The position numbers and the translations under genes are program-made. The notes under the pieces are model-generated. The model was not told the DNA's origin, searched no databases, and saw only the letters and a list, made by a program, of their open reading frames with translations. Below are positions 1 through 64,000 of a stretch of 64,000 nucleotides of DNA, one piece after another. The DNA is from Lutibacter flavus (GTDB lineage Bacteria > Bacteroidota > Bacteroidia > Flavobacteriales > Flavobacteriaceae): NCBI RefSeq assembly GCF_900188355.1, contig NZ_FZNX01000006.1, positions 124,001 to 188,000 of the forward strand, given 5' to 3'. Position 1 is the first letter of the stretch, and each line of letters starts with the position of its first letter.

Positions 1-228
1 CGAAATGAATTACATCAGCATTTATTAGACAATGGAATTCCAAATGCTATTTATTATCCAGTTCCTTTGCATAGTCAAAAAGCATATACTGATCCTCGAT
101 ATAAAGAAGAGCATTTTAAAGTTACAAATGAATTAATTGATACGGTGATTTCATTACCAATGCATACTGAATTAGATAAAGAGCAACAAGATTTTATTAT
201 TTCAACTATTTTAAATTTTATAAATTAA
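1..228 (+). CDS. DegT/DnrJ/EryC1 family sugar aminotransferase (C-terminal fragment)
   Basis: The window opens inside this gene; only the last 75 codons and a TAA stop are present, in frame from base 1. The fragment contains GIPNAIYYPVPLHSQKAY, the C-terminal signature of PLP-dependent nucleotide-sugar aminotransferases of the WlbE/WbpE kind, and ends SLPMHTELDKEQQDFI, also typical of that family. Such enzymes put an amino group on a keto-sugar nucleotide for capsule or O-antigen synthesis. The start and the PLP lysine lie outside the window, so the substrate cannot be told. galE follows six bases downstream on the same strand, suggesting one sugar-nucleotide operon. Confidence 0.85.
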   Translation, partial: RNELHQHLLDNGIPNAIYYPVPLHSQKAYTDPRYKEEHFKVTNELIDTVISLPMHTELDKEQQDFIISTILNFIN

Positions 229-234
229 TTAATA

Positions 235-1242
235 ATGAAAAAGGTTTTAGTTACAGGAGGCTTAGGATTTATAGGTTCACATACAGTAGTTGAATTACAA
301 AACGAAGGATTTGAAGTTTTGATTATTGATAACTTATCAAATTCCAGCATTGAAGTTTTAAAAAGAATAACATCTATCACCGGAACTAAACCAGCTTATT
401 TTAATATTGATTTAAAAGATAAAGTTGCTGTTCAACAATTTTTCGCAACTAATAAAGTTGATGGAATTATACATTTTGCAGCTTCAAAGGCTGTTGGTGA
501 AAGTGTTCAAAAGCCTTTAGAATATTACGAAAATAATATTGGGAGTTTAGTTTACATTTTGCAAGAAATGAAAGCAAACAACTTAAATAATTTTATTTTC
601 AGTTCGTCCTGCACAGTTTATGGGCAAGCTGATGAATTACCTATTACAGAAAATGCTCCAATTAAACCTGCTGAATCTCCTTATGGAAATACAAAACAAA
701 TTGGAGAAGAAATAATTAAAGACGCTTCCAAAATTTCTGATTTAAAAGCAATTGCGTTGCGTTATTTCAACCCGATTGGGGCACACGAATCAGCAAAAAT
801 TGGAGAATTACCAATTGGAGTTCCTCAAAATTTAATACCATATGTTGTTCAAACTGCCGCAGGAATCCGAAAAGAATTGGCTGTTTTTGGTAGTGATTAT
901 AACACACCTGATGGAACTGCGGTTCGTGATTATATTCACGTTGTTGATTTAGCAAAAGCTCATATAGTTGCCTTGAAAAGGTTAATTGAAAATAAAAATA
1001 AATCACAATATGAAGTATTTAATTTAGGAACAGGCAAAGGAAATTCTGTTTTAGAAGTGATTAAATCTTTTGAAAAAGTGACTGGCAAAAAAGTTAATTA
1101 TAAATTAGTTGACAGAAGAGAAGGAGATATTACAGCTGCTTATGCCGATACTAAATATGCAAATGAAGAGCTTGGATGGAAATCTGAATTATCTTTAGAC
1201 GACGCCCTACTTTCTGCCTGGAAGTGGCAACAGACACTTTAG
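235..1242 (+). CDS. galE: UDP-glucose 4-epimerase GalE
   Basis: A 335-residue cytoplasmic short-chain dehydrogenase/reductase that interconverts UDP-glucose and UDP-galactose with bound NAD+. The N-terminal Rossmann motif GGLGFIGSH is at residues 8-16, the catalytic Ser region at 123-125, and the YxxxK pair is Tyr150/Lys154 in SPYGNTK. The length is the usual one for the family. The conserved RYFNPIGAH and the C-terminal VDRREGDITAAYAD, where the uridine moiety is bound, are present. The gene follows an aminotransferase fragment by six bases and ends just before a strong hairpin terminator, so it is probably the last gene of a polysaccharide-precursor operon. Specificity for the N-acetylated sugars is possible and cannot be excluded. 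Confidence 0.93.
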   Translation: MKKVLVTGGLGFIGSHTVVELQNEGFEVLIIDNLSNSSIEVLKRITSITGTKPAYFNIDLKDKVAVQQFFATNKVDGIIHFAASKAVGESVQKPLEYYENNIGSLVYILQEMKANNLNNFIFSSSCTVYGQADELPITENAPIKPAESPYGNTKQIGEEIIKDASKISDLKAIALRYFNPIGAHESAKIGELPIGVPQNLIPYVVQTAAGIRKELAVFGSDYNTPDGTAVRDYIHVVDLAKAHIVALKRLIENKNKSQYEVFNLGTGKGNSVLEVIKSFEKVTGKKVNYKLVDRREGDITAAYADTKYANEELGWKSELSLDDALLSAWKWQQTL

Positions 1243-1261
1243 TAGGTTAATAACTACAAAT

Positions 1262-1296
1262 AAAAAAAGCGATTGTTTAAACAATCGCTTTTTTTA
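1262..1296. terminator. Bidirectional rho-independent terminator between galE and fabD
   Basis: A 12-base-pair perfect stem, AAGCGATTGTTT against AAACAATCGCTT, is flanked by an A-run on the left and a T-run on the right. It can therefore end transcription of galE on the plus strand and of fabD on the minus strand. Confidence 0.85.
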
Positions 1297-1327
1297 TATC
1301 ATATTGTGCTTATCAAAATCTAATTCC

Positions 1328-1365
1328 GTTTGTCATTAAACTTCGGCAAGCTCCGTTTGACAAAC
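1328..1365. repeat. Short palindromic intergenic element
   Basis: The ends GTTTGTCA and TGACAAAC form an exact inverted repeat around a 22-base centre that contains CTTCGGCAAGCTCCG. This looks like a decayed copy of a dispersed Bacteroidota palindrome of the kind CTTCGACAAGCTCAG...TGACA; the family link is from memory, the inverted repeat is seen directly. It lies downstream of fabD, where it could also help terminate or protect the fabD transcript. Confidence 0.45.
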
Positions 1366-1413
1366 TTTATTTATTAACTTTCTAAAGCCTCTTCTCTTTT
1401 TATTTTTTTAAAC

Positions 1414-2301
1414 TTAAGCTTTGAATTCTGCTCCACTAGCAGCAACACTTCTATCAATTTTGCGCATTAACCCTTGTAAAACTTTACCAGGCCCAACTTC
1501 AATAAATTCAGTTCCTCCATCAGTAACCATAGCTTGTATACATTGCGTCCATCGAACAGGCGCTGTTAATTGAGCAATTAAATTCTCTTTTATTTCATCC
1601 GGATTTGTTACAGCTTTTGCAACAACATTTTGATAAACAGGACAAGTTGGCTTACTAAACTCCGTGTTTTTAATTGCCTCTGCTAATTCTTCTCTTGCAG
1701 GAGCCATTAAAGGAGAATGAAATGCTCCTCCAACAGGTAATTTTAACGCACGTCTTGCACCTCTTTCAGTTAAAACTTCACACGCTTTATCAATAGCAGA
1801 AATTTCACCAGAAATTACTAATTGACCTGGACAATTGTAATTTGCTGCAACAACAATTCCATCTATACTTGCGCAAACCTCTTCAACAATAGCATCATCC
1901 AATCCTAAAACTGCAGCCATTGTAGATTCTTGAGCCTCACAAGCTTTTTGCATTGCCAAAGCTCTTTTTGACACTAATTTAAGTCCGTCTTCAAAAGTTA
2001 AAACTCCATTTGCAACTAAAGCAGAAAGTTCACCTAAAGAATGACCTGCAACCATTTCTGGTTTAAAATCATCACCTAACGTTTTAGCTAAAATTACTGA
2101 ATGTAAAAATATAGCTGGTTGTGTTACTTTCGTTTGTTTTAATTCTTCTGCAGTTCCTTCAAACATAATATCTGTTATAGAGAAACCTAAAATTTCATTA
2201 GCTTGTTTAAAAAGTTCTTGAGCCAATGGAGAGTTTTGATATAAATCTAAACCCATTCCAGTAAATTGGGCTCCTTGCCCCGGAAAAATATATGCTTTCA
2301 T
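1414..2301 (-). CDS. fabD: Malonyl-CoA:ACP transacylase FabD
   Basis: A 295-residue cytoplasmic enzyme that moves malonyl groups from CoA to acyl carrier protein, feeding fatty-acid elongation. The N-terminal FPGQGAQ motif is at residues 6-12, the nucleophile is Ser88 in GHSLGE, and the catalytic His195 is in GGAFHSPLM. The length matches bacterial FabD. The gene stands alone here, facing galE convergently and divergent from a queuosine-precursor transporter. A -7-like box lies about 30 bases upstream of the start. Confidence 0.95.
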   Translation of the reverse strand: MKAYIFPGQGAQFTGMGLDLYQNSPLAQELFKQANEILGFSITDIMFEGTAEELKQTKVTQPAIFLHSVILAKTLGDDFKPEMVAGHSLGELSALVANGVLTFEDGLKLVSKRALAMQKACEAQESTMAAVLGLDDAIVEEVCASIDGIVVAANYNCPGQLVISGEISAIDKACEVLTERGARRALKLPVGGAFHSPLMAPAREELAEAIKNTEFSKPTCPVYQNVVAKAVTNPDEIKENLIAQLTAPVRWTQCIQAMVTDGGTEFIEVGPGKVLQGLMRKIDRSVAASGAEFKA

Positions 2302-2332
2302 CTTGTTTTATTTCAGTTTTGTTAACAAAGTG

Positions 2333-2340
2333 CAAAAATA
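2333..2340 (-). promoter_or_regulatory. Candidate -7 promoter box for fabD
   Basis: On the minus strand this reads TATTTTTG, matching the Bacteroidota -7 consensus TAnnTTTG. No clear TTG -33 element is seen at the right distance, so the call is tentative. Confidence 0.4.
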
Positions 2341-2376
2341 GTAATATTTTACTATATTAGTGTTAATTAACAACGA

Positions 2377-3069
2377 ATGAATCAAAAACAAAAATCCGAA
2401 GCTTTTACTATTTATTTAATTTTAGCATCTATGTTTATTGCGGCATTGGTTGCTTCAAATTTAATATTTCAAAAATTTTTCTATTGGAATCCATTTGGTT
2501 GGTTTCGTTTTGAATTATCCGTTGGTATTTTACCCTACCCTATTACATTTTTAATAACTGATATTATTTCTGAAATTTATGGAAAGAAAAAAGCAAATCA
2601 AGTTGTAATTGCAGGTATTTTTGCTTCATTTTTTTCAATGGGAATTATTTTAATTGCAAATTATACGCCAGCAATTGAAAGTTCTCCAATAAACAATGAA
2701 TTATTTAGTAAAGTATTTGGGTTATCGCCTATCGCAGTTTTGGCTTCTATGCTAGCTTATTTATTTGCTCAATTTATAGATATTAGAATTTTTCATTTTT
2801 GGAAACGAAAAACAAATGGAAAGCATTTATGGCTGCGTAATAACTTCTCAACTTTCTCTTCTCAATTTATTGACACTTTAACTGTAATTACATTATTATG
2901 TAGTTTTGGCGTTTTACCATGGAGTTTATTTAGCACACTTCTTATCAGTGGCTTTTTATTTAAAATTTTAATTGCCCTTTTGGATACACCTATTTTATAC
3001 TTTATTGTTTATTTATTTAAAACAAGATTTAATTTAAAAGTTGGTGAAGAAATTAAATTTATTGAATAA
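2377..3069 (+). CDS. Queuosine precursor transporter, YhhQ (DUF165) family
   Basis: A 230-residue integral membrane protein with about six hydrophobic segments. The family takes up 7-deazaguanine queuosine precursors (preQ0/preQ1) for tRNA modification. The diagnostic stretch is residues 48-70, VGILPYPITFLITDIISEIYG, with the acidic residues Asp and Glu inside a membrane helix, followed by a KKKANQVV loop. The length fits the family. It is divergent from fabD with a 75-base shared gap and has no queuosine gene next to it. The family assignment is firm; the substrate is inferred from characterised YhhQ proteins. Confidence 0.85.
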   Translation: MNQKQKSEAFTIYLILASMFIAALVASNLIFQKFFYWNPFGWFRFELSVGILPYPITFLITDIISEIYGKKKANQVVIAGIFASFFSMGIILIANYTPAIESSPINNELFSKVFGLSPIAVLASMLAYLFAQFIDIRIFHFWKRKTNGKHLWLRNNFSTFSSQFIDTLTVITLLCSFGVLPWSLFSTLLISGFLFKILIALLDTPILYFIVYLFKTRFNLKVGEEIKFIE

Positions 3070-3214
3070 TCTATAATTTGGCATATTATTTGAATTATAA
3101 ATATCACAAGGTAACAATTTTGAAGTTTAGTTGATATACCAATGTAAATGAAACATAAAGTAAATGGTGAATCCATCAATAAAAAGAAACATTTATATAT
3201 TATAAAGCAATTTT

Positions 3215-3571
3215 ATGAAAGGAAAACTAACTAAAATAATTGTATTTATTGGAATTGTAGTTTTCGCAATAAATTGTAAGTCTTCAGATTTAAATATTGA
3301 AGCTCCAATATGTATTGAAAACAAAATTGAAGAAATACTTAATAAGGAGGTTTCAAATCCGCCAACACAAGTTTGGAGATGGGAAGTTGACGGAGAAACC
3401 TATTATTATGTCACATCAGATTGTTGTGACCAATTAAATATTTTGTACTCCAAAAATTGTGATATTGTATGTGCTCCTGATGGCGGTTTTACAGGAAACG
3501 GAGATGGAAATTGCCCAGATTTTAATAGTAAAATTATTAAATCCCTAATTTGGGTAGATGATAGAGAATAA
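3215..3571 (+). CDS. Small lipoprotein, DUF6970-like
   Basis: A 118-residue protein with a lipoprotein signal: basic start, hydrophobic stretch, then lipobox FAINC with Cys21. The mature part contains PPTQVWRWEVDGETYYYV, TSDCCDQLN and CAPDGGFTGNGDGNCPDF, with several paired cysteines that suggest disulfides outside the cytoplasm. These motifs resemble the DUF6970 family of Bacteroidota, a resemblance recalled from memory. No function is known. It faces the YitT gene convergently. Confidence 0.75.
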   Translation: MKGKLTKIIVFIGIVVFAINCKSSDLNIEAPICIENKIEEILNKEVSNPPTQVWRWEVDGETYYYVTSDCCDQLNILYSKNCDIVCAPDGGFTGNGDGNCPDFNSKIIKSLIWVDDRE

Positions 3572-3602
3572 CTATTTTAAGTTATCATCACTACGAAATT
3601 AA

Positions 3603-4568
3603 TTATTTGAGTGGGCGTTTTTTAATCATTCCCCCTTTTGTATCCTTAATGCTATTCATTATTATAAATGCATTTTGGTCAATTTTATCAATCTCCGTTT
3701 TAATTCGTGCAATTTCTAGCCTTGTAACAATTGTATAAATGATATCAAATTCGGTTTGAGCTACCCCTTGCTTACCAAAGCCACCTTTACCAGAATAAAC
3801 AGTTACTCCTCTTCCTAAATTTTCTGTAATCATTAATCGAATATTTTCACTTTTTTCAGAAATGATTGTAATTCCAGTATATTCTTCAATCCCTTCAATT
3901 ACAAAATCGACTGTTTTAGAAGCCGCCATATAGGTTAACATAGCGTACAAAGCAACCTCTATGGATAAAATATAAGCACCAAATGAAAATATAATTATGT
4001 TAAAGAGTAAAATAACATCACCTATTGTAAGTCCTGTTTTTTTGCTTAGATAAATGGCCAATACCTCGGTTCCATCTATAACTGCACCTCCTCTAATTGC
4101 CATTCCAATACCTGCTCCCAAGAAAAACCCACCAAAAACTGCAATTAATAATTTATCTGAAGTAATTACTGGATATGGGATAAAATGTACTGACAATGCT
4201 AATGCAACTATCGCTAAAATACTTTTTATTGCAAATTGTTTGCCTAAATTTGAATAACCTAAAACTATAAATGGCAAATTGACAATTACTATCAATATTG
4301 ATAGTGATATGTGAGTAGTTTCAGAGATTAATAATGAAATTCCCATAGCACCTCCATCAATAAAAGAATTAGGTAATAAAAACCCCTTTAAACCAAAACC
4401 GGCAGAAACCACCCCAATTACAATAAAAAAAATTTCATTTATGATATGAGAAATACTAACTTCTAATAATTTTACTTCATCCGATAACCTTTTATGAGGT
4501 TTTGTCGAATTCTTTTTAAACCTCCTTATTACTGTCCCAACAACTATTTTATGAATAAAATTGATCAT
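3603..4568 (-). CDS. YitT family membrane protein (DUF161/DUF2179)
   Basis: A 321-residue protein with five to six membrane segments (roughly residues 45-200) followed by a soluble C-terminal DUF2179 domain. Visible family motifs are LLPNSFIDGGAMGISLL near residue 65, GIGMAIRGGAVIDGTEVLA near residue 155, and the C-terminal GRGVTVYSGKGGFG. The N-terminal extension of about 40 residues is basic and cytoplasmic. The function of YitT proteins is not established; the C-terminal domain resembles small-ligand-binding folds. Neighbours give no functional hint. Confidence 0.85.
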   Translation of the reverse strand: MINFIHKIVVGTVIRRFKKNSTKPHKRLSDEVKLLEVSISHIINEIFFIVIGVVSAGFGLKGFLLPNSFIDGGAMGISLLISETTHISLSILIVIVNLPFIVLGYSNLGKQFAIKSILAIVALALSVHFIPYPVITSDKLLIAVFGGFFLGAGIGMAIRGGAVIDGTEVLAIYLSKKTGLTIGDVILLFNIIIFSFGAYILSIEVALYAMLTYMAASKTVDFVIEGIEEYTGITIISEKSENIRLMITENLGRGVTVYSGKGGFGKQGVAQTEFDIIYTIVTRLEIARIKTEIDKIDQNAFIIMNSIKDTKGGMIKKRPLK

Positions 4569-4596
4569 ACTTACTATTTATAATTGATGAAATTTA

Positions 4597-5394
4597 TTAT
4601 TTAATTGTAATAATCACTTTATAACCCTCACTATTTCTAACATTAAAAACTGTATTGTCTTCAAATAGTAAATATTGACCTTTAATTCCTTTTAATTTTC
4701 CTGAATACACATGTGCTTTTTCCAGATTTAATGTTTTTATTTTGGTTGGATATTTTAAAACAGGATAGTTCATTTCTGTAATTTTACCATTATTTGCTAA
4801 AAAATAATCTTGTGCTTCTTCAGGAATAAAAGATTTCAATTTTTCGCGTTCTTCAATTAAATCGGCATCTGAAACTTCATTTTTTAGCATTTTTTGCCAA
4901 CTGGTTTTATCTGCAACGTGATCTTTTAAAGCAACCTCGGTTATCCCAGCTAAATATCTATTTGGTACTTCCACAATTTCAATTGCTTTTGTTGCTCCCT
5001 GATCAATCCAACGCGTTGGTATTTGTGTTTTTCTGGTAACTCCAACCTTAACATTACTAGATAAAGCTAAATAAACAATGTGTGGTTTTAATTGTACACC
5101 TTGTTCAAATTCTAAATCTCTATCCTCAATACCTAAATGAGCGGTACTTAATTCAGGTTTCATAATCCAATCTCCAACTGCAGCACTTTTGTAAAAACAC
5201 TCATAACAAAAGCCTTGCCTAAATATTTTCTTTTCTTTCCCGCAGCATAAACATTGATAACCTTCAAAACTAAATTCAATTTCTTTATCTAATAATTGGT
5301 TCAGATTTAAAAAATCATTTTCAACATCCAAATAATATTGAACTTCATCATTTAATTCAGTCTTCATTTTTTTTAAAACAGCGTGATATTGCAT
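4597..5394 (-). CDS. DUF2797 protein with zinc-ribbon-like cysteines
   Basis: A soluble protein of 265 residues if started at the ATG at 5394. That start is preferred because the upstream in-frame ATG at 5451 would run into the divergent gene starting at 5440, and the extra 19 residues look unlike the family. Near the N-terminus two CxxC pairs, CLCCGK and CYECF, spaced by FRQGF form a probable zinc site. Further on, the motifs KPHIVYLALSSNVKVGVTR and RWIDQGA are family signatures that recall GIY-YIG-like folds. The function is unknown. It is transcribed away from the GH3 gene with a 45-base gap. Confidence 0.8.
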   Translation of the reverse strand: MQYHAVLKKMKTELNDEVQYYLDVENDFLNLNQLLDKEIEFSFEGYQCLCCGKEKKIFRQGFCYECFYKSAAVGDWIMKPELSTAHLGIEDRDLEFEQGVQLKPHIVYLALSSNVKVGVTRKTQIPTRWIDQGATKAIEIVEVPNRYLAGITEVALKDHVADKTSWQKMLKNEVSDADLIEEREKLKSFIPEEAQDYFLANNGKITEMNYPVLKYPTKIKTLNLEKAHVYSGKLKGIKGQYLLFEDNTVFNVRNSEGYKVIITIK

Positions 5395-5439
5395 AAAAGT
5401 TTTTCTTAAATTTAACAAACCAAATATACTTAATATAAT

Positions 5440-6960
5440 ATGCCATTTCAAATAGTGAATTCAATTATTTCGTGGTTTTTAAAAAAGCGAAAACACCAAA
5501 TGGAATTATTTTTAAAATATCCTATAGATGTGCAGCAGGAATTACTTTTTAAATTATTAAACAAAGCGAAATATACAGAAATAGGAAAGCGGTTTAAATT
5601 TTCTAATTTAGCTACTTACCAAGATTTTAACAGAAATGTTCCAATTAAACAATATGAATCCATTGAGCACTTAATTGAACGCACTCGAAAAGGGGAACAG
5701 AATGTATTTTGGCCAACACCAATAAAATGGTTCGCAAAATCTAGCGGGACTACAAATTCTAAAAGTAAATATATTCCTGTTAGTGATGAGGCGTTAGAAA
5801 ATTGCCATTTTAAGGCTGGAAAAGATATGCTTTGTTTGTATTTTAATAACAACGATGCTGCTCAACTATTTACCGGAAAAGGTTTACGTTTAGGCGGAAG
5901 TAGTGCAGTTTATGAAGACAACAATTCTTATTTTGGAGATTTATCAGCTATTATTATAGAAAATATGCCTTTTTGGGCAGATTTTAGTAGCGCTCCAAAA
6001 CAAGAAACTGCTTTAATGGGTGAGTGGGAATCTAAAATGAAAGCGATCATAGATGAAACCATAGAAGAAGATATCACTAGTTTAGTTGGTGTTCCGTCCT
6101 GGATGCTCGTATTACTTAATAAAGTGTTAGAAAAAACAGGAAAATCCAATATAATAGAGGTTTGGCCAAATCTTGAAGTCTATTTTCACGGAGGTGTAAA
6201 CTTTAATCCATATCGTGAGCAATTCAAAAAATTAATACCAAAAAAAGATTTTAAATATTACGAAACTTACAATGCTTCTGAAGGATTTTTCGCCATCCAA
6301 GACCAAAACAATTCTTTTGATTTATTATTAATGTTAGACTATGGAATATTTTATGAATTTATTCCAATGGAGCATTTTAATGGAGAAAACTCAGAAGCTA
6401 TTCCATTATCCCAAGTAGAATTGGATAAAAATTATGCCTTAGTTATTACCACAAATGGAGGTTTATGGCGTTATTTAATTGGAGACACCGTTAAATTCAC
6501 TTCTTTAAATCCCTTTAGAATTAGAATTACAGGTAGAACAAAACACTTTATAAATGTTTTTGGTGAAGAACTTATTATTGAAAATGCTGAAGAAGCCTTA
6601 AAGCAAGCTTGTTTAAAAACCAATGCTGAAATTTCAGAATATACTGTTGCTCCTATTTTTATGAATGGAGATAATAGTGGTGGACACGAGTGGGTTATAG
6701 AATTTAAAAACCATCCTAAAAATATTAATTATTTCACGGAATTATTAGACAATTCTTTAAAGGCTATAAATTCTGATTATGAAGCTAAACGTTATAATAA
6801 TATGGCACTAAAATTACCTAAAATTAATGTTGTTAGAGAGGGTTTATTTTATGATTGGCTGAAACAACAAGGTAAATTAGGTGGGCAGCATAAAATTCCT
6901 AGACTTTCAAACTCTAGAAAACATTTAGAAGAAATCTTAGAACTGGAAGTTAGTTGTTAG
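5440..6960 (+). CDS. GH3 family protein (acyl-acid amido synthetase-like adenylating enzyme)
   Basis: A 506-residue protein of the GH3 family, part of the ANL adenylating superfamily that in plants conjugates amino acids to auxin or jasmonate. The first ATP-binding motif is FAKSSGTTNSKSKYIP near residue 100. YNASEGFFA near residue 278 matches the second motif, and LVITTNGGLWRYLIGDTVKFT near residue 340 the third. The length and domain order (large N-terminal, small C-terminal domain) are those of bacterial GH3 proteins. The bacterial substrate is unknown. It is convergent with the prenyl synthase, with only seven bases between the stop codons. Confidence 0.87.
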   Translation: MPFQIVNSIISWFLKKRKHQMELFLKYPIDVQQELLFKLLNKAKYTEIGKRFKFSNLATYQDFNRNVPIKQYESIEHLIERTRKGEQNVFWPTPIKWFAKSSGTTNSKSKYIPVSDEALENCHFKAGKDMLCLYFNNNDAAQLFTGKGLRLGGSSAVYEDNNSYFGDLSAIIIENMPFWADFSSAPKQETALMGEWESKMKAIIDETIEEDITSLVGVPSWMLVLLNKVLEKTGKSNIIEVWPNLEVYFHGGVNFNPYREQFKKLIPKKDFKYYETYNASEGFFAIQDQNNSFDLLLMLDYGIFYEFIPMEHFNGENSEAIPLSQVELDKNYALVITTNGGLWRYLIGDTVKFTSLNPFRIRITGRTKHFINVFGEELIIENAEEALKQACLKTNAEISEYTVAPIFMNGDNSGGHEWVIEFKNHPKNINYFTELLDNSLKAINSDYEAKRYNNMALKLPKINVVREGLFYDWLKQQGKLGGQHKIPRLSNSRKHLEEILELEVSC

Positions 6961-6967
6961 AAAAAAT

Positions 6968-7948
6968 CTAAATTTTCCGCTCAATAACATAGTTTACCAT
7001 AATAACTAAAGACTCTTTATAAGGAGAATCTGGATAGGTATTTAAAATTTCTAAAGCTTTGATTTTGTATTCTTCCATTTTAGAAATGGTATATTCAATT
7101 CCACCTTTTTCTTTAACAAAAGAAATTACTTCTTTTACCCTTTTCTTATCTTTATTATGGTTTTTAACAGAATTAATTAACCATTTTTTATCTTTCTTAG
7201 AACAATTATTCAAAGTATAAATTAAAGGCAAGGTCATTTTTTGTTCTTTAATATCAATACCTGTTGGCTTTCCAATTTTAGCATCGGTATAATCAAATAA
7301 ATCATCTTTAATTTGAAATGCAATTCCAATAAGTTCTCCAAAAGTCCTCATTTTTTCAATTTCCTCAACATCACTAATAACAGATGCTGCACCTATTCCA
7401 CAACAGGCTGCAATTAAAGTTGCCGTTTTTTGACGAATAATTTCAAAATAAATATCTTCAGTAATGTCTAATTTTCTGGCCTTTTCAATTTGCAATAATT
7501 CACCTTCACTCATTTCCCGAACAGCAACAGAAATCAATTTTAAAATATCAAAATCGTTATTGTCAATTGAAAGCAATAACCCTTTTGAAAGCAGAAAATC
7601 TCCAACTAAAACAGCTATTTTATTTTTCCAAAGTGCATTAATAGAGAAAAATCCACGTCTTCTATTACTATCATCAACAACATCGTCATGCACCAAAGTA
7701 GCTGTATGAATTAGTTCAATTATGGAAGCACCACGATACGTTCTTTCTTTAAAATTACCATTAGAAACCATTTTAGCAACCAAAAAAACAAACATTGGTC
7801 GCATTTGTTTTCCTTTTCTTCTAACAATGTAATGTGTAATTCTATTTAATAGTGGAACCTTTGAAACCATGGACTCTCTAAATTTACTTTCAAAGAGTTC
7901 CATTTCTTGAAGAATGGGTTGTTTTATTTGTTCTATTGGTTTCATCAA
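6968..7948 (-). CDS. Polyprenyl diphosphate synthase (IspA/IspB family)
   Basis: A 326-residue trans-prenyltransferase that adds isopentenyl units to an allylic diphosphate. The first aspartate-rich motif is HDDVVDDSNRRRG near residues 93-105 and the second is FQIKDDLFDY near residue 216. The size and the small side chains before the first motif fit a medium- to long-chain synthase. Flavobacteriaceae make menaquinone-6, so a hexaprenyl product for the quinone tail is likely, but chain length cannot be read with certainty. A -7-like box TATTTTTG lies at 7954-7961 just upstream on the minus strand. Confidence 0.88.
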   Translation of the reverse strand: MMKPIEQIKQPILQEMELFESKFRESMVSKVPLLNRITHYIVRRKGKQMRPMFVFLVAKMVSNGNFKERTYRGASIIELIHTATLVHDDVVDDSNRRRGFFSINALWKNKIAVLVGDFLLSKGLLLSIDNNDFDILKLISVAVREMSEGELLQIEKARKLDITEDIYFEIIRQKTATLIAACCGIGAASVISDVEEIEKMRTFGELIGIAFQIKDDLFDYTDAKIGKPTGIDIKEQKMTLPLIYTLNNCSKKDKKWLINSVKNHNKDKKRVKEVISFVKEKGGIEYTISKMEEYKIKALEILNTYPDSPYKESLVIMVNYVIERKI

Positions 7949-8000
7949 TTACACAAAAATAGCAGTTTATTTTAAATGGAGTTGCAATTATTATAAATAA

Positions 8001-8057
8001 AAAAAAATAACCTTAACATGTCCAAGACTTCATAAAAAGTCAAGCCATGTCAAGGTT
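8001..8057 (-). terminator. Terminator of the aromatic operon
   Basis: An imperfect long hairpin: AACCTTAACATG (8009-8020) pairs with CATGTCAAGGTT (8046-8057) with one mismatch, and an inner GACTT/AAGTC stem extends it. On the minus strand it is followed by a long U-run (the A-run at 8000-8007 on the plus strand). It lies 66 bases after the DAHP synthase stop codon. Confidence 0.75.
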
Positions 8058-8123
8058 AAAATTTTGGTTTTTTTCAAGTTTAAAACAAAGCCAAGTTTAA
8101 GGCTTGATCTAGGTTCTTGAAAA

Positions 8124-9200
8124 TTATTTTACGTTGTGCTGAATATTTATTGACTCAACGTGAATGGCTTTGAATACTTCTTCAACAAACTCAACACTTA
8201 AGCCTTTACTTTCACCCATTGTAATCATTGCTGATAAAATATCAGACCAACGTCCGCTTTGTAAAATAGCCACATTTTCTTGATGTTTTAGTTTACCAAT
8301 ATTCTCGGCAACACCCATTCTGTCACTTAAAATATCAATAATATTACTATCAATTAAATCTAATTCTTTACGGTATAAATTTAATTTACTTTGAAAACTT
8401 TCTTTTGAGCTGCTTTTTTGACGAATTCTCAAATCTTTTGTGATTTGATCTAATTGTGCCGGTGTAATTTGCTGTGCAGCATCACTCCAAGCATTGTCTG
8501 GATCTATATGAGTTTCAATCATAAATCCATCAAAATTTAAATCTAGAGCAGTTTGAGAAACGTCTAAAATAGTATCTCTACGTCCACAAATATGAGATGG
8601 ATCTAAAATTAAAGGTAAATCTGGAAATTCTTTCTTTAATTCAATTGCAATATGCCATTTTGGTTTATTTCTATAATGACCCGTATTGTATGCTGAAAAT
8701 CCACGGTGAATCACTCCCAATTGTGAAATTCCATTCGCTTGAAAACGCTCAACTCCACCTAACCATAAAGCTAAATCTGGATTTACCGGGTTTTTCACTA
8801 AAACTGGTTTATCAACACCTTTTAATGCATCTGCAATTTCTTGAACAGCAAACGGATTAACAGTTGTTCTTGCTCCAATCCACAAAATATCAACATCAGC
8901 TTTTAAAGCAAGCTCTACGTGGTTGGCATTTCCAACTTCAGTGGTAATTTTCATGCCAGTTTCTTCCCTAACTCTTTGTAACCAAGGCAATCCAATACCT
9001 CCAACACCTTCAAATCCTCCTGGTCTCGTTCTTGGTTTCCAAATACCTGCTCTAAATACATTTGTATCTGTATCTTTTAATAAATGAGCTGTTTTTAATA
9101 CTTGTTCTTCTGTCTCTGCGCTACAAGGACCAGCAATTACTAATGGGTGATCTAAACCCATATTATCTAACCACTGTCTGTTTTTTTTTGTAATTTCCAT
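8124..9200 (-). CDS. Bifunctional DAHP synthase / chorismate mutase
   Basis: A 358-residue fusion enzyme. Residues about 1-260 are a type I-beta DAHP synthase (KDO8P-synthase-like barrel), recognised by VIAGPCSAE at 21-29, FRAGIWKPRTRPGGFEG, LVKNPVNPD and DPSHICGRRD. It condenses phosphoenolpyruvate with erythrose 4-phosphate, the first shikimate-pathway step. Residues about 265-350 are an AroQ-type chorismate mutase helix bundle (LNLYRKELDLIDSNIIDILSDR), which makes prephenate. The fusion joins entry and branch point of Phe/Tyr synthesis. It is the last gene of the attenuated operon pheA-aminotransferase-tyrA-this gene, 42 bases after tyrA. Confidence 0.93.
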   Translation of the reverse strand: MEITKKNRQWLDNMGLDHPLVIAGPCSAETEEQVLKTAHLLKDTDTNVFRAGIWKPRTRPGGFEGVGGIGLPWLQRVREETGMKITTEVGNANHVELALKADVDILWIGARTTVNPFAVQEIADALKGVDKPVLVKNPVNPDLALWLGGVERFQANGISQLGVIHRGFSAYNTGHYRNKPKWHIAIELKKEFPDLPLILDPSHICGRRDTILDVSQTALDLNFDGFMIETHIDPDNAWSDAAQQITPAQLDQITKDLRIRQKSSSKESFQSKLNLYRKELDLIDSNIIDILSDRMGVAENIGKLKHQENVAILQSGRWSDILSAMITMGESKGLSVEFVEEVFKAIHVESINIQHNVK

Positions 9201-9242
9201 CTTAATTTAGTTGTGTTATTATTTTAATCTTTTAAGTTCTAC

Positions 9243-10091
9243 TTATTTTAACCCGTTCAATATGGATTTAATATAGTTTGTATTGTTCATTGATTCTTTT
9301 AATCCTTCTTCGTTATTATTTTCAATCAAATCTTTAAATTCCTTTAAATTTTTAATATACTCATTTAAAGAATTAATGATATTGTCTTTGTTTTCTAAAA
9401 ATATTGGAGTCCAGGTATTTGCTGAACTCTTTGCCAAACGTACTGTTGAAGCAAACCCAGTACTTGCCATATCAAAAATTGCTTCTTCATTTTTTTCAAT
9501 TTCCAATACTGTTTTCCCAAGCATAAAAGAACTTACATGTGATAAATGAGAAACATAAGCAATATGTCTGTCGTGCTCTATAGGATTCATCATTTTAATT
9601 CGCATATTTAATTTTTTAAAGATGCTAATAGCTTTATCCAAGATTCTCCAATCTGTTTTATCTGCTTCACAAATAATATTAACCTTATCGTCAAATAAAT
9701 TTAAAATAGCCGCTTCTGGTCCAGAAAACTCAGTTCCTGCCAATGGGTGAGCCGCTACAAAATTCTTGCGTTTTGAATGATTTTCAACCGCTTTACAAAT
9801 TTCATTTTTAACTGATCCCACATCAAAAACCAATGTTTCATTTGAAACAACATCTAACACTTTTTGTGTTAATTTTGGTATTATATTTACTGGTACTGCA
9901 ATTATAACAATATCAGCTTCTGATAATTCAGAAAAACTAATTTCAGCATCAATTACACCAAGTTCAATTGCTTTTTTAACATGAGTTGGATTTTGATCAA
10001 TACCATATACTTTAAAATCCCCTCGCTTTTTTAAATCTAAAGCTAATGAACCTCCAATTAAACCTAACCCAACAACAACTATTTTTTCCAT
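9243..10091 (-). CDS. tyrA: Prephenate dehydrogenase TyrA
   Basis: A 282-residue NAD-dependent enzyme that converts prephenate to 4-hydroxyphenylpyruvate for tyrosine. The Rossmann motif GLGLIGGS is at residues 8-15. The catalytic-site signatures AAHPLAGTEFSGP (near residue 114) and DRHIAYVSHLSH (near residue 174) are intact. It lacks a C-terminal ACT domain, so feedback control probably acts elsewhere, for example by the leader attenuator. One base separates it from the aminotransferase upstream. Confidence 0.93.
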   Translation of the reverse strand: MEKIVVVGLGLIGGSLALDLKKRGDFKVYGIDQNPTHVKKAIELGVIDAEISFSELSEADIVIIAVPVNIIPKLTQKVLDVVSNETLVFDVGSVKNEICKAVENHSKRKNFVAAHPLAGTEFSGPEAAILNLFDDKVNIICEADKTDWRILDKAISIFKKLNMRIKMMNPIEHDRHIAYVSHLSHVSSFMLGKTVLEIEKNEEAIFDMASTGFASTVRLAKSSANTWTPIFLENKDNIINSLNEYIKNLKEFKDLIENNNEEGLKESMNNTNYIKSILNGLK

Positions 10092-10092
10092 G

Positions 10093-11250
10093 TTAAATTT
10101 TTACAGTTGTTAATCTATTAAGTACTTCGGTCAACACATTTTTATCTACACATAATGAAGCCCTAATATAACCTTCACCATTCGATCCAAAAATTGTTCC
10201 TGGAGTTATAAATACATTTTTAGTATATAATAATTCATCTGTTATTTCCTCAGATTTAATACCTTCTGGTAATTTTGCCCAAACAAATAAACCGCCAATA
10301 TTTTTATTATAAGTGCAGTTTAATGAGTCAAAAATCTCCCAAACTAAAGATCTTCTTTCTTCGTAAATTTCATTTTGAGATTTAAACCAATCTTTTGATA
10401 GTTTAAATGCCTCCACAGCTCCTTTTTGAATTCCATAAAACATTCCAGAATCCATATTACTTTTTACTTGTAAAATTGTTTTTATTATTTCTGCATCGCC
10501 AACAACCATTCCCACTCGCCAACCTGCCATATTAAAAGTTTTACTTAATGAATTCAATTCAATAGCAACTTCTTTTGCTCCTTCAACCTCAAGAATACTT
10601 AGCGGTTTTTCATTTAAAATAAAGCTATATGGATTGTCATTTACAATTAAAATCTGGTGCTTTTTAGCAAATGTAATAAGTTGTTTAAAATCTTCTTTTG
10701 AAGCTACTGCCCCAGTTGGCATATGTGGATAATTAATCCACATAATTTTAACATTTTTCAGATCCTCTTTTTCAAGCTCTTCAAAATTTGGCAACCAGTT
10801 GTTTGCGTCATTTAAATTGTACAAAATAGATTCTGCTTCAACTAAATTTGTAACTGAAGCATATGTTGGATACCCAGGGTTTGGTATTAAAACTTTATCT
10901 CCTTTATTTAAAAATGCCAAAGAAATATGCATAATTCCCTCTTTTGATCCCATTAAAGGTAAAATTTCTGAATTTGCATTTAAAATAACTTTGTATTTAT
11001 CTTTATAAAAATTACTGATGCCTTCGCGCAACTCAGGAATTCCTTGATAACTTTGATATTGATGTGCATTTGGTATATCTACTGCAGTTTTAATTGCATT
11101 AATTACACTTTTAGGCGGATTTAAATCTGGACTTCCAATTGCAATATTAATTACTGGTTTTCCTTCATTTCTTAAAGCCGCTACTTCTCTCAATTTTTTT
11201 GAGAAGTAGTATTCTTTTACATCGTTTAATCTATCAGCTTTTGTTATCAT
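10093..11250 (-). CDS. Class I/II PLP aminotransferase (aromatic operon)
   Basis: A 385-residue fold-type I aminotransferase. The PLP lysine is Lys237 in NSLSKTFNMAGWRVG, and the PLP-contacting NDNPYSF is near residue 204. The start ATG overlaps the pheA stop as TAATG, indicating translational coupling. Lying between prephenate dehydratase and prephenate dehydrogenase, it most likely transaminates phenylpyruvate and 4-hydroxyphenylpyruvate as the last step to Phe and Tyr. A prephenate or aspartate aminotransferase role is also possible. Confidence 0.88.
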   Translation of the reverse strand: MITKADRLNDVKEYYFSKKLREVAALRNEGKPVINIAIGSPDLNPPKSVINAIKTAVDIPNAHQYQSYQGIPELREGISNFYKDKYKVILNANSEILPLMGSKEGIMHISLAFLNKGDKVLIPNPGYPTYASVTNLVEAESILYNLNDANNWLPNFEELEKEDLKNVKIMWINYPHMPTGAVASKEDFKQLITFAKKHQILIVNDNPYSFILNEKPLSILEVEGAKEVAIELNSLSKTFNMAGWRVGMVVGDAEIIKTILQVKSNMDSGMFYGIQKGAVEAFKLSKDWFKSQNEIYEERRSLVWEIFDSLNCTYNKNIGGLFVWAKLPEGIKSEEITDELLYTKNVFITPGTIFGSNGEGYIRASLCVDKNVLTEVLNRLTTVKI

Positions 11251-12068
11251 TATCTTTTACCTTTATTATATTCTCCTAACACTTTTAAAATCTCTACTTT
11301 TTCTTTAACCTCGGATAATGCATTGAAATAATCGGCATAACTATTAAAAATAAAATCAGCAAAAAAAGCATATTTCCAAGGTGTTTCTATAACAGGCATA
11401 GATTGTATTTTAGACAAGTTTAAATTGTGTTTTGCTAAAATTGATAAAACCTCAGCCAAGCTTCCCGTATCATTACTTGTAATAAATTTAATTGATGCTT
11501 TATTTGCAGAAACACTGCTTTTATCTTTATCATTTGTTAAAATAAAAAATCGCGTTGCATTTTCTTTAATAGTTTGAATTTCCGGAGCTATCACCTCTAA
11601 ATTATAAGTTTTTGCCGCAAGATTACTTGCAATGGCTCCAACCCCTTTTAAATTATTATCCTGAATTCTTTTAGCAACTGAAGCCGTATCCTTATCTTCA
11701 ATTAATTTGATATTTGGATAGTCTTTAAAAAATTTATGGCATTGTAACAATGCCATAGGATGTGAATATACTTCATTAATGTCTTCAATTTTCTGTCCTT
11801 TTAGACCCATTAAATTATGGTGAATTGCTAAATGAAATTCTCCACAAATAGTTAATTGATGATCATCAATAAGTGCGTAATTTGGTAGAATAGCCCCTGC
11901 AATTGAATTCTCAATTGCCATAATAAGCACATCCGCTTTTTTATCAATCAATAAATTGGGCATTTCAGTAAAAGACAAACATTCTAATAAATCAATGTTT
12001 TTACCAAAATACTCTTCAGCCACTATATGGTGAAAAGACCCTTTTATACCTTGAATTGCTACTTTCAT
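11250..12068 (-). CDS. pheA: Prephenate dehydratase PheA (with ACT domain)
   Basis: A 272-residue enzyme that converts prephenate to phenylpyruvate. Residues about 1-180 are the dehydratase domain, with the essential Thr-Arg-Phe at 172-174 in ENATRFFIL. A C-terminal ACT domain follows (IKFITSNDTGSLAEVL onward). The usual ESRP allosteric motif of the ACT domain reads QSMP here, so Phe binding may differ from the enterobacterial enzyme. No chorismate mutase is fused to it; that activity is supplied by the last gene of the operon. It is the first structural gene after the leader peptide and attenuator. Confidence 0.93.
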   Translation of the reverse strand: MKVAIQGIKGSFHHIVAEEYFGKNIDLLECLSFTEMPNLLIDKKADVLIMAIENSIAGAILPNYALIDDHQLTICGEFHLAIHHNLMGLKGQKIEDINEVYSHPMALLQCHKFFKDYPNIKLIEDKDTASVAKRIQDNNLKGVGAIASNLAAKTYNLEVIAPEIQTIKENATRFFILTNDKDKSSVSANKASIKFITSNDTGSLAEVLSILAKHNLNLSKIQSMPVIETPWKYAFFADFIFNSYADYFNALSEVKEKVEILKVLGEYNKGKR

Positions 12069-12084
12069 TTTTTAATTAATTGTC

Positions 12085-12112
12085 AAAAAAAAATCCCGAA
12101 ATAATTTCGAGA
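12085..12112 (-). terminator. Attenuator terminator in the pheA leader
   Basis: On the minus strand TCTCGAAA (12112-12105) pairs with TTTCGGGA (12101-12094) around a UUA loop: eight pairs with one G-U. It is followed at once by nine U residues (12093-12085). It sits only 17-44 bases before the pheA start codon and after the leader peptide, so it can only act as a premature terminator of the operon. Confidence 0.88.
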
Positions 12113-12154
12113 CTTTATAATTTATATTTTGTTAAACAACACATACAAAGCCTC
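12109..12154 (-). promoter_or_regulatory. Predicted antiterminator of the pheA leader
   Basis: On the minus strand GAGGCUUU (12154-12147) can pair with AAAGUCUC (12116-12109): eight pairs with one G-U, extendable inward by three more pairs, G-U, U-A and A-U. Its right arm shares bases 12112-12109 with the left arm of the terminator, so the two folds exclude each other. Its left arm overlaps the leader-peptide stop codon, so a ribosome at the stop would cover it. Confidence 0.75.
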
Positions 12155-12215
12155 ATCCTTTATTGTTAAAATAAAAGTAAAAATAGAAGCTATTCCAAGT
12201 GTTATTAGTTATCAT
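12153..12215 (-). CDS. Phe/Tyr leader peptide of the aromatic operon
   Basis: A 20-codon open frame on the minus strand from ATG at 12215 to TGA at 12153. Codons 10-16 read Phe-Tyr-Phe-Tyr-Phe-Tyr-Phe, preceded by a Trp at codon 7. A ribosome starved for Phe or Tyr would stall at 12188-12168, leaving the antiterminator arm at 12154-12147 free. A ribosome that reaches the stop codon covers that arm and lets the terminator form. A near-perfect promoter lies just upstream. This is the classical layout of ribosome-mediated attenuation, but with mixed Phe/Tyr codons matching an operon that makes both amino acids. There is no Shine-Dalgarno sequence, as usual in this phylum. Confidence 0.85.
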   Translation of the reverse strand: MITNNTWNSFYFYFYFNNKG

Positions 12216-12234
12216 AATTATCTAAATATGAGCA

Positions 12235-12264
12235 CAAATCTATACATTAATTTTAAAAAACCAA
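12235..12264 (-). promoter_or_regulatory. Promoter of the aromatic operon
   Basis: On the minus strand TTG (12264-12262), 19 bases, then TAGATTTG (12242-12235): an exact match to the Bacteroidota promoter pattern TTG-N19-TAnnTTTG. The expected transcript start near 12229 lies about 14 bases before the leader-peptide ATG. Confidence 0.8.
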
Positions 12265-12419
12265 TCATTTTAATAAAAAATATTTAACACTTAGTGAAAA
12301 TTCAAAAAAAATACAATTAAAATGATTTTATTAAAATAAAACACCTCTTTATTTTAATAATTTCTATATTTTTAAGATTAGATTATATTAATAACACAAT
12401 AACACATCGAAGTTTTAAG

Positions 12420-12449
12420 TTTATCTTAATGTAAAATTAATTAACTTTG
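12420..12449 (+). promoter_or_regulatory. Candidate promoter of wzi-ywqE
   Basis: TAACTTTG at 12442-12449 matches the -7 consensus, with TTT rather than TTG at 12420-12422, 19 bases upstream. The predicted start of transcription is near 12456, very close to the first ATG at 12462, which favours the second ATG at 12474 as the translation start. The rest of the gap from 12265 is AT-rich with nothing recognisable. Confidence 0.5.
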
Positions 12450-12461
12450 TTACTATAATCT

Positions 12462-13841
12462 ATGTTAACATCTATGACCTTAACTGCTCTTAAAAAATTG
12501 CAAACGACCGCATTAATTTACTTTGTTTTTCTTCAGGTTAATTCTCAAAATTATGTTGTTGAAGTTGGTTCTAATTCATCAACTAAAGAAACACTTCCAT
12601 TTATGTTAACCGCTAATAAATTTGGGGCCGTTCCAAACAATAACAATCTATCAATTTACACTTCTATGCTTTCGGATTTTAAAAATCCTGATAGCAATTT
12701 TGATTTTGCCTATAAAGCTGCATTTACAGGTTATATAGCTGACGAAAATAACATTTTTATTAATGAATTATTTGGAAGGATTGGCTATAAAAACTGGCAA
12801 TTAACGGCTGGCAGTAAAAATGATGAAATTCTATTTGAAGGTTTGTCAATTTCTAACGGAAACATTATCAAATCTACTAATACCAGAGCATTTCCAGGAA
12901 TTAATTTAACTACAAAAGATTATTTTATACTTCCATTTGCAAAAAATTGGCTATCAGTAAAAATGAATTATGCTGAATACTTTTTAAATGATAAACGTGC
13001 AGTAGACAATACACATTTACACCACAAAAGTTTATTTTTTAAATCTAAATTGTCTGAAAAACTAAATTTAATAGTAGGCTTAGATCATTACGTAATGTGG
13101 GGAGGAACCTCAGAAGAATATGGAAAACAACCTACTAGTTTTAAAGATTATTTAAAATATATAACTGGACAAGGAGATGGAATTAAAGCTAATGAAAATG
13201 TTAATTCATCTAATGCATGGGGAAATCACCTAGGTAATTATTTGGTTCAATTTGATTATCAAGGAGAAAATTCCAACTGGAGCTTTTATTGGTCACATCT
13301 ATTTGAAGATCGCTCTGGTAGAGAATTAGCCAATTATCCTGATGCTTTGTATGGTTTTTTTATAGATCTTAAAAACCCTAAAAATTTGGTAACACATATA
13401 ATTACAGAGTTTCAGTACACCAAACATATGAGTGGAACAGAAGGCATTAGTGGATATGACAACTACTTTAATAATACTATTTACACTAGCGGCTGGACAT
13501 ATTTTGGTAGTACCATTGGATCTCCATTTTTTACTACAAAAACACCAATTGATGGAATAACTCACGGCATAGAACAAAGTAGATTTACATCACTAAATAT
13601 TGGTTTTAAAGGTTATTTGAGTGAAACTATTCGATATAAAACGAATTTAACCTATACAAAATATGCTGGATGGTTCAGTAATCCACTTAATGAATCACAA
13701 TTCTCTCCATATTTTGAAATTTTTATTGAAACTGAAAAAATTCCATTTGATATTTCATTAGGAACAGCTGCAGATTTTGGCGAGTTTTTACCTAATAATT
13801 TTGGAGGATTTATAAAACTAACTAAAAAAGGAATCTTTTAA
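12462..13841 (+). CDS. Capsule assembly protein, Wzi family outer-membrane barrel
   Basis: A 459-residue exported protein. The N-terminal signal ends about VNSQN; the ATG at 12474 (fifth codon) would give a more usual signal peptide and fits the promoter position. The body is rich in alternating aromatic and polar strands ending in GGFIKLTKKGIF, as in an outer-membrane beta-barrel. The stretch HYVMWGGTSEEYGKQP followed by KDYLKYITGQGDG is the signature I associate with Bacteroidota capsule-assembly Wzi-like proteins, which tether capsule or exopolysaccharide to the outer membrane. It is followed four bases later by ywqE, and the wzc-wza export genes lie opposite. Confidence 0.82.
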   Translation: MLTSMTLTALKKLQTTALIYFVFLQVNSQNYVVEVGSNSSTKETLPFMLTANKFGAVPNNNNLSIYTSMLSDFKNPDSNFDFAYKAAFTGYIADENNIFINELFGRIGYKNWQLTAGSKNDEILFEGLSISNGNIIKSTNTRAFPGINLTTKDYFILPFAKNWLSVKMNYAEYFLNDKRAVDNTHLHHKSLFFKSKLSEKLNLIVGLDHYVMWGGTSEEYGKQPTSFKDYLKYITGQGDGIKANENVNSSNAWGNHLGNYLVQFDYQGENSNWSFYWSHLFEDRSGRELANYPDALYGFFIDLKNPKNLVTHIITEFQYTKHMSGTEGISGYDNYFNNTIYTSGWTYFGSTIGSPFFTTKTPIDGITHGIEQSRFTSLNIGFKGYLSETIRYKTNLTYTKYAGWFSNPLNESQFSPYFEIFIETEKIPFDISLGTAADFGEFLPNNFGGFIKLTKKGIF

Positions 13842-13845
13842 TTAT

Positions 13846-14583
13846 ATGTTATCTTTTTTCAAAAAAAAAACACCTCTTATAAAACATTTTCCTTTGGATT
13901 TTGTAGACATACATTCTCACTTGTTGCCAAACATTGATGACGGCTCCAAAAGTTTTGAAGAATCAGCTAGTTTAATAAAAAGGCTAAATAGTTATGGTAT
14001 TAAGAATTTTGTTGCTACACCTCATATAATGGATGGTGTATGGAATAATACTTCATCTATAATTCAAACCAAACTTTATGAATTAACTGATTATTTAAAC
14101 AAACAAGGAATTAAAGATATACAAATAAGGGCAGCTGCTGAATATATGTTAGATTCTAATTTTGAAAAATTATTGTATTCAGAAAAATTACTAACTATTA
14201 AAGATCAATTTATTTTAGTTGAATTTTCATACATCAACCCTCCAATTAATCTAAAAGAAATACTATTTAATATTCAAATTGCCGGATACCAACCAATTTT
14301 AGCACATCCAGAAAGGTATTCCTTTTTTCATACCAACTACAAAGAGTATTCTAAATTAAAAGAAGCTGGTTGCCTTTTTCAATTAAATTTACTCTCTTTA
14401 TCCTCTTATTATGGATCTAATGTTAATAGGATAGCAAAGCAATTATTAAAAGATAATTTAATTGATTTTGCTGGTACTGACACACACCACCACAGGCATT
14501 TAAATGCTTTAGAAACTATAAATAACCCAAAGCTCATAAATCTTATAAAACCGGTTTTAGAAAATAATGCTAAGTTGCTTTAA
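13846..14583 (+). CDS. YwqE/CpsB-type PHP-family protein-tyrosine phosphatase
   Basis: A 245-residue cytoplasmic metal-dependent phosphatase of the PHP fold. Metal-binding motifs are visible in order: DIHSHLLPNIDDGS (His23, His25), ATPHIM, AAAEYM, ILAHPERY and GTDTHHHRH near the C-terminus. In other bacteria this family removes phosphate from the tyrosine cluster of the Wzc-type kinase and so tunes polysaccharide export. Here the kinase gene lies directly opposite, with 14 bases between the stop codons, so the pair is almost certainly cognate. Confidence 0.9.
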   Translation: MLSFFKKKTPLIKHFPLDFVDIHSHLLPNIDDGSKSFEESASLIKRLNSYGIKNFVATPHIMDGVWNNTSSIIQTKLYELTDYLNKQGIKDIQIRAAAEYMLDSNFEKLLYSEKLLTIKDQFILVEFSYINPPINLKEILFNIQIAGYQPILAHPERYSFFHTNYKEYSKLKEAGCLFQLNLLSLSSYYGSNVNRIAKQLLKDNLIDFAGTDTHHHRHLNALETINNPKLINLIKPVLENNAKLL

Positions 14584-14597
14584 ATAAAATTAATACT

Positions 14598-16949
14598 CTA
14601 ACCTAAAAAAGGAAGTAATTTTTGCCACCATTTTTTTGGTTTAATCTCTTCGGTATATCCATAGCCGTAGCCATAACCATAGCCGTAGCCTCTTTCTAAA
14701 TCCGTGTCATTTACTAAAACCGCCATATTAGGCAATCGCTTCTCCAAATACAATTTATTGGGGATTTCAAGCAAACGTTTATCTAAGAAATTCGCTCTAA
14801 TAACATAAATGAACAAATCTGCCTGTTGACTAAATAACAGCGTATCAGTTACAATATTAATTGGAGCGGTATCTACAATAACATAATCGTAATTCTCTTT
14901 TCCATATGCTAGAACTTCTTCAAAACGGCCATTCATTAATAATTCTGAAGGATTAGGTGCCACAATACCAGATTCCAAAATATCGAAACTAGTTTCTTTA
15001 AATTGTTCAATAACATCTGAAGCCTTCAATGTTTTATCCATTAAAAAGTGGGAAAGTCCTTTTTTTGTTGATTGTATATTTAAGTAAGCTGCAATTTTTG
15101 GTTTTCTTATGTCTCCACCAATTAGTAATACTTTTTTATTTGTTAATGCTAAAACAGATGCTAAATTAATAGCTATAAAGGTCTTCCCTTCTCCACCTAA
15201 AGTAGATGTTATAAAAATTGTTTTAGTTTTGCCTTTTATACTAGAAAGCATAAAATTAACATTGGTTCTTAACAATCTAAAGGATTCTGCTGTACTATCC
15301 CTGTCATTGTCTGAAATTACAACTTTCTCCTCAGATTTTGTTTTAGGAATATCGCCTAAAATTGGGGCTTTAACAACGGCTTCTACATCTTTTCTCGTAT
15401 GGACTTTGTTATCTAACAAGAACATTATGTACAAAATTGCAAAAGGTAAAATCGAACCAATTAATAAGGCAGCTAAATAAAACATTCTACGATTTGGAGC
15501 AACTGGATAATTACTTCCATATGCCTTATCAATTATTTTAGCATTTGGAACAGTAACAGCCATTGAAATCGAATTTTCCTCTCGTTTTTGCAATAAATAC
15601 AAATACAACGCTTCAATAATTTGTTGTTGACGTTGAATATCTCTAAATTCTCTCTCTATTTTAGGTACAGAAGCAATTTTTGATGAAATTCCAATCTCTT
15701 GTCTTTTCAAATCATTTAAAGAGATTGTCATTGAAGACTTTAGATTTAATAAACTTTGGTTAATGTTCTCCCTTAACCTTAATAATTGTTCCTCTAAATT
15801 TATAATAACAGGATTTAATTTACTTGAACTTTTTAAAATTCGATTTCGTTCCAATAATAAATCATTAAATTTTTGAGTGCTTTGATTTAAGGAAACATCA
15901 GACATGCCCAAATTTGAAGGAATAAATTCTTCCACATTAGAATTTACATAATCGTTTACATAATCAACTAATTTTAGTTGTGTACCCAGTTCAATAATGT
16001 TTTTTTCTAACTCCGTTTTGGATTGCAATGCAATTCCAGCTTCAGAAGTTATATCTGTTAATCTATTTTTTGTTTTGTAATTTTCGGCTCCAGCTTCTAC
16101 AATTGCCAAATCTTTATTAATTACATCAATTCTTTCATTAATAAAATTAAATGTATTTTTTGCAATTAAATTTTTATCTTTAACTACATCCTTATTGTAT
16201 TGATATACTAAATAATCTAAAATAGCTTCAGCCTTTTTAAGTACACGATCTTTTAAGGTTAATTTTAAGACACTCGAATTATTTAAAACTTGTATTTGAA
16301 CGCTATTTTTATACCTGTTTGCAACGGCTATTACAGGTAAAATTCTAACAATTATTTCTTCATCAGGTGCAACAATTCCAATTTTTTCAGGAGTAATAAT
16401 TATTTCACCAAAATTAGTTTCAATTTTTTCTCCAAAAGAAAACTGATTACTTTTTATTCCCTCTACAAAAATAAAACTTGAATCGGTTTTTGTTATAATT
16501 GAGAATGAGGTACTTAAAGCAAATAATTTTGAATCATCAATTAAAAAATTGATTTTATATGGAGCATTTTGAACAAATATTTCGGAGTCATATACGCGTC
16601 CTTTTTTAAAAAATTGTACATTTATTCCTAAATCTTTTACAACTCTTTCAAATAAACTTCTTGATTTAAGTAATTCTATTTCGTTTTCTAAAGATTTATT
16701 AGAGCTTCCTATTAATCCCAAATCCTTAAATGCTGATAATTCATTATTTTCTTTGTCGCCAATTAAAATAGTTGTTGATGCCGCATACTGATTTGGCGTA
16801 TAACGTAAATACGTTTTTACGGCAATCAATGCAATTACAATACTAATTACAAACCATTTCCAATAATAAGAATACCTTTCAAGTTCCTCACGAATGTTAA
16901 TACTATCTTCGTTAAAATTTACAGGGGTTAATTGCTTATTTTCTTCCAT
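14598..16949 (-). CDS. Polysaccharide co-polymerase / BY-type tyrosine kinase (Wzc)
   Basis: A 783-residue inner-membrane protein. It has an N-terminal membrane segment (about residues 32-48), a large periplasmic Wzz-like domain with coiled coils, a second membrane segment near residue 490, and a cytoplasmic kinase domain. Walker A is GGEGKT at 585-590 (Lys589), Walker A' has Asp613 in GGDIRKPK, and Walker B has Asp693 in VIVDTAP. The C-terminal tail carries six tyrosines alternating with glycine at 755-765, the autophosphorylation cluster. It controls chain length and export with the Wza lipoprotein encoded four bases upstream. YwqE, encoded opposite, is the expected phosphatase. Confidence 0.94.
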   Translation of the reverse strand: MEENKQLTPVNFNEDSINIREELERYSYYWKWFVISIVIALIAVKTYLRYTPNQYAASTTILIGDKENNELSAFKDLGLIGSSNKSLENEIELLKSRSLFERVVKDLGINVQFFKKGRVYDSEIFVQNAPYKINFLIDDSKLFALSTSFSIITKTDSSFIFVEGIKSNQFSFGEKIETNFGEIIITPEKIGIVAPDEEIIVRILPVIAVANRYKNSVQIQVLNNSSVLKLTLKDRVLKKAEAILDYLVYQYNKDVVKDKNLIAKNTFNFINERIDVINKDLAIVEAGAENYKTKNRLTDITSEAGIALQSKTELEKNIIELGTQLKLVDYVNDYVNSNVEEFIPSNLGMSDVSLNQSTQKFNDLLLERNRILKSSSKLNPVIINLEEQLLRLRENINQSLLNLKSSMTISLNDLKRQEIGISSKIASVPKIEREFRDIQRQQQIIEALYLYLLQKREENSISMAVTVPNAKIIDKAYGSNYPVAPNRRMFYLAALLIGSILPFAILYIMFLLDNKVHTRKDVEAVVKAPILGDIPKTKSEEKVVISDNDRDSTAESFRLLRTNVNFMLSSIKGKTKTIFITSTLGGEGKTFIAINLASVLALTNKKVLLIGGDIRKPKIAAYLNIQSTKKGLSHFLMDKTLKASDVIEQFKETSFDILESGIVAPNPSELLMNGRFEEVLAYGKENYDYVIVDTAPINIVTDTLLFSQQADLFIYVIRANFLDKRLLEIPNKLYLEKRLPNMAVLVNDTDLERGYGYGYGYGYGYTEEIKPKKWWQKLLPFLG

Positions 16950-16953
16950 AGAA

Positions 16954-17709
16954 TTAACGTGTTATAATCAGTATTAATGACAGAAGAGCTGAGGCAATAG
17001 AAATTAATGAAGAGGTAGTGCCAATTGCAGATGAATTTACTTTTGCTTTGTTTGGTTCCACATAGATTATATCATTTTGAGCTAAATAAAAATATGGCGA
17101 CTTAAAAATCGATTGATCTGTTAAATCCAACCTGATACTTTCCACTTTTTCACCACTTTTTCTAATTAATAATATATTCTTTCTTTTTCCTTGTATTGTT
17201 AAATCCCCTGCCATACCAATTGCTTCTGGAATTGAAATACTTCCATTATCAAGTTTAAATGCGCCCGGGCTCCTTACTTCGCCCAGAACTGTAATTCTAA
17301 AATTCTCTAATTTTATGGTAACAATTGGTTCTTTTACAAATAACTTTAAAGATGTGATTAGTTTATTTTTTAATTCATTAGTTGTTAAACCCACAACATT
17401 AATTTTTCCCAACTCTGGAAAGGTAATATCTCCACTTAAATCCACTAAATATGTAATTTGATTTGTAGCACTTGAAAGCCCGCTACCTTGATACAAATTA
17501 TAAGGCTTTACAGATTCTGGTTCAGAAGCACTTACAGTAATACTTAAAATATCATCAGTTTGAATTCTAGGTGCATAATTCTTCAATAACTCATTGGTTA
17601 TTAACTCATCATTTTGAAAATAAATCATTTTCTTTTTAGACACGCAAGAAGTGATCAATACCATTAGAAAAAATACAAATATAAATTTGAAGATGTAACT
17701 ATTTTTCAT
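16954..17709 (-). CDS. Polysaccharide export lipoprotein (Wza-like, SLBB domain)
   Basis: A 251-residue outer-membrane lipoprotein with lipobox LITSC (Cys22). The polysaccharide export motif region starts near residue 50 (RIQTDDILSITVSASEPE), and the SLBB repeat includes ENFRITVLGEVRSPGAFKL near residue 130. A hydrophobic C-terminal segment (about 230-250) is typical of Bacteroidota homologues. It forms the export channel partnered by the Wzc co-polymerase encoded immediately downstream. Confidence 0.92.
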   Translation of the reverse strand: MKNSYIFKFIFVFFLMVLITSCVSKKKMIYFQNDELITNELLKNYAPRIQTDDILSITVSASEPESVKPYNLYQGSGLSSATNQITYLVDLSGDITFPELGKINVVGLTTNELKNKLITSLKLFVKEPIVTIKLENFRITVLGEVRSPGAFKLDNGSISIPEAIGMAGDLTIQGKRKNILLIRKSGEKVESIRLDLTDQSIFKSPYFYLAQNDIIYVEPNKAKVNSSAIGTTSSLISIASALLSLILIITR

Positions 17710-17730
17710 TCTCTTTTTTTACAAATATAT

Positions 17731-19632
17731 TTAATAAAAAATTGTCTTTATATCTAATTTTTCATATTTCGAATTATTCGAAATAAATTCAGGAACAATT
17801 TGTTTCATTTTTAAAACAGTTTGCTCATAATCTGCCTCATTATTAACAATACATAATTCTTCAATTTGTTGTTTAATAATGTCTGTATTTAAAGAAGCAA
17901 CTTTAGCTATCATTATTTTTTCATGATGTGTATTTATTACATTCTCTTTATCTCCTATAAGTTCTTCATAAATTTTTTCCCCTGGTCGAAGACCTGTAAT
18001 TTCAATATCAATTTCTTCCGGGTATTTTAAACCAGACAATCGAATCATGTTTAATGCTAAATCATATATTTTAATGGAATTTCCCATGTCAAACACAAAA
18101 ATTTCACCTCCTTGCCCCATACAACCAGCTTCTAAAACTAATTGACAAGCTTCAGGAATTGTCATAAAATAACGTGTAATATCTTTATGAGTAACAGTTA
18201 AAGGGCCTCCTTTATCAATTTGGGATTGAAATAACGGAATTACTGAACCATTAGAACCTAAAACATTTCCAAAACGTGTTGTAATAAATTTTGTATGCCC
18301 ATTTTCATTTAGACAATTCATATACATTTCTGCAATTCTTTTTGTTCCTCCCATCACATTGGTAGGATTCACAGCTTTATCCGTAGAAATCATAACCATC
18401 TTTTCTACATGATTTTTCACAGAAATATCTGCAATATTTTTGCTCCCTAAAACATTTGTTCTTACAGCTTCATAAGGATTATCTTCCATAAAAGGAACGT
18501 GCTTGTATGCTGCCGCATGAAATACTAGATTTGGTTTATACTTTACAAATAAAAATTCCATTCTATCCTTGTTTTGAATATCTGCAACAATAGCTTTAAT
18601 ATTGTCATTCTTTTTATTTATAAAATATTGTTGTAAATTGTATAGTTCAGATTCTGCCTGATCAATTAAAATTATTTGTTTGTACTTAAAACTGGAAACT
18701 TGTCGTGCTATTTCGCTCCCAATTGATCCTGCAGCACCTGTTATTAATATCACTTTGTTATTAAATTCTTGATGAAGTATTGGGTTATTCAATTCAATTG
18801 GCGTTCTACCCAATAAATCTTCAATTTTAACCGATCTAATTTGTTTTGCATTTAAATCTCCATCTATCCATGATTTTATCGGAGGTACAATTTTTACTTT
18901 TAATGGCAATTTAGACACGGAGCCAACAATTTGCAATAATCGTGAAGGCTTAATATTCTGAATAGATAAAATAATTTCATCTATATTTTTATTCTCTACA
19001 AATGAGGTATTTACTTTTTTTGAATTAAAAACTGGTACCCCATTAATTTTACTTCCCGATTTTCTTTTGTCATCATCTATAAATCCAACTATTTGAACCT
19101 TATTTTTTTTATCATCATGCAGCACAGAATATGCTAACATTCCAGCCTCCCCAGCACCATATATCATTACTCTTTTTTCAATATCCGAGCCGGTCATTAA
19201 AAGTCTATATAATTCTTTATAAATAACTCGACTTGCAATCAATAAAGTTACATTTAATAAAAAATGAATAACTATAATTGACCTTGGAATTGTAAATTCA
19301 GACACCCAATTAAATTGACGATTTAATAGAACAATACCAATCATCAGAACAAATATTGTAAGGCTTGCCAAAAAAACATTTATAGAATCTCTAATACCTG
19401 TATGCCTAATAACTCCCTTATAAGAGCCGATTAGAAAAAACCCTATTAACGAGGCAATGATTACAATTGGAAATTGCAATATAAATTTTGAAGTATCAAA
19501 ACTTAAACTAAAATCAAATCGTATAAGATAGGAAAGAATAAAGGTGTTTAAAACAATATAAACATCAATAATTAACACCAACCAACGTGGTGTATTTCTT
19601 TTTAATAAATTTATAAAAACACTATTAATCAT
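17731..19632 (-). CDS. Membrane UDP-GlcNAc 4,6-dehydratase, PglF/WbpM/CapD type
   Basis: A 633-residue protein with four N-terminal membrane segments (about residues 15-140) and two Rossmann units: GAGEAG at 159-164 and GAAGSIGSE at 299-307. The catalytic stretch STDKAVNPTNVMGGTKR has Thr-Asp-Lys and Met in place of the usual SDR tyrosine, a hallmark of the long PglF-type dehydratases. The reaction makes UDP-4-keto-6-deoxy-GlcNAc. The aminotransferase encoded one base upstream can act on that product, so together they probably make a UDP-4-amino-4,6-dideoxy sugar. No acetyltransferase for a third step is nearby. Confidence 0.92.
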   Translation of the reverse strand: MINSVFINLLKRNTPRWLVLIIDVYIVLNTFILSYLIRFDFSLSFDTSKFILQFPIVIIASLIGFFLIGSYKGVIRHTGIRDSINVFLASLTIFVLMIGIVLLNRQFNWVSEFTIPRSIIVIHFLLNVTLLIASRVIYKELYRLLMTGSDIEKRVMIYGAGEAGMLAYSVLHDDKKNKVQIVGFIDDDKRKSGSKINGVPVFNSKKVNTSFVENKNIDEIILSIQNIKPSRLLQIVGSVSKLPLKVKIVPPIKSWIDGDLNAKQIRSVKIEDLLGRTPIELNNPILHQEFNNKVILITGAAGSIGSEIARQVSSFKYKQIILIDQAESELYNLQQYFINKKNDNIKAIVADIQNKDRMEFLFVKYKPNLVFHAAAYKHVPFMEDNPYEAVRTNVLGSKNIADISVKNHVEKMVMISTDKAVNPTNVMGGTKRIAEMYMNCLNENGHTKFITTRFGNVLGSNGSVIPLFQSQIDKGGPLTVTHKDITRYFMTIPEACQLVLEAGCMGQGGEIFVFDMGNSIKIYDLALNMIRLSGLKYPEEIDIEITGLRPGEKIYEELIGDKENVINTHHEKIMIAKVASLNTDIIKQQIEELCIVNNEADYEQTVLKMKQIVPEFISNNSKYEKLDIKTIFY

Positions 19633-19633
19633 A

Positions 19634-20746
19634 CTAAAAACGGTTTAGAACCCCAACAATCCTATATAATTCCTTTTCAGTAATATTCGATCCACTTGGT
19701 AAACACAAACCTACTTCAAATAATTTTTGCGAAGTTCCATTTGTAAAATTTAAATATTTTTTAAACAATGGCTGTAAATGCATTGGTTTCCATAATGGTC
19801 TTGATTCAATATTTTCGTTTTCTAAAGATAGTCTAACTTTTTCTCTTATTTCAAATGAAGGTGTTAAAATACAAGTTAACCACCTATTTGTAAAACTTCC
19901 TTCAGGCTCATCTAAAAACGTAAACTTTTTGTTTTTTATTTCTTTTTTATAAAATTTAAAATTAGACCTTCTTGCTAAAACTCTATCGTCCAAAACTTCT
20001 AATTGTCCTCTACCAATACCTGCAATTATGTTAGACATTCTATAATTATAACCTATTTTTGAATGCTCATAGTGTGGTGCTTTATCTTTAGCCTGTGTTG
20101 CAAAAAAAATAGCTTCTTCTTTTTTTACTTTACTCTTTGTTATTAAAGCTCCACCCCCTGAGGTGGTTATTATCTTATTTCCATTAAAGGATAAAATTGA
20201 AAAATCTCCAAATGCTCCACACTTTTCACCTCCAAATTCGCTTCCTAATGCTTCTGCGCTATCTTCTATAATTGGTATTTCATATTTTAAACTAAGCTCA
20301 TGTATTTTAGTCACATTATAAGGCATTCCATATAAATGAACTACTATAATTGCTTTTGGCTTTTTACCATTTTTTAATCTGTTTAAAATAGCATTTTCTA
20401 ATAGTTCAGGACACATATTCCAAGTTTCCAATTCACTGTCAATAAAAACAGGCGTTGCCCCTTGATATAAAATAGGATTTGCTGAAGCAGAAAATGTAAA
20501 ACTTTGACACAATACTTCATCACCTCCTGAAACACCTAATTGTACCAAAGCCAAATGTATTGCAGCGGTACCAGAACTTAGTGCAGCAACATAGCTATTT
20601 CCTTTTAAATAAGTTTGAAGAGTATTCTCAAATTCATTCACGTTTGGTCCTAATGGAGCCACCCAATTGGTATCAAAAGCTTCCTTAATGTATTTTTGTT
20701 CTCCACCACCCATATGTGGAGAAGAAAGCCAAATTTTTTCACTCAT
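19634..20746 (-). CDS. DegT/DnrJ/EryC1 aminotransferase (PglE-like)
   Basis: A 370-residue fold-type I PLP enzyme. The PLP lysine is Lys191 in FNGNKIITTSGGGAL; HLYGMP (near 137) and IEDSAEALGSEFGG (near 160) are family signatures. It is the first gene of the operon with the PglF-type dehydratase, wza and wzc, so the likely substrate is UDP-4-keto-6-deoxy-GlcNAc (the PglE reaction). It differs from the aminotransferase fragment at the window start. No TAnnTTTG box was found in the 266-base gap upstream, which otherwise holds only AT-rich sequence. Confidence 0.9.
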   Translation of the reverse strand: MSEKIWLSSPHMGGGEQKYIKEAFDTNWVAPLGPNVNEFENTLQTYLKGNSYVAALSSGTAAIHLALVQLGVSGGDEVLCQSFTFSASANPILYQGATPVFIDSELETWNMCPELLENAILNRLKNGKKPKAIIVVHLYGMPYNVTKIHELSLKYEIPIIEDSAEALGSEFGGEKCGAFGDFSILSFNGNKIITTSGGGALITKSKVKKEEAIFFATQAKDKAPHYEHSKIGYNYRMSNIIAGIGRGQLEVLDDRVLARRSNFKFYKKEIKNKKFTFLDEPEGSFTNRWLTCILTPSFEIREKVRLSLENENIESRPLWKPMHLQPLFKKYLNFTNGTSQKLFEVGLCLPSGSNITEKELYRIVGVLNRF

Positions 20747-21012
20747 TCTTATTGTATTCTTACTAAAACGTAAATTTACTATAATTTATTTTGATTAAGT
20801 TAATAGATTCTTACTTAAAAGTATTTAAAACAAAGCACCATAGTAGTAACCATATAGTTATATAAAGTTTAATTAATTCAAAGATTAATATTGTTATGAT
20901 AATTATTAATTAGCAAATAAAATTGAGCTGAATTAAGGTAGTTGAAAATATTACTTTTTAGCCATGCTCTTTTTTTGAATTCATGTAAATTAGCATTTTT
21001 AAAAAAACAGAA

Positions 21013-21462
21013 ATGAATTTCGAAGTAAATTTTAAAACAAAATGGTCAGATTTTGACCCAAATCGTCACATGCGTCACACAGCCTATAACGATTATGCTG
21101 CTGAAGTAAGAGTTCGCTTTTTTCAAGAACACGGATTATCAATTAATGAATTTGCTAAACTTAATATTGGTCCTATTCTTTTTAAAGAAGAAACTTCCTT
21201 TTACAAAGAAATTCATATTGGTGAAAACATTGATGTGCATATGGAACTTGAAGGCGTTTCTAAAGGAATTGAACGTTGGCGCTTTACCCATCAAATATTT
21301 AATAAAGACGGTATCTTAGCTGCTGAGATAAAAGTTTATGGAGCTTGGATTGATTTAATGAAACGAAAACTTACCGCTCCTCCTACTAAATTTGTTCAAA
21401 TTTTTGAAGATTTACCAAAAACTAAAAACTTTAAAGAAATACTTTTGAAAAGTGCGAAATAG
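21013..21462 (+). CDS. Acyl-CoA thioesterase, hot-dog fold
   Basis: A 149-residue soluble protein of the 4-hydroxybenzoyl-CoA thioesterase/FabD-independent acyl-ACP thioesterase type. The N-terminal KWSDFDPNRHMRHTAYNDYA matches the family helix, with an aspartate where the catalytic acid is expected. The substrate is unknown; short- to medium-chain acyl thioesters are usual. The 3' end overlaps the GTG start of the nuclease gene by 11 bases. Confidence 0.82.
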   Translation: MNFEVNFKTKWSDFDPNRHMRHTAYNDYAAEVRVRFFQEHGLSINEFAKLNIGPILFKEETSFYKEIHIGENIDVHMELEGVSKGIERWRFTHQIFNKDGILAAEIKVYGAWIDLMKRKLTAPPTKFVQIFEDLPKTKNFKEILLKSAK

Positions 21463-22252
21463 GAAGACCATATACATTGTTTTAACACTTATTTTTACAA
21501 TAGGTTTTTTCATTTATGATAATTTTTCAGTAGAAGATATAAAAGCAATTGGTGAGTCCAAAACCTCAAATTCTGATTTAAATTATTTACCAACTTCAAC
21601 TACAGGTGTAATTGTTAACCACAATTTTTATGATTTATCTTATCATGAAAATCATGAGCAAGCAGAATGGGTTGCATATCATTTAAAAGCTGAGCATATA
21701 ACTTCAACAAATTTTAAAAGACCTTATTTCGAAAAGGATCTAAAGGTTTTATCACAAAGTGCACATTATAGAAATTATTCAAAATCTGGCTACGACAAAG
21801 GACATTTATGTCCGGCTGGAGATCGGAAATTCTCAAAATTTGCACACGATGAAACATTTTTAACTAGTAATATTTCACCTCAAAATCACGAATTTAATGC
21901 CGGTATTTGGAACCGATTAGAGCAAAAGACGAGGTATTGGGCAACAAAATATAAAAATCTTTATATTGTTACTGGTGGTATTTTAGGAAACTCATCTAAC
22001 ACCATTGGTAGTGAAAAAGTAACAGTCCCTAACTCTTTTTATAAAATTATTTTAGATTTTCATGAACCTGAAATAAAAGCAATTGCCTTTTTAATTCCAC
22101 ATAAAGAATCTGAAAAAGCTTTATACAGGTTTGTAACGTCTATTGATGAAATAGAACAACTTACTGGAATAGATTTTTTTCCTGAAATTGAAGATTCTTT
22201 GGAGAACAAATTAGAGAAATCTACGAGTTATTCCAACTGGAGTTTCAGATGA
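21452..22252 (+). CDS. DNA/RNA non-specific endonuclease (NUC family), exported
   Basis: A 266-residue protein starting with GTG inside the preceding gene. Residues 6-22 form a signal peptide or membrane anchor, so the nuclease acts outside the cytoplasm. The beta-beta-alpha-metal motif reads GYDKGHLCPAGDRK, with His118 as the general base; the usual DRGH is DKGH here. Metal-site partners N149, N154 and E157 are in HEFNAGIWNRLEQK. The family cleaves both DNA and RNA with Mg2+. An exported basic protein with HU-like segments is encoded 84 bases downstream. Confidence 0.88.
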   Translation: MRNRKTIYIVLTLIFTIGFFIYDNFSVEDIKAIGESKTSNSDLNYLPTSTTGVIVNHNFYDLSYHENHEQAEWVAYHLKAEHITSTNFKRPYFEKDLKVLSQSAHYRNYSKSGYDKGHLCPAGDRKFSKFAHDETFLTSNISPQNHEFNAGIWNRLEQKTRYWATKYKNLYIVTGGILGNSSNTIGSEKVTVPNSFYKIILDFHEPEIKAIAFLIPHKESEKALYRFVTSIDEIEQLTGIDFFPEIEDSLENKLEKSTSYSNWSFR

Positions 22253-22336
22253 ATTAATTTTTGGGGTAACAAAATTTAGAATTGGTTGATATAGTTGTAA
22301 AGAAACAAATTTTTACAAACTATAAAACAAATATAT

Positions 22337-22726
22337 ATGAAAACTAAATTATTTTTTATCGCAACATTCCTTATTTCAACAATTACATTTTCTCAAACTT
22401 CTAAAAAAGGATACGATTATTACAAAGCTTCCAGCGACACTAGAATGAACAAAGGTGAGCTTATTGATGCCATGGCAAAAGATGGAAACATTTCAAAAAG
22501 AGTCTCACGAACAGGTAGAAATCCACAAACTGGTAAAGAAATAAAGAGCGCTAGTGCAAACAAAGATTTACATCTTAGAAAAAGACCAGGAAGAATAAAA
22601 ACTAAAAATAATAATGTAAAACAAGAAAACGGACCAACAACTGGTCAAAATTTAAGAAAAAGACCTGGAGCAACAAAAGCCACCGATTACAATAGTTCTA
22701 GAAGTAATAAAAATTCGAATCATTAA
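22337..22726 (+). CDS. Exported basic protein with two HU-like segments
   Basis: A 129-residue protein with a clear signal peptide (residues 1-20, ending ITFSQ). Residues 37-54, MNKGELIDAMAKDGNISK, match the first helix of bacterial HU histone-like proteins. Residues 57-75, SRTGRNPQTGKEIKSASAN, match the HU DNA-binding arm. The roughly 35 residues that separate these parts in real HU are missing. The rest is basic and low in complexity, with a duplicated LRKRPG at 80-85 and 106-111. DNA binding outside the cell or in the periplasm is an inference; the protein cannot form a normal HU fold. A terminator follows. Confidence 0.75.
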   Translation: MKTKLFFIATFLISTITFSQTSKKGYDYYKASSDTRMNKGELIDAMAKDGNISKRVSRTGRNPQTGKEIKSASANKDLHLRKRPGRIKTKNNNVKQENGPTTGQNLRKRPGATKATDYNSSRSNKNSNH

Positions 22727-22731
22727 AACTT

Positions 22732-22761
22732 AAAAAAAGTCTTCAAATTGAAGGCTTTTTT
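22732..22761. terminator. Bidirectional terminator
   Basis: The stem AGTCTTCAA/TTGAAGGCT (nine pairs with one G-U) is flanked by A and T runs. It serves the HU-like gene on the plus strand and abuts the stop codon of the radical-SAM activase on the minus strand. Confidence 0.8.
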
Positions 22762-23670
22762 CTATCCTCCAACAGATGCGGTAATTCCAAAGCTTTTAAA
22801 TTGAGAAATAATATTATTAATCTCATTACCTATAGGTGTTTCAAATTCAACAAAATCAGCTGCTTTACCAAGTTTAACAAGTTTATTTTCAGCCACACTA
22901 TGATAAGGCAATAAATTTATCATCTTTCTATTTCCTTCTAAAGAATTCATAAAACTAGCAGTTTCTCTAATATTATCTTCTGAAGTATTTACCCCTTTAA
23001 TTAATGGAATTCTAAAAATGATTTCACAATCTGTTTTTGCAAGCTCTGTAATGTTTGAAAGTATTTTTTCATTAGAAACACCTGTAAACTCTTTATGCTT
23101 TTCGGAATTCATCACTTTTAAGTCAATTAAAAATAGCTCAGTATTTTTTGCTACTTCCAAAACAGTTTCTAAACTTGCAAAAGCTGTGGTATCAACTACC
23201 CTATGATACATTCTTTTCCCGCATTCTTTTAATGCTTCCAATAAATAATTTGAATGCATCAAAGGTTCTCCACCTGAAAAAGTAACACCTCCACCCGACT
23301 GATCAAAAAATATGGCTTCATTATCAATTTTCTTAATTAAATCTGAAATCAAAATAGTTGCCCCTAACATTTCAAATGCTTTTGTTGGACAAACCTCTGC
23401 ACATTTACCGCACAAATTACAACTGTTGTAATCGGTAACAATTCCTTTTGAAGTCATTTTTAAAGCATCGTTAGGACAATTATCAACACAACTTAAAGCC
23501 CCAATACACTTTTTAGCATTGTACATTTTTTGAATCTTTGGCGACATACTTTCCGGATTATGGCACCACTGGCATGATAAATTACAGCCTTTAAAAAATA
23601 CAGTTAACCTAATTCCTGGACCATCATTTATGGCATATTTTTTAATGTCGAAAATTAAACCTGTACTCAT
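22762..23670 (-). CDS. Glycyl-radical enzyme activating protein (radical SAM)
   Basis: A 302-residue radical-SAM enzyme. The SAM-cluster motif is CxxxCxxC (Cys29, Cys33, Cys36) in GCNLSCQWC. A ferredoxin-like insert with two Cys-rich 4Fe-4S sites lies at about residues 55-105 (CVDNCPNDAL and CNLCGKCAEVCP), as in activases of GREs other than PFL. GGVTFSGGEPL near 130 is the SAM-binding GGE motif. It installs the glycyl radical on the large enzyme encoded 152 bases upstream. An oxygen-sensitive system is expected. The intervening gap holds a palindromic repeat. Confidence 0.93.
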   Translation of the reverse strand: MSTGLIFDIKKYAINDGPGIRLTVFFKGCNLSCQWCHNPESMSPKIQKMYNAKKCIGALSCVDNCPNDALKMTSKGIVTDYNSCNLCGKCAEVCPTKAFEMLGATILISDLIKKIDNEAIFFDQSGGGVTFSGGEPLMHSNYLLEALKECGKRMYHRVVDTTAFASLETVLEVAKNTELFLIDLKVMNSEKHKEFTGVSNEKILSNITELAKTDCEIIFRIPLIKGVNTSEDNIRETASFMNSLEGNRKMINLLPYHSVAENKLVKLGKAADFVEFETPIGNEINNIISQFKSFGITASVGG

Positions 23671-23707
23671 TTAATCATTTATTTACTGTTGTTATACATG
23701 ACTCTTA

Positions 23708-23813
23708 CGTCACTTCGAGTACTTCTACTTTAGGAGTAGTGTATCGAGAAATCACGACATCTACTGAAAAGTTCTCGGTACAATTTTTTATCAAAAATTA
23801 CTCGAACTGACGT
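23708..23813. repeat. Palindromic dispersed element between the GRE and its activase
   Basis: The ends CGTCACTTCGAGTA (23708 on) and TACTCGAACTGACG (to 23812) are imperfect inverted repeats. Inside them, GTATCGAGAA (23740-23749) is mirrored by TTCTCGGTAC (23772-23781). The whole can fold into one long hairpin. I recall similar GTCA-TTCGAG...CTCGAA-TGACG elements in flavobacterial genomes; only one copy is in this window. Confidence 0.6.
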
Positions 23814-23822
23814 CCTGAACTA

Positions 23823-26276
23823 TTAAAAGGATTCATTTTCAGTTCTATCAATTACTTCCTGCTGTAAATCGGCATTCATATCGTTAAAATAATCACTGTA
23901 TCCAGCCATTCGCACCAATAAATCTTTATAATCTTCAGGATTTTCCTGCGCCGCAATCAATGTTGCAGTATCCACAATATTAAACTGAATATGATGTCCG
24001 CCCAAAGCAAAATAACTTCTAACTAAATGACTTAGCTTCATTAAATCTTCATCACGTTTTAATAAACTTGGTAAAAAACGCTGATTCAACAATGTACCTC
24101 CAGATTTTACTTGATCAATTTTTGTAAGTGATTTTATTACTGCTGAAGGGCCATTTGTATCTGCACCATGCGATGGAGATGTTCCATCAGATATGGATTT
24201 ATGAGCCAAACGTCCGTTTGGAGTTGCGCCCATAACTTTTCCAAAATAAACATGACACGTTGTTGACAACATATTTAAATGAAATGATTCACCTTTTGTA
24301 TTTGGTTTCCCATCAATAACTTCAAATAAATCGTTATACACTTGCAAAGCAATGGCATCAGCATAATTTTCATCATTTCCGTAGAAAGGAGTTTTGTTCA
24401 GAATTGCTTGACGCAAAATTTCTTCACCTTCAAAATTCTTTGAAACTGCATTTAAAATTGCATCCATTGAAACCGTTTTATCTTCAAAAACGTGCTTTTT
24501 TAATGCAGCTAAACTATCCGTAACGGTACCTAAACCTGTACATTGAATATAGTTTGTATTATAGCGTGGACCACTATTGTAATAATCTTTTCCTTTGGAA
24601 ATACAATCATCAATAACCACTGATAAGAATGTTGCAGGACTGTATTTTGCAAACATTCTGTCGATATAGTTACTTACTAAAATCTTTTGGTTAACAATGT
24701 AATTTAGCTGTTTTTTAAAGGCTTCATATAATTCTTCATAGCTTTTAAAATTACGAGGATCACCAGTTTCAATACTTACCTGTTTTCCTGAAAGCGGGTT
24801 TATACCATTATTTAAGGTTATTTCAATAATTTTTGGAACGTTTAAATACCCTGTTAAAATATAGGCTTCTTTCCCAAAAGCACCAACTTCAATACAACCA
24901 CTACAACCACCTTGGCGCGCATCTTCCAACGATTTACCTTGGCGCAACATTTCAGGAATATAAATGTCTGGATTAAAAATGGAAGGATATCCGTGTCCTT
25001 GACGAATAACTTTGCAAGCCTCTTTTAAAAACCGATCTGGTGTTTTTGAACTCACATGAACAGAATTTCCTGGTTGCAACAAGTGCAATTCTTCAACAAT
25101 TTCTAGCATAATATAAGAAACTTCACTTACACCGTCAGATCCATCTTGTTTAACACCACCAATATTAATATTTGTAAAGTCGTTATACGTACCACTTTCT
25201 TTAGCAGTAATTCCTACTTTTGGCGGAGCCGGATGGTTGTTTACTTTAATCCAAAAGCAACTTAATAATTCTTTTGCTTCATTACGTGTTAAAGTCCCTT
25301 CTGCAATTTCTTTTTCATAAAAAGGAGCTAAATGTTGATCAAAATGACCTGGGTTCATTGCGTCCCAGCCATTTAATTCTGTAATAGTTCCTAAATGTAC
25401 AAACCAATACATTTGTATGGCTTCATAAAATGTTCTTGGTGCTTTTGCAGGAACCCTTCTACATACCTCTGCTATTTTTTGAAGTTCCTTTATACGCGCA
25501 GGATCTGATTCTTTTAATGATAATTCCTCAGCCAAATCTGCATGACGTTCAGCAAAAAGTATTACTGCATCACAAGAAATCATCATCCCATCTAACTGCT
25601 CTTTTTTATCAGTGGCTTCAAAATCATTTAGGAAATCTAATTTCTTAATCTCTTCCTGAATTCTCTTTTTAAAATCGACCATTCCACACTTGTAAATCTT
25701 GCCATCTAACGCTGTGTGCCCAGGTGCTCGTTGTTCCATAAATTCGGTAAACAAACCCGCTTCATAAGCGCTACTCCATTCCTTAGGAACGTGACTAAAA
25801 ATACGTTCACGCATCGTTTTTCCACTCCAATACGGAATTACTTCATTCTTATAGATATCAATATCTTGTTGAGAAATTGTATAACGTTGCATTTCACGTG
25901 TATTTAATACATTAAAATCTTCAACGCTATGGCATGTTAATTCTGGGAAAGTTGGAACCGCTTTTGGTTTTGGTCCACGTTCACCAACAATTAATTCCCC
26001 ATCACCTAAATAAATTGTTTTTTGCTTACAAATTTCTAAGAAATTAAGGCTTCTTAAAACCGGAATGGAATATTTCCCGTAATTATACTTATAAAATTCT
26101 GTTTGAATTAAGGCTCTCTCAATGGATAATGATGGTTCAGCTTCAAAACTTAACTTTCTAAGTTTTTGAATTCTTTCATTCATTCCTGGTCCAATAGCAT
26201 TTAAAATTGGCTTATAAAAATTTCCTTGAGCTGCCCCAGGTCTTTGAGGCTTTTTATTTTTGTGTACCGTTTTCAT
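23823..26276 (-). CDS. Glycyl-radical enzyme, probable trans-4-hydroxy-L-proline dehydratase (HypD-like)
   Basis: An 817-residue glycyl-radical enzyme. The radical glycine is Gly792 in RMAGYSDYF, the thiyl cysteine is Cys461 with Glu463 in SGCIE. The surrounding GAFGKEAYILTGY, WDAMNPG and TTCHVYFGKVMGATPNGR closely resemble the clostridial hydroxyproline dehydratase HypD, including the tyrosine 16 residues after the cysteine. That enzyme dehydrates trans-4-hydroxy-L-proline to pyrroline-5-carboxylate. The comparison is from memory. About 30 residues at the N-terminus are extra. There is no proC next to it in this window. PFL or glycerol dehydratase activity is less likely because their active-site motifs differ. 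Confidence 0.85.
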   Translation of the reverse strand: MKTVHKNKKPQRPGAAQGNFYKPILNAIGPGMNERIQKLRKLSFEAEPSLSIERALIQTEFYKYNYGKYSIPVLRSLNFLEICKQKTIYLGDGELIVGERGPKPKAVPTFPELTCHSVEDFNVLNTREMQRYTISQQDIDIYKNEVIPYWSGKTMRERIFSHVPKEWSSAYEAGLFTEFMEQRAPGHTALDGKIYKCGMVDFKKRIQEEIKKLDFLNDFEATDKKEQLDGMMISCDAVILFAERHADLAEELSLKESDPARIKELQKIAEVCRRVPAKAPRTFYEAIQMYWFVHLGTITELNGWDAMNPGHFDQHLAPFYEKEIAEGTLTRNEAKELLSCFWIKVNNHPAPPKVGITAKESGTYNDFTNINIGGVKQDGSDGVSEVSYIMLEIVEELHLLQPGNSVHVSSKTPDRFLKEACKVIRQGHGYPSIFNPDIYIPEMLRQGKSLEDARQGGCSGCIEVGAFGKEAYILTGYLNVPKIIEITLNNGINPLSGKQVSIETGDPRNFKSYEELYEAFKKQLNYIVNQKILVSNYIDRMFAKYSPATFLSVVIDDCISKGKDYYNSGPRYNTNYIQCTGLGTVTDSLAALKKHVFEDKTVSMDAILNAVSKNFEGEEILRQAILNKTPFYGNDENYADAIALQVYNDLFEVIDGKPNTKGESFHLNMLSTTCHVYFGKVMGATPNGRLAHKSISDGTSPSHGADTNGPSAVIKSLTKIDQVKSGGTLLNQRFLPSLLKRDEDLMKLSHLVRSYFALGGHHIQFNIVDTATLIAAQENPEDYKDLLVRMAGYSDYFNDMNADLQQEVIDRTENESF

Positions 26277-26297
26277 AATATAATGTGTAAAGTAACA

Positions 26298-26316
26298 TTC
26301 AGAATAAAATTCTGAA
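26298..26316. promoter_or_regulatory. Perfect palindrome upstream of the HypD-like gene
   Basis: TTCAGAAT, a three-base spacer, then ATTCTGAA: a perfect 8+8 inverted repeat 22 bases before the start codon. It could be an operator for a dimeric regulator or an RNA hairpin in the leader. Confidence 0.5.
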
Positions 26317-26359
26317 AAAATAGTGAATTGAGAAAAAAACTTAGTTAATTATGAAGAAA

Positions 26360-26416
26360 AGAACATCAAACATTCAAACAGTTGTCTGTATGTTCTGGTT
26401 AAACTTGTTATGTTCT
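26360..26416. promoter_or_regulatory. Three ATGTTCT sites in the leader of the HypD-like gene
   Basis: AGAACAT at 26360-26366 is repeated in inverted form as ATGTTCT at 26390-26396 and again at 26410-26416. Two sites are 20 bases apart in direct orientation, about two helical turns, as expected for a regulator bound on one face. The regulator is not known. Confidence 0.4.
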
Positions 26417-26451
26417 TATTTTGGGACATCTAATAAAAGATTAATTAATCC

Positions 26452-26459
26452 CAAATATA
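26452..26459 (-). promoter_or_regulatory. Candidate -7 box for the HypD-like gene
   Basis: On the minus strand TATATTTG matches TAnnTTTG. It lies just after the terminator of the upstream gene and would give a leader of about 170 bases carrying the repeats above. No clear -33 box is seen. Confidence 0.4.
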
Positions 26460-26460
26460 C

Positions 26461-26493
26461 AAAAAAAGGATAAAATCTTATCTATCCTTTTTT
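26461..26493 (-). terminator. Terminator of the 26531-27001 gene
   Basis: AAAAAAGGATA (26462-26472) pairs with TATCCTTTTTT (26483-26493) around a ten-base loop. On the minus strand it ends in a U-run, 38 bases after the stop codon of the small exported protein. Confidence 0.7.
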
Positions 26494-26530
26494 AACTTAT
26501 ATTATTTTCTGACCCGAATACTATTCTTTC

Positions 26531-27001
26531 TTAATTAGGTAATTTCAAAGTTGAAACAAATTTTGAATCTAAAAATTTAAAAATCACTTTTTCAGTTTCC
26601 GATTTATTAGTGGAAAAAGTAAATTGTTGATTTTCAAACTTTTCAAATCTAATTTCTTGAGTTTCCAAATAATTTAAATATTTAAATTGGTTATTTCCTT
26701 CATTTAAAAATAAAACAGCGAATTTTAATGTAACACCTCCACCTTCTTCAGGCACCGCAGAAAACTCCATTAAAATGTCATTTAAATTATCCTTGTTAAA
26801 ATCAAATTTATACAAGCCTGTCACTTCTTCTAATCTAAAAATCCAATCCCCTTTAACACCTTGATGTTTAATTTCATTTTCAAAAAACAACTCAAACACT
26901 TCCAAAATGGATTTTTTAGTATCATAATTTTCCCCTCCAAATTGCCCAAACACATTTGGACAAATAGCGATAAATAGTAATGTAATTCCAATTCTTTTCA
27001 T
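26531..27001 (-). CDS. Small exported protein of unknown function
   Basis: A 156-residue protein with a signal peptide (residues 1-20, ending NVFGQ). The mature part has DFNKDNLNDILMEFSAVPEEGGGVTL, an Asp/Asn-rich stretch that resembles the calcium-binding loops of FG-GAP or similar secreted beta proteins, though only one such loop is visible. I do not recognise a family. It is monocistronic with its own terminator and is divergent from the thioredoxin-like genes. Confidence 0.7.
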   Translation of the reverse strand: MKRIGITLLFIAICPNVFGQFGGENYDTKKSILEVFELFFENEIKHQGVKGDWIFRLEEVTGLYKFDFNKDNLNDILMEFSAVPEEGGGVTLKFAVLFLNEGNNQFKYLNYLETQEIRFEKFENQQFTFSTNKSETEKVIFKFLDSKFVSTLKLPN

Positions 27002-27087
27002 ACTATAAATATAAAATTAAAAAAGTATTCCATTTTAATTTTACACATAATTTCAACTTCTAAAAATGTTAAATAAATATTAATGTT

Positions 27088-27118
27088 TTGGTTTACAGCC
27101 AAATATAAAATAGGTTTG
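27088..27118 (+). promoter_or_regulatory. Promoter of the thioredoxin-like pair
   Basis: TTG at 27088-27090, a 20-base spacer, and TAGGTTTG at 27111-27118 match the Bacteroidota promoter pattern. The start codon is at 27187, giving a leader of about 60 bases. Confidence 0.65.
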
Positions 27119-27186
27119 TTATTGCTAATTTTTTTATTTAATTATAGTTCTTAATACAAATTCAAAACTTTTTATACCAAAATTGA

Positions 27187-27699
27187 ATGTTTAAATATGC
27201 TAGTATAATTATTATTTTAAGTTTCTTAATTTCTTGTAAACCTGAAACCAAAAAAGAGGTTATTGATAATCTACCTTCAAAAGTTACCGTTGCCAGTTTT
27301 AAAGAATTTGAGCAAATTTTAAATAGTGCTGATGATAAAACTTATGTTATCAATTTTTGGGCAACTTGGTGTGCTCCCTGTATAAAGGAATTGCCTTATT
27401 TTGAAGAAATCACAAATAAATATCCAACTGAGAAAGTAGAAGTTATTTTAGTTAGCTTAGATTTTCCCGACAAATTAGAATCAAAATTAATTCCATTTAT
27501 TAATAAAAAAAAGCTAGTATCTAAAGTGATTTTATTAGATGCTCCAAATGAAAATGAATGGATTCCTAAAATAAATGAATCTTGGTCTGGAGCCATTCCT
27601 GCAACCATTATTTTTAATAAAAACAAACAATCTTTTTACGAGCAATCTTTTACTCGAGACGAACTACTTAAAGAACTAGAAAAATTTATAAAAACCTGA
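27187..27699 (+). CDS. TlpA/ResA-like thioredoxin-fold lipoprotein
   Basis: A 170-residue protein with lipobox FLISC (Cys17), so it is anchored to a membrane facing the periplasm. The redox motif is WCAPC (Cys62, Cys65) in NFWATWCAPCIKELP, and the cis-proline region is SGAIPATI. It probably reduces or exchanges disulfides outside the cytoplasm. The second thioredoxin-like gene starts five bases after its stop codon, so they form one operon. Confidence 0.88.
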   Translation: MFKYASIIIILSFLISCKPETKKEVIDNLPSKVTVASFKEFEQILNSADDKTYVINFWATWCAPCIKELPYFEEITNKYPTEKVEVILVSLDFPDKLESKLIPFINKKKLVSKVILLDAPNENEWIPKINESWSGAIPATIIFNKNKQSFYEQSFTRDELLKELEKFIKT

Positions 27700-27703
27700 T
27701 ATT

Positions 27704-28324
27704 ATGAAAAAACTACAACTAATTTTATTGTTATTTACTGCTACCTTGATTTTTGCCTTTACCACTAATACAATAGTTGGAGAAGGTTATAAAGTTGGTG
27801 ATATTGCTACTGATTTCTCATTGAAAAATATTGATGATTCTATGGTTTCAATGGCCGATTTTAAAGATGCAAAAGGCTTTATTGTTATTTTTACATGCAA
27901 TACTTGCCCATATTCTATAGCTTACGAAGACAGAATTATTGCATTAGATAAAAAATACAAAAATTTAGGATATCCGGTTATTGCAATCAATCCAAATGAT
28001 CCTGAAGCTCAAAAAGGTGATAGTTTTGATTTAATGAAAGTTAGAGCGAAAGAAAAAGGATTTACATTTCCTTATCTTTTAGATGTAGGACAAAAAATAT
28101 ACCCACAGTATGGCGCAACTAAAACACCTCATGTTTTTATTCTTCAAAAAGAAAGTGATGGATTACGTGTAAAATATATTGGTGCTATTGATGATAGTTC
28201 AAGAAATGCCGATGCCGTAAAAACGAAGTATACAGAAAATGCAGTTGATGCATTATTAGCAGGTAAAACTATAAATGAAACCACCACTAAAGCTATTGGT
28301 TGTTCAATAAAAGTTAAATCTTAA
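27704..28324 (+). CDS. AhpC/TSA-like thioredoxin-fold exported protein
   Basis: A 206-residue protein with a signal peptide (about residues 1-20). The fold is peroxiredoxin/thioredoxin-like: VGDIATDFSLKNIDD, then CNTC (Cys65, Cys68) in IFTCNTCPYSIAYEDR, and TKTPHVFIL with the cis-proline. The CNTCPY motif is typical of a Bacteroidota redoxin family. It is co-transcribed with the TlpA-like gene and followed by a strong terminator. Its exact electron partner is unknown. Confidence 0.87.
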   Translation: MKKLQLILLLFTATLIFAFTTNTIVGEGYKVGDIATDFSLKNIDDSMVSMADFKDAKGFIVIFTCNTCPYSIAYEDRIIALDKKYKNLGYPVIAINPNDPEAQKGDSFDLMKVRAKEKGFTFPYLLDVGQKIYPQYGATKTPHVFILQKESDGLRVKYIGAIDDSSRNADAVKTKYTENAVDALLAGKTINETTTKAIGCSIKVKS

Positions 28325-28351
28325 AATAAAAAATCATTTGAAATTTTCCAT

Positions 28352-28382
28352 AAAAAAAGCCCTTCGATTTCGAAGGGCTTTT
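28352..28382. terminator. Strong bidirectional terminator
   Basis: The perfect ten-pair stem AAGCCCTTCG/CGAAGGGCTT with an ATTT loop is flanked by A and T runs. It ends the thioredoxin-like operon on the plus strand and the tRNA-Leu transcript on the minus strand. Confidence 0.92.
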
Positions 28383-28383
28383 G

Positions 28384-28465
28384 TGCGGGCGGAGAGACTC
28401 GAACTCTCACACCTTGCGGCACCAGATCCTAAGTCTGGCGTGTCTACCAATTCCACCACGCCCGC
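28384..28465 (-). tRNA. tRNA-Leu (anticodon UAG)
   Basis: On the minus strand the acceptor arms GCGGGCG and CGCCCGC pair fully, with discriminator A. The anticodon stem CCAGA/TCTGG encloses loop CTTAGGA, giving anticodon UAG at 28431-28429. A long variable arm (GCCGCAAGG region) and a T-arm with GTTCGAG mark a class II leucine tRNA. CCA is not encoded. A promoter lies 18 bases upstream and a strong terminator directly downstream. Confidence 0.96.
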
Positions 28466-28482
28466 TTAGTTTATTGTGGGTG

Positions 28483-28511
28483 CAAATATACACAATACTT
28501 ACAAATTGCAA
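28483..28511 (-). promoter_or_regulatory. Promoter of tRNA-Leu
   Basis: On the minus strand TTG (28511-28509), 18 bases, then TATATTTG (28490-28483). The predicted start near 28476 gives a short leader before the tRNA at 28465. Confidence 0.7.
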
Positions 28512-28561
28512 AGTAGTTATTGAAAATATTTTTAGCAATTTAAAATCCGAATAAAATTGCC

Positions 28562-28569
28562 TATTTTTG
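28562..28569 (+). promoter_or_regulatory. Candidate -7 box of the M20 dipeptidase gene
   Basis: TATTTTTG matches TAnnTTTG and lies 22 bases before the start codon at 28592. No convincing -33 element is seen. Confidence 0.4.
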
Positions 28570-28591
28570 ATGTAAACAAAATTAAATTTTA

Positions 28592-29980
28592 ATGGAAAAT
28601 ATTAATTCTTACGTTAATCAACATAAAGACAGATTTATTAATGAACTTATTGAATTACTAAAAATCCCTTCTATAAGTGCGGATTCCGCCTATAGTCAGG
28701 ATGTTTTAAATACTGCAGACGCAATAAAGACTGCCCTGGAAAAAGCAGGTTGTGACAAAGTTGAAATATGTGATACACCTGGTTACCCTATTGTTTATGG
28801 AGAAAAAATAATAGACACTAATTTACCAACAGTACTTGTTTATGGCCATTATGATGTGCAACCAGCAGATCCAATTAATCTTTGGGATTCACCTCCTTTT
28901 GAGCCCGTAATTAAAAAAACTGAAAAGCATCCAGATGGTGCAATATTTGCCCGTGGTGCTTGTGATGATAAAGGTCAAATGTATATGCACGTGAAAGCGC
29001 TAGAATACATGACTGCTAACGACAAACTACCTTGCAACGTTAAATTTATGATTGAAGGTGAAGAAGAAATTGGCTCTTCTAGTTTGGCTTGGTTTGTAGA
29101 ACGTAATCAGCATAAATTGGCCAATGATGTTATTTTAATTTCAGATACTGGTATGATTTCCAACACTCAACCATCAATAACTACTGGTTTACGCGGTTTA
29201 AGTTATGTTGAAATTGAAGTTACCGGACCAAACAGAGATCTACATTCAGGTTTATATGGTGGCGCTGTTGCAAATCCTATTAATATTTTAACCAAAATGA
29301 TTGCTTCTTTGCACGATGAGAACAATCATATTACTATTCCTGGTTTTTACGATAACGTTGAAGAATTATCGTTAGAAGAAAGAGCTGAAATGGCTAAAGC
29401 ACCATTTTCATTAGACGCTTATAAAAAAGCATTGGATATAGATGAAGTTTATGGTGAAAAAGGATATACAACCAACGAAAGAAATTCAATTAGACCAACA
29501 TTAGATGTAAATGGTATTTGGGGTGGCTACACTGGAGAAGGTGCAAAAACCGTAATTGCGAGTAAGGCGTATGCTAAAATCTCTATGCGATTAGTTCCTC
29601 ACCAAGAATCAGAAAAAATTACTGAGTTATTTACAAAACATTTTGAAAGCATTGCTCCAAAATCTGTAAAAGTAAAAGTTACACCGCATCACGGTGGTGA
29701 AGGTTATGTTACGCCAATAGATAATATTGGTTACAAAGCAGCCAACAAAGCCTATACTGAAACTTTTGGTATTCCTGCAATTCCTCAACGTTCAGGAGGT
29801 AGTATTCCAATTGTGGCTTTATTTGAAAAAGAATTAAAAAGTAAAATTATTTTAATGGGCTTTGGTTTAGATAGCGATGCTATTCATTCACCAAACGAAC
29901 ATTTTGGAATATTCAATTACTTAAAAGGAATTGAAACCATTCCGCTTTTCTACAAATATTTTGTTGAAATGAGTAAGTAA
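28592..29980 (+). CDS. M20 family dipeptidase
   Basis: A 462-residue zinc-dependent peptidase. Metal ligands are in VYGHYDVQPADP (near residue 90), ARGACDDKGQMYMH (near 130), EGEEEIGSSSL (near 155) and ISDTGM (near 183), with the final His in DAIHSPNEHF near 430. RDLHSGLYGGAV in the middle marks the lid domain with the dimer-forming histidine. There is no signal peptide, so it acts in the cytoplasm, probably on dipeptides or carnosine-like substrates. It is monocistronic with its own terminator. Confidence 0.92.
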   Translation: MENINSYVNQHKDRFINELIELLKIPSISADSAYSQDVLNTADAIKTALEKAGCDKVEICDTPGYPIVYGEKIIDTNLPTVLVYGHYDVQPADPINLWDSPPFEPVIKKTEKHPDGAIFARGACDDKGQMYMHVKALEYMTANDKLPCNVKFMIEGEEEIGSSSLAWFVERNQHKLANDVILISDTGMISNTQPSITTGLRGLSYVEIEVTGPNRDLHSGLYGGAVANPINILTKMIASLHDENNHITIPGFYDNVEELSLEERAEMAKAPFSLDAYKKALDIDEVYGEKGYTTNERNSIRPTLDVNGIWGGYTGEGAKTVIASKAYAKISMRLVPHQESEKITELFTKHFESIAPKSVKVKVTPHHGGEGYVTPIDNIGYKAANKAYTETFGIPAIPQRSGGSIPIVALFEKELKSKIILMGFGLDSDAIHSPNEHFGIFNYLKGIETIPLFYKYFVEMSK

Positions 29981-29983
29981 AGA

Positions 29984-30021
29984 AAAAAAGCCTGCAATTT
30001 TAAAAATTGCAGGCTTTTTTT
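29984..30021. terminator. Bidirectional terminator
   Basis: The perfect stem AAAGCCTGCAATTTT/AAAATTGCAGGCTTT is flanked by A and T runs. It separates the convergent M20 dipeptidase and PhnA-domain genes. Confidence 0.93.
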
Positions 30022-30046
30022 GTATATATAACTAAGAGATTAACTC

Positions 30047-30625
30047 TTACATTTTCTTAACGTAATCTGTAATAATTACAATTTGAGTAGGACCTACTTT
30101 TCCCTCAATAAATTTTTCGTTTTCAGGATCTAAAGAAATTCTTCTAACAGCAGTTCCTTGTTTCGCAACCAAGCTAGAACCTTTAACTTTTAAATCTTTA
30201 ATCAAAACTACAGAATCTCCAGCTTGTAAAATCACACCATTTACATCTCTATGAATTACTTTTTGCTCTTCTTCAAGACCTTCACCTGTAGCTTTCGCCC
30301 ATTTTAAATTTTCATCATCTAAATATAGCATATCCAATAAATCTTGCGGCCAACCTTCTGCACGTAAACGCGTTAACATTCTCCAAGCAACAACCTGAAC
30401 AGCAGCAACTTCACTCCACATACTATCGTTTAAACAACGCCAATGATTTACATCTACATTATCTGGATTCTCAATTTGGTCAATACACGTTGCACAAGCC
30501 AAAATACTATCATCCACAGTTCCAACTGGCATTGGTGGCAATTTATAGATACTTAAATCTTTTTCAGAAGCACACAATTCACATTTAGAACCACTACGTT
30601 CTTGTAATATATTTAAAATACTCAT
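30047..30625 (-). CDS. PhnA-domain protein (zinc ribbon plus SH3-like domain)
   Basis: A 192-residue cytoplasmic protein. The N-terminal part has two cysteine pairs, CELC at 16-19 and CATC near 45, forming a zinc ribbon. The C-terminal PhnA domain is VNGVILQAGDSVVLIKDLKVKGSSLVAKQGTAVR. The name comes from an old link to alkylphosphonate use that has not been supported; the actual function is unknown. It has its own promoter and terminator. Confidence 0.87.
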   Translation of the reverse strand: MSILNILQERSGSKCELCASEKDLSIYKLPPMPVGTVDDSILACATCIDQIENPDNVDVNHWRCLNDSMWSEVAAVQVVAWRMLTRLRAEGWPQDLLDMLYLDDENLKWAKATGEGLEEEQKVIHRDVNGVILQAGDSVVLIKDLKVKGSSLVAKQGTAVRRISLDPENEKFIEGKVGPTQIVIITDYVKKM

Positions 30626-30644
30626 TCATTTATTTTTAGAATCG

Positions 30645-30675
30645 CAAAAGTACACTTATTAAATAGTTATTACAA
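30645..30675 (-). promoter_or_regulatory. Promoter of the PhnA-domain gene
   Basis: On the minus strand TTG (30675-30673), 20 bases, then TACTTTTG (30652-30645), matching the phylum promoter pattern 20 bases upstream of the start codon. Confidence 0.6.
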
Positions 30676-30696
30676 CCTCTACAATTTTCATTTTAT

Positions 30697-30774
30697 GGGC
30701 GTTTCCTTTCAGGTCGGGCTTTCCGCTACAAGTCCTCGCTAACGCTGTGGGCCTTTCACTGCCATCCCTAACGC
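30697..30774 (+). repeat. Dispersed intergenic element, copy 1
   Basis: A 78-base element starting GGGCGTTTCCTTTCAGGTCG and ending ATCCCTAACGC. A second copy lies at 47694-47770 in the opposite orientation with the same ends and a different middle. The G+C content is clearly higher than that of the surrounding gap. The ends GGGCGTT and CTAACGC are near complementary, so it can fold back on itself. The rest of the gap 30626-30883 shows only the PhnA promoter. Confidence 0.75.
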
Positions 30775-30883
30775 AATAAGTTACTTCAAATCAAGTTATA
30801 CATATAACCACTTCTATTTTTACAATCCACTAAGATACTAACAACAACTTTTTATCGTTATATGCATTACAAACTACTATGTT

Positions 30884-31987
30884 ATGCTTAAACAATTTTT
30901 TTGGATGTGCTCTGGCGCAGATACCGATATTTTACAACAAAGTTCCAAATCTGAACAAACCAAATTTGCCGGTATAGGCGGTACCGTATTTTTTACAGCA
31001 GTAATGGCATTTATTGCCGCTAGTTATGCGTTATACACCGTGTTCGACAATTATTTTACGGCAATATTTTTTGGATTGGTTTGGGGATTGCTAATTTTTA
31101 ATTTAGATCGGTTTATTGTTTCAACAATTAAAAAGCAGGACAATAAATGGAAAGAAGTATTACAAGCAACACCACGTATAATATTAGCAATTATAATTGC
31201 AGTGGTTATTTCTAAACCTTTAGAAATGAAAATTTTTGAAAAAGAAATTAACCAAGTTTTATTAGAGCAAAAAAACGATTTAACATTAGCTAATAAAGCA
31301 CAAATTGCAAATCAGTTTACTCCAGAAATTACTACTATTCAAACAGAAATTGAGCAATTAAAACAAGAAATAGCCACAAAAGAAACCGAAACCAACGCTT
31401 TATACAACACTTATATTACGGAAGCCGAAGGAACGGCAGGAACAAAATTACTAGGAAAAGGACCTGTTTATAAAGAAAAACGAGACAAACACGATGCCGC
31501 TTTAGCCGAATTACAACAACTAAAATTAGATAACAAAGCAAAGATTACTGAAAAAGAAAGTCAAATTGCCTCTTTAACAATCTTACAAAAAGAACAAGAA
31601 ACAACTACACAACCAATAATTGATGGTTTTGACGGATTAATGGCTCGTATTAACGCATTAAATGAACTGCCTTGGTTACCATCATTTTTTATTTTCTTAT
31701 TGTTTCTAGCCATTGAAACTTCGCCTATTTTTTCAAAATTAATTGCTCCTAAAGGCGAATACGATTATAAACTGAATGATATTGAAAACGCTGTAAAAAG
31801 TTGGGTAACTCAAAAAGAAAACCAACGAGCCAATGTTTTAAAAACTGACACTACTTTAAATGAAGCTATTTATAACGACTTAGCTGAAGAAGATGAGTTG
31901 TACAACTACAAAAAGCAAAAAGCACGTGAGATTTTACAATTTCAAGCAGATGCTTTTTATAAAAGTCAGAAAAAAATTATTGGGTAA
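30884..31987 (+). CDS. DUF4407 membrane protein
   Basis: A 367-residue protein. It has two hydrophobic segments near residues 30-75, a third near 96-112, a long charged coiled-coil region (about 130-235, rich in Glu, Lys and Gln) and a fourth membrane segment near 260-280. FNLDRFIVST after the second segment is the family signature. The coiled coil probably lies outside the cytoplasm. The function is unknown. It stands alone, convergent with a short gene downstream. Confidence 0.85.
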   Translation: MLKQFFWMCSGADTDILQQSSKSEQTKFAGIGGTVFFTAVMAFIAASYALYTVFDNYFTAIFFGLVWGLLIFNLDRFIVSTIKKQDNKWKEVLQATPRIILAIIIAVVISKPLEMKIFEKEINQVLLEQKNDLTLANKAQIANQFTPEITTIQTEIEQLKQEIATKETETNALYNTYITEAEGTAGTKLLGKGPVYKEKRDKHDAALAELQQLKLDNKAKITEKESQIASLTILQKEQETTTQPIIDGFDGLMARINALNELPWLPSFFIFLLFLAIETSPIFSKLIAPKGEYDYKLNDIENAVKSWVTQKENQRANVLKTDTTLNEAIYNDLAEEDELYNYKKQKAREILQFQADAFYKSQKKIIG

Positions 31988-32004
31988 TTGTAAAAGGTTT
32001 ACAC

Positions 32005-32217
32005 TTAATCTTCAATCATTTTTTTAATTTTTAGCGCTTTTTCAAAATGGTCTAATTTATTTGTCTTAATCCACCATTCAGCAACTTCCATCAATAACTC
32101 TGGATTCTCATTTTTGTTTTCAAAAAAAGCATAAAATGACAGTCCAACATTTGCTCCCTTTTTTTCAATTTTATTATTGCAAATAGCAATCATTTTTTGT
32201 TTAAAAGCTCTATCCAT
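32005..32217 (-). CDS. Small DUF6500-like protein
   Basis: A 70-residue soluble protein that is short but looks real: the stretch CNNKIEKKGANVGLSFYAFF followed by NPELLMEVAEWWI and KLDHFEKALKIKKMI matches small proteins I recall as DUF6500 in marine bacteria. It is all helical in character, with no signal peptide. The function is unknown. It precedes the peptidase gene's end by 24 bases on the same strand side and may share its transcript. Confidence 0.7.
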   Translation of the reverse strand: MDRAFKQKMIAICNNKIEKKGANVGLSFYAFFENKNENPELLMEVAEWWIKTNKLDHFEKALKIKKMIED

Positions 32218-32241
32218 CTTATTATATTTACAACTACTAAA

Positions 32242-33564
32242 TTAATTTTCTAACGGATAAATGGTAACACTATATCCTAACCAGTTTTGTAATTTATCAT
32301 AGATTCGTTGTTGGTCTTCCTTAGAGAAGTGTTTAATTCGGGTGCTATGTGAGCCTTCCTTTAATACCATTTTTAAAGCATCTACATGTGGTTTTGGGTT
32401 TGGAGCACAAGCTCCCCAGGTGTCATATTCACCATAAATATAAAGTATTTTTTTTCCTTGATTTTCAACAAAATCTCTAACTTCTTTTATATAATTAGGA
32501 TTGTAGGTTAAATCAACATTTTTTGGAGCAAACCTTAAATTTGTAGGTTTATCAACCACTTCTATTAAATCTTTTACTGATGTTGTATCAAAACCATAAT
32601 ACCCTAATTCGGTCATATGTTGGTAATAACTTGGCAGTAAATCGTAATAGGTTTTATCGTTATAAAAACTAATGCCAACAATTTTATTTATATAATCAAA
32701 AATATCTTTTGCACTTGCAGTTTCATTTGGGATATCATCACAACTTCCGCCCCATTGCCAAAACGAAAATGGAAATTCTAATACAGCATATTCCAAGGCT
32801 TCGTCGATAGACAACTCTGTAAAAGTCATTTCCTTTTCTTTAGCATACTTAAAAATTTCAATTAACATAGAATCTCTTTTTATAAGCGCTTGTCTTTGAA
32901 AATTTGTAATTTTTTCTCTGCATTTATCGCTTCCTACTGTTTTAATATGGGCTTCCGTTTTTGGATCTTCTTGTGTATTTATTAAAGGAGCAACATAAGG
33001 CACGGCTACCTCAACATCCCAAGGGTATTTAGATTTATAAATTAATACGGTTTCCCCTCCCTTACTAATACCTGTTGAAATCCATTTACCGGTGTATAAT
33101 CGTTTAAGTTTTGTTACTAATTTATGGTAATCTTCAATAGCTTGGTCATTTTTTAAATACTGCCATTGAATAGAATCTGGACGTGATTTTCCATAAAAAC
33201 GATATTCAACCTGAACTTGATTTCCTTTAAAAATTTTGGTTAATTCGTATGTTCTTGGAACTGCGTTATATCCTTCCGTTACAATTACAGTAGGTTTTTC
33301 TTCATTAATATGCGATAAATACACATAATGTTTAAAGGTTCCTGCCTCAGGATTTTTATGATCTAAAGGCTCATCTAATACAATTTGAAATGCTTTTGTA
33401 AAATGGTCTGTTAATTCCATTTTAGTAACCTCGGCATTTGGAAATAATTTTTCAATTTTTTGCTTAAAAGTTAATATTTCAACTGGTTCTAATTTGATGG
33501 TTTTACAACCTGCAATTGAAAAACTTATTAAAACAAAAAATAGTAGGGATTTATAAATTTTCAT
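32242..33564 (-). CDS. S28/S37-type serine peptidase lipoprotein
   Basis: A 440-residue lipoprotein (lipobox SIAGC, Cys20) with an alpha/beta-hydrolase fold. The nucleophile is Ser167 in TGISKGGE, and the late ILYIYGEYDTWGAC and HSTRI hold the likely Asp and His. FYGKSRPDS near 123 and FWQWGGSCDD near 265 fit tripeptidyl-aminopeptidase-like enzymes of families S28/S37. It probably trims peptides in the periplasm or at the outer membrane. Which of the two families it belongs to is uncertain. Confidence 0.82.
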   Translation of the reverse strand: MKIYKSLLFFVLISFSIAGCKTIKLEPVEILTFKQKIEKLFPNAEVTKMELTDHFTKAFQIVLDEPLDHKNPEAGTFKHYVYLSHINEEKPTVIVTEGYNAVPRTYELTKIFKGNQVQVEYRFYGKSRPDSIQWQYLKNDQAIEDYHKLVTKLKRLYTGKWISTGISKGGETVLIYKSKYPWDVEVAVPYVAPLINTQEDPKTEAHIKTVGSDKCREKITNFQRQALIKRDSMLIEIFKYAKEKEMTFTELSIDEALEYAVLEFPFSFWQWGGSCDDIPNETASAKDIFDYINKIVGISFYNDKTYYDLLPSYYQHMTELGYYGFDTTSVKDLIEVVDKPTNLRFAPKNVDLTYNPNYIKEVRDFVENQGKKILYIYGEYDTWGACAPNPKPHVDALKMVLKEGSHSTRIKHFSKEDQQRIYDKLQNWLGYSVTIYPLEN

Positions 33565-33697
33565 GTGTTTTTATTTATTTTTTTCTATCAATAGAAAAGG
33601 GCTCTAAAAATAAGGAAGTTTTTTTGCTTTAAAACCAATTTTGAAGAAAATTTACATCTTTTAATCCTATTCTAAAAACAAGTAATGATATAATATA

Positions 33698-34771
33698 TTA
33701 AACTAGTTTCTTTTCTATGTACTCAGAATTCATGACTCGCAAAGCACCCATATATTTCATTTTAAAGCTTACCAAGTCACCCACTTTATATTTTTTTTTC
33801 GTTTTGCTTAAATCAACAACCAACATATCAGAACTAGCGCCAATAAAGGAAATATTTTTATCAACAGGAATAATGAATTCAGTTTTAGAAATATCTAAAA
33901 GCCCTATATCTAAAATTCCTCTGCTATGATTTCTTCCATAATCTTCCTTATTAATATCAATTGTTTCTCCCGATGGGTTTTCTTCTAAATCACCATAAGG
34001 GACAATAGATTTTTCGGTTATTTCAATAATTTCAGCAAAAAGCAAAAAAACATCATCCTTCATTTTTGGAACTGTTTTATTTGAAAATAAATCAACCCCG
34101 AAAAATAAGGTTTCTCCAATTCTAAAATGATTAACTCCTTTTGGAATTTGTTTTTTTAATAAAAGTGGGATCATAACGGAAGATCCACCAGAAACATAAT
34201 CAATTTTTTTTCCAAATTTAGCTTCAATCAATTGCTCATATAAACTTAATTGAATTAATTTATCTTTGCTAGGCATTACCCCACTTAAACAATTTAGATT
34301 TGCTCCAATACCTGATACTTTAATGTTTGGCAACTCAAATACTTTTTTGTAAAACGCCATTAAATGCTCACCCAAAATCCCTTCACGTAGATCACCCAAT
34401 TCTATCATAATAATAATTCGGTGGATTTTTTCTTGTTTTACGGCTTCTTCAGACAGCCATTTTATGGTTGTATACTCTGTATTAAAACTAACGTCAGCAT
34501 ATTTTACCACCTTAGCTATGCTTCTTTTTGCAGGTGGTTTTATATATACCGTTTCTTTTTTAGGGTTTATTGATTTTATCTTTTTTAAATTGGATAATCG
34601 AGCATCACAAACTTGTTCATCCCCTAAGGATAATACATATTCAAGATATGTTTTATTTCCACAAAGCATCTTTAATACAGGTGCCCATTCAATACCATTT
34701 TTTTTAAACAATTGTTGAAGATAACTGTAATTTATTTCTAATGATTTTCTGTTTAATGTTATATATGCCAT
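33698..34771 (-). CDS. PLP-dependent racemase, ornithine-racemase (Orr)-like
   Basis: A 357-residue fold-type III PLP enzyme with Lys34 in PVLKMLCGNK as the cofactor lysine. The stretch IIIMIELGDLREGI (near residue 120), followed by ISGIGANLNCLSG-type and YVSGGSSVMIPLL sequences, is that of the alanine/ornithine racemase family; the clostridial ornithine racemase Orr has the same LGDLREG core. It is the last gene of the ornithine-synthesis operon, 37 bases after argJ, so L-ornithine is the obvious substrate and D-ornithine the likely product. The activity is inferred, not shown. Confidence 0.8.
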   Translation of the reverse strand: MAYITLNRKSLEINYSYLQQLFKKNGIEWAPVLKMLCGNKTYLEYVLSLGDEQVCDARLSNLKKIKSINPKKETVYIKPPAKRSIAKVVKYADVSFNTEYTTIKWLSEEAVKQEKIHRIIIMIELGDLREGILGEHLMAFYKKVFELPNIKVSGIGANLNCLSGVMPSKDKLIQLSLYEQLIEAKFGKKIDYVSGGSSVMIPLLLKKQIPKGVNHFRIGETLFFGVDLFSNKTVPKMKDDVFLLFAEIIEITEKSIVPYGDLEENPSGETIDINKEDYGRNHSRGILDIGLLDISKTEFIIPVDKNISFIGASSDMLVVDLSKTKKKYKVGDLVSFKMKYMGALRVMNSEYIEKKLV

Positions 34772-34808
34772 AATTATTTAATCTTAAAAAATTAAACACT
34801 CTAATTTA

Positions 34809-36020
34809 TTATGTTGTATACACCGAATTAAATAGCACATAATCCGTTGTTAAATCTGTTCCCCAACCTTTTGAATTGGCTTTCCCATTGTGAAGATCCA
34901 GCACGATTTTAAGATGCGATTCCCTCAATAGTTTTTTGATATAATTAGGGTTAAATTCCAATGGAATTCCCTGTTCCAACACTTTTACCGTTTTTTGATC
35001 AGAACCGATATATAAATCAATTTTTTCATAATCAAAAGGCAGACCCGCATTTCCTGCTGCACTAATAATCCTTCCCCAATTAGGGTCGCGGCCAAACATT
35101 GCAGTTTTAACAAGCGCTGAATCTGAAATTTTTCGAATCATTATTCTTGCGTACTCTTCTGTAGGAGCATTCACAATTTCATATTCAATAAACTTTGATG
35201 CTCCTTCCCCATCTGAAACAATAAGCTGCGCCAAATGAACCATCATTTCTTCAAGGTGCTTTTTGAAAATAGTATATCCTTTATCTTTTTTTGATTTTAT
35301 GATGTCATTCTGCGCCAATCCATTTGCCAACACAATAACCATATCATTGGTAGAGGTATCACCATCAACTGTGATCATATTAAAGGACTTATCAACAGTT
35401 TCCTTTACTATTGTTTTTAAAAACTTAGGTTCAATGGCAATATCTGTAACAATAAATGCTAACATTGTAGCCATATTTGGATGAATCATTCCAGATCCTT
35501 TAGCAATTCCACCCATATTAATTTCACGACCATCAACTTCAAATTCCACAAAACCTTCTTTTGCAAAAGTATCGGTGGTTAAAATAGCATTTGCCGTAAA
35601 TGACCCAGCATTGGATCTATTTGTAAGATTTTTCACATTTTCTCTAATTCCAGTCACTATTTCTGTGGTTGGAAATTTAACGCCAATTATACCTGTTGAA
35701 GCAACTAATACTAAGTCTTTGTCAATTTTTAATTCTTCAGCCAATGATTTCGTCATGGCCTCAGCACCTTCCATACCTTGTTTTCCTGTAGCTGCATTTG
35801 CATTTCCTGCATTAATTACAATAGCTTGAGCTATGCCGTCTGCAATATGTTTTTTTGATACCGTAACTGGCGCTGCAACTACTTGGTTTTGAGTAAACAC
35901 AGCAGCCGCGCTTGCCGGAACTTTTGAAAACATAATGGCTAAATCCCTTTTCATAGACTTAACACCCGTATGTGCTCCCCAACATGTTATTCCTCTTACA
36001 TTTGTTATATTTTTTATCAT
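34809..36020 (-). CDS. argJ: Glutamate N-acetyltransferase / ornithine acetyltransferase ArgJ
   Basis: A 403-residue enzyme that moves the acetyl group from N-acetylornithine to glutamate, releasing L-ornithine and regenerating N-acetylglutamate. The self-cleavage site is Ala184-Thr185 in HPNMATMLAF, with Thr185 the new N-terminal nucleophile. VNAGNANAATG-type (residues 69-79) and STGIIG (108-113) signatures are present, and the C-terminal GRDPNWGRI is intact. Whether it also uses acetyl-CoA cannot be read. With argC, argD and argB immediately upstream it completes the cyclic route to ornithine, so no ArgE is needed. Confidence 0.95.
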   Translation of the reverse strand: MIKNITNVRGITCWGAHTGVKSMKRDLAIMFSKVPASAAAVFTQNQVVAAPVTVSKKHIADGIAQAIVINAGNANAATGKQGMEGAEAMTKSLAEELKIDKDLVLVASTGIIGVKFPTTEIVTGIRENVKNLTNRSNAGSFTANAILTTDTFAKEGFVEFEVDGREINMGGIAKGSGMIHPNMATMLAFIVTDIAIEPKFLKTIVKETVDKSFNMITVDGDTSTNDMVIVLANGLAQNDIIKSKKDKGYTIFKKHLEEMMVHLAQLIVSDGEGASKFIEYEIVNAPTEEYARIMIRKISDSALVKTAMFGRDPNWGRIISAAGNAGLPFDYEKIDLYIGSDQKTVKVLEQGIPLEFNPNYIKKLLRESHLKIVLDLHNGKANSKGWGTDLTTDYVLFNSVYTT

Positions 36021-36059
36021 TTCAATAAATATTATTGTTTGTTAATTTTTTTAATTAAA

Positions 36060-37097
36060 TTAAGGGTTTAACGGTATTAGGTTCAGTCCTTTAGTTTCTT
36101 CTAAGTTAAACATAATATTCATATTTTGAACTGCTTGTCCTGCCGCTCCTTTAATAAGATTGTCAATAACGCTAATAACAATCACCATATTGGTTCGCTT
36201 GTCATAGGTTACATATAAATCACAATAATTTGTTCCCCTAACATCTTTTATGGCTGGTTCCTGTTTTCTTAACCTAACAAAAGGCGCATTCGCATAAAAA
36301 TCCGCATATAGTTCTTTCAGCTTGATTTCATCCATTTTTCCTGTAGGTCGTACATAAATAGTGGTTAAAATTCCACGATCTACGGGCAATAAATGAGGTG
36401 TAAATTGAATACATGTTTCTTTCTCTGAAACCTTATCTAATACCCCTTGCATTTCAATAGTATGTCTGTGATATTTAAGTCCGTACGCTTTAAAATTATC
36501 ATTTACATTAGAATAAAGGTTTACTGTTTTTGCTTTTATTCCTGCGCCCGTAACACCTGTTTTTGAATCTACAATTATGTTATCTTCCTCAATTAAGTTA
36601 GCTTTTAATAAAGGTGCAAGTCCTAAAATAGCACTTGTAGGAAAACAGCCTGGATTTGCAATTAGATTTGCATCTTTAATTTTATCAAAAAATAATTCGG
36701 GACTTCCAAAGACTGCTTTTTCAATTCCTTCTGGAAAAATATGGTTTAGTTTATACCATTCTTCATAAACTTCCTTTGAATTCAAACGAAAATCGCCAGA
36801 AAGATCAATAATTTTAAAAGGTTTGTGTTTAAATCGTTTTACAAAATCCATGGAAACCCCGTGTGGCAAAGCAAGAAAAACGAGATCGAGTTCATAGTCA
36901 TCTATTTGATTTATGGATACCAATTTTTGATCAGCAATTCCCTGTAAAAAAGGGTGAACATCAGAAAATAATTCTCCCACCCTGCTTTCAGAAGTAATCA
37001 TAGTAATTTCAATATCTGGGTGATTCGTCAGAATCCGAACCAATTCTGATCCGGTATAACCCGTTGCACCTATAATTCCTATTTTCTTTTTAGCCAT
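36060..37097 (-). CDS. argC: N-acetyl-gamma-glutamyl-phosphate reductase ArgC
   Basis: A 345-residue NADPH-dependent enzyme. The nucleotide-binding GATGYTGSEL is at residues 10-19, the catalytic Cys151 in NPGCFPTS, and LPHGVS near 78 is conserved. It reduces N-acetylglutamyl phosphate to the semialdehyde. The gene overlaps the end of argD by eight bases, which suggests translational coupling. Confidence 0.96.
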   Translation of the reverse strand: MAKKKIGIIGATGYTGSELVRILTNHPDIEITMITSESRVGELFSDVHPFLQGIADQKLVSINQIDDYELDLVFLALPHGVSMDFVKRFKHKPFKIIDLSGDFRLNSKEVYEEWYKLNHIFPEGIEKAVFGSPELFFDKIKDANLIANPGCFPTSAILGLAPLLKANLIEEDNIIVDSKTGVTGAGIKAKTVNLYSNVNDNFKAYGLKYHRHTIEMQGVLDKVSEKETCIQFTPHLLPVDRGILTTIYVRPTGKMDEIKLKELYADFYANAPFVRLRKQEPAIKDVRGTNYCDLYVTYDKRTNMVIVISVIDNLIKGAAGQAVQNMNIMFNLEETKGLNLIPLNP

Positions 37098-38286
37098 TTT
37101 CCTTTAATTCTTTTAAAGATTTTATTAATACATTCATTACCTTTTCCATATCTTCATAGCTAATGTTTAAAGGAGGTACCAATCGCAACACCTTATCCGC
37201 CGTGGCATTTGCCAACACCCCATTTTCAAGCATTTTCAACACCAAAGGCTTAGTTTCAAAATTAAATTCCACACCTATCATCAGTCCTTTTCCACGAACT
37301 TCTTTGATGTCTGGATTTTTCATTCCTTCAATTTTTGATTTTAGCCAATTTCCTTTTTCTTCAGCCTGTTGCAATAGATTTTCTGCTTCAATAACTTCTA
37401 TTGTCGCCAACGAAGCTGCACACACCAATGGATTTCCTCCAAAAGTTGTTCCGTGATCACCAAATTCAATAGCTGAGCTCACTTTTTCATTTGAAAGAAT
37501 GGCGCCAATTGGAACACCACTTCCTAAAGCTTTCGCCAACGTCATAATATCCGGTTCTACACCAAAATGTTCTTTTGCAAACATTTTTCCTGTTCGACCA
37601 ATACCACACTGAATTTCATCGAAAATCAAAACAATATTTTGGTCGTCACAAAAGGCTCTCAATTCAATTAAAAAAGTTTTATCTACACTATTTACACCGC
37701 CTTCTCCTTGAATAGGTTCAATAATAATGGCTGCCGTATTGTTATCAGTAGCTTTTTTTATGGCTTCTATATTATTAAAAGGTACTTGTGAAAATCCCTG
37801 TGGAATTGGCTCAAACCCTTTTTGATATGCTTTTTTACCTGTAGCAATAGTTGCCATTGTACGTCCGTGAAAGGAGTTTTCAAAAGAAATAATAGTTCCT
37901 CCGCGTCCAATACTATGTGCATATTTACGTGCTATTTTAATAGCTCCTTCAACAGATTCAGCACCACTGTTCGTGAAAAATACCCTGTCTAAACCGGATA
38001 ATTCCACCAGTTTTTTAGAAAGCATTACCTGTGGTTCACTCAAATAAAAGTTTGAAATATGAATTAATTTAGCTGCCTGTTCCTGAATTGCTTTTACCAC
38101 TTTTGGGTGGCAATGGCCAACACTATTTACGGCAATACCTCCTAACATATCAATATATTCGTTGCCTTCCACATCCCAAATATGGGAGCCTTTCCCATAA
38201 TCAAATGTTAATGGATAGCGTTTAAAAGTTTGTAAATAATACTTTTTATCAAGTTCGTTATATGTTTTATTTAGTTTTTTTGTCAT
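37090..38286 (-). CDS. argD: Acetylornithine aminotransferase ArgD
   Basis: A 398-residue class III PLP aminotransferase. The PLP lysine is Lys252 in LAKALGSGVPIG, with Asp223 in IFDEIQCGIGRTG binding the cofactor ring nitrogen; NSGAESVEGAIK is near residue 106. It converts N-acetylglutamate semialdehyde to N-acetylornithine. The close family also includes ornithine and succinylornithine aminotransferases, but the argB/argC/argJ neighbours settle the role. Confidence 0.93.
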   Translation of the reverse strand: MTKKLNKTYNELDKKYYLQTFKRYPLTFDYGKGSHIWDVEGNEYIDMLGGIAVNSVGHCHPKVVKAIQEQAAKLIHISNFYLSEPQVMLSKKLVELSGLDRVFFTNSGAESVEGAIKIARKYAHSIGRGGTIISFENSFHGRTMATIATGKKAYQKGFEPIPQGFSQVPFNNIEAIKKATDNNTAAIIIEPIQGEGGVNSVDKTFLIELRAFCDDQNIVLIFDEIQCGIGRTGKMFAKEHFGVEPDIMTLAKALGSGVPIGAILSNEKVSSAIEFGDHGTTFGGNPLVCAASLATIEVIEAENLLQQAEEKGNWLKSKIEGMKNPDIKEVRGKGLMIGVEFNFETKPLVLKMLENGVLANATADKVLRLVPPLNISYEDMEKVMNVLIKSLKELKENG

Positions 38287-38302
38287 TATTTATGCTTTAA
38301 AA

Positions 38303-39154
38303 TTATACGCTGATTGCGGTTCCAACTTCTTTGTTTTCAAAAAGGGATACAATCTGCTCCGGAACTGTTCCATTTATTATTCTTGCCAGTTTAGCTCCTT
38401 TTTTTAAGGCAATTTCACAAGAATCTATTTTAGGAATCATTCCGCCCTGAATGCAATTTATTTCTTTTAAGTAATTTATTTTAGCTACTTTAAGTTCATT
38501 GATAATGGAAGCTGGATTGTCCTTATCAAGCATTAATCCGTCAACATCTGTTAAAATAATATATTGTTCTGCTGAAAGTGCCCCAGCTATATGTCCTGCA
38601 AAAAGATCGCCATTAATATTATAATCATTGCCCTTTTTATCAGATGCAATACAGGTGATTACAGGAATAAAATCATTTTTTAATAACAATTTGATTAAAG
38701 AAGTGTCAACACTTTCTGCATCGCCAACTTGCCCTAAATCTACCATCTCTGTTTTTTCATTTTTTGTATGCTTATGCAAACGTTTTTTTGCAGTTACTGT
38801 TTGTCCGTCTTTGCCTGATAATCCAACGGCTTTATGTCCCATTGCATTGATTATAGAAATTAGGCTACCATTTACTTTTCCTTTCAATGCCATTTCAACA
38901 TATTCCATGGCCTTTGGAGTAGTTTTTCGTTGTCCATCAATAAATTCAGATTCTATATTCACTTCTTCCAAAGTTTGCTTGATAAAAGGACCACCTCCAT
39001 GAACAATTACCACTTGGTACCCTTTTTCTTTTAAATCGCACATACTTTTAACTACTTGTTTTTTAAGCAGTTGATTAGTCATTGCATTTCCTCCGTATTT
39101 AAATAAAATCAGATGTTTTTTTGTCATCATTTTCTTTTTAGGCTTATATGCCAT
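38303..39154 (-). CDS. argB: Acetylglutamate kinase ArgB
   Basis: An amino-acid kinase that phosphorylates N-acetylglutamate. The nucleotide site KYGGNAM and the HGGGPFIKQTLEE motif (near residue 53) are conserved, as are NINGDLFAGHIAGAL and ILTDVDGLM further on. The listed start gives 283 residues; the internal ATG at 39127 (residue 10) fits the usual ArgB N-terminus better, since the first residues MAYKPKKKM are extra. No N-terminal helix typical of arginine-inhibited ArgB is evident, so strong arginine feedback is not expected. Confidence 0.94.
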   Translation of the reverse strand: MAYKPKKKMMTKKHLILFKYGGNAMTNQLLKKQVVKSMCDLKEKGYQVVIVHGGGPFIKQTLEEVNIESEFIDGQRKTTPKAMEYVEMALKGKVNGSLISIINAMGHKAVGLSGKDGQTVTAKKRLHKHTKNEKTEMVDLGQVGDAESVDTSLIKLLLKNDFIPVITCIASDKKGNDYNINGDLFAGHIAGALSAEQYIILTDVDGLMLDKDNPASIINELKVAKINYLKEINCIQGGMIPKIDSCEIALKKGAKLARIINGTVPEQIVSLFENKEVGTAISV

Positions 39155-39159
39155 TATTA

Positions 39160-40308
39160 TTATTTTGTGATAATTCGTGGAATATCTTTATCAATTCTTG
39201 AAAGAACTTCGTAGTTAAGCTGATCTGTTTGATTACAAAATGAAGATAATGGGATGTCCAAATCAGTACTTGATCCAATTAAAATAACTTCATCTTTTAT
39301 AGTAATTGAATCGCTTGACGTTATATCTACCAGAAACATATTCATGTTAATTGTACCTATTACGCTATACCTGTTATTGTTAATGATAACTCTTCCTAAA
39401 TTACTTAAACTCCTGCTATAACCATAACCATAGCCAATCGGAATAGAAGCTACTATAGTTTCGTTTTCTGCTAAATATGAACTGCCATATCCAATATATT
39501 CACCTTTAGATACATATTTTATATCCATTATATAAGATTTCCAACTTAATACTGGTTTTAAAGGATTTGTATTCATGTTATGTTTAGATATATATTTAAT
39601 AAAAGCTTCTCTGCTTGGCCATAAACCATATTGTAAAATTCCTACTCTAACCATATCATAATTTTTGGTAGGAAATGCTAAAACAGCAGCGCTGCATGAG
39701 CAGTGAATTTGTTGTGGAATAATTTCTTGAGATTTAAAATACTTAATTGCCTTATTAAATACTTTTTGTTGATGTTTTACCCTAACATAGTTATTTAAAC
39801 TCTCCGCACCGGCAAAATGAGTACATAAACCTTTTACTTTTATAAAATCTTTATTCGCGTGTACTAACTGAATAATTTGAACCCAATCTTTTTGATTAAA
39901 TCCAGTTCGGTTCATTCCAGTTTCAATCTCAATATGTATAGTTAAAATCTTCCTTTTTCTCTTTGCTTTTGAAAGCATTTGTTTTAATCTTGCTAAATTG
40001 AAAACAAAAAATTCTATAGCATTATCAATAATCCAATCCTCATCATTACTATTAATGTCTCCCATAATTAGTACTGTAAAATCGTTTTTTGCGACTTTAA
40101 ATACTTGTTTTGCTTCAAAAGAACTATATACAGAAAAGTGATTAACATTAAGTTCCTGCAGTAAAGGCACCATTTCTGTAATGCTATGCCCATAAGCATT
40201 TCCTTTTACTACAGATGATAAGGTTACAGATTTATCAATTAATGATTTTATTAAATCTATATTATTTTTTAATGCTGATTTACTGATTTGAATTACTGAA
40301 CTATGCAT
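39160..40308 (-). CDS. Alanine-racemase-like PLP enzyme
   Basis: A 382-residue fold-type III racemase of the Alr family. Lys35 in SVVKGNAYGH binds PLP and Tyr274 in YIGYGSSY is the second catalytic base; MVRVGILQYGLWPS is the substrate-side signature. It is a stand-alone Alr, while many Bacteroidota have their cell-wall Alr fused to MurF, so this is probably a specialised paralogue. Its gene overlaps the end of the amidohydrolase gene by eight bases and lies five bases before argB. The operon thus holds two different racemases. Substrate could be alanine, ornithine or another amino acid. Confidence 0.85.
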   Translation of the reverse strand: MHSSVIQISKSALKNNIDLIKSLIDKSVTLSSVVKGNAYGHSITEMVPLLQELNVNHFSVYSSFEAKQVFKVAKNDFTVLIMGDINSNDEDWIIDNAIEFFVFNLARLKQMLSKAKRKRKILTIHIEIETGMNRTGFNQKDWVQIIQLVHANKDFIKVKGLCTHFAGAESLNNYVRVKHQQKVFNKAIKYFKSQEIIPQQIHCSCSAAVLAFPTKNYDMVRVGILQYGLWPSREAFIKYISKHNMNTNPLKPVLSWKSYIMDIKYVSKGEYIGYGSSYLAENETIVASIPIGYGYGYSRSLSNLGRVIINNNRYSVIGTINMNMFLVDITSSDSITIKDEVILIGSSTDLDIPLSSFCNQTDQLNYEVLSRIDKDIPRIITK

Positions 40309-41455
40309 ACATTAATTTGATTATTGTGTAAAACATCTGCACCCCATAAGGTGTTATTTCATCAGGAAAATCATAATCTGGATTGTGCAAGGCTGGTGTT
40401 TGTACACCAGAACCTAACCCAAACATTGCGCCTTTAAATCGTTGGGTAAATGTTCCAAAATCTTCACCCCATTTAAATGGCGTTGGCTTTTTTATAATGT
40501 TAAAAGAATTAGATTCAGCTGCTTTTAAAATATAATCAACTGCCTCGTCATCATTCTTATTTGAATCAAATTCAAAAATCCAATCCAACTTGTGTTTAAG
40601 CTGATGTTTTTTACTAATATCTTTAACTATAGTCGTACAAATTTCTTTTAAATCATTTAACTGATTTGCAGTCCAGCAACGTATGGTAAAATGTAGTTCG
40701 GCATAATCTGCTGAAATTCCATAATCTTTAGATCCTAAAGTAGCATAAACAGTTGTAATCACCGTAAAGGTATCACTATCTAAATTATTATCAGCTAAAG
40801 ATTTAATAGCAACTATTATTTCCTGTAACGCTAAATCTGGATTGATACCATTCTCTGGTTCTGCAGCATGAGATGTTTTTCCTTTTAAAGTAATTTTTAA
40901 ACTTGTAACTGAAGGTGTAAATGAATTGTTTTTTACAATAATAGTACCTTTATCATAGTCCGGCACATTATGTAAAGAGAAAACAAAATCTGGTTTAATC
41001 GATTTAAATTTTTCATCTGCTAAAACTGATCTAGCACCATTTCCATTTTCTTCCGCTGGTTGAAATAATAAAATAATTTCCCCCTTTAAAAGTGGGTTTA
41101 ATTTTAAAATTCTCGCCAAACCAATTAGTATGGTCGTGTGTCCATCGTGACCACACTTATGAGAAATTCCTGGATGTTGAGATTTATGTTCAAAAGTATT
41201 TTCTTCTTCAATTGGTAAAGCATCTAATTCTGCTCTAAAAAGTACGGTTTCGCCTTTTAATTGCCCCTTAAAAATAGCAGCAACTCCATGTCCCCCCAGT
41301 TCAGTTATAATAGTTATTGGATTGCATAGTTTTAACTCCTCAACAACGGCTTGGGCTGTTTGCTTCTCGTTATCTGATAATTCCGGAAATTGATGCAGTT
41401 TTTTTCGAAAATTTGTTAAATAATTTATTTCTTCAATAGCTGATGTATTCATCAT
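40301..41455 (-). CDS. M20 family amidohydrolase (N-acyl-amino-acid hydrolase-like)
   Basis: A 384-residue zinc amidohydrolase. The metal motif CGHDGHTTIL is near residue 105, QPAEENGNGA near 140, and SLHNVPDYDKG near 170, as in hippurate hydrolase and N-acetyl-diaminopimelate deacetylase. ALHNPDYDF at the C-terminus holds the last metal histidine. There is no signal peptide. Within the ornithine operon it may deacylate an N-acyl amino acid brought in by the neighbouring symporter, or remove the acetyl group from N-acetylornithine. ArgJ makes the latter unnecessary. Confidence 0.87.
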   Translation of the reverse strand: MMNTSAIEEINYLTNFRKKLHQFPELSDNEKQTAQAVVEELKLCNPITIITELGGHGVAAIFKGQLKGETVLFRAELDALPIEEENTFEHKSQHPGISHKCGHDGHTTILIGLARILKLNPLLKGEIILLFQPAEENGNGARSVLADEKFKSIKPDFVFSLHNVPDYDKGTIIVKNNSFTPSVTSLKITLKGKTSHAAEPENGINPDLALQEIIVAIKSLADNNLDSDTFTVITTVYATLGSKDYGISADYAELHFTIRCWTANQLNDLKEICTTIVKDISKKHQLKHKLDWIFEFDSNKNDDEAVDYILKAAESNSFNIIKKPTPFKWGEDFGTFTQRFKGAMFGLGSGVQTPALHNPDYDFPDEITPYGVQMFYTIIKLMYA

Positions 41456-41471
41456 AATAATTTTCTTTAGT

Positions 41472-42875
41472 TTATTTTTTAACGACTAAATACGTTAATA
41501 AAGATAGTGAAATCCCCAATAATATCGGATCGAAACCATATGGGATATTTACGCCCAAAAATGTTAAAATTAATGTAGAAGACCCTCCTGTTATCATGGA
41601 TGATAAAGCTGCTATAGGTTTTCTTTTTTTTGATACTAGCACCCCTATAACAGGAATTAAAAGTCCCGAAACCATAAAGGAATAGGATAATAGCATAAGT
41701 TCTAGAACACTTTGCATTGTAGTAGCAATAATTATGGCTACTGCCCCAACCAAAAAAGTAACAATTTGAGAAACTCTTATAGATTTCTTATTAAGCTCTT
41801 TAAGTCCTAAAATATCTGTCACAAAATTACCAGATGCTGCCAACAAACAACTATCTGCCGTAGACATTATTGCAGAAAAATAAGCTGACAACATCAATCC
41901 CATTAGACCTACCGGCAATACATGCTTTAAAAGCAAGGGCATTCCCATTTCAGGGTCCATCCCAATTTCACTTTCAAATCCGTCAGAAATAAAAACTCCT
42001 TTTGCGGCCGCTACTCGTGCAAATAACCCAAGAATTACGCCCATAAATGCCATAATCGGGTATTCAAAAAGCCCTGCTATAAACCAAGCCTTTTTTGCTG
42101 TTTTTTCATCTTTGCAAGCATATATTCTTTGGTAAAGTGTCATTCCAACAAACCAAATAGGAACTATAATTACAAACCAATTTACTATTTGAACAAATGA
42201 AACATTTTGTAATGAAAAATATTTTTGAGGAAGTATTTTAACAATAGCTTCAAAGCCTCCTAAATAGCTATACGCAAAAGGAATCCCTATAAATATTAAC
42301 CCTACCATTAAAATTATCCACTGAAAAGTATCTGTGTAAATTACAGCTTTCATACCCCCAAAAACAGTGTAAACAAGTGCTATACTTCCCATTATTAATA
42401 AAGCCTGATTCAAATCGAGCGAAGGAAATGTACCAACTGCTAATTTTGCACCTGCAAGAAATTGTGAGGAAGTAAATCCTAGATATCCAATAAAGGAAAT
42501 AATACCGGCAACTAGCGCAACTGTAGTTCCATAATTGTGTTTTAAAAATTCAGGAAATGTTAAAAAGCCGTGTAAATTTCCTAATTTCACGACCTTTGGA
42601 ATCAAAAAAACAGCGCTTAACCAAGCGCCTATAAGTCCAGTGAATAGCATCCAAGAACCCGAAATTCCCATTACAAAACCTAGCCCACCTAATCCAATTG
42701 AAAATCCTCCTCCAACATCTGTTGCAACAACGGACAAACCAACATGTAAACTGCTCATTTCACCGCCACCGATATAGTAGTCCTTTACGGTTTCATTTTT
42801 TTTGAAAAAATAAAATCCGATGCCCAAAACTGTAATCATGTAAACGGCAAAAACAACAATATCTAAAAAAGCCAT
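41472..42875 (-). CDS. Sodium:solute symporter family transporter
   Basis: A 467-residue integral membrane protein with about 12-13 hydrophobic helices. YYIGGGEMSSLHVGLSVVATDVGGG near the N-terminus (residues 32-57) and SAYFSAIMSTADSCLLAASGN (near 325) are the sodium-site and family signatures of the SSS family (PutP type). It lies between the GNAT and the M20 amidohydrolase genes, with gaps of 11 and 16 bases, so it probably carries the substrate or product of this operon. The solute cannot be told from sequence. Confidence 0.9.
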   Translation of the reverse strand: MAFLDIVVFAVYMITVLGIGFYFFKKNETVKDYYIGGGEMSSLHVGLSVVATDVGGGFSIGLGGLGFVMGISGSWMLFTGLIGAWLSAVFLIPKVVKLGNLHGFLTFPEFLKHNYGTTVALVAGIISFIGYLGFTSSQFLAGAKLAVGTFPSLDLNQALLIMGSIALVYTVFGGMKAVIYTDTFQWIILMVGLIFIGIPFAYSYLGGFEAIVKILPQKYFSLQNVSFVQIVNWFVIIVPIWFVGMTLYQRIYACKDEKTAKKAWFIAGLFEYPIMAFMGVILGLFARVAAAKGVFISDGFESEIGMDPEMGMPLLLKHVLPVGLMGLMLSAYFSAIMSTADSCLLAASGNFVTDILGLKELNKKSIRVSQIVTFLVGAVAIIIATTMQSVLELMLLSYSFMVSGLLIPVIGVLVSKKRKPIAALSSMITGGSSTLILTFLGVNIPYGFDPILLGISLSLLTYLVVKK

Positions 42876-42886
42876 AGCATTTAGAA

Positions 42887-43330
42887 TTATTTTTTAAGCC
42901 GCATTTCTAAGTATTTGCTTTCAAAGCCTAATTTTTCATATAAAATCTTAGCAGGATTGTTTGGTTCTACATGCAGTGCGATATCGCCATCAGCTAATTC
43001 AATAGCTTTATTCATTAGTTTTTTACCAAAACCTTTACCTCTAGCATTTTCATGAACTGCAATATAAACAAGTATGTTTTCGGGAATATAACCTGACATA
43101 CCAGTTTTGTTAACAATTGTAGCTCCCATTATTTCGCCATTTTCAACAAGAGCCAATACAAAACCTCCCAATTTTTCATTGGAATCCTTTACCGCAAAAT
43201 CGAAACATTTGCCTATATCTATTATTTCATCACCATATTCTTGCAGGTGCTGAAATAAAAATGCAACAACTTCTTTCTTTTCTTTTTCGGTTGGTTTAGA
43301 TATCTTGTTGAAAATTTTAAAATTGGCCAT
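42887..43330 (-). CDS. GNAT family N-acetyltransferase
   Basis: A 147-residue acetyltransferase. The acetyl-CoA pyrophosphate-binding loop is ENARGKGFGKKLM near residue 97, and the C-terminal PAKILYEKLGFE is the usual GNAT end. It starts one base after rpsU ends. It might acetylate an amino acid of the ornithine cluster, or it might modify ribosomal protein S21; neither is supported beyond position. Confidence 0.85.
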   Translation of the reverse strand: MANFKIFNKISKPTEKEKKEVVAFLFQHLQEYGDEIIDIGKCFDFAVKDSNEKLGGFVLALVENGEIMGATIVNKTGMSGYIPENILVYIAVHENARGKGFGKKLMNKAIELADGDIALHVEPNNPAKILYEKLGFESKYLEMRLKK

Positions 43331-43331
43331 C

Positions 43332-43526
43332 TTATTGGTCTTCTTGATCTCGTAAATGTTGAATGTATGAAGCTTTTCCTTTTTGTTTTCTTCTTTTTAC
43401 AGATTTTTTAGTGTACTGTTTATTCTCTCTTAAAAGATTTAGCAACTTTGTATTTCTTGTTTTTCTCTTATAACGCTTTAAAGCTCTATCGATATTCTCA
43501 CCTTCTTTTACTGGTATTATTAACAT
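43332..43526 (-). CDS. rpsU: 30S ribosomal protein bS21
   Basis: A 64-residue basic protein that matches bS21: VKEGENIDRALKRYKRK at the N-terminus followed by an Arg/Lys-rich helix. In Bacteroidota bS21 helps hide the anti-Shine-Dalgarno end of 16S rRNA. The leader directly upstream is AT-rich and I see no Shine-Dalgarno-like GGAGG. It is the first gene of the ornithine operon, one base before the GNAT gene, an unusual partnership. An inverted repeat GTTTC-TGTA-GAAAC lies about 45 bases upstream. Confidence 0.93.
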   Translation of the reverse strand: MLIIPVKEGENIDRALKRYKRKTRNTKLLNLLRENKQYTKKSVKRRKQKGKASYIQHLRDQEDQ

Positions 43527-43733
43527 ATATGTATTTTAATTATTTTAGATTCTTGCTAAAATACGAAATAGTTTCTGTAGAAACAATTAATAACAGCCAA
43601 GGTTTAATTAATAAAATTATAATGACTGTACTAATTAATATAATTACACTTAATTGTCACAAATAACATATAGTTTTTCCAGCTCATTTTTAAGATTAAT
43701 AAAAAATTTAAGTAGTAAAATATGAGCTATTAT

Positions 43734-44216
43734 TTACTTAGAAGGATAGTCTTCAAAAGTTATTATTGATGAAGTATCAACCTCATCAACTTCCATAATA
43801 TTAGTTAATATATCAATTCCATCAATAATTGTTTGTAATTTTTCTGGCGGAAGTGCTTGTAGTTTTTCACTTAATTTTTGTTGGAAAGTTATAGGTGCAG
43901 ATTGAATTAAATTCATTCCGTGAGGGGTTAATGATATTATTGTCACCCTTTTATCTAAAGCTTTTGGAAGTTTTGCAACCAATCCTTTCTTTTCTAATCT
44001 ACCTAAAATACCTGAAATAGTACTGGCATTTAAGTTTAAAAATTCCTTAAGCTTAGCTGCATTTGTCCTATAATCTTCTTGTTCAGCTAAATATTGTAAA
44101 CATAATAATTGAGGGATACTTACACCTTGTTGTTTTTCAACTCGTTTACTTTCTAAATTAACTGAGCGAACAATTTTGCGTAATTTTATTAAAATATCAA
44201 TAAAAGTCATTTTCAA
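43734..44216 (-). CDS. MarR family transcriptional regulator
   Basis: A 160-residue winged-helix regulator. The recognition helix is in LNASTISGILGRLEKKGLV (residues 64-82) and the wing is KALDKRVTIISLTPHG. It lies upstream of rpsU on the same strand with a 207-base gap. It may regulate the ornithine/racemase operon or the divergently placed DUF885/ALDH genes upstream. The effector is unknown. Confidence 0.88.
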   Translation of the reverse strand: MKMTFIDILIKLRKIVRSVNLESKRVEKQQGVSIPQLLCLQYLAEQEDYRTNAAKLKEFLNLNASTISGILGRLEKKGLVAKLPKALDKRVTIISLTPHGMNLIQSAPITFQQKLSEKLQALPPEKLQTIIDGIDILTNIMEVDEVDTSSIITFEDYPSK

Positions 44217-44287
44217 AAATAACCAAAAAAATTTAACAGCTCTTAAATTCGTTATTGTTGATTGATGAGCGCCAATGCAAAAAAAAT

Positions 44288-46015
44288 CTACTCATTTTTC
44301 ACCTTATCAATATAATTATTAATTCTATGTTCCAAAATAGAAAGTGTAACAGTACCTTCTTCTAAAATAATTTCGTGAAATTCTCTAATATCAAATTTAG
44401 TTCCAAGTTTTTTTTCGGCAATTTCACGCATTTCTCGAATTTTTAATTCACCTATTTTATAAGAAAGTGCCTGTCCAGGCCACGAAATATAACGATCAAT
44501 TTCTGTATTTACTTCGTGAAGTGATAAGGCTGTATTTGATTTTAAATACTCTATTGCCTGTTCTCTTGTCCAATTTTTTACATGAATTCCAGTATCAACA
44601 ACCAACCTGCAAGCTCGCCACATTTCATACGTATATTTTCCAAATTTTTCATAAGGAGTCGTATAGATTCCCATATCATTTCCTAAAAACTCTGAATACA
44701 GCCCCCAACCTTCACCATAGGCAGATAAATATAAATTTCGTCTAAATTTTGGAATTTCATCACCCAATTCGCTATTTAAACTTATTTGTAAATGATGTCC
44801 TGGAACAGCTTCATGCAAGGTTAATGAAGGTAAAATATAAAGAGGTCTGCTCTTTAAATTATAGGTATTTACCCAATAATAACCAGGTTGAGTTTCATCA
44901 CTTGGTGGATTGTATCTTCCTCCTGTGTATTTTGGTGCAATTACTTCAGGAACTGGAGCAACTCCATATGGTTTACGAGGCAATGTTTTGAAAAATTTAG
45001 GCAATTGCGCATCTATTTTTTTTGTAATATTTCGAGCTTCCTTTAATAAATTATCACCTGTTGTAGCATAAAATTGCTCATCTGTTCTCAAGAAAGTTAA
45101 AAATTCTGAAAAAGATCCTTTAAATCCAACTTCTTTAATAATTTGCTCCATTTCAGCTTTTATTCTGGCAACTTCCTTTAAACCAGTTTGATGAACTTCT
45201 TCTGCTGAAATAGTTGATGTTGTATAATAATTTACTCTATTTTGATAATATGCAGCTCCATTCGGCTGATTTGAAACTCCTCCTCTTTCTCTTGTTTCTA
45301 GAAAATATTCATTATCAAAAAAATCTTTAATTACTTTAAACTGCGGAATTACTTTTGTTTCAATTACAACCTTTGCAGCTGTTAACAAAGAATCTTTTTG
45401 TTCTTGCGAACTATTTGAAGCTAAATTTTTAAAAGGTGAATAATAAAAGCTATCTTCATAATTATCAACTATTTGAATATTATAAGTGTCTTCAAAATCG
45501 TTAAAAATTATTTTTGGTTGAGAAATCCCTTTTTCTAATCCAATTCGCATTAAAGAAATGTGCTGTTCAACAAATAATGGAAACGCATTTAATTTATTTA
45601 GGTAGTTTACAAATTGTTGATGCGTTGAAAAATCTCTAACCTGATAAGGCAAACTTGTATGAAAACCAGTATCTGATAATAACGGATTTAAAAAAGCTTC
45701 AAACTCATATAAATCAATATTTTCTTGAAGCACAAATTTTAATAATTCTAAAGATATTTTTTCTGATTCAGATAAATCTTCTAATTTAATTTTAGAAATC
45801 TCCTCTAATTCAACTTTAGCAAAATCCGCTTCTTCTTTGTAATACTGTTCAGTATATAATCCCAACGGAAATTCTTTTTCATCATAACCTTTATGATTTT
45901 CATAAGAATTGATACTAATCTGTAATTCTGTTGATGAAGAATTATCAGTTTCATTTCCAGATTTACAGGAAAATAAAGAAATTAATAATATAATAAACCC
46001 TGAAGCATTTTTCAT
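44288..46015 (-). CDS. DUF885 lipoprotein, putative metallohydrolase
   Basis: A 575-residue lipoprotein (lipobox FSC near residue 17, SLFSCKSG). The zinc-like motif HEAVPGHH is near residue 400, followed by SAYGEGWGLYSEFLG, which supplies a probable third ligand glutamate; both are DUF885 hallmarks, related to carboxypeptidase-like metallopeptidases. It is exported and probably cleaves peptides or amides. Its gene follows the ALDH gene by five bases, so they form one operon. Confidence 0.88.
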   Translation of the reverse strand: MKNASGFIILLISLFSCKSGNETDNSSSTELQISINSYENHKGYDEKEFPLGLYTEQYYKEEADFAKVELEEISKIKLEDLSESEKISLELLKFVLQENIDLYEFEAFLNPLLSDTGFHTSLPYQVRDFSTHQQFVNYLNKLNAFPLFVEQHISLMRIGLEKGISQPKIIFNDFEDTYNIQIVDNYEDSFYYSPFKNLASNSSQEQKDSLLTAAKVVIETKVIPQFKVIKDFFDNEYFLETRERGGVSNQPNGAAYYQNRVNYYTTSTISAEEVHQTGLKEVARIKAEMEQIIKEVGFKGSFSEFLTFLRTDEQFYATTGDNLLKEARNITKKIDAQLPKFFKTLPRKPYGVAPVPEVIAPKYTGGRYNPPSDETQPGYYWVNTYNLKSRPLYILPSLTLHEAVPGHHLQISLNSELGDEIPKFRRNLYLSAYGEGWGLYSEFLGNDMGIYTTPYEKFGKYTYEMWRACRLVVDTGIHVKNWTREQAIEYLKSNTALSLHEVNTEIDRYISWPGQALSYKIGELKIREMREIAEKKLGTKFDIREFHEIILEEGTVTLSILEHRINNYIDKVKNE

Positions 46016-46020
46016 AATCT

Positions 46021-47601
46021 TTAAATTTTAGAATTGGTTCGTTCGCCATCAATAACTCTCAAAATTCCTAAAGGATTTTCATTTTTCAATTCATTTGGCA
46101 ACAACTCATTTGGCCAACTTTGAAAACTAAATGGACGCACCCAACGCTTTATAGATTCTGTTCCAACTGCTGTAAATCTGCTATCTGTTGAAGCAGGATA
46201 CGGTCCGCCGTGAACCATTGAAGGACAAACTTCAACACCTGTTGGCACGCCATTAAAAATAATTCGTCCAACTCTATTTTGAAGTGCATCAACTATGTTT
46301 CCATAATTTTCTAACTCATTTTCAGCTAAAATTGTTCCCGTTAACTGACCTTCTAATTTTGAAATAATTTCTTCTAATTGGGCTGTATTTTCGCATTGAA
46401 CAATCATAGAAAATGGTCCAAAAACTTCCTGATGTAAATTTGTATTTACCAAGAAAGTAGCACCTTCAACAGTAGTAATAGCTTGACGACCATAATTAGC
46501 AGCTAATTCCTTATCTACTATTGCTCTAGTTTCTAAGCCTTTTTGCTCCAACATTTTTGCCTTGTTACTTTCATAAGCTCCAATAATATTTGGATGCAGC
46601 ATACAAGATGGTTCAATTTTCACGATTTCTTCAGATAAAATTTTTACAAAGTTTGATAAATCATTGCCTTTAATTCCTAAAATTAAACCTGGATTTGTAC
46701 AAAATTGCCCTGATCCTAGAGTAATTGAACCAGCATACGTTTTAGCCCAATCTTCTCCTTTTATTTTTGCTGAATTTGGTAAAATAACTACAGGATTTAC
46801 ACTACCCATTTCTGCAAATACCGGAATTGGTTCTGGGCGCTGTGCAGCCATATCATATAATGCTCTACCTCCTCGAATACTTCCTGTAAATCCAACTGCT
46901 TTTACTGCCGGATGTTTTACTAAAGCAACTCCAACTTCAATTCCGCTACTATTTAAATTTGAAAAAACACCATTTGGCATTTCTGTTTTTGATGCCGCTT
47001 TTATAATTGCCGAGGCAACTAATTCACCTGTACCAGCGTGCATTGGATGTGATTTTACAATTACCGGACAACCAGCTGCAAAAGCTGCTGCAGAATCGCC
47101 ACCTGCTGTTGAATATGCCAATGGGAAATTACTAGCGCCAAAAACAGCAATTGGTCCTAAAGGAACTAACATTTTTCGAATATCAACTTTTGGAATTGGT
47201 TCACGATTTGGGTCTGCCGTGTCAATTACAGCTTCTACCCAAGAACCTTCTTTTACTAAATTTGCAAATGATCGTAATTGAAAAATTGTTCTACCTCTTT
47301 CTCCCATTGCTCTGCCTTCTGGTAAACCGGATTCTGAACAATACGTTTTTATTAATTCATCTCCTAAATTTTCAATTTCGTTGGCTATTTCATTTAGAAA
47401 TTCACTCTTTTTAATTCCTGACACTTTTTGAAATTTTTGAAAAGCTTCAGTTGCTAATTCAGTAGCCTGTTCAATTTCAACTTCAGAAGCCTCAGAAAAT
47501 ACAATGTCGTTTTCTAAATTTGTTTGTGGATTGAATGTTTTAAAAGTCTTCTCTCCTATTGAGGATAATAAATTTCCTATGTAATTTTTTCCTGTAATCA
47601 T
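46021..47601 (-). CDS. Aldehyde dehydrogenase (NADP+), alpha-ketoglutaric semialdehyde dehydrogenase-like
   Basis: A 526-residue aldehyde dehydrogenase. The nucleophile is Cys301 in GSGQFCTNPGL, the general base Glu264 in FAEMGSVNP and the oxyanion Asn158 in GASNFPLAYS. GSVNPV and GSGQFC are typical of 2,5-dioxovalerate (alpha-ketoglutaric semialdehyde) dehydrogenases, which finish the breakdown of hydroxyproline, arabinose or glucarate. No other enzyme of those routes is adjacent. The AraC gene divergent from it may respond to the pathway substrate. Confidence 0.87.
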   Translation of the reverse strand: MITGKNYIGNLLSSIGEKTFKTFNPQTNLENDIVFSEASEVEIEQATELATEAFQKFQKVSGIKKSEFLNEIANEIENLGDELIKTYCSESGLPEGRAMGERGRTIFQLRSFANLVKEGSWVEAVIDTADPNREPIPKVDIRKMLVPLGPIAVFGASNFPLAYSTAGGDSAAAFAAGCPVIVKSHPMHAGTGELVASAIIKAASKTEMPNGVFSNLNSSGIEVGVALVKHPAVKAVGFTGSIRGGRALYDMAAQRPEPIPVFAEMGSVNPVVILPNSAKIKGEDWAKTYAGSITLGSGQFCTNPGLILGIKGNDLSNFVKILSEEIVKIEPSCMLHPNIIGAYESNKAKMLEQKGLETRAIVDKELAANYGRQAITTVEGATFLVNTNLHQEVFGPFSMIVQCENTAQLEEIISKLEGQLTGTILAENELENYGNIVDALQNRVGRIIFNGVPTGVEVCPSMVHGGPYPASTDSRFTAVGTESIKRWVRPFSFQSWPNELLPNELKNENPLGILRVIDGERTNSKI

Positions 47602-47642
47602 TAATGCAGTTTTGTGGTTTTAATTTTTGTTATTAAGCTTTA

Positions 47643-47675
47643 CAAATATAAGCTTCGACTTAGCTCAGCCACCAA
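47643..47675 (-). promoter_or_regulatory. Candidate promoter of the ALDH-DUF885 operon
   Basis: On the minus strand TTG (47675-47673), a 22-base spacer, and TATATTTG (47650-47643). The spacer is at the long end of the accepted range. Confidence 0.45.
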
Positions 47676-47693
47676 TATTTACAATCTTTTCTT

Positions 47694-47770
47694 GTGTTAG
47701 CGATTGCGGCGGTATCCTTTTTATAGGGTAAAAAGATTAAGCCAAAAGCGCGACCTGAAAGGTAACACCC
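47694..47770 (-). repeat. Dispersed intergenic element, copy 2
   Basis: Read on the minus strand it begins GGGTGTTACCTTTCAGGTCG and ends ATCGCTAACAC, matching copy 1 (30697-30774) at both ends. The centre differs and holds its own small hairpin (CTTTTTA...TAAAAAG). It is 77 bases long against 78 in copy 1. Confidence 0.72.
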
Positions 47771-48081
47771 AAATTATTCAATTACAAATTTTTATAAGCT
47801 GATAATATTGGTCGATTTTTAAGCTATTCTCAATAACTTCATAATACGTTTTTGTTATACGCACATCGAAGATAAACGAGGTTCACGTACATTTTTAGTT
47901 CCGATATCTGACCAACCTCAGGTAATTTAATACTTTATACTCATCATTTTTGCTTTATTTTAAATCTATAAGAAGTAACGAATTGAACTATAACGATTAA
48001 TAACATTTAATAATATTATTTTACCTTATTTTTTTTATTTATTTAAAAAAATAGATTAATATTGACATACATTTATATGAC

Positions 48082-48924
48082 ATGAAAGTTTTACCATTTA
48101 AAATACCAAAACCTGAAAATATAACTTTATATGTACAACATTATAAAGGTGAAAATTTTTATGAAAAATTACACCAACATAAAGAAATACAGATAAGCGT
48201 TGTACTAAAGGGTGAAGGCACTTATATTATAGGAGATTGCGTAGGTGATTTTAAAGAAAATGATATTTTTGTTTTAGGTGAAAACTTGCCACACGTTTTT
48301 AAACGTGATATTTCTTTTGAAAATGATACTGAAATGGTTTCTTTATTTTTTTCGAAAAATTCTTATGGAGACAACTTTTTTGATTTACCTGAATTTGAGC
48401 AATTTGATCATTTTTTTAACAATTCAATTTTAGGATATAAAGTACTTTCAAATAAAGATGAAATTGCACAAATACTTTCAAAAATTCAATTAAGCTCAAA
48501 ATACAATCAGTTTACGTCATTCTTAGAAGTTTTAAAATTAATTTCTGAAGCTGATAAACGGAAGCTTTCATCTTTAATAAATTTAAAAAAATATGCTGGT
48601 GATGAAGGAAAACGGATGAGCGATATTTTTCAATACACCATGAATAATTTTCAAAAAGAAGTTACTTTACATGATGTTGCAAATATTGCAAATATGACTC
48701 CAAATGCCTTTTGTCGATATTTTAAACAACGAACGAATAAAACATTTGTCCATTTTTTAATTGATATTAGAATTGGAAATGCCTGCAAATTATTAGCAAA
48801 GAAAAATGATTTAAGCATTACCGAAGTTTCTTATAAATCGGGTTTTAATAATTTAGCAAACTTCAATAGGAAATTTAAAGCACTTAAAGGTATAACTCCT
48901 TCAGAATATAAGAAGAAACATTAA
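48082..48924 (+). CDS. AraC family transcriptional regulator
   Basis: A 280-residue regulator. The N-terminal half is a cupin-like sensing domain (HQHKEIQISVVLKGEGTYIIG near 32-52, NDIFVLGENLPHVF near 66). The C-terminal half has two helix-turn-helix units: VTLHDVANIANMTPNAFCRYF near 195 and LSITEVSYKSGFNNLANFNRKF near 240. It is divergent from the ALDH gene and is the natural candidate regulator of it. Its 3' end is followed two bases later by a heptamer repeat array. Confidence 0.9.
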   Translation: MKVLPFKIPKPENITLYVQHYKGENFYEKLHQHKEIQISVVLKGEGTYIIGDCVGDFKENDIFVLGENLPHVFKRDISFENDTEMVSLFFSKNSYGDNFFDLPEFEQFDHFFNNSILGYKVLSNKDEIAQILSKIQLSSKYNQFTSFLEVLKLISEADKRKLSSLINLKKYAGDEGKRMSDIFQYTMNNFQKEVTLHDVANIANMTPNAFCRYFKQRTNKTFVHFLIDIRIGNACKLLAKKNDLSITEVSYKSGFNNLANFNRKFKALKGITPSEYKKKH

Positions 48925-48926
48925 AG

Positions 48927-49024
48927 GTTAGCAGTTAGCAGTTAGCAGTTAGCAGTTAGCAGTTAGCAGTTAGCAGTTAGCAGTTAGCAGTTAGCAGTTA
49001 GCAGTTAGCAGTTAGCAGTTAGCA
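48927..49024 (+). repeat. Tandem repeat, 14 perfect copies of GTTAGCA
   Basis: The heptamer GTTAGCA is repeated 14 times without a mismatch over 98 bases, directly after the AraC stop codon and before the convergent MmcQ/YjbR gene. Perfect identity suggests recent expansion by slippage. It does not code for part of either gene. Confidence 0.97.
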
Positions 49025-49041
49025 AAAAAACTATATTAATT

Positions 49042-49404
49042 TTATAGATCAAATAACCCCAATTCTTTTTGTCTTTTTTTGGTCATTCCTTTTACTACCA
49101 AATCATATGAATGATCTACCAATTCTTTTATAAATTGGTTTGAAATATTCCCTTCAATTGAAATTGTGTTCCAATGTTTTTTGCTCATATGAAATCCTTC
49201 AATTACGTCTTCAAACTCTTCTCTTAATTGAATAGATTTTTCAGGATCACATTTTAAATTTACTGTTGATGGATGGTTTTCTAAACCAGATAAGGCAAAC
49301 ATTTTATCTGCAACTTTAAAAACCAAGGTTTTTTCATCAAAAGGAAAACATTCAGTTACCTGTTTTTTTGAAAGGCAATATTCTCTAAACTCTTCAATGT
49401 TCAT
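49042..49404 (-). CDS. MmcQ/YjbR family protein
   Basis: A 120-residue soluble protein of the CyaY-like MmcQ/YjbR fold. Family motifs are FPFDEKTLVFKVADKMFAL (residues 20-38), NLKCDPEKSIQLREEF and the HWNTI of GFHMSKKHWNTISIEG. The family is called DNA-binding on structural grounds; its role is unknown. The 3' end lies 17 bases from the heptamer array. Confidence 0.88.
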   Translation of the reverse strand: MNIEEFREYCLSKKQVTECFPFDEKTLVFKVADKMFALSGLENHPSTVNLKCDPEKSIQLREEFEDVIEGFHMSKKHWNTISIEGNISNQFIKELVDHSYDLVVKGMTKKRQKELGLFDL

Positions 49405-49527
49405 TATTTTATATCTTACTAATTAATCAAAATTTACAGATACTATCTTATATAATTTATTAGTTTATTTTCATAAGAAAGACATTCAAAAATAAACTTG
49501 ATTTAAGTTAAATTTAATTTAGAATTC

Positions 49528-50475
49528 TTATCCCCATTCAGGAAATTGTGTGGTATTTAAATCCAGTTGCCTAATAGTTTTCATATCTGTTTCATCCAGT
49601 TCAAAGTCAAAAATGTTTAAATTTTCGATCATATGTATCTTTTGTGAAGATCTTGGAATAGCAATAACCCCTCTTTGGAAGTGCCATCTTAAGCATACTT
49701 GTGCCACACTTTTGCTGTACTTTTTACCAATATCAGCAAGAGTTTGGTTGGTAAAAATATTATTACGTCCTGCTGCAAAAGGTGACCAGGCCTCCATTTG
49801 AACTTCCGATTTTTTTAAAAACCCATAAGAATTATCCTGTTGACAAAAAACGTGGGTTTCAATTTGATTTATAACGGGTTTAATTTTAGCATATGTCATC
49901 AATTCATCAAATTGGTTAGGCTCAAAATTACTAACTCCAATAGCTCTTATTTTACCTTCTAAATGAAGTTCTTCCAATGCCTTCCAAGCCCCTTTTACAT
50001 CTCCACGAGGCCTGTGAAGAAGATAAAGATCTAAATATTCTACTCCCAATTTATTTAAAGAAGTTTCAAAGCCTTTTTTTGCATTTTCATAACCATAATC
50101 GTCAACCCACAGTTTTGAGGTTATAAAAAGTTCATCTCTATTTATACCACTTTGCTTTATTCCTGCTCCTACAAATTCTTCATTTCCATAGATGTTAGCG
50201 GTATCAATCAAACGATAGCCCACTGAGATAGCTTCAGCCACACATCGTTTACAGGTAGCTCCATTTAAAGTGTTGGTACCAAAACCTAACATTGGCATTT
50301 TTATTCCATTATTAAGTAAAATTGTTGGAATAGCGTTTTCGTTTTGAGAAGGAAAAACAGCTCCCATTAAGCTAAAACCTCCAAACGATAAAAAGACTGC
50401 CGAAGTAGCAATTTTTGCGCTGGTTTTTAAAAACTCTCTACGTCCAACTGCATTTTGATGATTTTTTGTTTTCAT
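49528..50475 (-). CDS. Tat-exported aldo/keto reductase
   Basis: A 315-residue NADPH-dependent oxidoreductase with a twin-arginine signal: Arg12-Arg13 in GRREFLKTS, then a hydrophobic stretch to about residue 40. The catalytic tetrad is visible as Asp/Tyr in DTANIYGNE, Lys in ITSKLW and His in YLLHRP; the cofactor site IPRSSQKIHMIEN is near the C-terminus. Export of a cofactor-bound AKR by Tat fits a folded enzyme. The substrate is unknown. A -7-like TATATTTG lies at 50509-50502 on the minus strand. Confidence 0.87.
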   Translation of the reverse strand: MKTKNHQNAVGRREFLKTSAKIATSAVFLSFGGFSLMGAVFPSQNENAIPTILLNNGIKMPMLGFGTNTLNGATCKRCVAEAISVGYRLIDTANIYGNEEFVGAGIKQSGINRDELFITSKLWVDDYGYENAKKGFETSLNKLGVEYLDLYLLHRPRGDVKGAWKALEELHLEGKIRAIGVSNFEPNQFDELMTYAKIKPVINQIETHVFCQQDNSYGFLKKSEVQMEAWSPFAAGRNNIFTNQTLADIGKKYSKSVAQVCLRWHFQRGVIAIPRSSQKIHMIENLNIFDFELDETDMKTIRQLDLNTTQFPEWG

Positions 50476-50601
50476 TAATTTATCTTTTAATAGGCTTTAT
50501 ACAAATATAATTAATTAATTCATTAATATTTAACGTATATCACAGATTCCTATTGAAAAGGATTATAAAAGCCTATCCTAAGCCTTTTAAAAAGAATGAA
50601 A

Positions 50602-51213
50602 TTAATCGTTTAAATTTTTAGTTTCAATTTCTGGCAAAACTAGTTGTGAATAATTTAGCTTCCATCCAGAAGTTTCTAACAATTGCTCTATCATTAAAAT
50701 AGTATCTAAAGCTTCTTTTTTTGCAGAATCAATCAATCCACTTTTCGGTATTTTTTCAACAATAAAGGATTTTGATTCTTTATTTAAACCTGTTAAATCC
50801 ACAGCATCAAATTTATTAAAAAAGCCCTCAACTTTGTCATAATATTTAACATCCGTTTCAACCGTCAAAATTTTTGGCTCAGGAAAATGAGTTAAAATTA
50901 TTTCCCTTTTTTTATTATCAGATTCCAGTTTAATTTGAGATAAATCATAACCAATATGAACTTTTGCATTTATCAATAAAATTGCTTTCTTTTTACTCGT
51001 TATTAAATTTAAAAAGTGGTTTTTAGTATTTTCATAATGATAAATTTCTGCAAAATCACCTTCCACCGAAATTAACTTACAAACACTTTTTATTTTTTCC
51101 ATTAACACAACTGACTGTTTTTCAGTTTTATGTTGGCTGTTTTTTTTATAATATAAAGTAAAACCAACATAAGTTAGCGCAACACCTAATAAAATACCTG
51201 CTAATAAATCCAT
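50602..51213 (-). CDS. DUF4230 membrane-anchored protein
   Basis: A 203-residue protein with a single N-terminal membrane segment (residues 2-20) and a soluble domain. CKLISVEGDFAEIYHYEN near residue 45 and KAILLINAKVHIGYDLSQI near 74 are the DUF4230 signatures. The function is unknown. It starts 34 bases after hemW-region sequence ends on the same strand side; whether it shares the hemW transcript is plausible since hemW ends at 51248. Confidence 0.84.
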   Translation of the reverse strand: MDLLAGILLGVALTYVGFTLYYKKNSQHKTEKQSVVLMEKIKSVCKLISVEGDFAEIYHYENTKNHFLNLITSKKKAILLINAKVHIGYDLSQIKLESDNKKREIILTHFPEPKILTVETDVKYYDKVEGFFNKFDAVDLTGLNKESKSFIVEKIPKSGLIDSAKKEALDTILMIEQLLETSGWKLNYSQLVLPEIETKNLND

Positions 51214-51247
51214 AGTTTTTGTTGTTGGTCAAATATATGCAATGTTT

Positions 51248-52387
51248 TTATATTATGAATAAATCACTTGCTATTCCATCTGCTAAAAACTTCCCTTTTT
51301 TTGTAGTTGTTAAAACTGTATTACCGTTATCATTTAATTGAAATTTTAATAATTCTTTTTCAACAAAAGGCTGGGCATTTTTTTCTAAATGCAGCAAATA
51401 ATCAATACCAAATTGCTGTTCAATCCTTTTTAAATCAACTCCCCAAATAGTGCGTAAACCAGTCATAATATATTCATTAAATCTGTTTTTTATAGATAAA
51501 ATTTCGGTTTCTATGGGAAGTGTATTTTCATTTAAAGATTTTATATATTTTGCGTTGTTTGAAACATTCCATGAACGTTCCAAACCATTAAATGAATGCG
51601 CTGAAGGTCCAATTCCTAAATATTTTTCGCCTAACCAATAAGAAGTATTGTGCTTTGAAAAATAGTTTGGCTTCCCAAAATTGGAAATTTCATATTGAAT
51701 AAATCCTCTTTTTTGAGTTTCTTCAACCAACGTATTAAAATGGGTTAACGCCAAATTTTCATCAACTGGCGGAACTTTTCCTTTTTTAATTAAGGAATGT
51801 AATGCTGTTTTTTCCTCTACGGTTAGTGCATAACTCGAAATATGCGGAACTCCAAATTCAAAAGCAATTTGCAAATTTTTCAACCACTTTTCGTTTGTCA
51901 TATTAGGCACTCCATAAATTAAATCAATTGTAATATTATGAAAGTAACGCATCGCCACAGATAAACAATTTTTAGATTCTTCAGCAGTATGCGCACGATT
52001 CATAAATTTTAAATCATCTTCAAAAAAAGATTGGATGCCAATGCTGAGCCTGTTTATTGGAGAAGCTGCCAATTCCTTTATTTTACTTTCAGATAAATCA
52101 TCCGGATTGGCTTCTAAGGTAATTTCAGGTTTTTCAATAACTGAAAAGTTGCTATAAATAACCTCAAAAATTGATTCTAATTCTACAATTGTTAAAAGTG
52201 ATGGCGTACCTCCTCCAAAATAGATTGTTTCAATAGTTTCATTTTCTACAAAATTTTTCCTCAACAATAATTCTTTTTTAATTGAATTTAATAGTTCTTC
52301 TTTTCTTTTTAAAGATGTTGAAAAATGAAAATCACAATAATAACAAGCTTGTTTACAAAATGGTATGTGAATATATATTCCTGCCAA
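51248..52387 (-). CDS. hemW: Radical SAM haem chaperone HemW
   Basis: A 379-residue radical-SAM protein of the HemN-like HemW type. The iron-sulfur motif is CxxxCxxC (Cys11, Cys15, Cys18) in FCKQACYYCDF, GGGTPSLL near 58 is the SAM motif, and RLSIGIQSF near 122 is conserved. HemW binds haem and helps insert it into respiratory proteins; it lacks the extra cysteine of true coproporphyrinogen dehydrogenase HemN. A promoter lies 22 bases upstream. Confidence 0.92.
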   Translation of the reverse strand: MAGIYIHIPFCKQACYYCDFHFSTSLKRKEELLNSIKKELLLRKNFVENETIETIYFGGGTPSLLTIVELESIFEVIYSNFSVIEKPEITLEANPDDLSESKIKELAASPINRLSIGIQSFFEDDLKFMNRAHTAEESKNCLSVAMRYFHNITIDLIYGVPNMTNEKWLKNLQIAFEFGVPHISSYALTVEEKTALHSLIKKGKVPPVDENLALTHFNTLVEETQKRGFIQYEISNFGKPNYFSKHNTSYWLGEKYLGIGPSAHSFNGLERSWNVSNNAKYIKSLNENTLPIETEILSIKNRFNEYIMTGLRTIWGVDLKRIEQQFGIDYLLHLEKNAQPFVEKELLKFQLNDNGNTVLTTTKKGKFLADGIASDLFII

Positions 52388-52409
52388 TTCAATTTATTTT
52401 TAGATTTTT

Positions 52410-52438
52410 CAAAAGTACAACTTAATAAAAAACTGCAA
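52410..52438 (-). promoter_or_regulatory. Promoter of hemW
   Basis: On the minus strand TTG (52438-52436), 18 bases, then TACTTTTG (52417-52410), matching the phylum promoter pattern. Confidence 0.6.
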
Positions 52439-52477
52439 AAGGTGATTTAAGTTACCTTTTTTGTGAAAACACTATTG

Positions 52478-52485
52478 TATTTTTG
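52478..52485 (+). promoter_or_regulatory. Candidate -7 box of the small monooxygenase-like gene
   Basis: TATTTTTG lies 16 bases before the start codon at 52502; the upstream element at about the right spacing is TTT instead of TTG. Confidence 0.4.
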
Positions 52486-52501
52486 ATAAAAAGCGTCAAT
52501 C

Positions 52502-52789
52502 ATGTACACATATATAGTATCATTTAAAGTTAAAGAAGGTGAAGGAATTACATTTGTTGAACTTCAAAAATTTGAAGAATTAACAGAAGCTAAACCTGCA
52601 GGCTTAGATCATTTTCATATTTTTAAAGATAGAAATGAAGAAAACAGGTTTTTTTTAGTTGAATATTGGAACTCCAAAGAAGATAGAGTTAAAATGGAAA
52701 ACTCTAAAGAATACCACCTTTTTAGAGAGCATAGAAATTTAGTAATTGACAAAAAATACGAAACGTATGAGTGTGATGTGATAATTTAA
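52502..52789 (+). CDS. Antibiotic-biosynthesis-monooxygenase (ABM)-like small protein
   Basis: A 95-residue dimeric alpha+beta barrel protein of the ABM/quinol monooxygenase type: YTYIVSFKVKEGEGITFVEL at the start, FHIFKDRNEENRFFLVEYW in the middle and NSKEYHLFREH near the end. These small proteins oxidise quinols or bind haem, or act without cofactor. The 3' end is one base from the convergent ruvC stop codon. The substrate is unknown. Confidence 0.78.
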   Translation: MYTYIVSFKVKEGEGITFVELQKFEELTEAKPAGLDHFHIFKDRNEENRFFLVEYWNSKEDRVKMENSKEYHLFREHRNLVIDKKYETYECDVII

Positions 52790-52790
52790 T

Positions 52791-53345
52791 TTACTCCTTT
52801 ACTCTATTTCCGTTTTGTTTTACAAAAGCGCTCCAGCCTGTATAATTTTTACCTGAAGTTATTTTACCGCTATTATAAAAATGACAAACAGCTGCCGCTA
52901 AACCGTCTGTTGCATCTAAATTTTTAGGTAATTCTTTTATTTTTAACAAACTCTGTAACATTTTTGCAACTTGCTCTTTACTGGCATTACCATTGCCTGT
53001 AATTGCCATTTTAATTTTCTTAGGAGAATATTCTGTAATTGGCACTTCACGAGATAATCCTGCCGCCATTGCAACACCCTGAGCACGTCCTAACTTTAAC
53101 ATTGACTGTACATTTTTACCAAAAAAAGGTGCTTCAATAGCAATTTCATCTGGATGATACGTTTCTATTAAATCAATAGTGCGTTCAAAAATTAGCTTTA
53201 ATTTTACGTAGTGATCGTCATATTTTTTTAGCATTAACTCATTCAACTGAATTAACTCCATTTTTTTATTTACTACTTTTATCAATCCAAAACCCATAAT
53301 GGTGGTTCCAGGATCAATTCCCAATATGATTTTTTCTAAACTCAA
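52791..53345 (-). CDS. ruvC: Holliday junction resolvase RuvC
   Basis: A 184-residue endonuclease that resolves Holliday junctions with RuvAB. Catalytic acids are visible: Asp11 in GIDPGTTIMGFG, Glu in IAIEAPFFGKN (near residue 69), and the late DATDGLAAAVCHF pair. QSMLKLGRAQGVAM near 80 is the conserved helix. The length is typical. It is divergent from the flippase-like gene with a 24-base gap and overlapping promoter space. Confidence 0.95.
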   Translation of the reverse strand: MSLEKIILGIDPGTTIMGFGLIKVVNKKMELIQLNELMLKKYDDHYVKLKLIFERTIDLIETYHPDEIAIEAPFFGKNVQSMLKLGRAQGVAMAAGLSREVPITEYSPKKIKMAITGNGNASKEQVAKMLQSLLKIKELPKNLDATDGLAAAVCHFYNSGKITSGKNYTGWSAFVKQNGNRVKE

Positions 53346-53369
53346 TTAGTTGTTTATTTGTAAAACCAA

Positions 53370-54308
53370 ATGTACAATATCTTGCACAAATATAAACCCC
53401 AACTTTTATTGCTATTTAAGTTAGCAATTGTATTTGGCGCAATTTATTTTATTTATCAAAAATTAATTAATAATAACTTGCTAACATTCTCAAAGTTTAG
53501 AGAGCAATTTTCGGTTATATGGACAACTAATATTTGGAAACTTATCTTACTGCTTTTGTTTACAGATGCCAATTGGTTGTTAGAAATATTTAAATGGAAA
53601 ACATTAGTTTCACCCGAAAAAAAAATAACGTTTTTTGATGCTTTTGAACAATGCTTCGCATCATTAACAGCATCACTAATAACGCCAAATAGAATTGGAG
53701 AATATGGTGCAAAAGCGCTGTTTTTTGAAAAAGAAAAACGAAAAAAAATAATGTTATTAAATCTAATTGGAAATATGAGTCAGTTAGGTGTTACGCTATT
53801 TTTTGGAATAATTGGAATGGCTTATTTAATAATGAATTTCAACTTCCCCATTCCATCTGTTAACTCAAAAAACATCCTAATTATAATAGTGGTTGGTTTT
53901 TTAATTTATTTATTAAGAGACAAATTTCAGCTTCATAAAATAAGAACTTACTTTATAAAACTACCGAAAACAATCTTCTATAAAACGTTGATTTTATCTC
54001 TTTTACGATACTTATTTTTTTCGCATCAGTTCTATTATTTATTGCTATTATTTGGAATTGAAACAGATTATTTTACAGTCATGAATTTACTTTTCTGTAT
54101 GTATTTATTGGCTTCAATAATACCCAGTTTACCAATTTTTGATTGGGTTATTAAAGGCTCCATTGCTGTTTGGTTATTTGGCTTAATTGGAATAAATGAA
54201 TTGACAATTATAACGATTACAACTATAATGTGGCTTTTAAACTTTGCAATTCCTGCCCTATTTGGAAGTATATTTGTGTTAAATTTTAAATTGATTGAAA
54301 TAGAATGA
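53370..54308 (+). CDS. Lysylphosphatidylglycerol synthase TM-region/UPF0104-like membrane protein
   Basis: A 312-residue protein with seven or eight membrane helices. SLTASLITPNRIGEYGAKALFF near residue 91 is the signature of this flippase-like family (LPG_synthase_TM/UPF0104). It overlaps the next gene by four bases (ATGA), so it works with the glycosyltransferase. It may move a glycolipid or lipid across the membrane, by analogy only. Confidence 0.84.
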   Translation: MYNILHKYKPQLLLLFKLAIVFGAIYFIYQKLINNNLLTFSKFREQFSVIWTTNIWKLILLLLFTDANWLLEIFKWKTLVSPEKKITFFDAFEQCFASLTASLITPNRIGEYGAKALFFEKEKRKKIMLLNLIGNMSQLGVTLFFGIIGMAYLIMNFNFPIPSVNSKNILIIIVVGFLIYLLRDKFQLHKIRTYFIKLPKTIFYKTLILSLLRYLFFSHQFYYLLLLFGIETDYFTVMNLLFCMYLLASIIPSLPIFDWVIKGSIAVWLFGLIGINELTIITITTIMWLLNFAIPALFGSIFVLNFKLIEIE

Positions 54309-55429
54309 TTATCGCTTTCATTATAACTTTTTTTTACGCCGCTTTAATTATTTTTTTTATAATTGGTTTTGATAAAATTGAAACAATAAAAAACAAAAAT
54401 ATAGCTCCAAAAAACACCTTCTCAATTATAATTCCATTTAGAAATGAAGCACATAATATACCAAATTTATTAAAATCGCTTTCTTTAATAAATTATCCAA
54501 AAAATTTATTTGAAATTCTTTTAGTTAATGATGCTTCCAAAGACGATTATAATTCAATTATTGAACATTATAAATTGCATAATCCAACGCTGAAATTAAT
54601 TCAGATTGAAAATGAAAGAACAACAAATTCACCAAAAAAAGATGCAATAAATTCAGCAATAAAAATTGCCAATCGCGATTGGATTATTACTACTGATGCT
54701 GATTGTGAAGTTCCAAAAAATTGGTTATTTATTTTCAATCAATTTATAGAAGAAAAAAAACCATTATTTATTAGTGCTCCGGTAAAATTTAAAACTAAGA
54801 AAGGTTTATTATTTCACTTTCAAAATTTAAATTTCATAAGTTTAATAGGAAGTACTATTGGAGGTTTTGGAATTAAAAAACCATTCATGTGTAATGGCGC
54901 AAATTTGTGTTACCATAAAAATACTTTTTTTGAATTAAATGGTTTTGAAGGAAACTCAGCCATTGCAAGTGGTGACGATATTTTTTTATTAGAAAAAATG
55001 TTACAATTGCTTCCTGAAAAAGTAGCTTACTTAAAATCTAATGAAGCTACCGTAAAAACTTCTTCTGAAAAAACGTGGAAACTATTTTTTAACCAGCAAA
55101 TACGCTGGGCATCAAAAACTACAGCTTATACAAGTTCTTTTTCCAAAATAGTTGCGGCAACAGTATTTTTAGAAAACTTAATGCTAATTCTTTTGGGAAT
55201 TTTATTGATTTTCCAACCTTCTTATTGGAGTGTTTTTTTAATTCTTTTAGTGCTTAAAACAATTGTAGATTTAATTTTAATAATTAAATCTACACGCTTT
55301 TTAAAGAGTAATTTGTCATTAAGATATTATTTAATAACATGTGTTTTTTATCCTTTTTATATTGCTTTCATCTCCTTTTCTACGCTATTTAAAACCTATC
55401 AATGGAAAGGGAGAACTTTTAAAAAATAA
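54305..55429 (+). CDS. Membrane-bound glycosyltransferase, family 2
   Basis: A 374-residue GT-A glycosyltransferase with an N-terminal membrane segment (residues 3-22) and two or three at the C-terminus (about 280-365). Motifs are SIIIPFRNEAHNIPNLL (near 41), the DxD-type TTDADCE (near 121), GDDIFLLEKM (near 222) and the processive-type QQIRW (near 258). It overlaps the flippase-like gene by four bases and probably glycosylates a lipid at the inner membrane. The sugar is unknown. Confidence 0.9.
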   Translation: MIIAFIITFFYAALIIFFIIGFDKIETIKNKNIAPKNTFSIIIPFRNEAHNIPNLLKSLSLINYPKNLFEILLVNDASKDDYNSIIEHYKLHNPTLKLIQIENERTTNSPKKDAINSAIKIANRDWIITTDADCEVPKNWLFIFNQFIEEKKPLFISAPVKFKTKKGLLFHFQNLNFISLIGSTIGGFGIKKPFMCNGANLCYHKNTFFELNGFEGNSAIASGDDIFLLEKMLQLLPEKVAYLKSNEATVKTSSEKTWKLFFNQQIRWASKTTAYTSSFSKIVAATVFLENLMLILLGILLIFQPSYWSVFLILLVLKTIVDLILIIKSTRFLKSNLSLRYYLITCVFYPFYIAFISFSTLFKTYQWKGRTFKK

Positions 55430-55494
55430 TGTTAAGTTCTATAGTGAGTTCAATATAAGAAAACCTAATAATTTCTGTATATCAGTCGGTTATC

Positions 55495-55583
55495 TCATTG
55501 CGAAGGAGTTACGACTGTGGTAATCTGTTTATTAATAGTCAGATTGACACATTTTACTTAAAAAAGTAAAATTCGCAATGACG
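55495..55583. repeat. Palindromic dispersed element (CATTGCGA type)
   Basis: The outer arms TCATTGCGAA (55495 on) and TTCGCAATGACG (to 55583) are inverted repeats, and inside them AATCTG (55522-55527) mirrors CAGATT (55540-55545). The pattern CATTGCGA...AATCTG...CAGATT...TCGCAATGACG is that of a widespread palindromic element of bacteria, here somewhat decayed. It lies in the gap 55430-55642, which otherwise shows nothing. Confidence 0.65.
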
Positions 55584-55642
55584 TCTTTTTAAATTTATGA
55601 TTATCCGCAGTTTGTTTTTATTCTTAAATCGAACTCGGCTTT

Positions 55643-55771
55643 CTAATTAAAAAACCCAGTAATAAAACTTTCTATATTATACCAAAAGAAAATAATAATT
55701 AGAAGTACTATTAACAATATAAATGCTCGTTTATTATTTGGTTTTTTCCGTTTTTTAAATCGGTTTTCCAT
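55643..55771 (-). CDS. 42-residue single-pass membrane protein (unlisted small gene)
   Basis: The minus strand encodes an ATG-started frame of 42 residues ending in TAG. Residues 1-16 are highly basic (MENRFKKRKKPNNKRA), 17-31 are hydrophobic (FILLIVLLIIIFFWY), and the tail is short. This is the shape of a small inner-membrane protein with a cytoplasmic positive N-terminus. Its start codon lies three bases after the mnmD stop codon, so it is probably the last gene of that operon. No family is recognised. Confidence 0.65.
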   Translation of the reverse strand: MENRFKKRKKPNNKRAFILLIVLLIIIFFWYNIESFITGFFN

Positions 55772-55774
55772 AAT

Positions 55775-56440
55775 TTATTTTACTTTTTTTGCTCTTAACA
55801 TTTCTCTTTTTCCAGGAGGCCCAGGTAATTTTTCAACTAAAAACCCAACAGATTGCATTGCGCGTCTAACACTTCCTTTCGCGCTATAAGTTACCAAAAC
55901 TCCTCCGTTATTTAATGCTTCAAACATTTTTTTAAATATTTCCTCTGTCCACAATTCTGGCTGAACTCTGGCTCCAAATGCATCAAAATAAATTAAATCA
56001 AAAGCTTCAACATCAATAATTTCATAAAAAAATTGCTTTCTTTTTGTTAGTGAAAATTTAGATGAAATTATATTTTCAGCTTCCCAATCTTGTAGATGCA
56101 TTTCATTAAAAACATTCTTAAACTTTGTTGCATTTAATTCATCAACATAGTTTAGTTTCTCAATTTCTTCAGAAACTACAGGATACGCTTCTACTCCAAC
56201 ATAATTTACTTCTATATTCATTTTTGGAGCTTCTAAATAAGTAATAAAACTATTCAATCCCGTTCCAAAACCAATTTCAAGAATATTAATTTTTTGGTTT
56301 GAAAAAAGAGATAATCCACTTTTAATAAACACATGAATTGCTTCTTGAATCGCACCATGTTTTGAATGATATTGCTCGTTCCACTCTGGTAAATGTATGG
56401 TAGAAGAACCGTCTGAAGTAATAATTATTTCTCGTTTCAC
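55775..56440 (-). CDS. mnmD: tRNA (mnm5s2U34)-methyltransferase MnmD
   Basis: A 221-residue SAM-dependent methyltransferase that finishes the mnm5s2U wobble modification in tRNA; it corresponds to the methyltransferase half of MnmC, here free of the oxidoreductase half. ITSDGSSTIHLPEWNEQYHSKHGA at the N-terminus, ILEIGFGTGLNSF (SAM motif, near residue 49) and YFDAFGARVQPELWT (near 151) are the signatures. It follows the haem-motif lipoprotein gene by three bases. Confidence 0.92.
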   Translation of the reverse strand: MKREIIITSDGSSTIHLPEWNEQYHSKHGAIQEAIHVFIKSGLSLFSNQKINILEIGFGTGLNSFITYLEAPKMNIEVNYVGVEAYPVVSEEIEKLNYVDELNATKFKNVFNEMHLQDWEAENIISSKFSLTKRKQFFYEIIDVEAFDLIYFDAFGARVQPELWTEEIFKKMFEALNNGGVLVTYSAKGSVRRAMQSVGFLVEKLPGPPGKREMLRAKKVK

Positions 56441-56443
56441 GAC

Positions 56444-56875
56444 TTACTTTATAAGTAACTTTTCTATTCTTGGAATTGGACCAAGACACGTAGTTTTATG
56501 GCAAGCAACACAAGTATTAACCATAATGTTAAATTGATCTTTCACTTCATTCTGTGAAGCTGAAAAAATTGCTTGCTGATTTTCTATAAATGCTTTCGAA
56601 AAAATTTCGAAACTGTCATTTCTATCTTTTGGATCCGTTAAAATAGCTGAATGAATATTTAAAAACTTATCAGAAAATTCACCAACATCCTCATTATTAA
56701 TAATCTTATTTTTAAGAACTTCATTAGTTTTATACATTTCTTCCATAAGCAATGCCATTTCAGAAAATTGATACATCACTAACTCTTCATTAGCCTTTTT
56801 CACTTCTTCCTTTTTTACAGAATTACAAGATAAAATGGGTAGACCAAATAATATTAAAACAATAAACTTCTTCAT
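56444..56875 (-). CDS. Lipoprotein with C-terminal CxxCH haem motif
   Basis: A 143-residue lipoprotein (lipobox ILSC, Cys17). It is mostly helical and ends with NTCVACHKTTCLGPIPRIEKLL, where CVACH is a single c-type haem-binding motif near residue 124. A haem site close to the C-terminus of a helical bundle recalls cytochrome c' and b562-like folds, so a periplasmic electron carrier or gas sensor is possible. It overlaps the DUF4920 gene by one base. Confidence 0.78.
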   Translation of the reverse strand: MKKFIVLILFGLPILSCNSVKKEEVKKANEELVMYQFSEMALLMEEMYKTNEVLKNKIINNEDVGEFSDKFLNIHSAILTDPKDRNDSFEIFSKAFIENQQAIFSASQNEVKDQFNIMVNTCVACHKTTCLGPIPRIEKLLIK

Positions 56876-57381
56876 TATTTTATCATTAAAACACCATCTG
56901 CCTCAAACGACAATGTATATTTTGGTTCTATTATTTTAGCAATTTCCTCTTCAGATTTACCTCCATCTTCGGCAAAATGACGTAATTCTTCAACTGAAGT
57001 AGTTTTAACAAATGCTTTACCGTTAACAATTACTGCTCTTCCATCTGAATTAAGAGGCATAAAAAAACCATAATCTTTAAATTTAACAAAAGACTCTTGC
57101 TCTTCTCCTAAATCTAAATTCATCCAGCAACCTTTGCTTTTACAAACTGTATTTATTTTTGAAGCAAATTTTACATTAATAGTATCTCCTTCTTTTAGCC
57201 CTTTATATTTTTCAGCCATTTCCTCTTTTGATATTACATTATCATCTTCAATTTCATCACCAAATGAAAGGTAACTAACCTCTTGTTTTTCAACCTCTTT
57301 TTCTACATTTTTAACCTTTTCATTTTTACATGAAGCTAAAAAAAATAAGGCTAAAACTACTAATACTGCATTCTTTATCAT
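56875..57381 (-). CDS. DUF4920 lipoprotein
   Basis: A 168-residue lipoprotein (lipobox FLASC, Cys18). The domain has TINVKFASKINTVCKSKGCWMNLDL near residue 80, the Cys-x3-GCWM signature of DUF4920, which could bind metal or haem, and a C-terminal FAEDGGKSEEEIAKI. The function is unknown. It is first in the operon with the haem-motif lipoprotein and mnmD; a -7-like TATATTTG lies at 57418-57411 on the minus strand. Confidence 0.85.
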   Translation of the reverse strand: MIKNAVLVVLALFFLASCKNEKVKNVEKEVEKQEVSYLSFGDEIEDDNVISKEEMAEKYKGLKEGDTINVKFASKINTVCKSKGCWMNLDLGEEQESFVKFKDYGFFMPLNSDGRAVIVNGKAFVKTTSVEELRHFAEDGGKSEEEIAKIIEPKYTLSFEADGVLMIK

Positions 57382-57475
57382 TTCAAATTGTTTAAATTCA
57401 ACATTTTAGGCAAATATATTAAAAATAAGGAATTAACTTTAAAAAGATTTAAAATTATAAATTAAAAAAAATAAG

Positions 57476-57483
57476 TAATTTTG
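57476..57483 (+). promoter_or_regulatory. Candidate -7 box of ilvE
   Basis: TAATTTTG matches TAnnTTTG and lies 23 bases before the start codon at 57507. The upstream -33 element is weak. The leader is too short for an attenuator. Confidence 0.45.
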
Positions 57484-57506
57484 TTTAAAATAAACTTAAA
57501 GTAACA

Positions 57507-58559
57507 ATGGCTTTACATATAGAAAAAATAGCAAAATCAAAAATCTCGAACGTTGATTTTAGCAATTTAAAATTCGGTCAGATTTTTACAGATCATATGT
57601 TTGAATGTGATTTTGAAAATGGAGCATGGCAAACACCTAAAATAAGACCTTACCAAGCACTTTCTTTTGATCCTTCAGCAAAAGTTTTCCATTATGGACA
57701 GGCTGTTTTTGAAGGTATGAAAGCTTATAAAGACGATAATAATGATATTTGGTTGTTTAGGCCAGATCAAAATCAAGAACGTATTAACATATCGGCAGAA
57801 AGGTTAGATATGCCCGCCTTTCCTAAAGAATACTTTTTTGAAGGATTGATTGAATTGTTAAAATTGGATAGTGAATGGGTTCAAAAAGGTGAAGGCAATG
57901 CGTTGTACATTCGTCCTTTTATAATTGCTACTGAAAATTGTGTTTCGGCATCATCATCTACTAACTATAAATTTATGATTATTTGCTCACCTGTGCAAGC
58001 TTATTATGCTGGTGAAGTTAGGGTTGTAATTGCGGATAAATATAGTAGATCTGCAAATGGAGGTGTTGGTTTTGCAAAAGCTGCAGGAAATTATGCTGCA
58101 TCTTTTTATCCTGCAAAATTAGCTGCACAACAAGGATATCAGCAAGTTTTATGGACAGATGCTTCTTCCCACGAGTTTTTAGAAGAAGCAGGAACTATGA
58201 ATGTGTTTTTTAGAGTTAATGACACTTTATTAACTGCTCCAACCAGTGAACGAATTTTGGACGGCGTTACTCGCAAAAGCATCATTCAATTCGCAGAAGA
58301 TAAAGGAATAAAAGTAGAAGTTAGACCTATTAGGGTTGACGAAATTGTTGAAGCAGCTAAAAAAGGAGAACTTTTAGAAATGTTTGGAGCAGGAACGGCA
58401 GCAGTTATTAGCCCAATTTTAGGCTTTGCGCATAAAGACGAAAAATTTGAACTCCCAAAAGTTGAAAATAGCTATGCTTCTTTTATTAAAAAGAGCATTA
58501 CTGATATTCAACGTAACTTAGCTGAAGATAAATTTGGCTGGAGAGTTAAAGTACAATAA
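57507..58559 (+). CDS. ilvE: Branched-chain amino acid aminotransferase IlvE
   Basis: A 350-residue fold-type IV PLP aminotransferase that interconverts Leu, Ile and Val with their keto acids. GQAVFEGMKAY near residue 70, FAKAAGNYAASFYPAKLA (with the PLP lysine, near 190), QVLWTDASSHEFLEEAGTMN (near 213) and EMFGAGTAAVISPI (near 291) are the signatures. The length fits the larger bacterial/eukaryotic-like group. It is monocistronic with its own terminator. Confidence 0.95.
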   Translation: MALHIEKIAKSKISNVDFSNLKFGQIFTDHMFECDFENGAWQTPKIRPYQALSFDPSAKVFHYGQAVFEGMKAYKDDNNDIWLFRPDQNQERINISAERLDMPAFPKEYFFEGLIELLKLDSEWVQKGEGNALYIRPFIIATENCVSASSSTNYKFMIICSPVQAYYAGEVRVVIADKYSRSANGGVGFAKAAGNYAASFYPAKLAAQQGYQQVLWTDASSHEFLEEAGTMNVFFRVNDTLLTAPTSERILDGVTRKSIIQFAEDKGIKVEVRPIRVDEIVEAAKKGELLEMFGAGTAAVISPILGFAHKDEKFELPKVENSYASFIKKSITDIQRNLAEDKFGWRVKVQ

Positions 58560-58615
58560 TTCAAATCAAGGTAATACTTGCCTAAAATTATAACTTTTTA
58601 TACATTGCAACAACC

Positions 58616-58644
58616 AAAACAATCGGATACTAATCCGATTGTTT
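58616..58644 (+). terminator. Terminator-like hairpin after ilvE
   Basis: The 12-pair perfect stem AAACAATCGGAT/ATCCGATTGTTT with loop ACTA lies 57 bases after the ilvE stop codon. The T-run is short (GTTTGG), so termination may be partial and some transcripts could read into nadA. Confidence 0.65.
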
Positions 58645-58680
58645 GGCATATTTATTGGTCTTAACCAAGAAAGAAAAATT

Positions 58681-59676
58681 ATGACGACATTACAATTAGC
58701 TAAACGAAATATAAAAGAAAAAGGATTTTTAGATATTGAAACACCTAAAAGTGTTGACTTTGTTAAAGAAATAAAAAAACTTAGAAAGAAAAAAAATGCA
58801 ATTATTTTAGCACATTATTACCAGGAAGATGCAATACAAGATATTGCTGATTTTGTTGGTGATAGCTTGGCTTTAGCGCAAAAAGCAGCAACTACAGATG
58901 CTGATATAATAGTTTTTGCAGGTGTGCATTTTATGGCCGAAACCGCTAAAATATTAAATCCGAAAAAGAAGGTTTTACTTCCAGATTTAAAAGCAGGCTG
59001 TTCATTGGCAGATTCTTGTCCTCCAGCTGATTTTGAAGCATTTAAAAAAGAAAATCCAAATCATATTGTAGTTTCTTATGTTAATACTTCAGCAGAAATA
59101 AAAGCCCTTACAGATATTGTTTGTACTTCCTCAAATGCTGAAAAAATTATAAATTCTATTCCAAAAGATAGACCAATCATTTTTGCTCCTGATAGAAATT
59201 TAGGTGCTTGGCTAATTAAAAAAACTGGTAGAGATATGTTGCTTTGGGATGGTGCTTGTATGGTTCACGAGGCCTTTTCTATTGATAAAATATTAAAATT
59301 ATATGCTGAAAATCCTGGTTCAGAAATTATTGCTCACCCAGAGTCTGAAGCACATTTGTTAAAAGTTGCTAAATATGTTGGATCAACATCTGGACTACTA
59401 AATTATGTAAAAACAAGTAAAGCCAAAACGTTTATTGTTGCAACTGAAGTTGGTATTTTACATAAAATGAGACAAGATTCTCCAGACAAAATTTTAATTC
59501 CAGCTCCTGTTGAAGATGATAGTTGCAACTGTAGCGAGTGTTTTTATATGAAAATGAATACTATGAAAAAATTGTATTTATGTTTAAAACACGAATTACC
59601 ACACGTTGAAGTTGATCCAGAACTAAGTAAAAAAGCTCTAGTTTCAATAGAACGAATGCTAGAACTTTCTAAATAA
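58681..59676 (+). CDS. nadA: Quinolinate synthase NadA
   Basis: A 331-residue iron-sulfur enzyme that makes quinolinate from iminoaspartate and dihydroxyacetone phosphate. The ATG at 58681 is preferred; an in-frame ATG at 58639 lies within the hairpin after ilvE. Cysteines for the 4Fe-4S cluster and their motifs are visible: AGCSLADSCPP, VCTSSNAEK and DDSCNCSECFYM. NadB, encoded ten bases downstream, supplies iminoaspartate, so the two form the first half of de novo NAD synthesis. nadC is not in this window. Confidence 0.95.
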   Translation: MTTLQLAKRNIKEKGFLDIETPKSVDFVKEIKKLRKKKNAIILAHYYQEDAIQDIADFVGDSLALAQKAATTDADIIVFAGVHFMAETAKILNPKKKVLLPDLKAGCSLADSCPPADFEAFKKENPNHIVVSYVNTSAEIKALTDIVCTSSNAEKIINSIPKDRPIIFAPDRNLGAWLIKKTGRDMLLWDGACMVHEAFSIDKILKLYAENPGSEIIAHPESEAHLLKVAKYVGSTSGLLNYVKTSKAKTFIVATEVGILHKMRQDSPDKILIPAPVEDDSCNCSECFYMKMNTMKKLYLCLKHELPHVEVDPELSKKALVSIERMLELSK

Positions 59677-59686
59677 ATTCATTCAA

Positions 59687-61270
59687 ATGAATGCTTCAAA
59701 AAAAATACATAAATCAGATTTTTTAGTAATTGGTTCAGGAATTGCGGGGCTATCTTTTGCATTAAAAACTGCACAAAATTTTAAAGATGCCACAATAACT
59801 ATTATTACCAAAAACGAAAAAAATGAGTGTAATACAAAATATGCTCAAGGTGGAATTTCCACAGTTTGGGATAAAACAGTAGATTCATTTGAACAACATA
59901 TAGAAGACACATTACTTGCTGGAGATGGAATTTGTGATGAAAAAATAGTTAAAATGGTTGTTGAAGAAGCTCCAGAACGCTTACAGGAATTAATTGACTG
60001 GGGTACAAAATTTGACAAAACTACTAATGGAAATTATTCCTTAGGAAGAGAAGGAGGACATTCTCAGGATAGAATTTTACATCATAAAGACATTACTGGT
60101 GCTGAAATAGAACGAGCACTAATTGAAAAAGTTGAAAAAGCTGAGAATATTACTTTTTTAACCTACCATTATGCTATTGATCTTATAACTGAGCATCAAG
60201 TAAAAAAACAACAAACCAAAAGACAAGAAAAAATAACTTGCTATGGTGCTTATGTTTTAGATGAAAAGAAAAGCATTGTTAAAACATTTTCTGCAAAAGT
60301 TACTATGTTAGCTACTGGTGGAAACGGGCAAGTTTATAGCACCACAACAAATCCTGTAATTGCAACTGGAGATGGAATAGCAATGGCTTATAGAGCAAAA
60401 GCAGAAATTTCTGATATGGAATTTATTCAATTTCATCCGACAGCATTATTCAATCCGGGAGAATATCCTGCTTTTTTAATTTCAGAAGCAGTTAGAGGTG
60501 AAGGTGCTATTTTAAGAGATTATTATGGCGAGCGATTTATGAAGAAATACGATGATCGGGAAGAATTAGCCTCTCGTGATATTGTTGCCAGAGCAATTGA
60601 TAATGAACTTAAAAAAAGTGGTACACCACATGTGTATTTAGATTGTACACATCTAGATTATAAAGCTTTTAAAAAGCATTTTCCTAATATTACTGAAAAA
60701 TGTATGAGCTTAGGTATTGATGTTAGAAAAGATTACATACCTGTTTCTCCTGCTCAGCACTATATTTGTGGAGGCGTAAATATTAATAAAAAAGGAAAAA
60801 CTTCCTTAAAAAACTTATATGCATCTGGTGAAGTTACACGATCTGGATTGCACGGAGCTAACAGACTAGCATCAAACTCATTATTAGAAGGTCTTGTATT
60901 TTCCAATAATGCATATGAAAATCTTAAAAAACGCTTTCATAAAATTAAAGAACCTATAAATGTTCCTGTTTGGAATGATAGTGGTGTTGTGAAAAATATG
61001 GAGAAAATTTTAATTACTCATGATAGAAATGAAGTAAAAACTATTATGAGTAATTATGTTGGTATTGTTCGGTCAAATGAAAGGCTGTTGCGCGCCGAAA
61101 GAAGATTAAGAGTTTTGTACGAAGACAACAAACGTTTATACGATCATTCTGAGCTTTCTACTGATTTATGTGAATTAAGAAATTTAATAACAACAGCCTA
61201 TTTAATTACACAGTTTTCTAAAAATAGAAAAGAAAATAGAGGAGGATTTTATAGTGCTGATTTAGTGTAA
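59687..61270 (+). CDS. nadB: L-aspartate oxidase NadB
   Basis: A 527-residue FAD enzyme of the succinate dehydrogenase/fumarate reductase flavoprotein family. The FAD motif is VIGSGIAGLSFA at residues 14-25; QGGISTVWD near 54, REGGHSQDRILHHKD near 123, QFHPTAL and ASGEVTRSGLHGANRLASNSLLEG near 383 are conserved. It oxidises L-aspartate to iminoaspartate for NadA. A terminator follows. Confidence 0.95.
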   Translation: MNASKKIHKSDFLVIGSGIAGLSFALKTAQNFKDATITIITKNEKNECNTKYAQGGISTVWDKTVDSFEQHIEDTLLAGDGICDEKIVKMVVEEAPERLQELIDWGTKFDKTTNGNYSLGREGGHSQDRILHHKDITGAEIERALIEKVEKAENITFLTYHYAIDLITEHQVKKQQTKRQEKITCYGAYVLDEKKSIVKTFSAKVTMLATGGNGQVYSTTTNPVIATGDGIAMAYRAKAEISDMEFIQFHPTALFNPGEYPAFLISEAVRGEGAILRDYYGERFMKKYDDREELASRDIVARAIDNELKKSGTPHVYLDCTHLDYKAFKKHFPNITEKCMSLGIDVRKDYIPVSPAQHYICGGVNINKKGKTSLKNLYASGEVTRSGLHGANRLASNSLLEGLVFSNNAYENLKKRFHKIKEPINVPVWNDSGVVKNMEKILITHDRNEVKTIMSNYVGIVRSNERLLRAERRLRVLYEDNKRLYDHSELSTDLCELRNLITTAYLITQFSKNRKENRGGFYSADLV

Positions 61271-61287
61271 ACCATTTATATAACAAA

Positions 61288-61319
61288 TAAAAAAAGGAGC
61301 TTTTAAGGCTCCTTTTTTT
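61288..61319. terminator. Bidirectional terminator between nadB and the M13 peptidase gene
   Basis: The stem AAAAAGGAGC/GCTCCTTTTT with a short loop is flanked by A and T runs. It ends the nadAB transcript and the convergent peptidase transcript. Confidence 0.85.
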
Positions 61320-61336
61320 ATTATAATAATATTTTT

Positions 61337-63433
61337 TTACCAGATTTTAACTCGGTCTTCTGGTTTTAAATACATTTTATCACCTTCAACAATATTAAAT
61401 GCTGTATAAAATGCATCTACATTTTGAAGTGGCATAAAAGCCCTATACATTCCTGGAGCATGAGGATCCGTTTTTATTTGATTTTTTAAAGCTTCATCTC
61501 TGGTTTTAGTTCTCCAAATTGTTCCCCAAGACATATAAAAACGTTGTTCAGCTGTAAAACCATCTATATTTTCAGGTCTTCCATTTTGCTCAAAAAATAT
61601 TTGCAATCCATCATAAGCAGCATTTATACCTCCCAAATCACCAATATTTTCTCCAAGTGTAAATTCACCATTTAATTTTACATCATCTATTGCAATAACT
61701 TCACTGTACTGATCCGTTAATTTTTTCCCTAAAGCAGTAAACTGTTCTAAATCTTCATCTGTCCACCAATTATTTAAATTACCATCAGCATCAAATCTCG
61801 AACCGGAATCATCAAAACAATGTGAAATTTCGTGACCAATTACTGCACCAATTCCACCATAATTAACAGCCTCATCTGCTTGGTAATTATAGAAAGGTGG
61901 TTGCAATATTGCAGCTGGAAAAACTATTTCATTATTAACAGGATTAAAATAGGCGTTTACAATTTGAGGTGCCATACCCCACTCTGTTCTATCAACTGGT
62001 TTTCCTAATTTATTAATATTTTCTTCAAAGTTCCATTTTGAAATATTTACTGAATTTTGAAAATAAGACCCTCCATCTTTTAAACCTTTAACATCCATTG
62101 AAGAATAGTCTTTCCATTTATCCGGATAAGCTATTTTAACCGTCATTTTAGTTAGTTTTTCTATTGCTTTTAGCTTGGTTTCATCACTCATCCATTCCAA
62201 ATCATTAATTCGCTTTTCAAAACCTAGCATTACATTTTTTATCATCCCTTCCGCCTTAGCTTTTGCTTCGGGCGGGAATTTTTTATCTACATATAATTTA
62301 CCCAACGCTTCACCAATTGAACCATTTAAATTGGCTAAAGCTCTTTCATCTCTTGGTCTTTGTTGTTTTACTCCTTGTAATTCTTTACTATAAAACTCCC
62401 AGTTTGCAACTTCCAATTCATTGTTTAATAAACTTGCTGCTCTGTCTATTGCAGTCCAACGTAAATATAATTTGATATCATCCATTGAACTTGAAGTTAA
62501 AATTTTCTCAACTGCCTCCATATATTTTGGCTGCATAACAATAACTCTATCCAAATTTTCAATTCCCAAACCTTTAAAATATGTCTCCCAATTTACCGAT
62601 GGAGTTAAAGCTGTTAATTCTTCCATAGTTTTAGGATTGTACAATTTTCTTGTATCTCTAGACTCTTCTTTTGTAAGTCTAGGTTCAGCTAAATTATACT
62701 CATATTTAAAAACTTTTTCAGCATTTAACTTAGCCATTTCCTCTGTATCTCCAAAATATTGAAGCATTCTAGCAATATGAGCTATGTACTTTACTCGTTT
62801 CCCTTTAGTATCTTCATCTTGATCAACGTAATAATCTCGCGACAATCCTAAACCTGCAGGTGTAACGTAACCTGCATTCATTTTACTATCTTTTAGATCA
62901 TTAAACACCGCAAAACCAAAAAAACCACCTTGTCCGTATGGTGACATCTCAGTTAAGAAATTTTGCAAATCTGATAAATTAGATATTTCATCAATTTTAG
63001 CTAAAAATGGCTTTATTGGATCAAGGCCTTGTTGATCTCTGGCTACAGTATCCATTATGGTCTCATAAAAATTTACTGCTTTCTTTTGATCAGATTCTAA
63101 AGTTAAATTTCCCTGAGCATCTTTAAGTTTAGGGAAAGTATCTTCTGCAATAGCTTCACCTAAAATGGTAAGCACATCTGCATCAGTTTTTTTTCTTAAC
63201 TCATTAAAACCACCCCAAGAAGTCCTATCTGCTGGAATTTCGGTTTTATCAAACCAATTACCATTTACGTATCTAAAGAAATCATCGTTTGGGCGTACAG
63301 TATTATCCATGTTTTCTACGATAATTCCAGGTATTTTCTCTACTTCTACTTGTTTTTCTCCTTTACAAGAAATAATAAATAGAAATGCTCCTATTAAAAA
63401 ATAAGGCATTAATCTTTTTAAAAAATTTGTCAT
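61337..63433 (-). CDS. M13 family metallopeptidase lipoprotein (neprilysin-like, PepO)
   Basis: A 698-residue zinc peptidase with a lipobox (FIISC, Cys23). The zinc motif HEISH is in AVIGHEISHCFDDSG near residue 535, and the third ligand Glu is in GENIGDLGG about 60 residues later. VNAYFNPVNNEIVFPAAILQ before the zinc site is the family's substrate-binding stretch, and RPNDDFFRYVNG near 47 its N-terminal signature. It acts outside the cytoplasm on oligopeptides. It is monocistronic. Confidence 0.94.
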   Translation of the reverse strand: MTNFLKRLMPYFLIGAFLFIISCKGEKQVEVEKIPGIIVENMDNTVRPNDDFFRYVNGNWFDKTEIPADRTSWGGFNELRKKTDADVLTILGEAIAEDTFPKLKDAQGNLTLESDQKKAVNFYETIMDTVARDQQGLDPIKPFLAKIDEISNLSDLQNFLTEMSPYGQGGFFGFAVFNDLKDSKMNAGYVTPAGLGLSRDYYVDQDEDTKGKRVKYIAHIARMLQYFGDTEEMAKLNAEKVFKYEYNLAEPRLTKEESRDTRKLYNPKTMEELTALTPSVNWETYFKGLGIENLDRVIVMQPKYMEAVEKILTSSSMDDIKLYLRWTAIDRAASLLNNELEVANWEFYSKELQGVKQQRPRDERALANLNGSIGEALGKLYVDKKFPPEAKAKAEGMIKNVMLGFEKRINDLEWMSDETKLKAIEKLTKMTVKIAYPDKWKDYSSMDVKGLKDGGSYFQNSVNISKWNFEENINKLGKPVDRTEWGMAPQIVNAYFNPVNNEIVFPAAILQPPFYNYQADEAVNYGGIGAVIGHEISHCFDDSGSRFDADGNLNNWWTDEDLEQFTALGKKLTDQYSEVIAIDDVKLNGEFTLGENIGDLGGINAAYDGLQIFFEQNGRPENIDGFTAEQRFYMSWGTIWRTKTRDEALKNQIKTDPHAPGMYRAFMPLQNVDAFYTAFNIVEGDKMYLKPEDRVKIW

Positions 63434-63522
63434 AATTGTGCGATTGAATTAATTCTGGATTATTTTAACATAATTGACAATAAAATAACATTATTTTATT
63501 GATTTTTTAGCTTAAAATTATG

Positions 63523-63915
63523 TTAAGATTTACTTTTTAGAATTACAGAAATATTTGGTTTAAAATAATTTGGACCCTTCATAACCTTGCCATCTTCACG
63601 ATAAATCGGTTTGCCATCAGCTCCTAATTTACTCATATTACTTCGCTGAATTTCATTAAAAACCTCTTCAATTTTATGTTGCATGCCATGTTCCAAAATA
63701 GTTCCACATAAAATATAAAGCATATCTCCTAAAGCATCTGCCACTTCAACTAAATCATTGTCTTTTGCTGCTTCTAAATATTCTTCGTTTTCTTCAGCCA
63801 TTAAATCAAAACGTAGTTTTATTTTTTCCTTTGTTAATTTTGCAATTGGTTCATGATTGACCCCTAATCCAAAGGCTTCATGAAAATCTTGAACTGCTTT
63901 TATTTTTTGCTTCAT
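63523..63915 (-). CDS. MazG-like nucleotide pyrophosphohydrolase
   Basis: A 130-residue all-alpha NTP pyrophosphohydrolase. The metal-binding helices show LMAEENEEYLEA (residues 34-45) and VEVADALGDMLYI (residues 56-68), the E-x2-E and E-x3-D patterns of MazG-like proteins. The C-terminal MKGPNYFKP is typical of a Bacteroidota/phage subfamily. It cleaves nucleoside triphosphates, perhaps as a housecleaning enzyme. The 85 bases from its start to the window end show no gene. Confidence 0.85.
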   Translation of the reverse strand: MKQKIKAVQDFHEAFGLGVNHEPIAKLTKEKIKLRFDLMAEENEEYLEAAKDNDLVEVADALGDMLYILCGTILEHGMQHKIEEVFNEIQRSNMSKLGADGKPIYREDGKVMKGPNYFKPNISVILKSKS

Positions 63916-64000
63916 TTAAATTTTAATTTCTAATTAGTTTCTATGGTATTAAGAGAATTTATACAATAATTTAGTTGGAACTATTTTTAAAACTAGTGCT

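Follow-up and report, generated by a model that had tools for sequence, protein, structure and literature searches.

A predicted ribosome-mediated attenuator with mixed Phe/Tyr control codons in front of the aromatic operon of Lutibacter flavus and other Flavobacteriaceae

Attenuation by a leader ribosome works only if the ribosome keeps pace with the RNA polymerase. In the enterobacterial pheA leader the run of control codons consists of Phe codons only, and the trp leader of E. coli contains Trp-Trp codons and follows the 1:2, 2:3, and 3:4 pairing logic. The element described here is located on the minus strand of a 64,000 nt stretch of the Lutibacter flavus genome (NZ_FZNX01000006.1, positions 124,001-188,000; in the following called the window, to which all coordinates refer). 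It resembles the enterobacterial pheA system (Phe_leader, RF01859) in combining a leader peptide element with a terminator before pheA. However, it differs by its mixed Phe/Tyr run, by a Trp codon that is present in 85 of 124 leaders of the family and that fits the DAHP synthase encoded in the operon, by the operon composition pheA-aminotransferase-tyrA-aroG, and by the absence of a Shine-Dalgarno sequence. The window element aligns to positions 1-125 of the 125 positions of the Phe_leader model and scores 17.9 bits (E 1.4; cut-off 55), and it scores 17.4 versus 41 bits with Trp_leader (RF00513). The E. coli-type trp leader resembles the Trp-Trp and Trp-Trp-Trp leaders that we found before aroG and before a trpE-like gene. 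Bacteroid-trp (RF01692), a candidate RNA motif of the same phylum that we take to be a trp leader, concerns another amino acid and another operon, and it has no match in the window at the gathering cut-off of 49 bits or in the whole genome at E 0.001. Because the Rfam cut-offs are not reached, the element is placed neither in the Phe_leader nor in the Bacteroid-trp family. At gathering cut-offs the window contains one tRNA and one Flavo-1 motif and nothing else, and thus no T-box, riboswitch, or other described cis-regulatory Rfam family at the element. With loose thresholds the stretch yields 12 sub-threshold hits, of which those to Phe_leader and Trp_leader, and to a trpB motif, are relevant. 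Scoring below every Rfam cut-off, the element could become a new Rfam family.

According to the covered portions of a study from 2010 (PMC2965389), leader-peptide systems had to its authors' knowledge been shown only in Proteobacteria and Actinobacteria, with the atypical ermC leader as exception, and the study itself adds one such system in bacilli. Excerpts of other papers list Bacteroid-trp as a Bacteroidetes motif (PMC2864571), report leader-peptide-like ORFs in B. thetaiotaomicron (PMC7366714), and cite a comparative attenuator survey from 2010 (PMC4833913). For F. psychrophilum, the portions considered of a paper from 2021 (PMC9723704) give clues to leader-peptide attenuation upstream of amino-acid operons and report structured 5' elements upstream of pheA and hisG that are conserved in other genera and have no Rfam match. 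At the family level its pheA element is very probably the same as the one found here; in the text portions covered it is described without leader sequence, codons, arms, or mechanism. A detailed account of a Bacteroidetes pheA leader was not found in the open full-text literature, and the survey from 2010 may hold an earlier prediction. The kind of regulator is therefore already known, namely an ordinary ribosome-mediated attenuator. New are its anatomy, the covariation, the spacing, the class-wide spread, and the switching of codons, and what stands out is the depth of conservation without Shine-Dalgarno initiation, the ribosome-length spacing, and the control codons that match the gene.

The leader is preceded by a candidate promoter consisting of a TTG (12262..12264), presumably the -33 element of a Bacteroidetes-type promoter, and a -7-like TAGATTTG (12235..12242) at a distance of 19 nt. 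This pair is present as originally described and is the weakest part of the original prediction, with the spaced pair TTG-N17-21-TANNTTTG found upstream of just 19 of the 124 family leaders (1.5 in shuffles) and TANNTTTG itself upstream of 28. Within the Lutibacter group, TANNTTTG precedes 28 of 29 leaders and the spaced pair 16 (29 of 31 loci were counted; L136 and L140, with leaders more than 300 nt upstream, were left out). A scan of the window for sigma-70-type promoters was uninformative (48 sites versus 56.2 expected). The leader ORF extends from the ATG at 12215 to a TGA (12153..12215) and encodes the 20-codon peptide MITNNTWNSFYFYFYFNNKG, in which codons 10-16 (12168..12188) are Phe-Tyr-Phe-Tyr-Phe-Tyr-Phe, the seven consecutive aromatic codons that had been predicted. 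The Trp codon at position 7 (12195..12197), which the original prediction did not mention, is a possible additional control codon. The leader has no Shine-Dalgarno sequence; among the relatives a Shine-Dalgarno-like motif precedes 1 of 124 family leaders, and 97 of them have an A at -3.

The leader stop codon is overlapped by arm 2 (GAGGCUUU, 12147..12154), the 5' arm of the antiterminator. It can form eight complementary pairs, one of them G-U, with arm 3 (AAAGUCUC, 12109..12116), which confirms the two arms as proposed. Arm 3 is common to the antiterminator and to the intrinsic terminator hairpin that it forms with arm 4, so that the two structures (2:3 and 3:4), both located before the first gene, are mutually exclusive. 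The terminator had been placed at 12112-12094; the hairpin is there, and according to the terminator scan it is longer, comprising 12 pairs and extending from 12116 to 12090. It is followed by the expected nine U (nine T at 12093-12085), at which the attenuated RNA would end. The 185-nt region folds better than 200 of 200 dinucleotide shuffles (z -2.67). The pheA gene starts 16 nt downstream of the U tract and encodes a prephenate dehydratase with an ACT domain (11250..12068; PF00800, E 9e-55, and PF01842), whose closest named relatives are from Lutibacter (89% identity to L. litoralis). It is followed on the same strand by a class I/II aminotransferase overlapping it by 1 nt (10093..11250; PF00155, E 5.1e-61), by the prephenate dehydrogenase tyrA after a 1-nt gap (9243..10091; PF02153 and PF20463), and by aroG-CM, a DAHP synthase fused to a chorismate mutase, after a gap of 42 nt (8124..9200; PF00793 and PF01817). 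The Pfam domains agree with the operon content on which the suggested service to both Phe and Tyr was based.

To describe the distribution of the leader, G and L numbers are used for the genomes and loci of our samples. Among 149 Flavobacteriaceae genomes, 130 contain pheA. A strict definition of the leader (ATG-started ORF with at least six Phe/Tyr codons in nine, within 300 nt upstream of pheA) applies to 123 of these 130 genes, and to a mean of 1.4 per 130 after dinucleotide shuffling. After inspection the leader is present at 127 of the 130 genes: the leader of L114 has five Phe/Tyr codons, one below the strict threshold, that of L041 is cut by the contig end with run and arms still visible, and in L049 and L089 it is located 394-655 nt upstream of pheA. 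Inspection of the upstream regions did not reveal a leader in the remaining three (G023, G128, and G035). The set of 124 leaders does not include L041, L049, L076, L089, L098, and L119, which have fewer than five Phe/Tyr codons within 300 nt, and three of which have a leader. In a second set of 63 flavobacterial loci with upstream sequence, some of them from genomes also present in the first set, all 63 have the leader (58 pass the strict test, three start with GTG, and two have the leader further upstream), and none was found at nine Desulfovibrio-type pheA loci. In the MAG loci L163, L164, and L165, GTG replaces ATG as the start codon of the aromatic leader. We searched 100 whole genomes with a covariance model derived from 58 of the leaders. 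The model matches at pheA in 81 of the 84 genomes that contain this gene, and it has a single match in the genome of the window, at 12085-12188. It finds nothing in 14 of the 16 genomes without pheA, the other two being G033 and G042. Ten matches away from pheA were inspected, leaving aside the eleventh, which is a second contig copy in G048. Two are new leaders, before aroG in G033 and before phhA in G042, and no aromatic leader was seen at the other eight. In a Lutibacter MAG (L140:4821-5000) two tandem copies of a 90-nt repeat are located between terminator and pheA, and similar inserts were noticed by eye in L136, L137, L138, L144, L153, and L155.

Both stems are supported by comparison. 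A terminator-type hairpin with a T tract is present in all 124 leaders, and the duplex of arms 2 and 3 has a mean energy of -12.1 kcal/mol versus -5.9 with the arm-2 side shuffled. Covariation was determined from 58 of the 124 leaders, each representing a different arm haplotype, that were aligned with MAFFT. Compensatory changes occur in seven of nine terminator pairs (covariation score 0.394; at most 0.153 in slid controls) and in seven of eight antiterminator pairs (0.378; at most 0.130 in slid controls). In the antiterminator 78% of the alignment cells are paired, which is in part due to an imperfect alignment of arm 2, and two of five covariation measures are within the reach of shuffles (double-change pairs in 44 of 500, pair types in 17 of 500). 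When the best-matching 6-nt core of arm 2 is compared with arm 3 in 121 leaders (L003, L023, and L028 were left out), a choice of core that favours pairing, it pairs fully in 93, over five of six positions in 27, and over four of six in one. If arms are swapped between genomes with differing arm 3, full pairing is obtained in 20% of the sampled swaps versus 77% for the own arms. All these counts and scores, for covariation as well as for pairing, are uncorrected for phylogeny. The alignment of the upstream regions of pheA in relatives had been set beforehand as a check of the original prediction, and it turned out that the aromatic run is kept and that both stems covary.

Arm 2 starts 7-12 nt past the last aromatic codon in 113 of 124 leaders (14% for shuffled arms), most often at 10 nt (52 of 124). 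With the footprint known from E. coli, this is about where the front edge of a ribosome would be when its A site holds that codon. We modelled the 124 leaders by folding transcripts that end before arm 4 and are masked by a ribosome. The predicted mean probability of the antiterminator is 0.62-0.74 as long as the A site has not passed the last aromatic codon. When this codon occupies the A site the mean is 0.646, and it falls to 0.214 and 0.05 after one and two further codons and to 0.025 at the stop codon. For the window the modelled values are 0.69-0.70 before the last aromatic codon, 0.54 at this codon, 0.63 and 0.38 at the next two, and at most 0.01 from codon 19 onward. If 12 nt are covered, the first base of arm 2 is free in 67 of 124 leaders at the last aromatic codon and in 1 of 124 one codon later, and in the model the exact cut depends on the footprint assumed. 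With the ribosome at the stop codon, the modelled antiterminator probability still exceeds 0.4 in four of the 124 leaders, and in a few long leaders this codon is located well beyond arm 2. Folding the full leaders at equilibrium does not yield any switching (mean terminator probability 0.944 without ribosome, 0.935 with the ribosome at the last aromatic codon, and 0.955 at the stop). Since the terminator prevails in the complete transcript wherever the ribosome is placed, switching must be co-transcriptional. Before arm 3 emerges, arm 2 is paired upstream with a mean probability of 0.757 versus 0.457 for shuffled upstream sequences (above 0.5 in 116 of 124 leaders; 0.89 in the window), which suggests a protector hairpin. 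In the window this 1:2 hairpin is likely formed by arm 1 (12186..12206), which in the folding model pairs with 12154-12135. Without a ribosome the cut transcript still has an antiterminator probability of 0.50 on average and 0.69 in the window.

Taken from sequence, the four-gene aromatic operon is under the control of a ribosome-mediated transcription attenuator of the classical type with a probability of roughly 0.93. This reading, which was also that of the original prediction, is strongly supported by the comparison with relatives, where leader and both stems are conserved and covary and the spacing is of ribosome length; these parts, their conservation and covariation, the spacing, and the gene-matched choice of codons can be read directly from the sequences. 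From them we infer that the promoter is active, that a ribosome translates the leader, stalls, and is coupled to the polymerase, that transcription is terminated, and that the operon responds to amino acids. The ribosome would trail the RNA polymerase through the leader ORF and, when Phe-tRNA or Tyr-tRNA and probably also Trp-tRNA are short, would stall in the aromatic run. Its front would then halt just short of arm 2, which could pair with the emerging arm 3, so that no terminator would form and the operon would be transcribed. With all tRNAs charged the ribosome would reach the stop codon and cover arm 2, arm 3 would pair with arm 4, and transcription would be expected to end at the U tract near 12085.

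The leader is not restricted to the family. A sample of 119 genomes of the class contains 31 with prephenate dehydratase, of which 28 are outside the family, and 27 loci were examined (L204 was left out as a family member, and no locus was available for G169). Of these 27 loci, 18 have a leader ORF with six or more Phe/Tyr codons in nine within 350 nt, which is a raw count without a shuffle baseline, and the other nine do not have such an ORF within this distance. The terminator scan finds a hairpin in 14 of the 18 leaders. In 13 of these, at most 10% of the shuffles reach the match of arm 2, compared with 21% in L226. No hairpin was picked up by the scan in the remaining four; by eye, L225, L228, and L229 show a T-tracted hairpin with a matching arm, and L224 does so less clearly. 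Several of the arm sequences are unlike those of the family, and thus the class leaders represent largely independent examples.

The control codons change with the gene that follows. In the pheA-less genome G033 the Phe/Tyr model matches before a stand-alone DAHP synthase-chorismate mutase gene (leader MTNNNTWWSNSKFYLKR). In total 19 pheA-less genomes were available, of which G057, G079, and G136 were left out for weak DAHP-synthase matches. Upstream of the DAHP synthase, six of the remaining 16 have a Trp-Trp leader that starts with ATG and precedes a T-tracted hairpin, and in a seventh, G101, the leader contains one Trp. Such a leader ORF was not found upstream of the DAHP synthase in the other nine, among which G116 has no upstream sequence. 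Except for that of G033, which was detected by the Phe/Tyr model, these leaders were found upstream of aroG without any codon model (G027, G054, G073, G074, G078, and G101). Their arm 2 match is weaker, with equal or better shuffles in 1-14% for five of them and in 60% for G073. It is located 22-31 nt past the Trp codons, and thus the DAHP-synthase leaders do not share the tight ruler of the pheA leaders. The tyrA gene is absent in all seven leader-bearing pheA-less genomes searched. In G062 the tyrA match covers only residues 226-281, and therefore the missing pheA may be an assembly gap there. A second RNA model, built from the seven DAHP-synthase leaders and searched in 397 genomes, has 35 matches, of which 26 were inspected. 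The 13 strong ones, the seven and six new, are all located before DAHP synthase, and none of the 13 genomes contains pheA (PF00800). The 13 weaker ones comprise five trpE-like leaders, three matches at pheA, and five without clear leader. As six of the seven seed leaders contain Trp-Trp, the six new DAHP-synthase matches and the five trpE-like ones are biased towards Trp-Trp. In this sample, partly chosen by a Trp-Trp model, 12 of the 13 DAHP-synthase leaders, in seven of eight genera, have Trp-Trp, each with a terminator-like hairpin before the stand-alone DAHP synthase-chorismate mutase gene (L335 in G033, L336, L337, L339, L340, L341, L384, L388, L389, L392, L393, and L394). Trp-Trp is found in none of the 124 pheA leaders (Fisher 2e-16 by genome and 7e-11 by genus, both under model selection). 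In one genus (G033 and G376) the Trp-Trp leader still resembles a Phe/Tyr leader that has decayed (TWWSNSKFYLKR beside TWNSFYFYFYF). Leader ORFs with Trp-Trp-Trp precede a gene that we take to be trpE (L395, L396, L398, L400, and L402).

The other pheA-less match of the Phe/Tyr model, in G042, precedes a Biopterin_H gene (PF00351; leader MKNLNNTYYYYPILTRRIGQ), which is taken for a phenylalanine hydroxylase. Close relatives of this protein (E at most 1e-40) are encoded in 9 of 397 genomes, and apart from that of G042 the hydroxylase leaders were found through the protein alone. Four of the nine genes have leaders with four to five consecutive Tyr codons (G042, G380, G465, and G291, the last starting with GTG), the leader of G089 is Tyr-rich, and the other four genes have no leader. 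The corresponding loci, each with a leader ORF and a terminator-like hairpin, are L306, L372, L373, L374, and L378, the last with the Tyr-rich leader. The hydroxylase match of G380 spans one in-frame TAG. Three of the five genomes with hydroxylase leaders (G042, G380, and G089) do not have pheA, and in G465 and G291 there is also a pheA operon that includes tyrA and is headed by a separate Phe/Tyr leader.

The same parts could be explained differently. The run has a very high T content, and RNA remains unpaired over U-rich stretches. It could be possible that the run does not provide control codons but is an unstructured RNA element, such as a site at which a ribosomal protein, Rho, or a helicase loads, followed by a terminator that is constitutive or regulated otherwise. 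However, the last nine codons of the run comprise, over the 124 leaders, 870 Phe/Tyr codons and a single other TWN codon (TTG). Thus, 870 of the 871 TWN codons end in T or C and there is no TTA, TAA, or TAG, meaning that Leu and stop codons are avoided in frame; a reading as U tract only was rejected on these third bases. In addition, TGG and AAC codons break the U tract, the frame is kept together with its start (ATG, or GTG in L163-L165) and stop codons, and a U-rich element would not require Trp-Trp or Tyr runs before other genes. An unstructured element is therefore very unlikely. A leader of the same build might also sense translation in general, through ribosome traffic or antibiotics, instead of specific aromatic amino acids. 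This would agree with the model, in which arm 2 becomes free wherever the ribosome stalls up to the end of the run (mean 0.62-0.74). It is hard to reconcile with codons that differ by gene, Trp-Trp being found in 0 of 124 pheA leaders versus 12 of 13 before stand-alone DAHP synthase (partly selected by the model) and runs of four to five Tyr before four of nine phenylalanine-hydroxylase genes, and general sensing is accordingly improbable.

The ends and lengths of the leaders vary, and termination is here predicted from sequence. Both would be compatible with a hairpin that simply terminates a transcript coming from upstream or from the antisense strand, or with an ORF that is the gene of a small functional peptide, without any switching. 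However, arm 2 covaries with arm 3 in seven of eight pairs although it is located outside the terminator, and the residues outside the aromatic run are little conserved among the 124 leaders, which argues against a functional peptide. We give a locus without switching next to no chance.

Returning to the attenuator, we lean towards the view that a single aromatic attenuator that can be retuned is present in the Flavobacteriaceae and probably in much of the class. Where the Phe/Tyr branch has been lost, a Trp-Trp leader would stand before DAHP synthase, and where Tyr can be made from Phe by phenylalanine hydroxylase, that gene could gain a leader with a Tyr run. The control codons would re-evolve towards the amino acid that is served while the plan of leader and terminator is kept, without Shine-Dalgarno initiation. 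If true, this implies a close coupling of transcription and translation in the phylum. The deep conservation of the leader and its spacing of ribosome length provide evidence that such coupling exists in bacteria without Shine-Dalgarno pairing, and the leader offers a simple reporter for testing it. The changes between Phe/Tyr, Trp-Trp, Trp-Trp-Trp, and Tyr runs represent a natural mutagenesis series for the evolution of regulatory specificity. Leader codons may also predict amino-acid needs from genomes; in our sample, Trp-Trp before DAHP synthase accompanies the loss of pheA.

Two further observations concern the window outside the operon. The Flavo-1 RNA (RF01705), a motif of unknown function, is located at 47692-47759 on the plus strand and scores 42.4 bits with a cut-off of 42. 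At 13846-17709 there is an apparent polysaccharide-export cluster, whose ORFs we take to be a CpsB-like phosphatase-type protein, a Wzc-like kinase with the tail GYGYGYGYGYGY, and a Wza-like lipoprotein.
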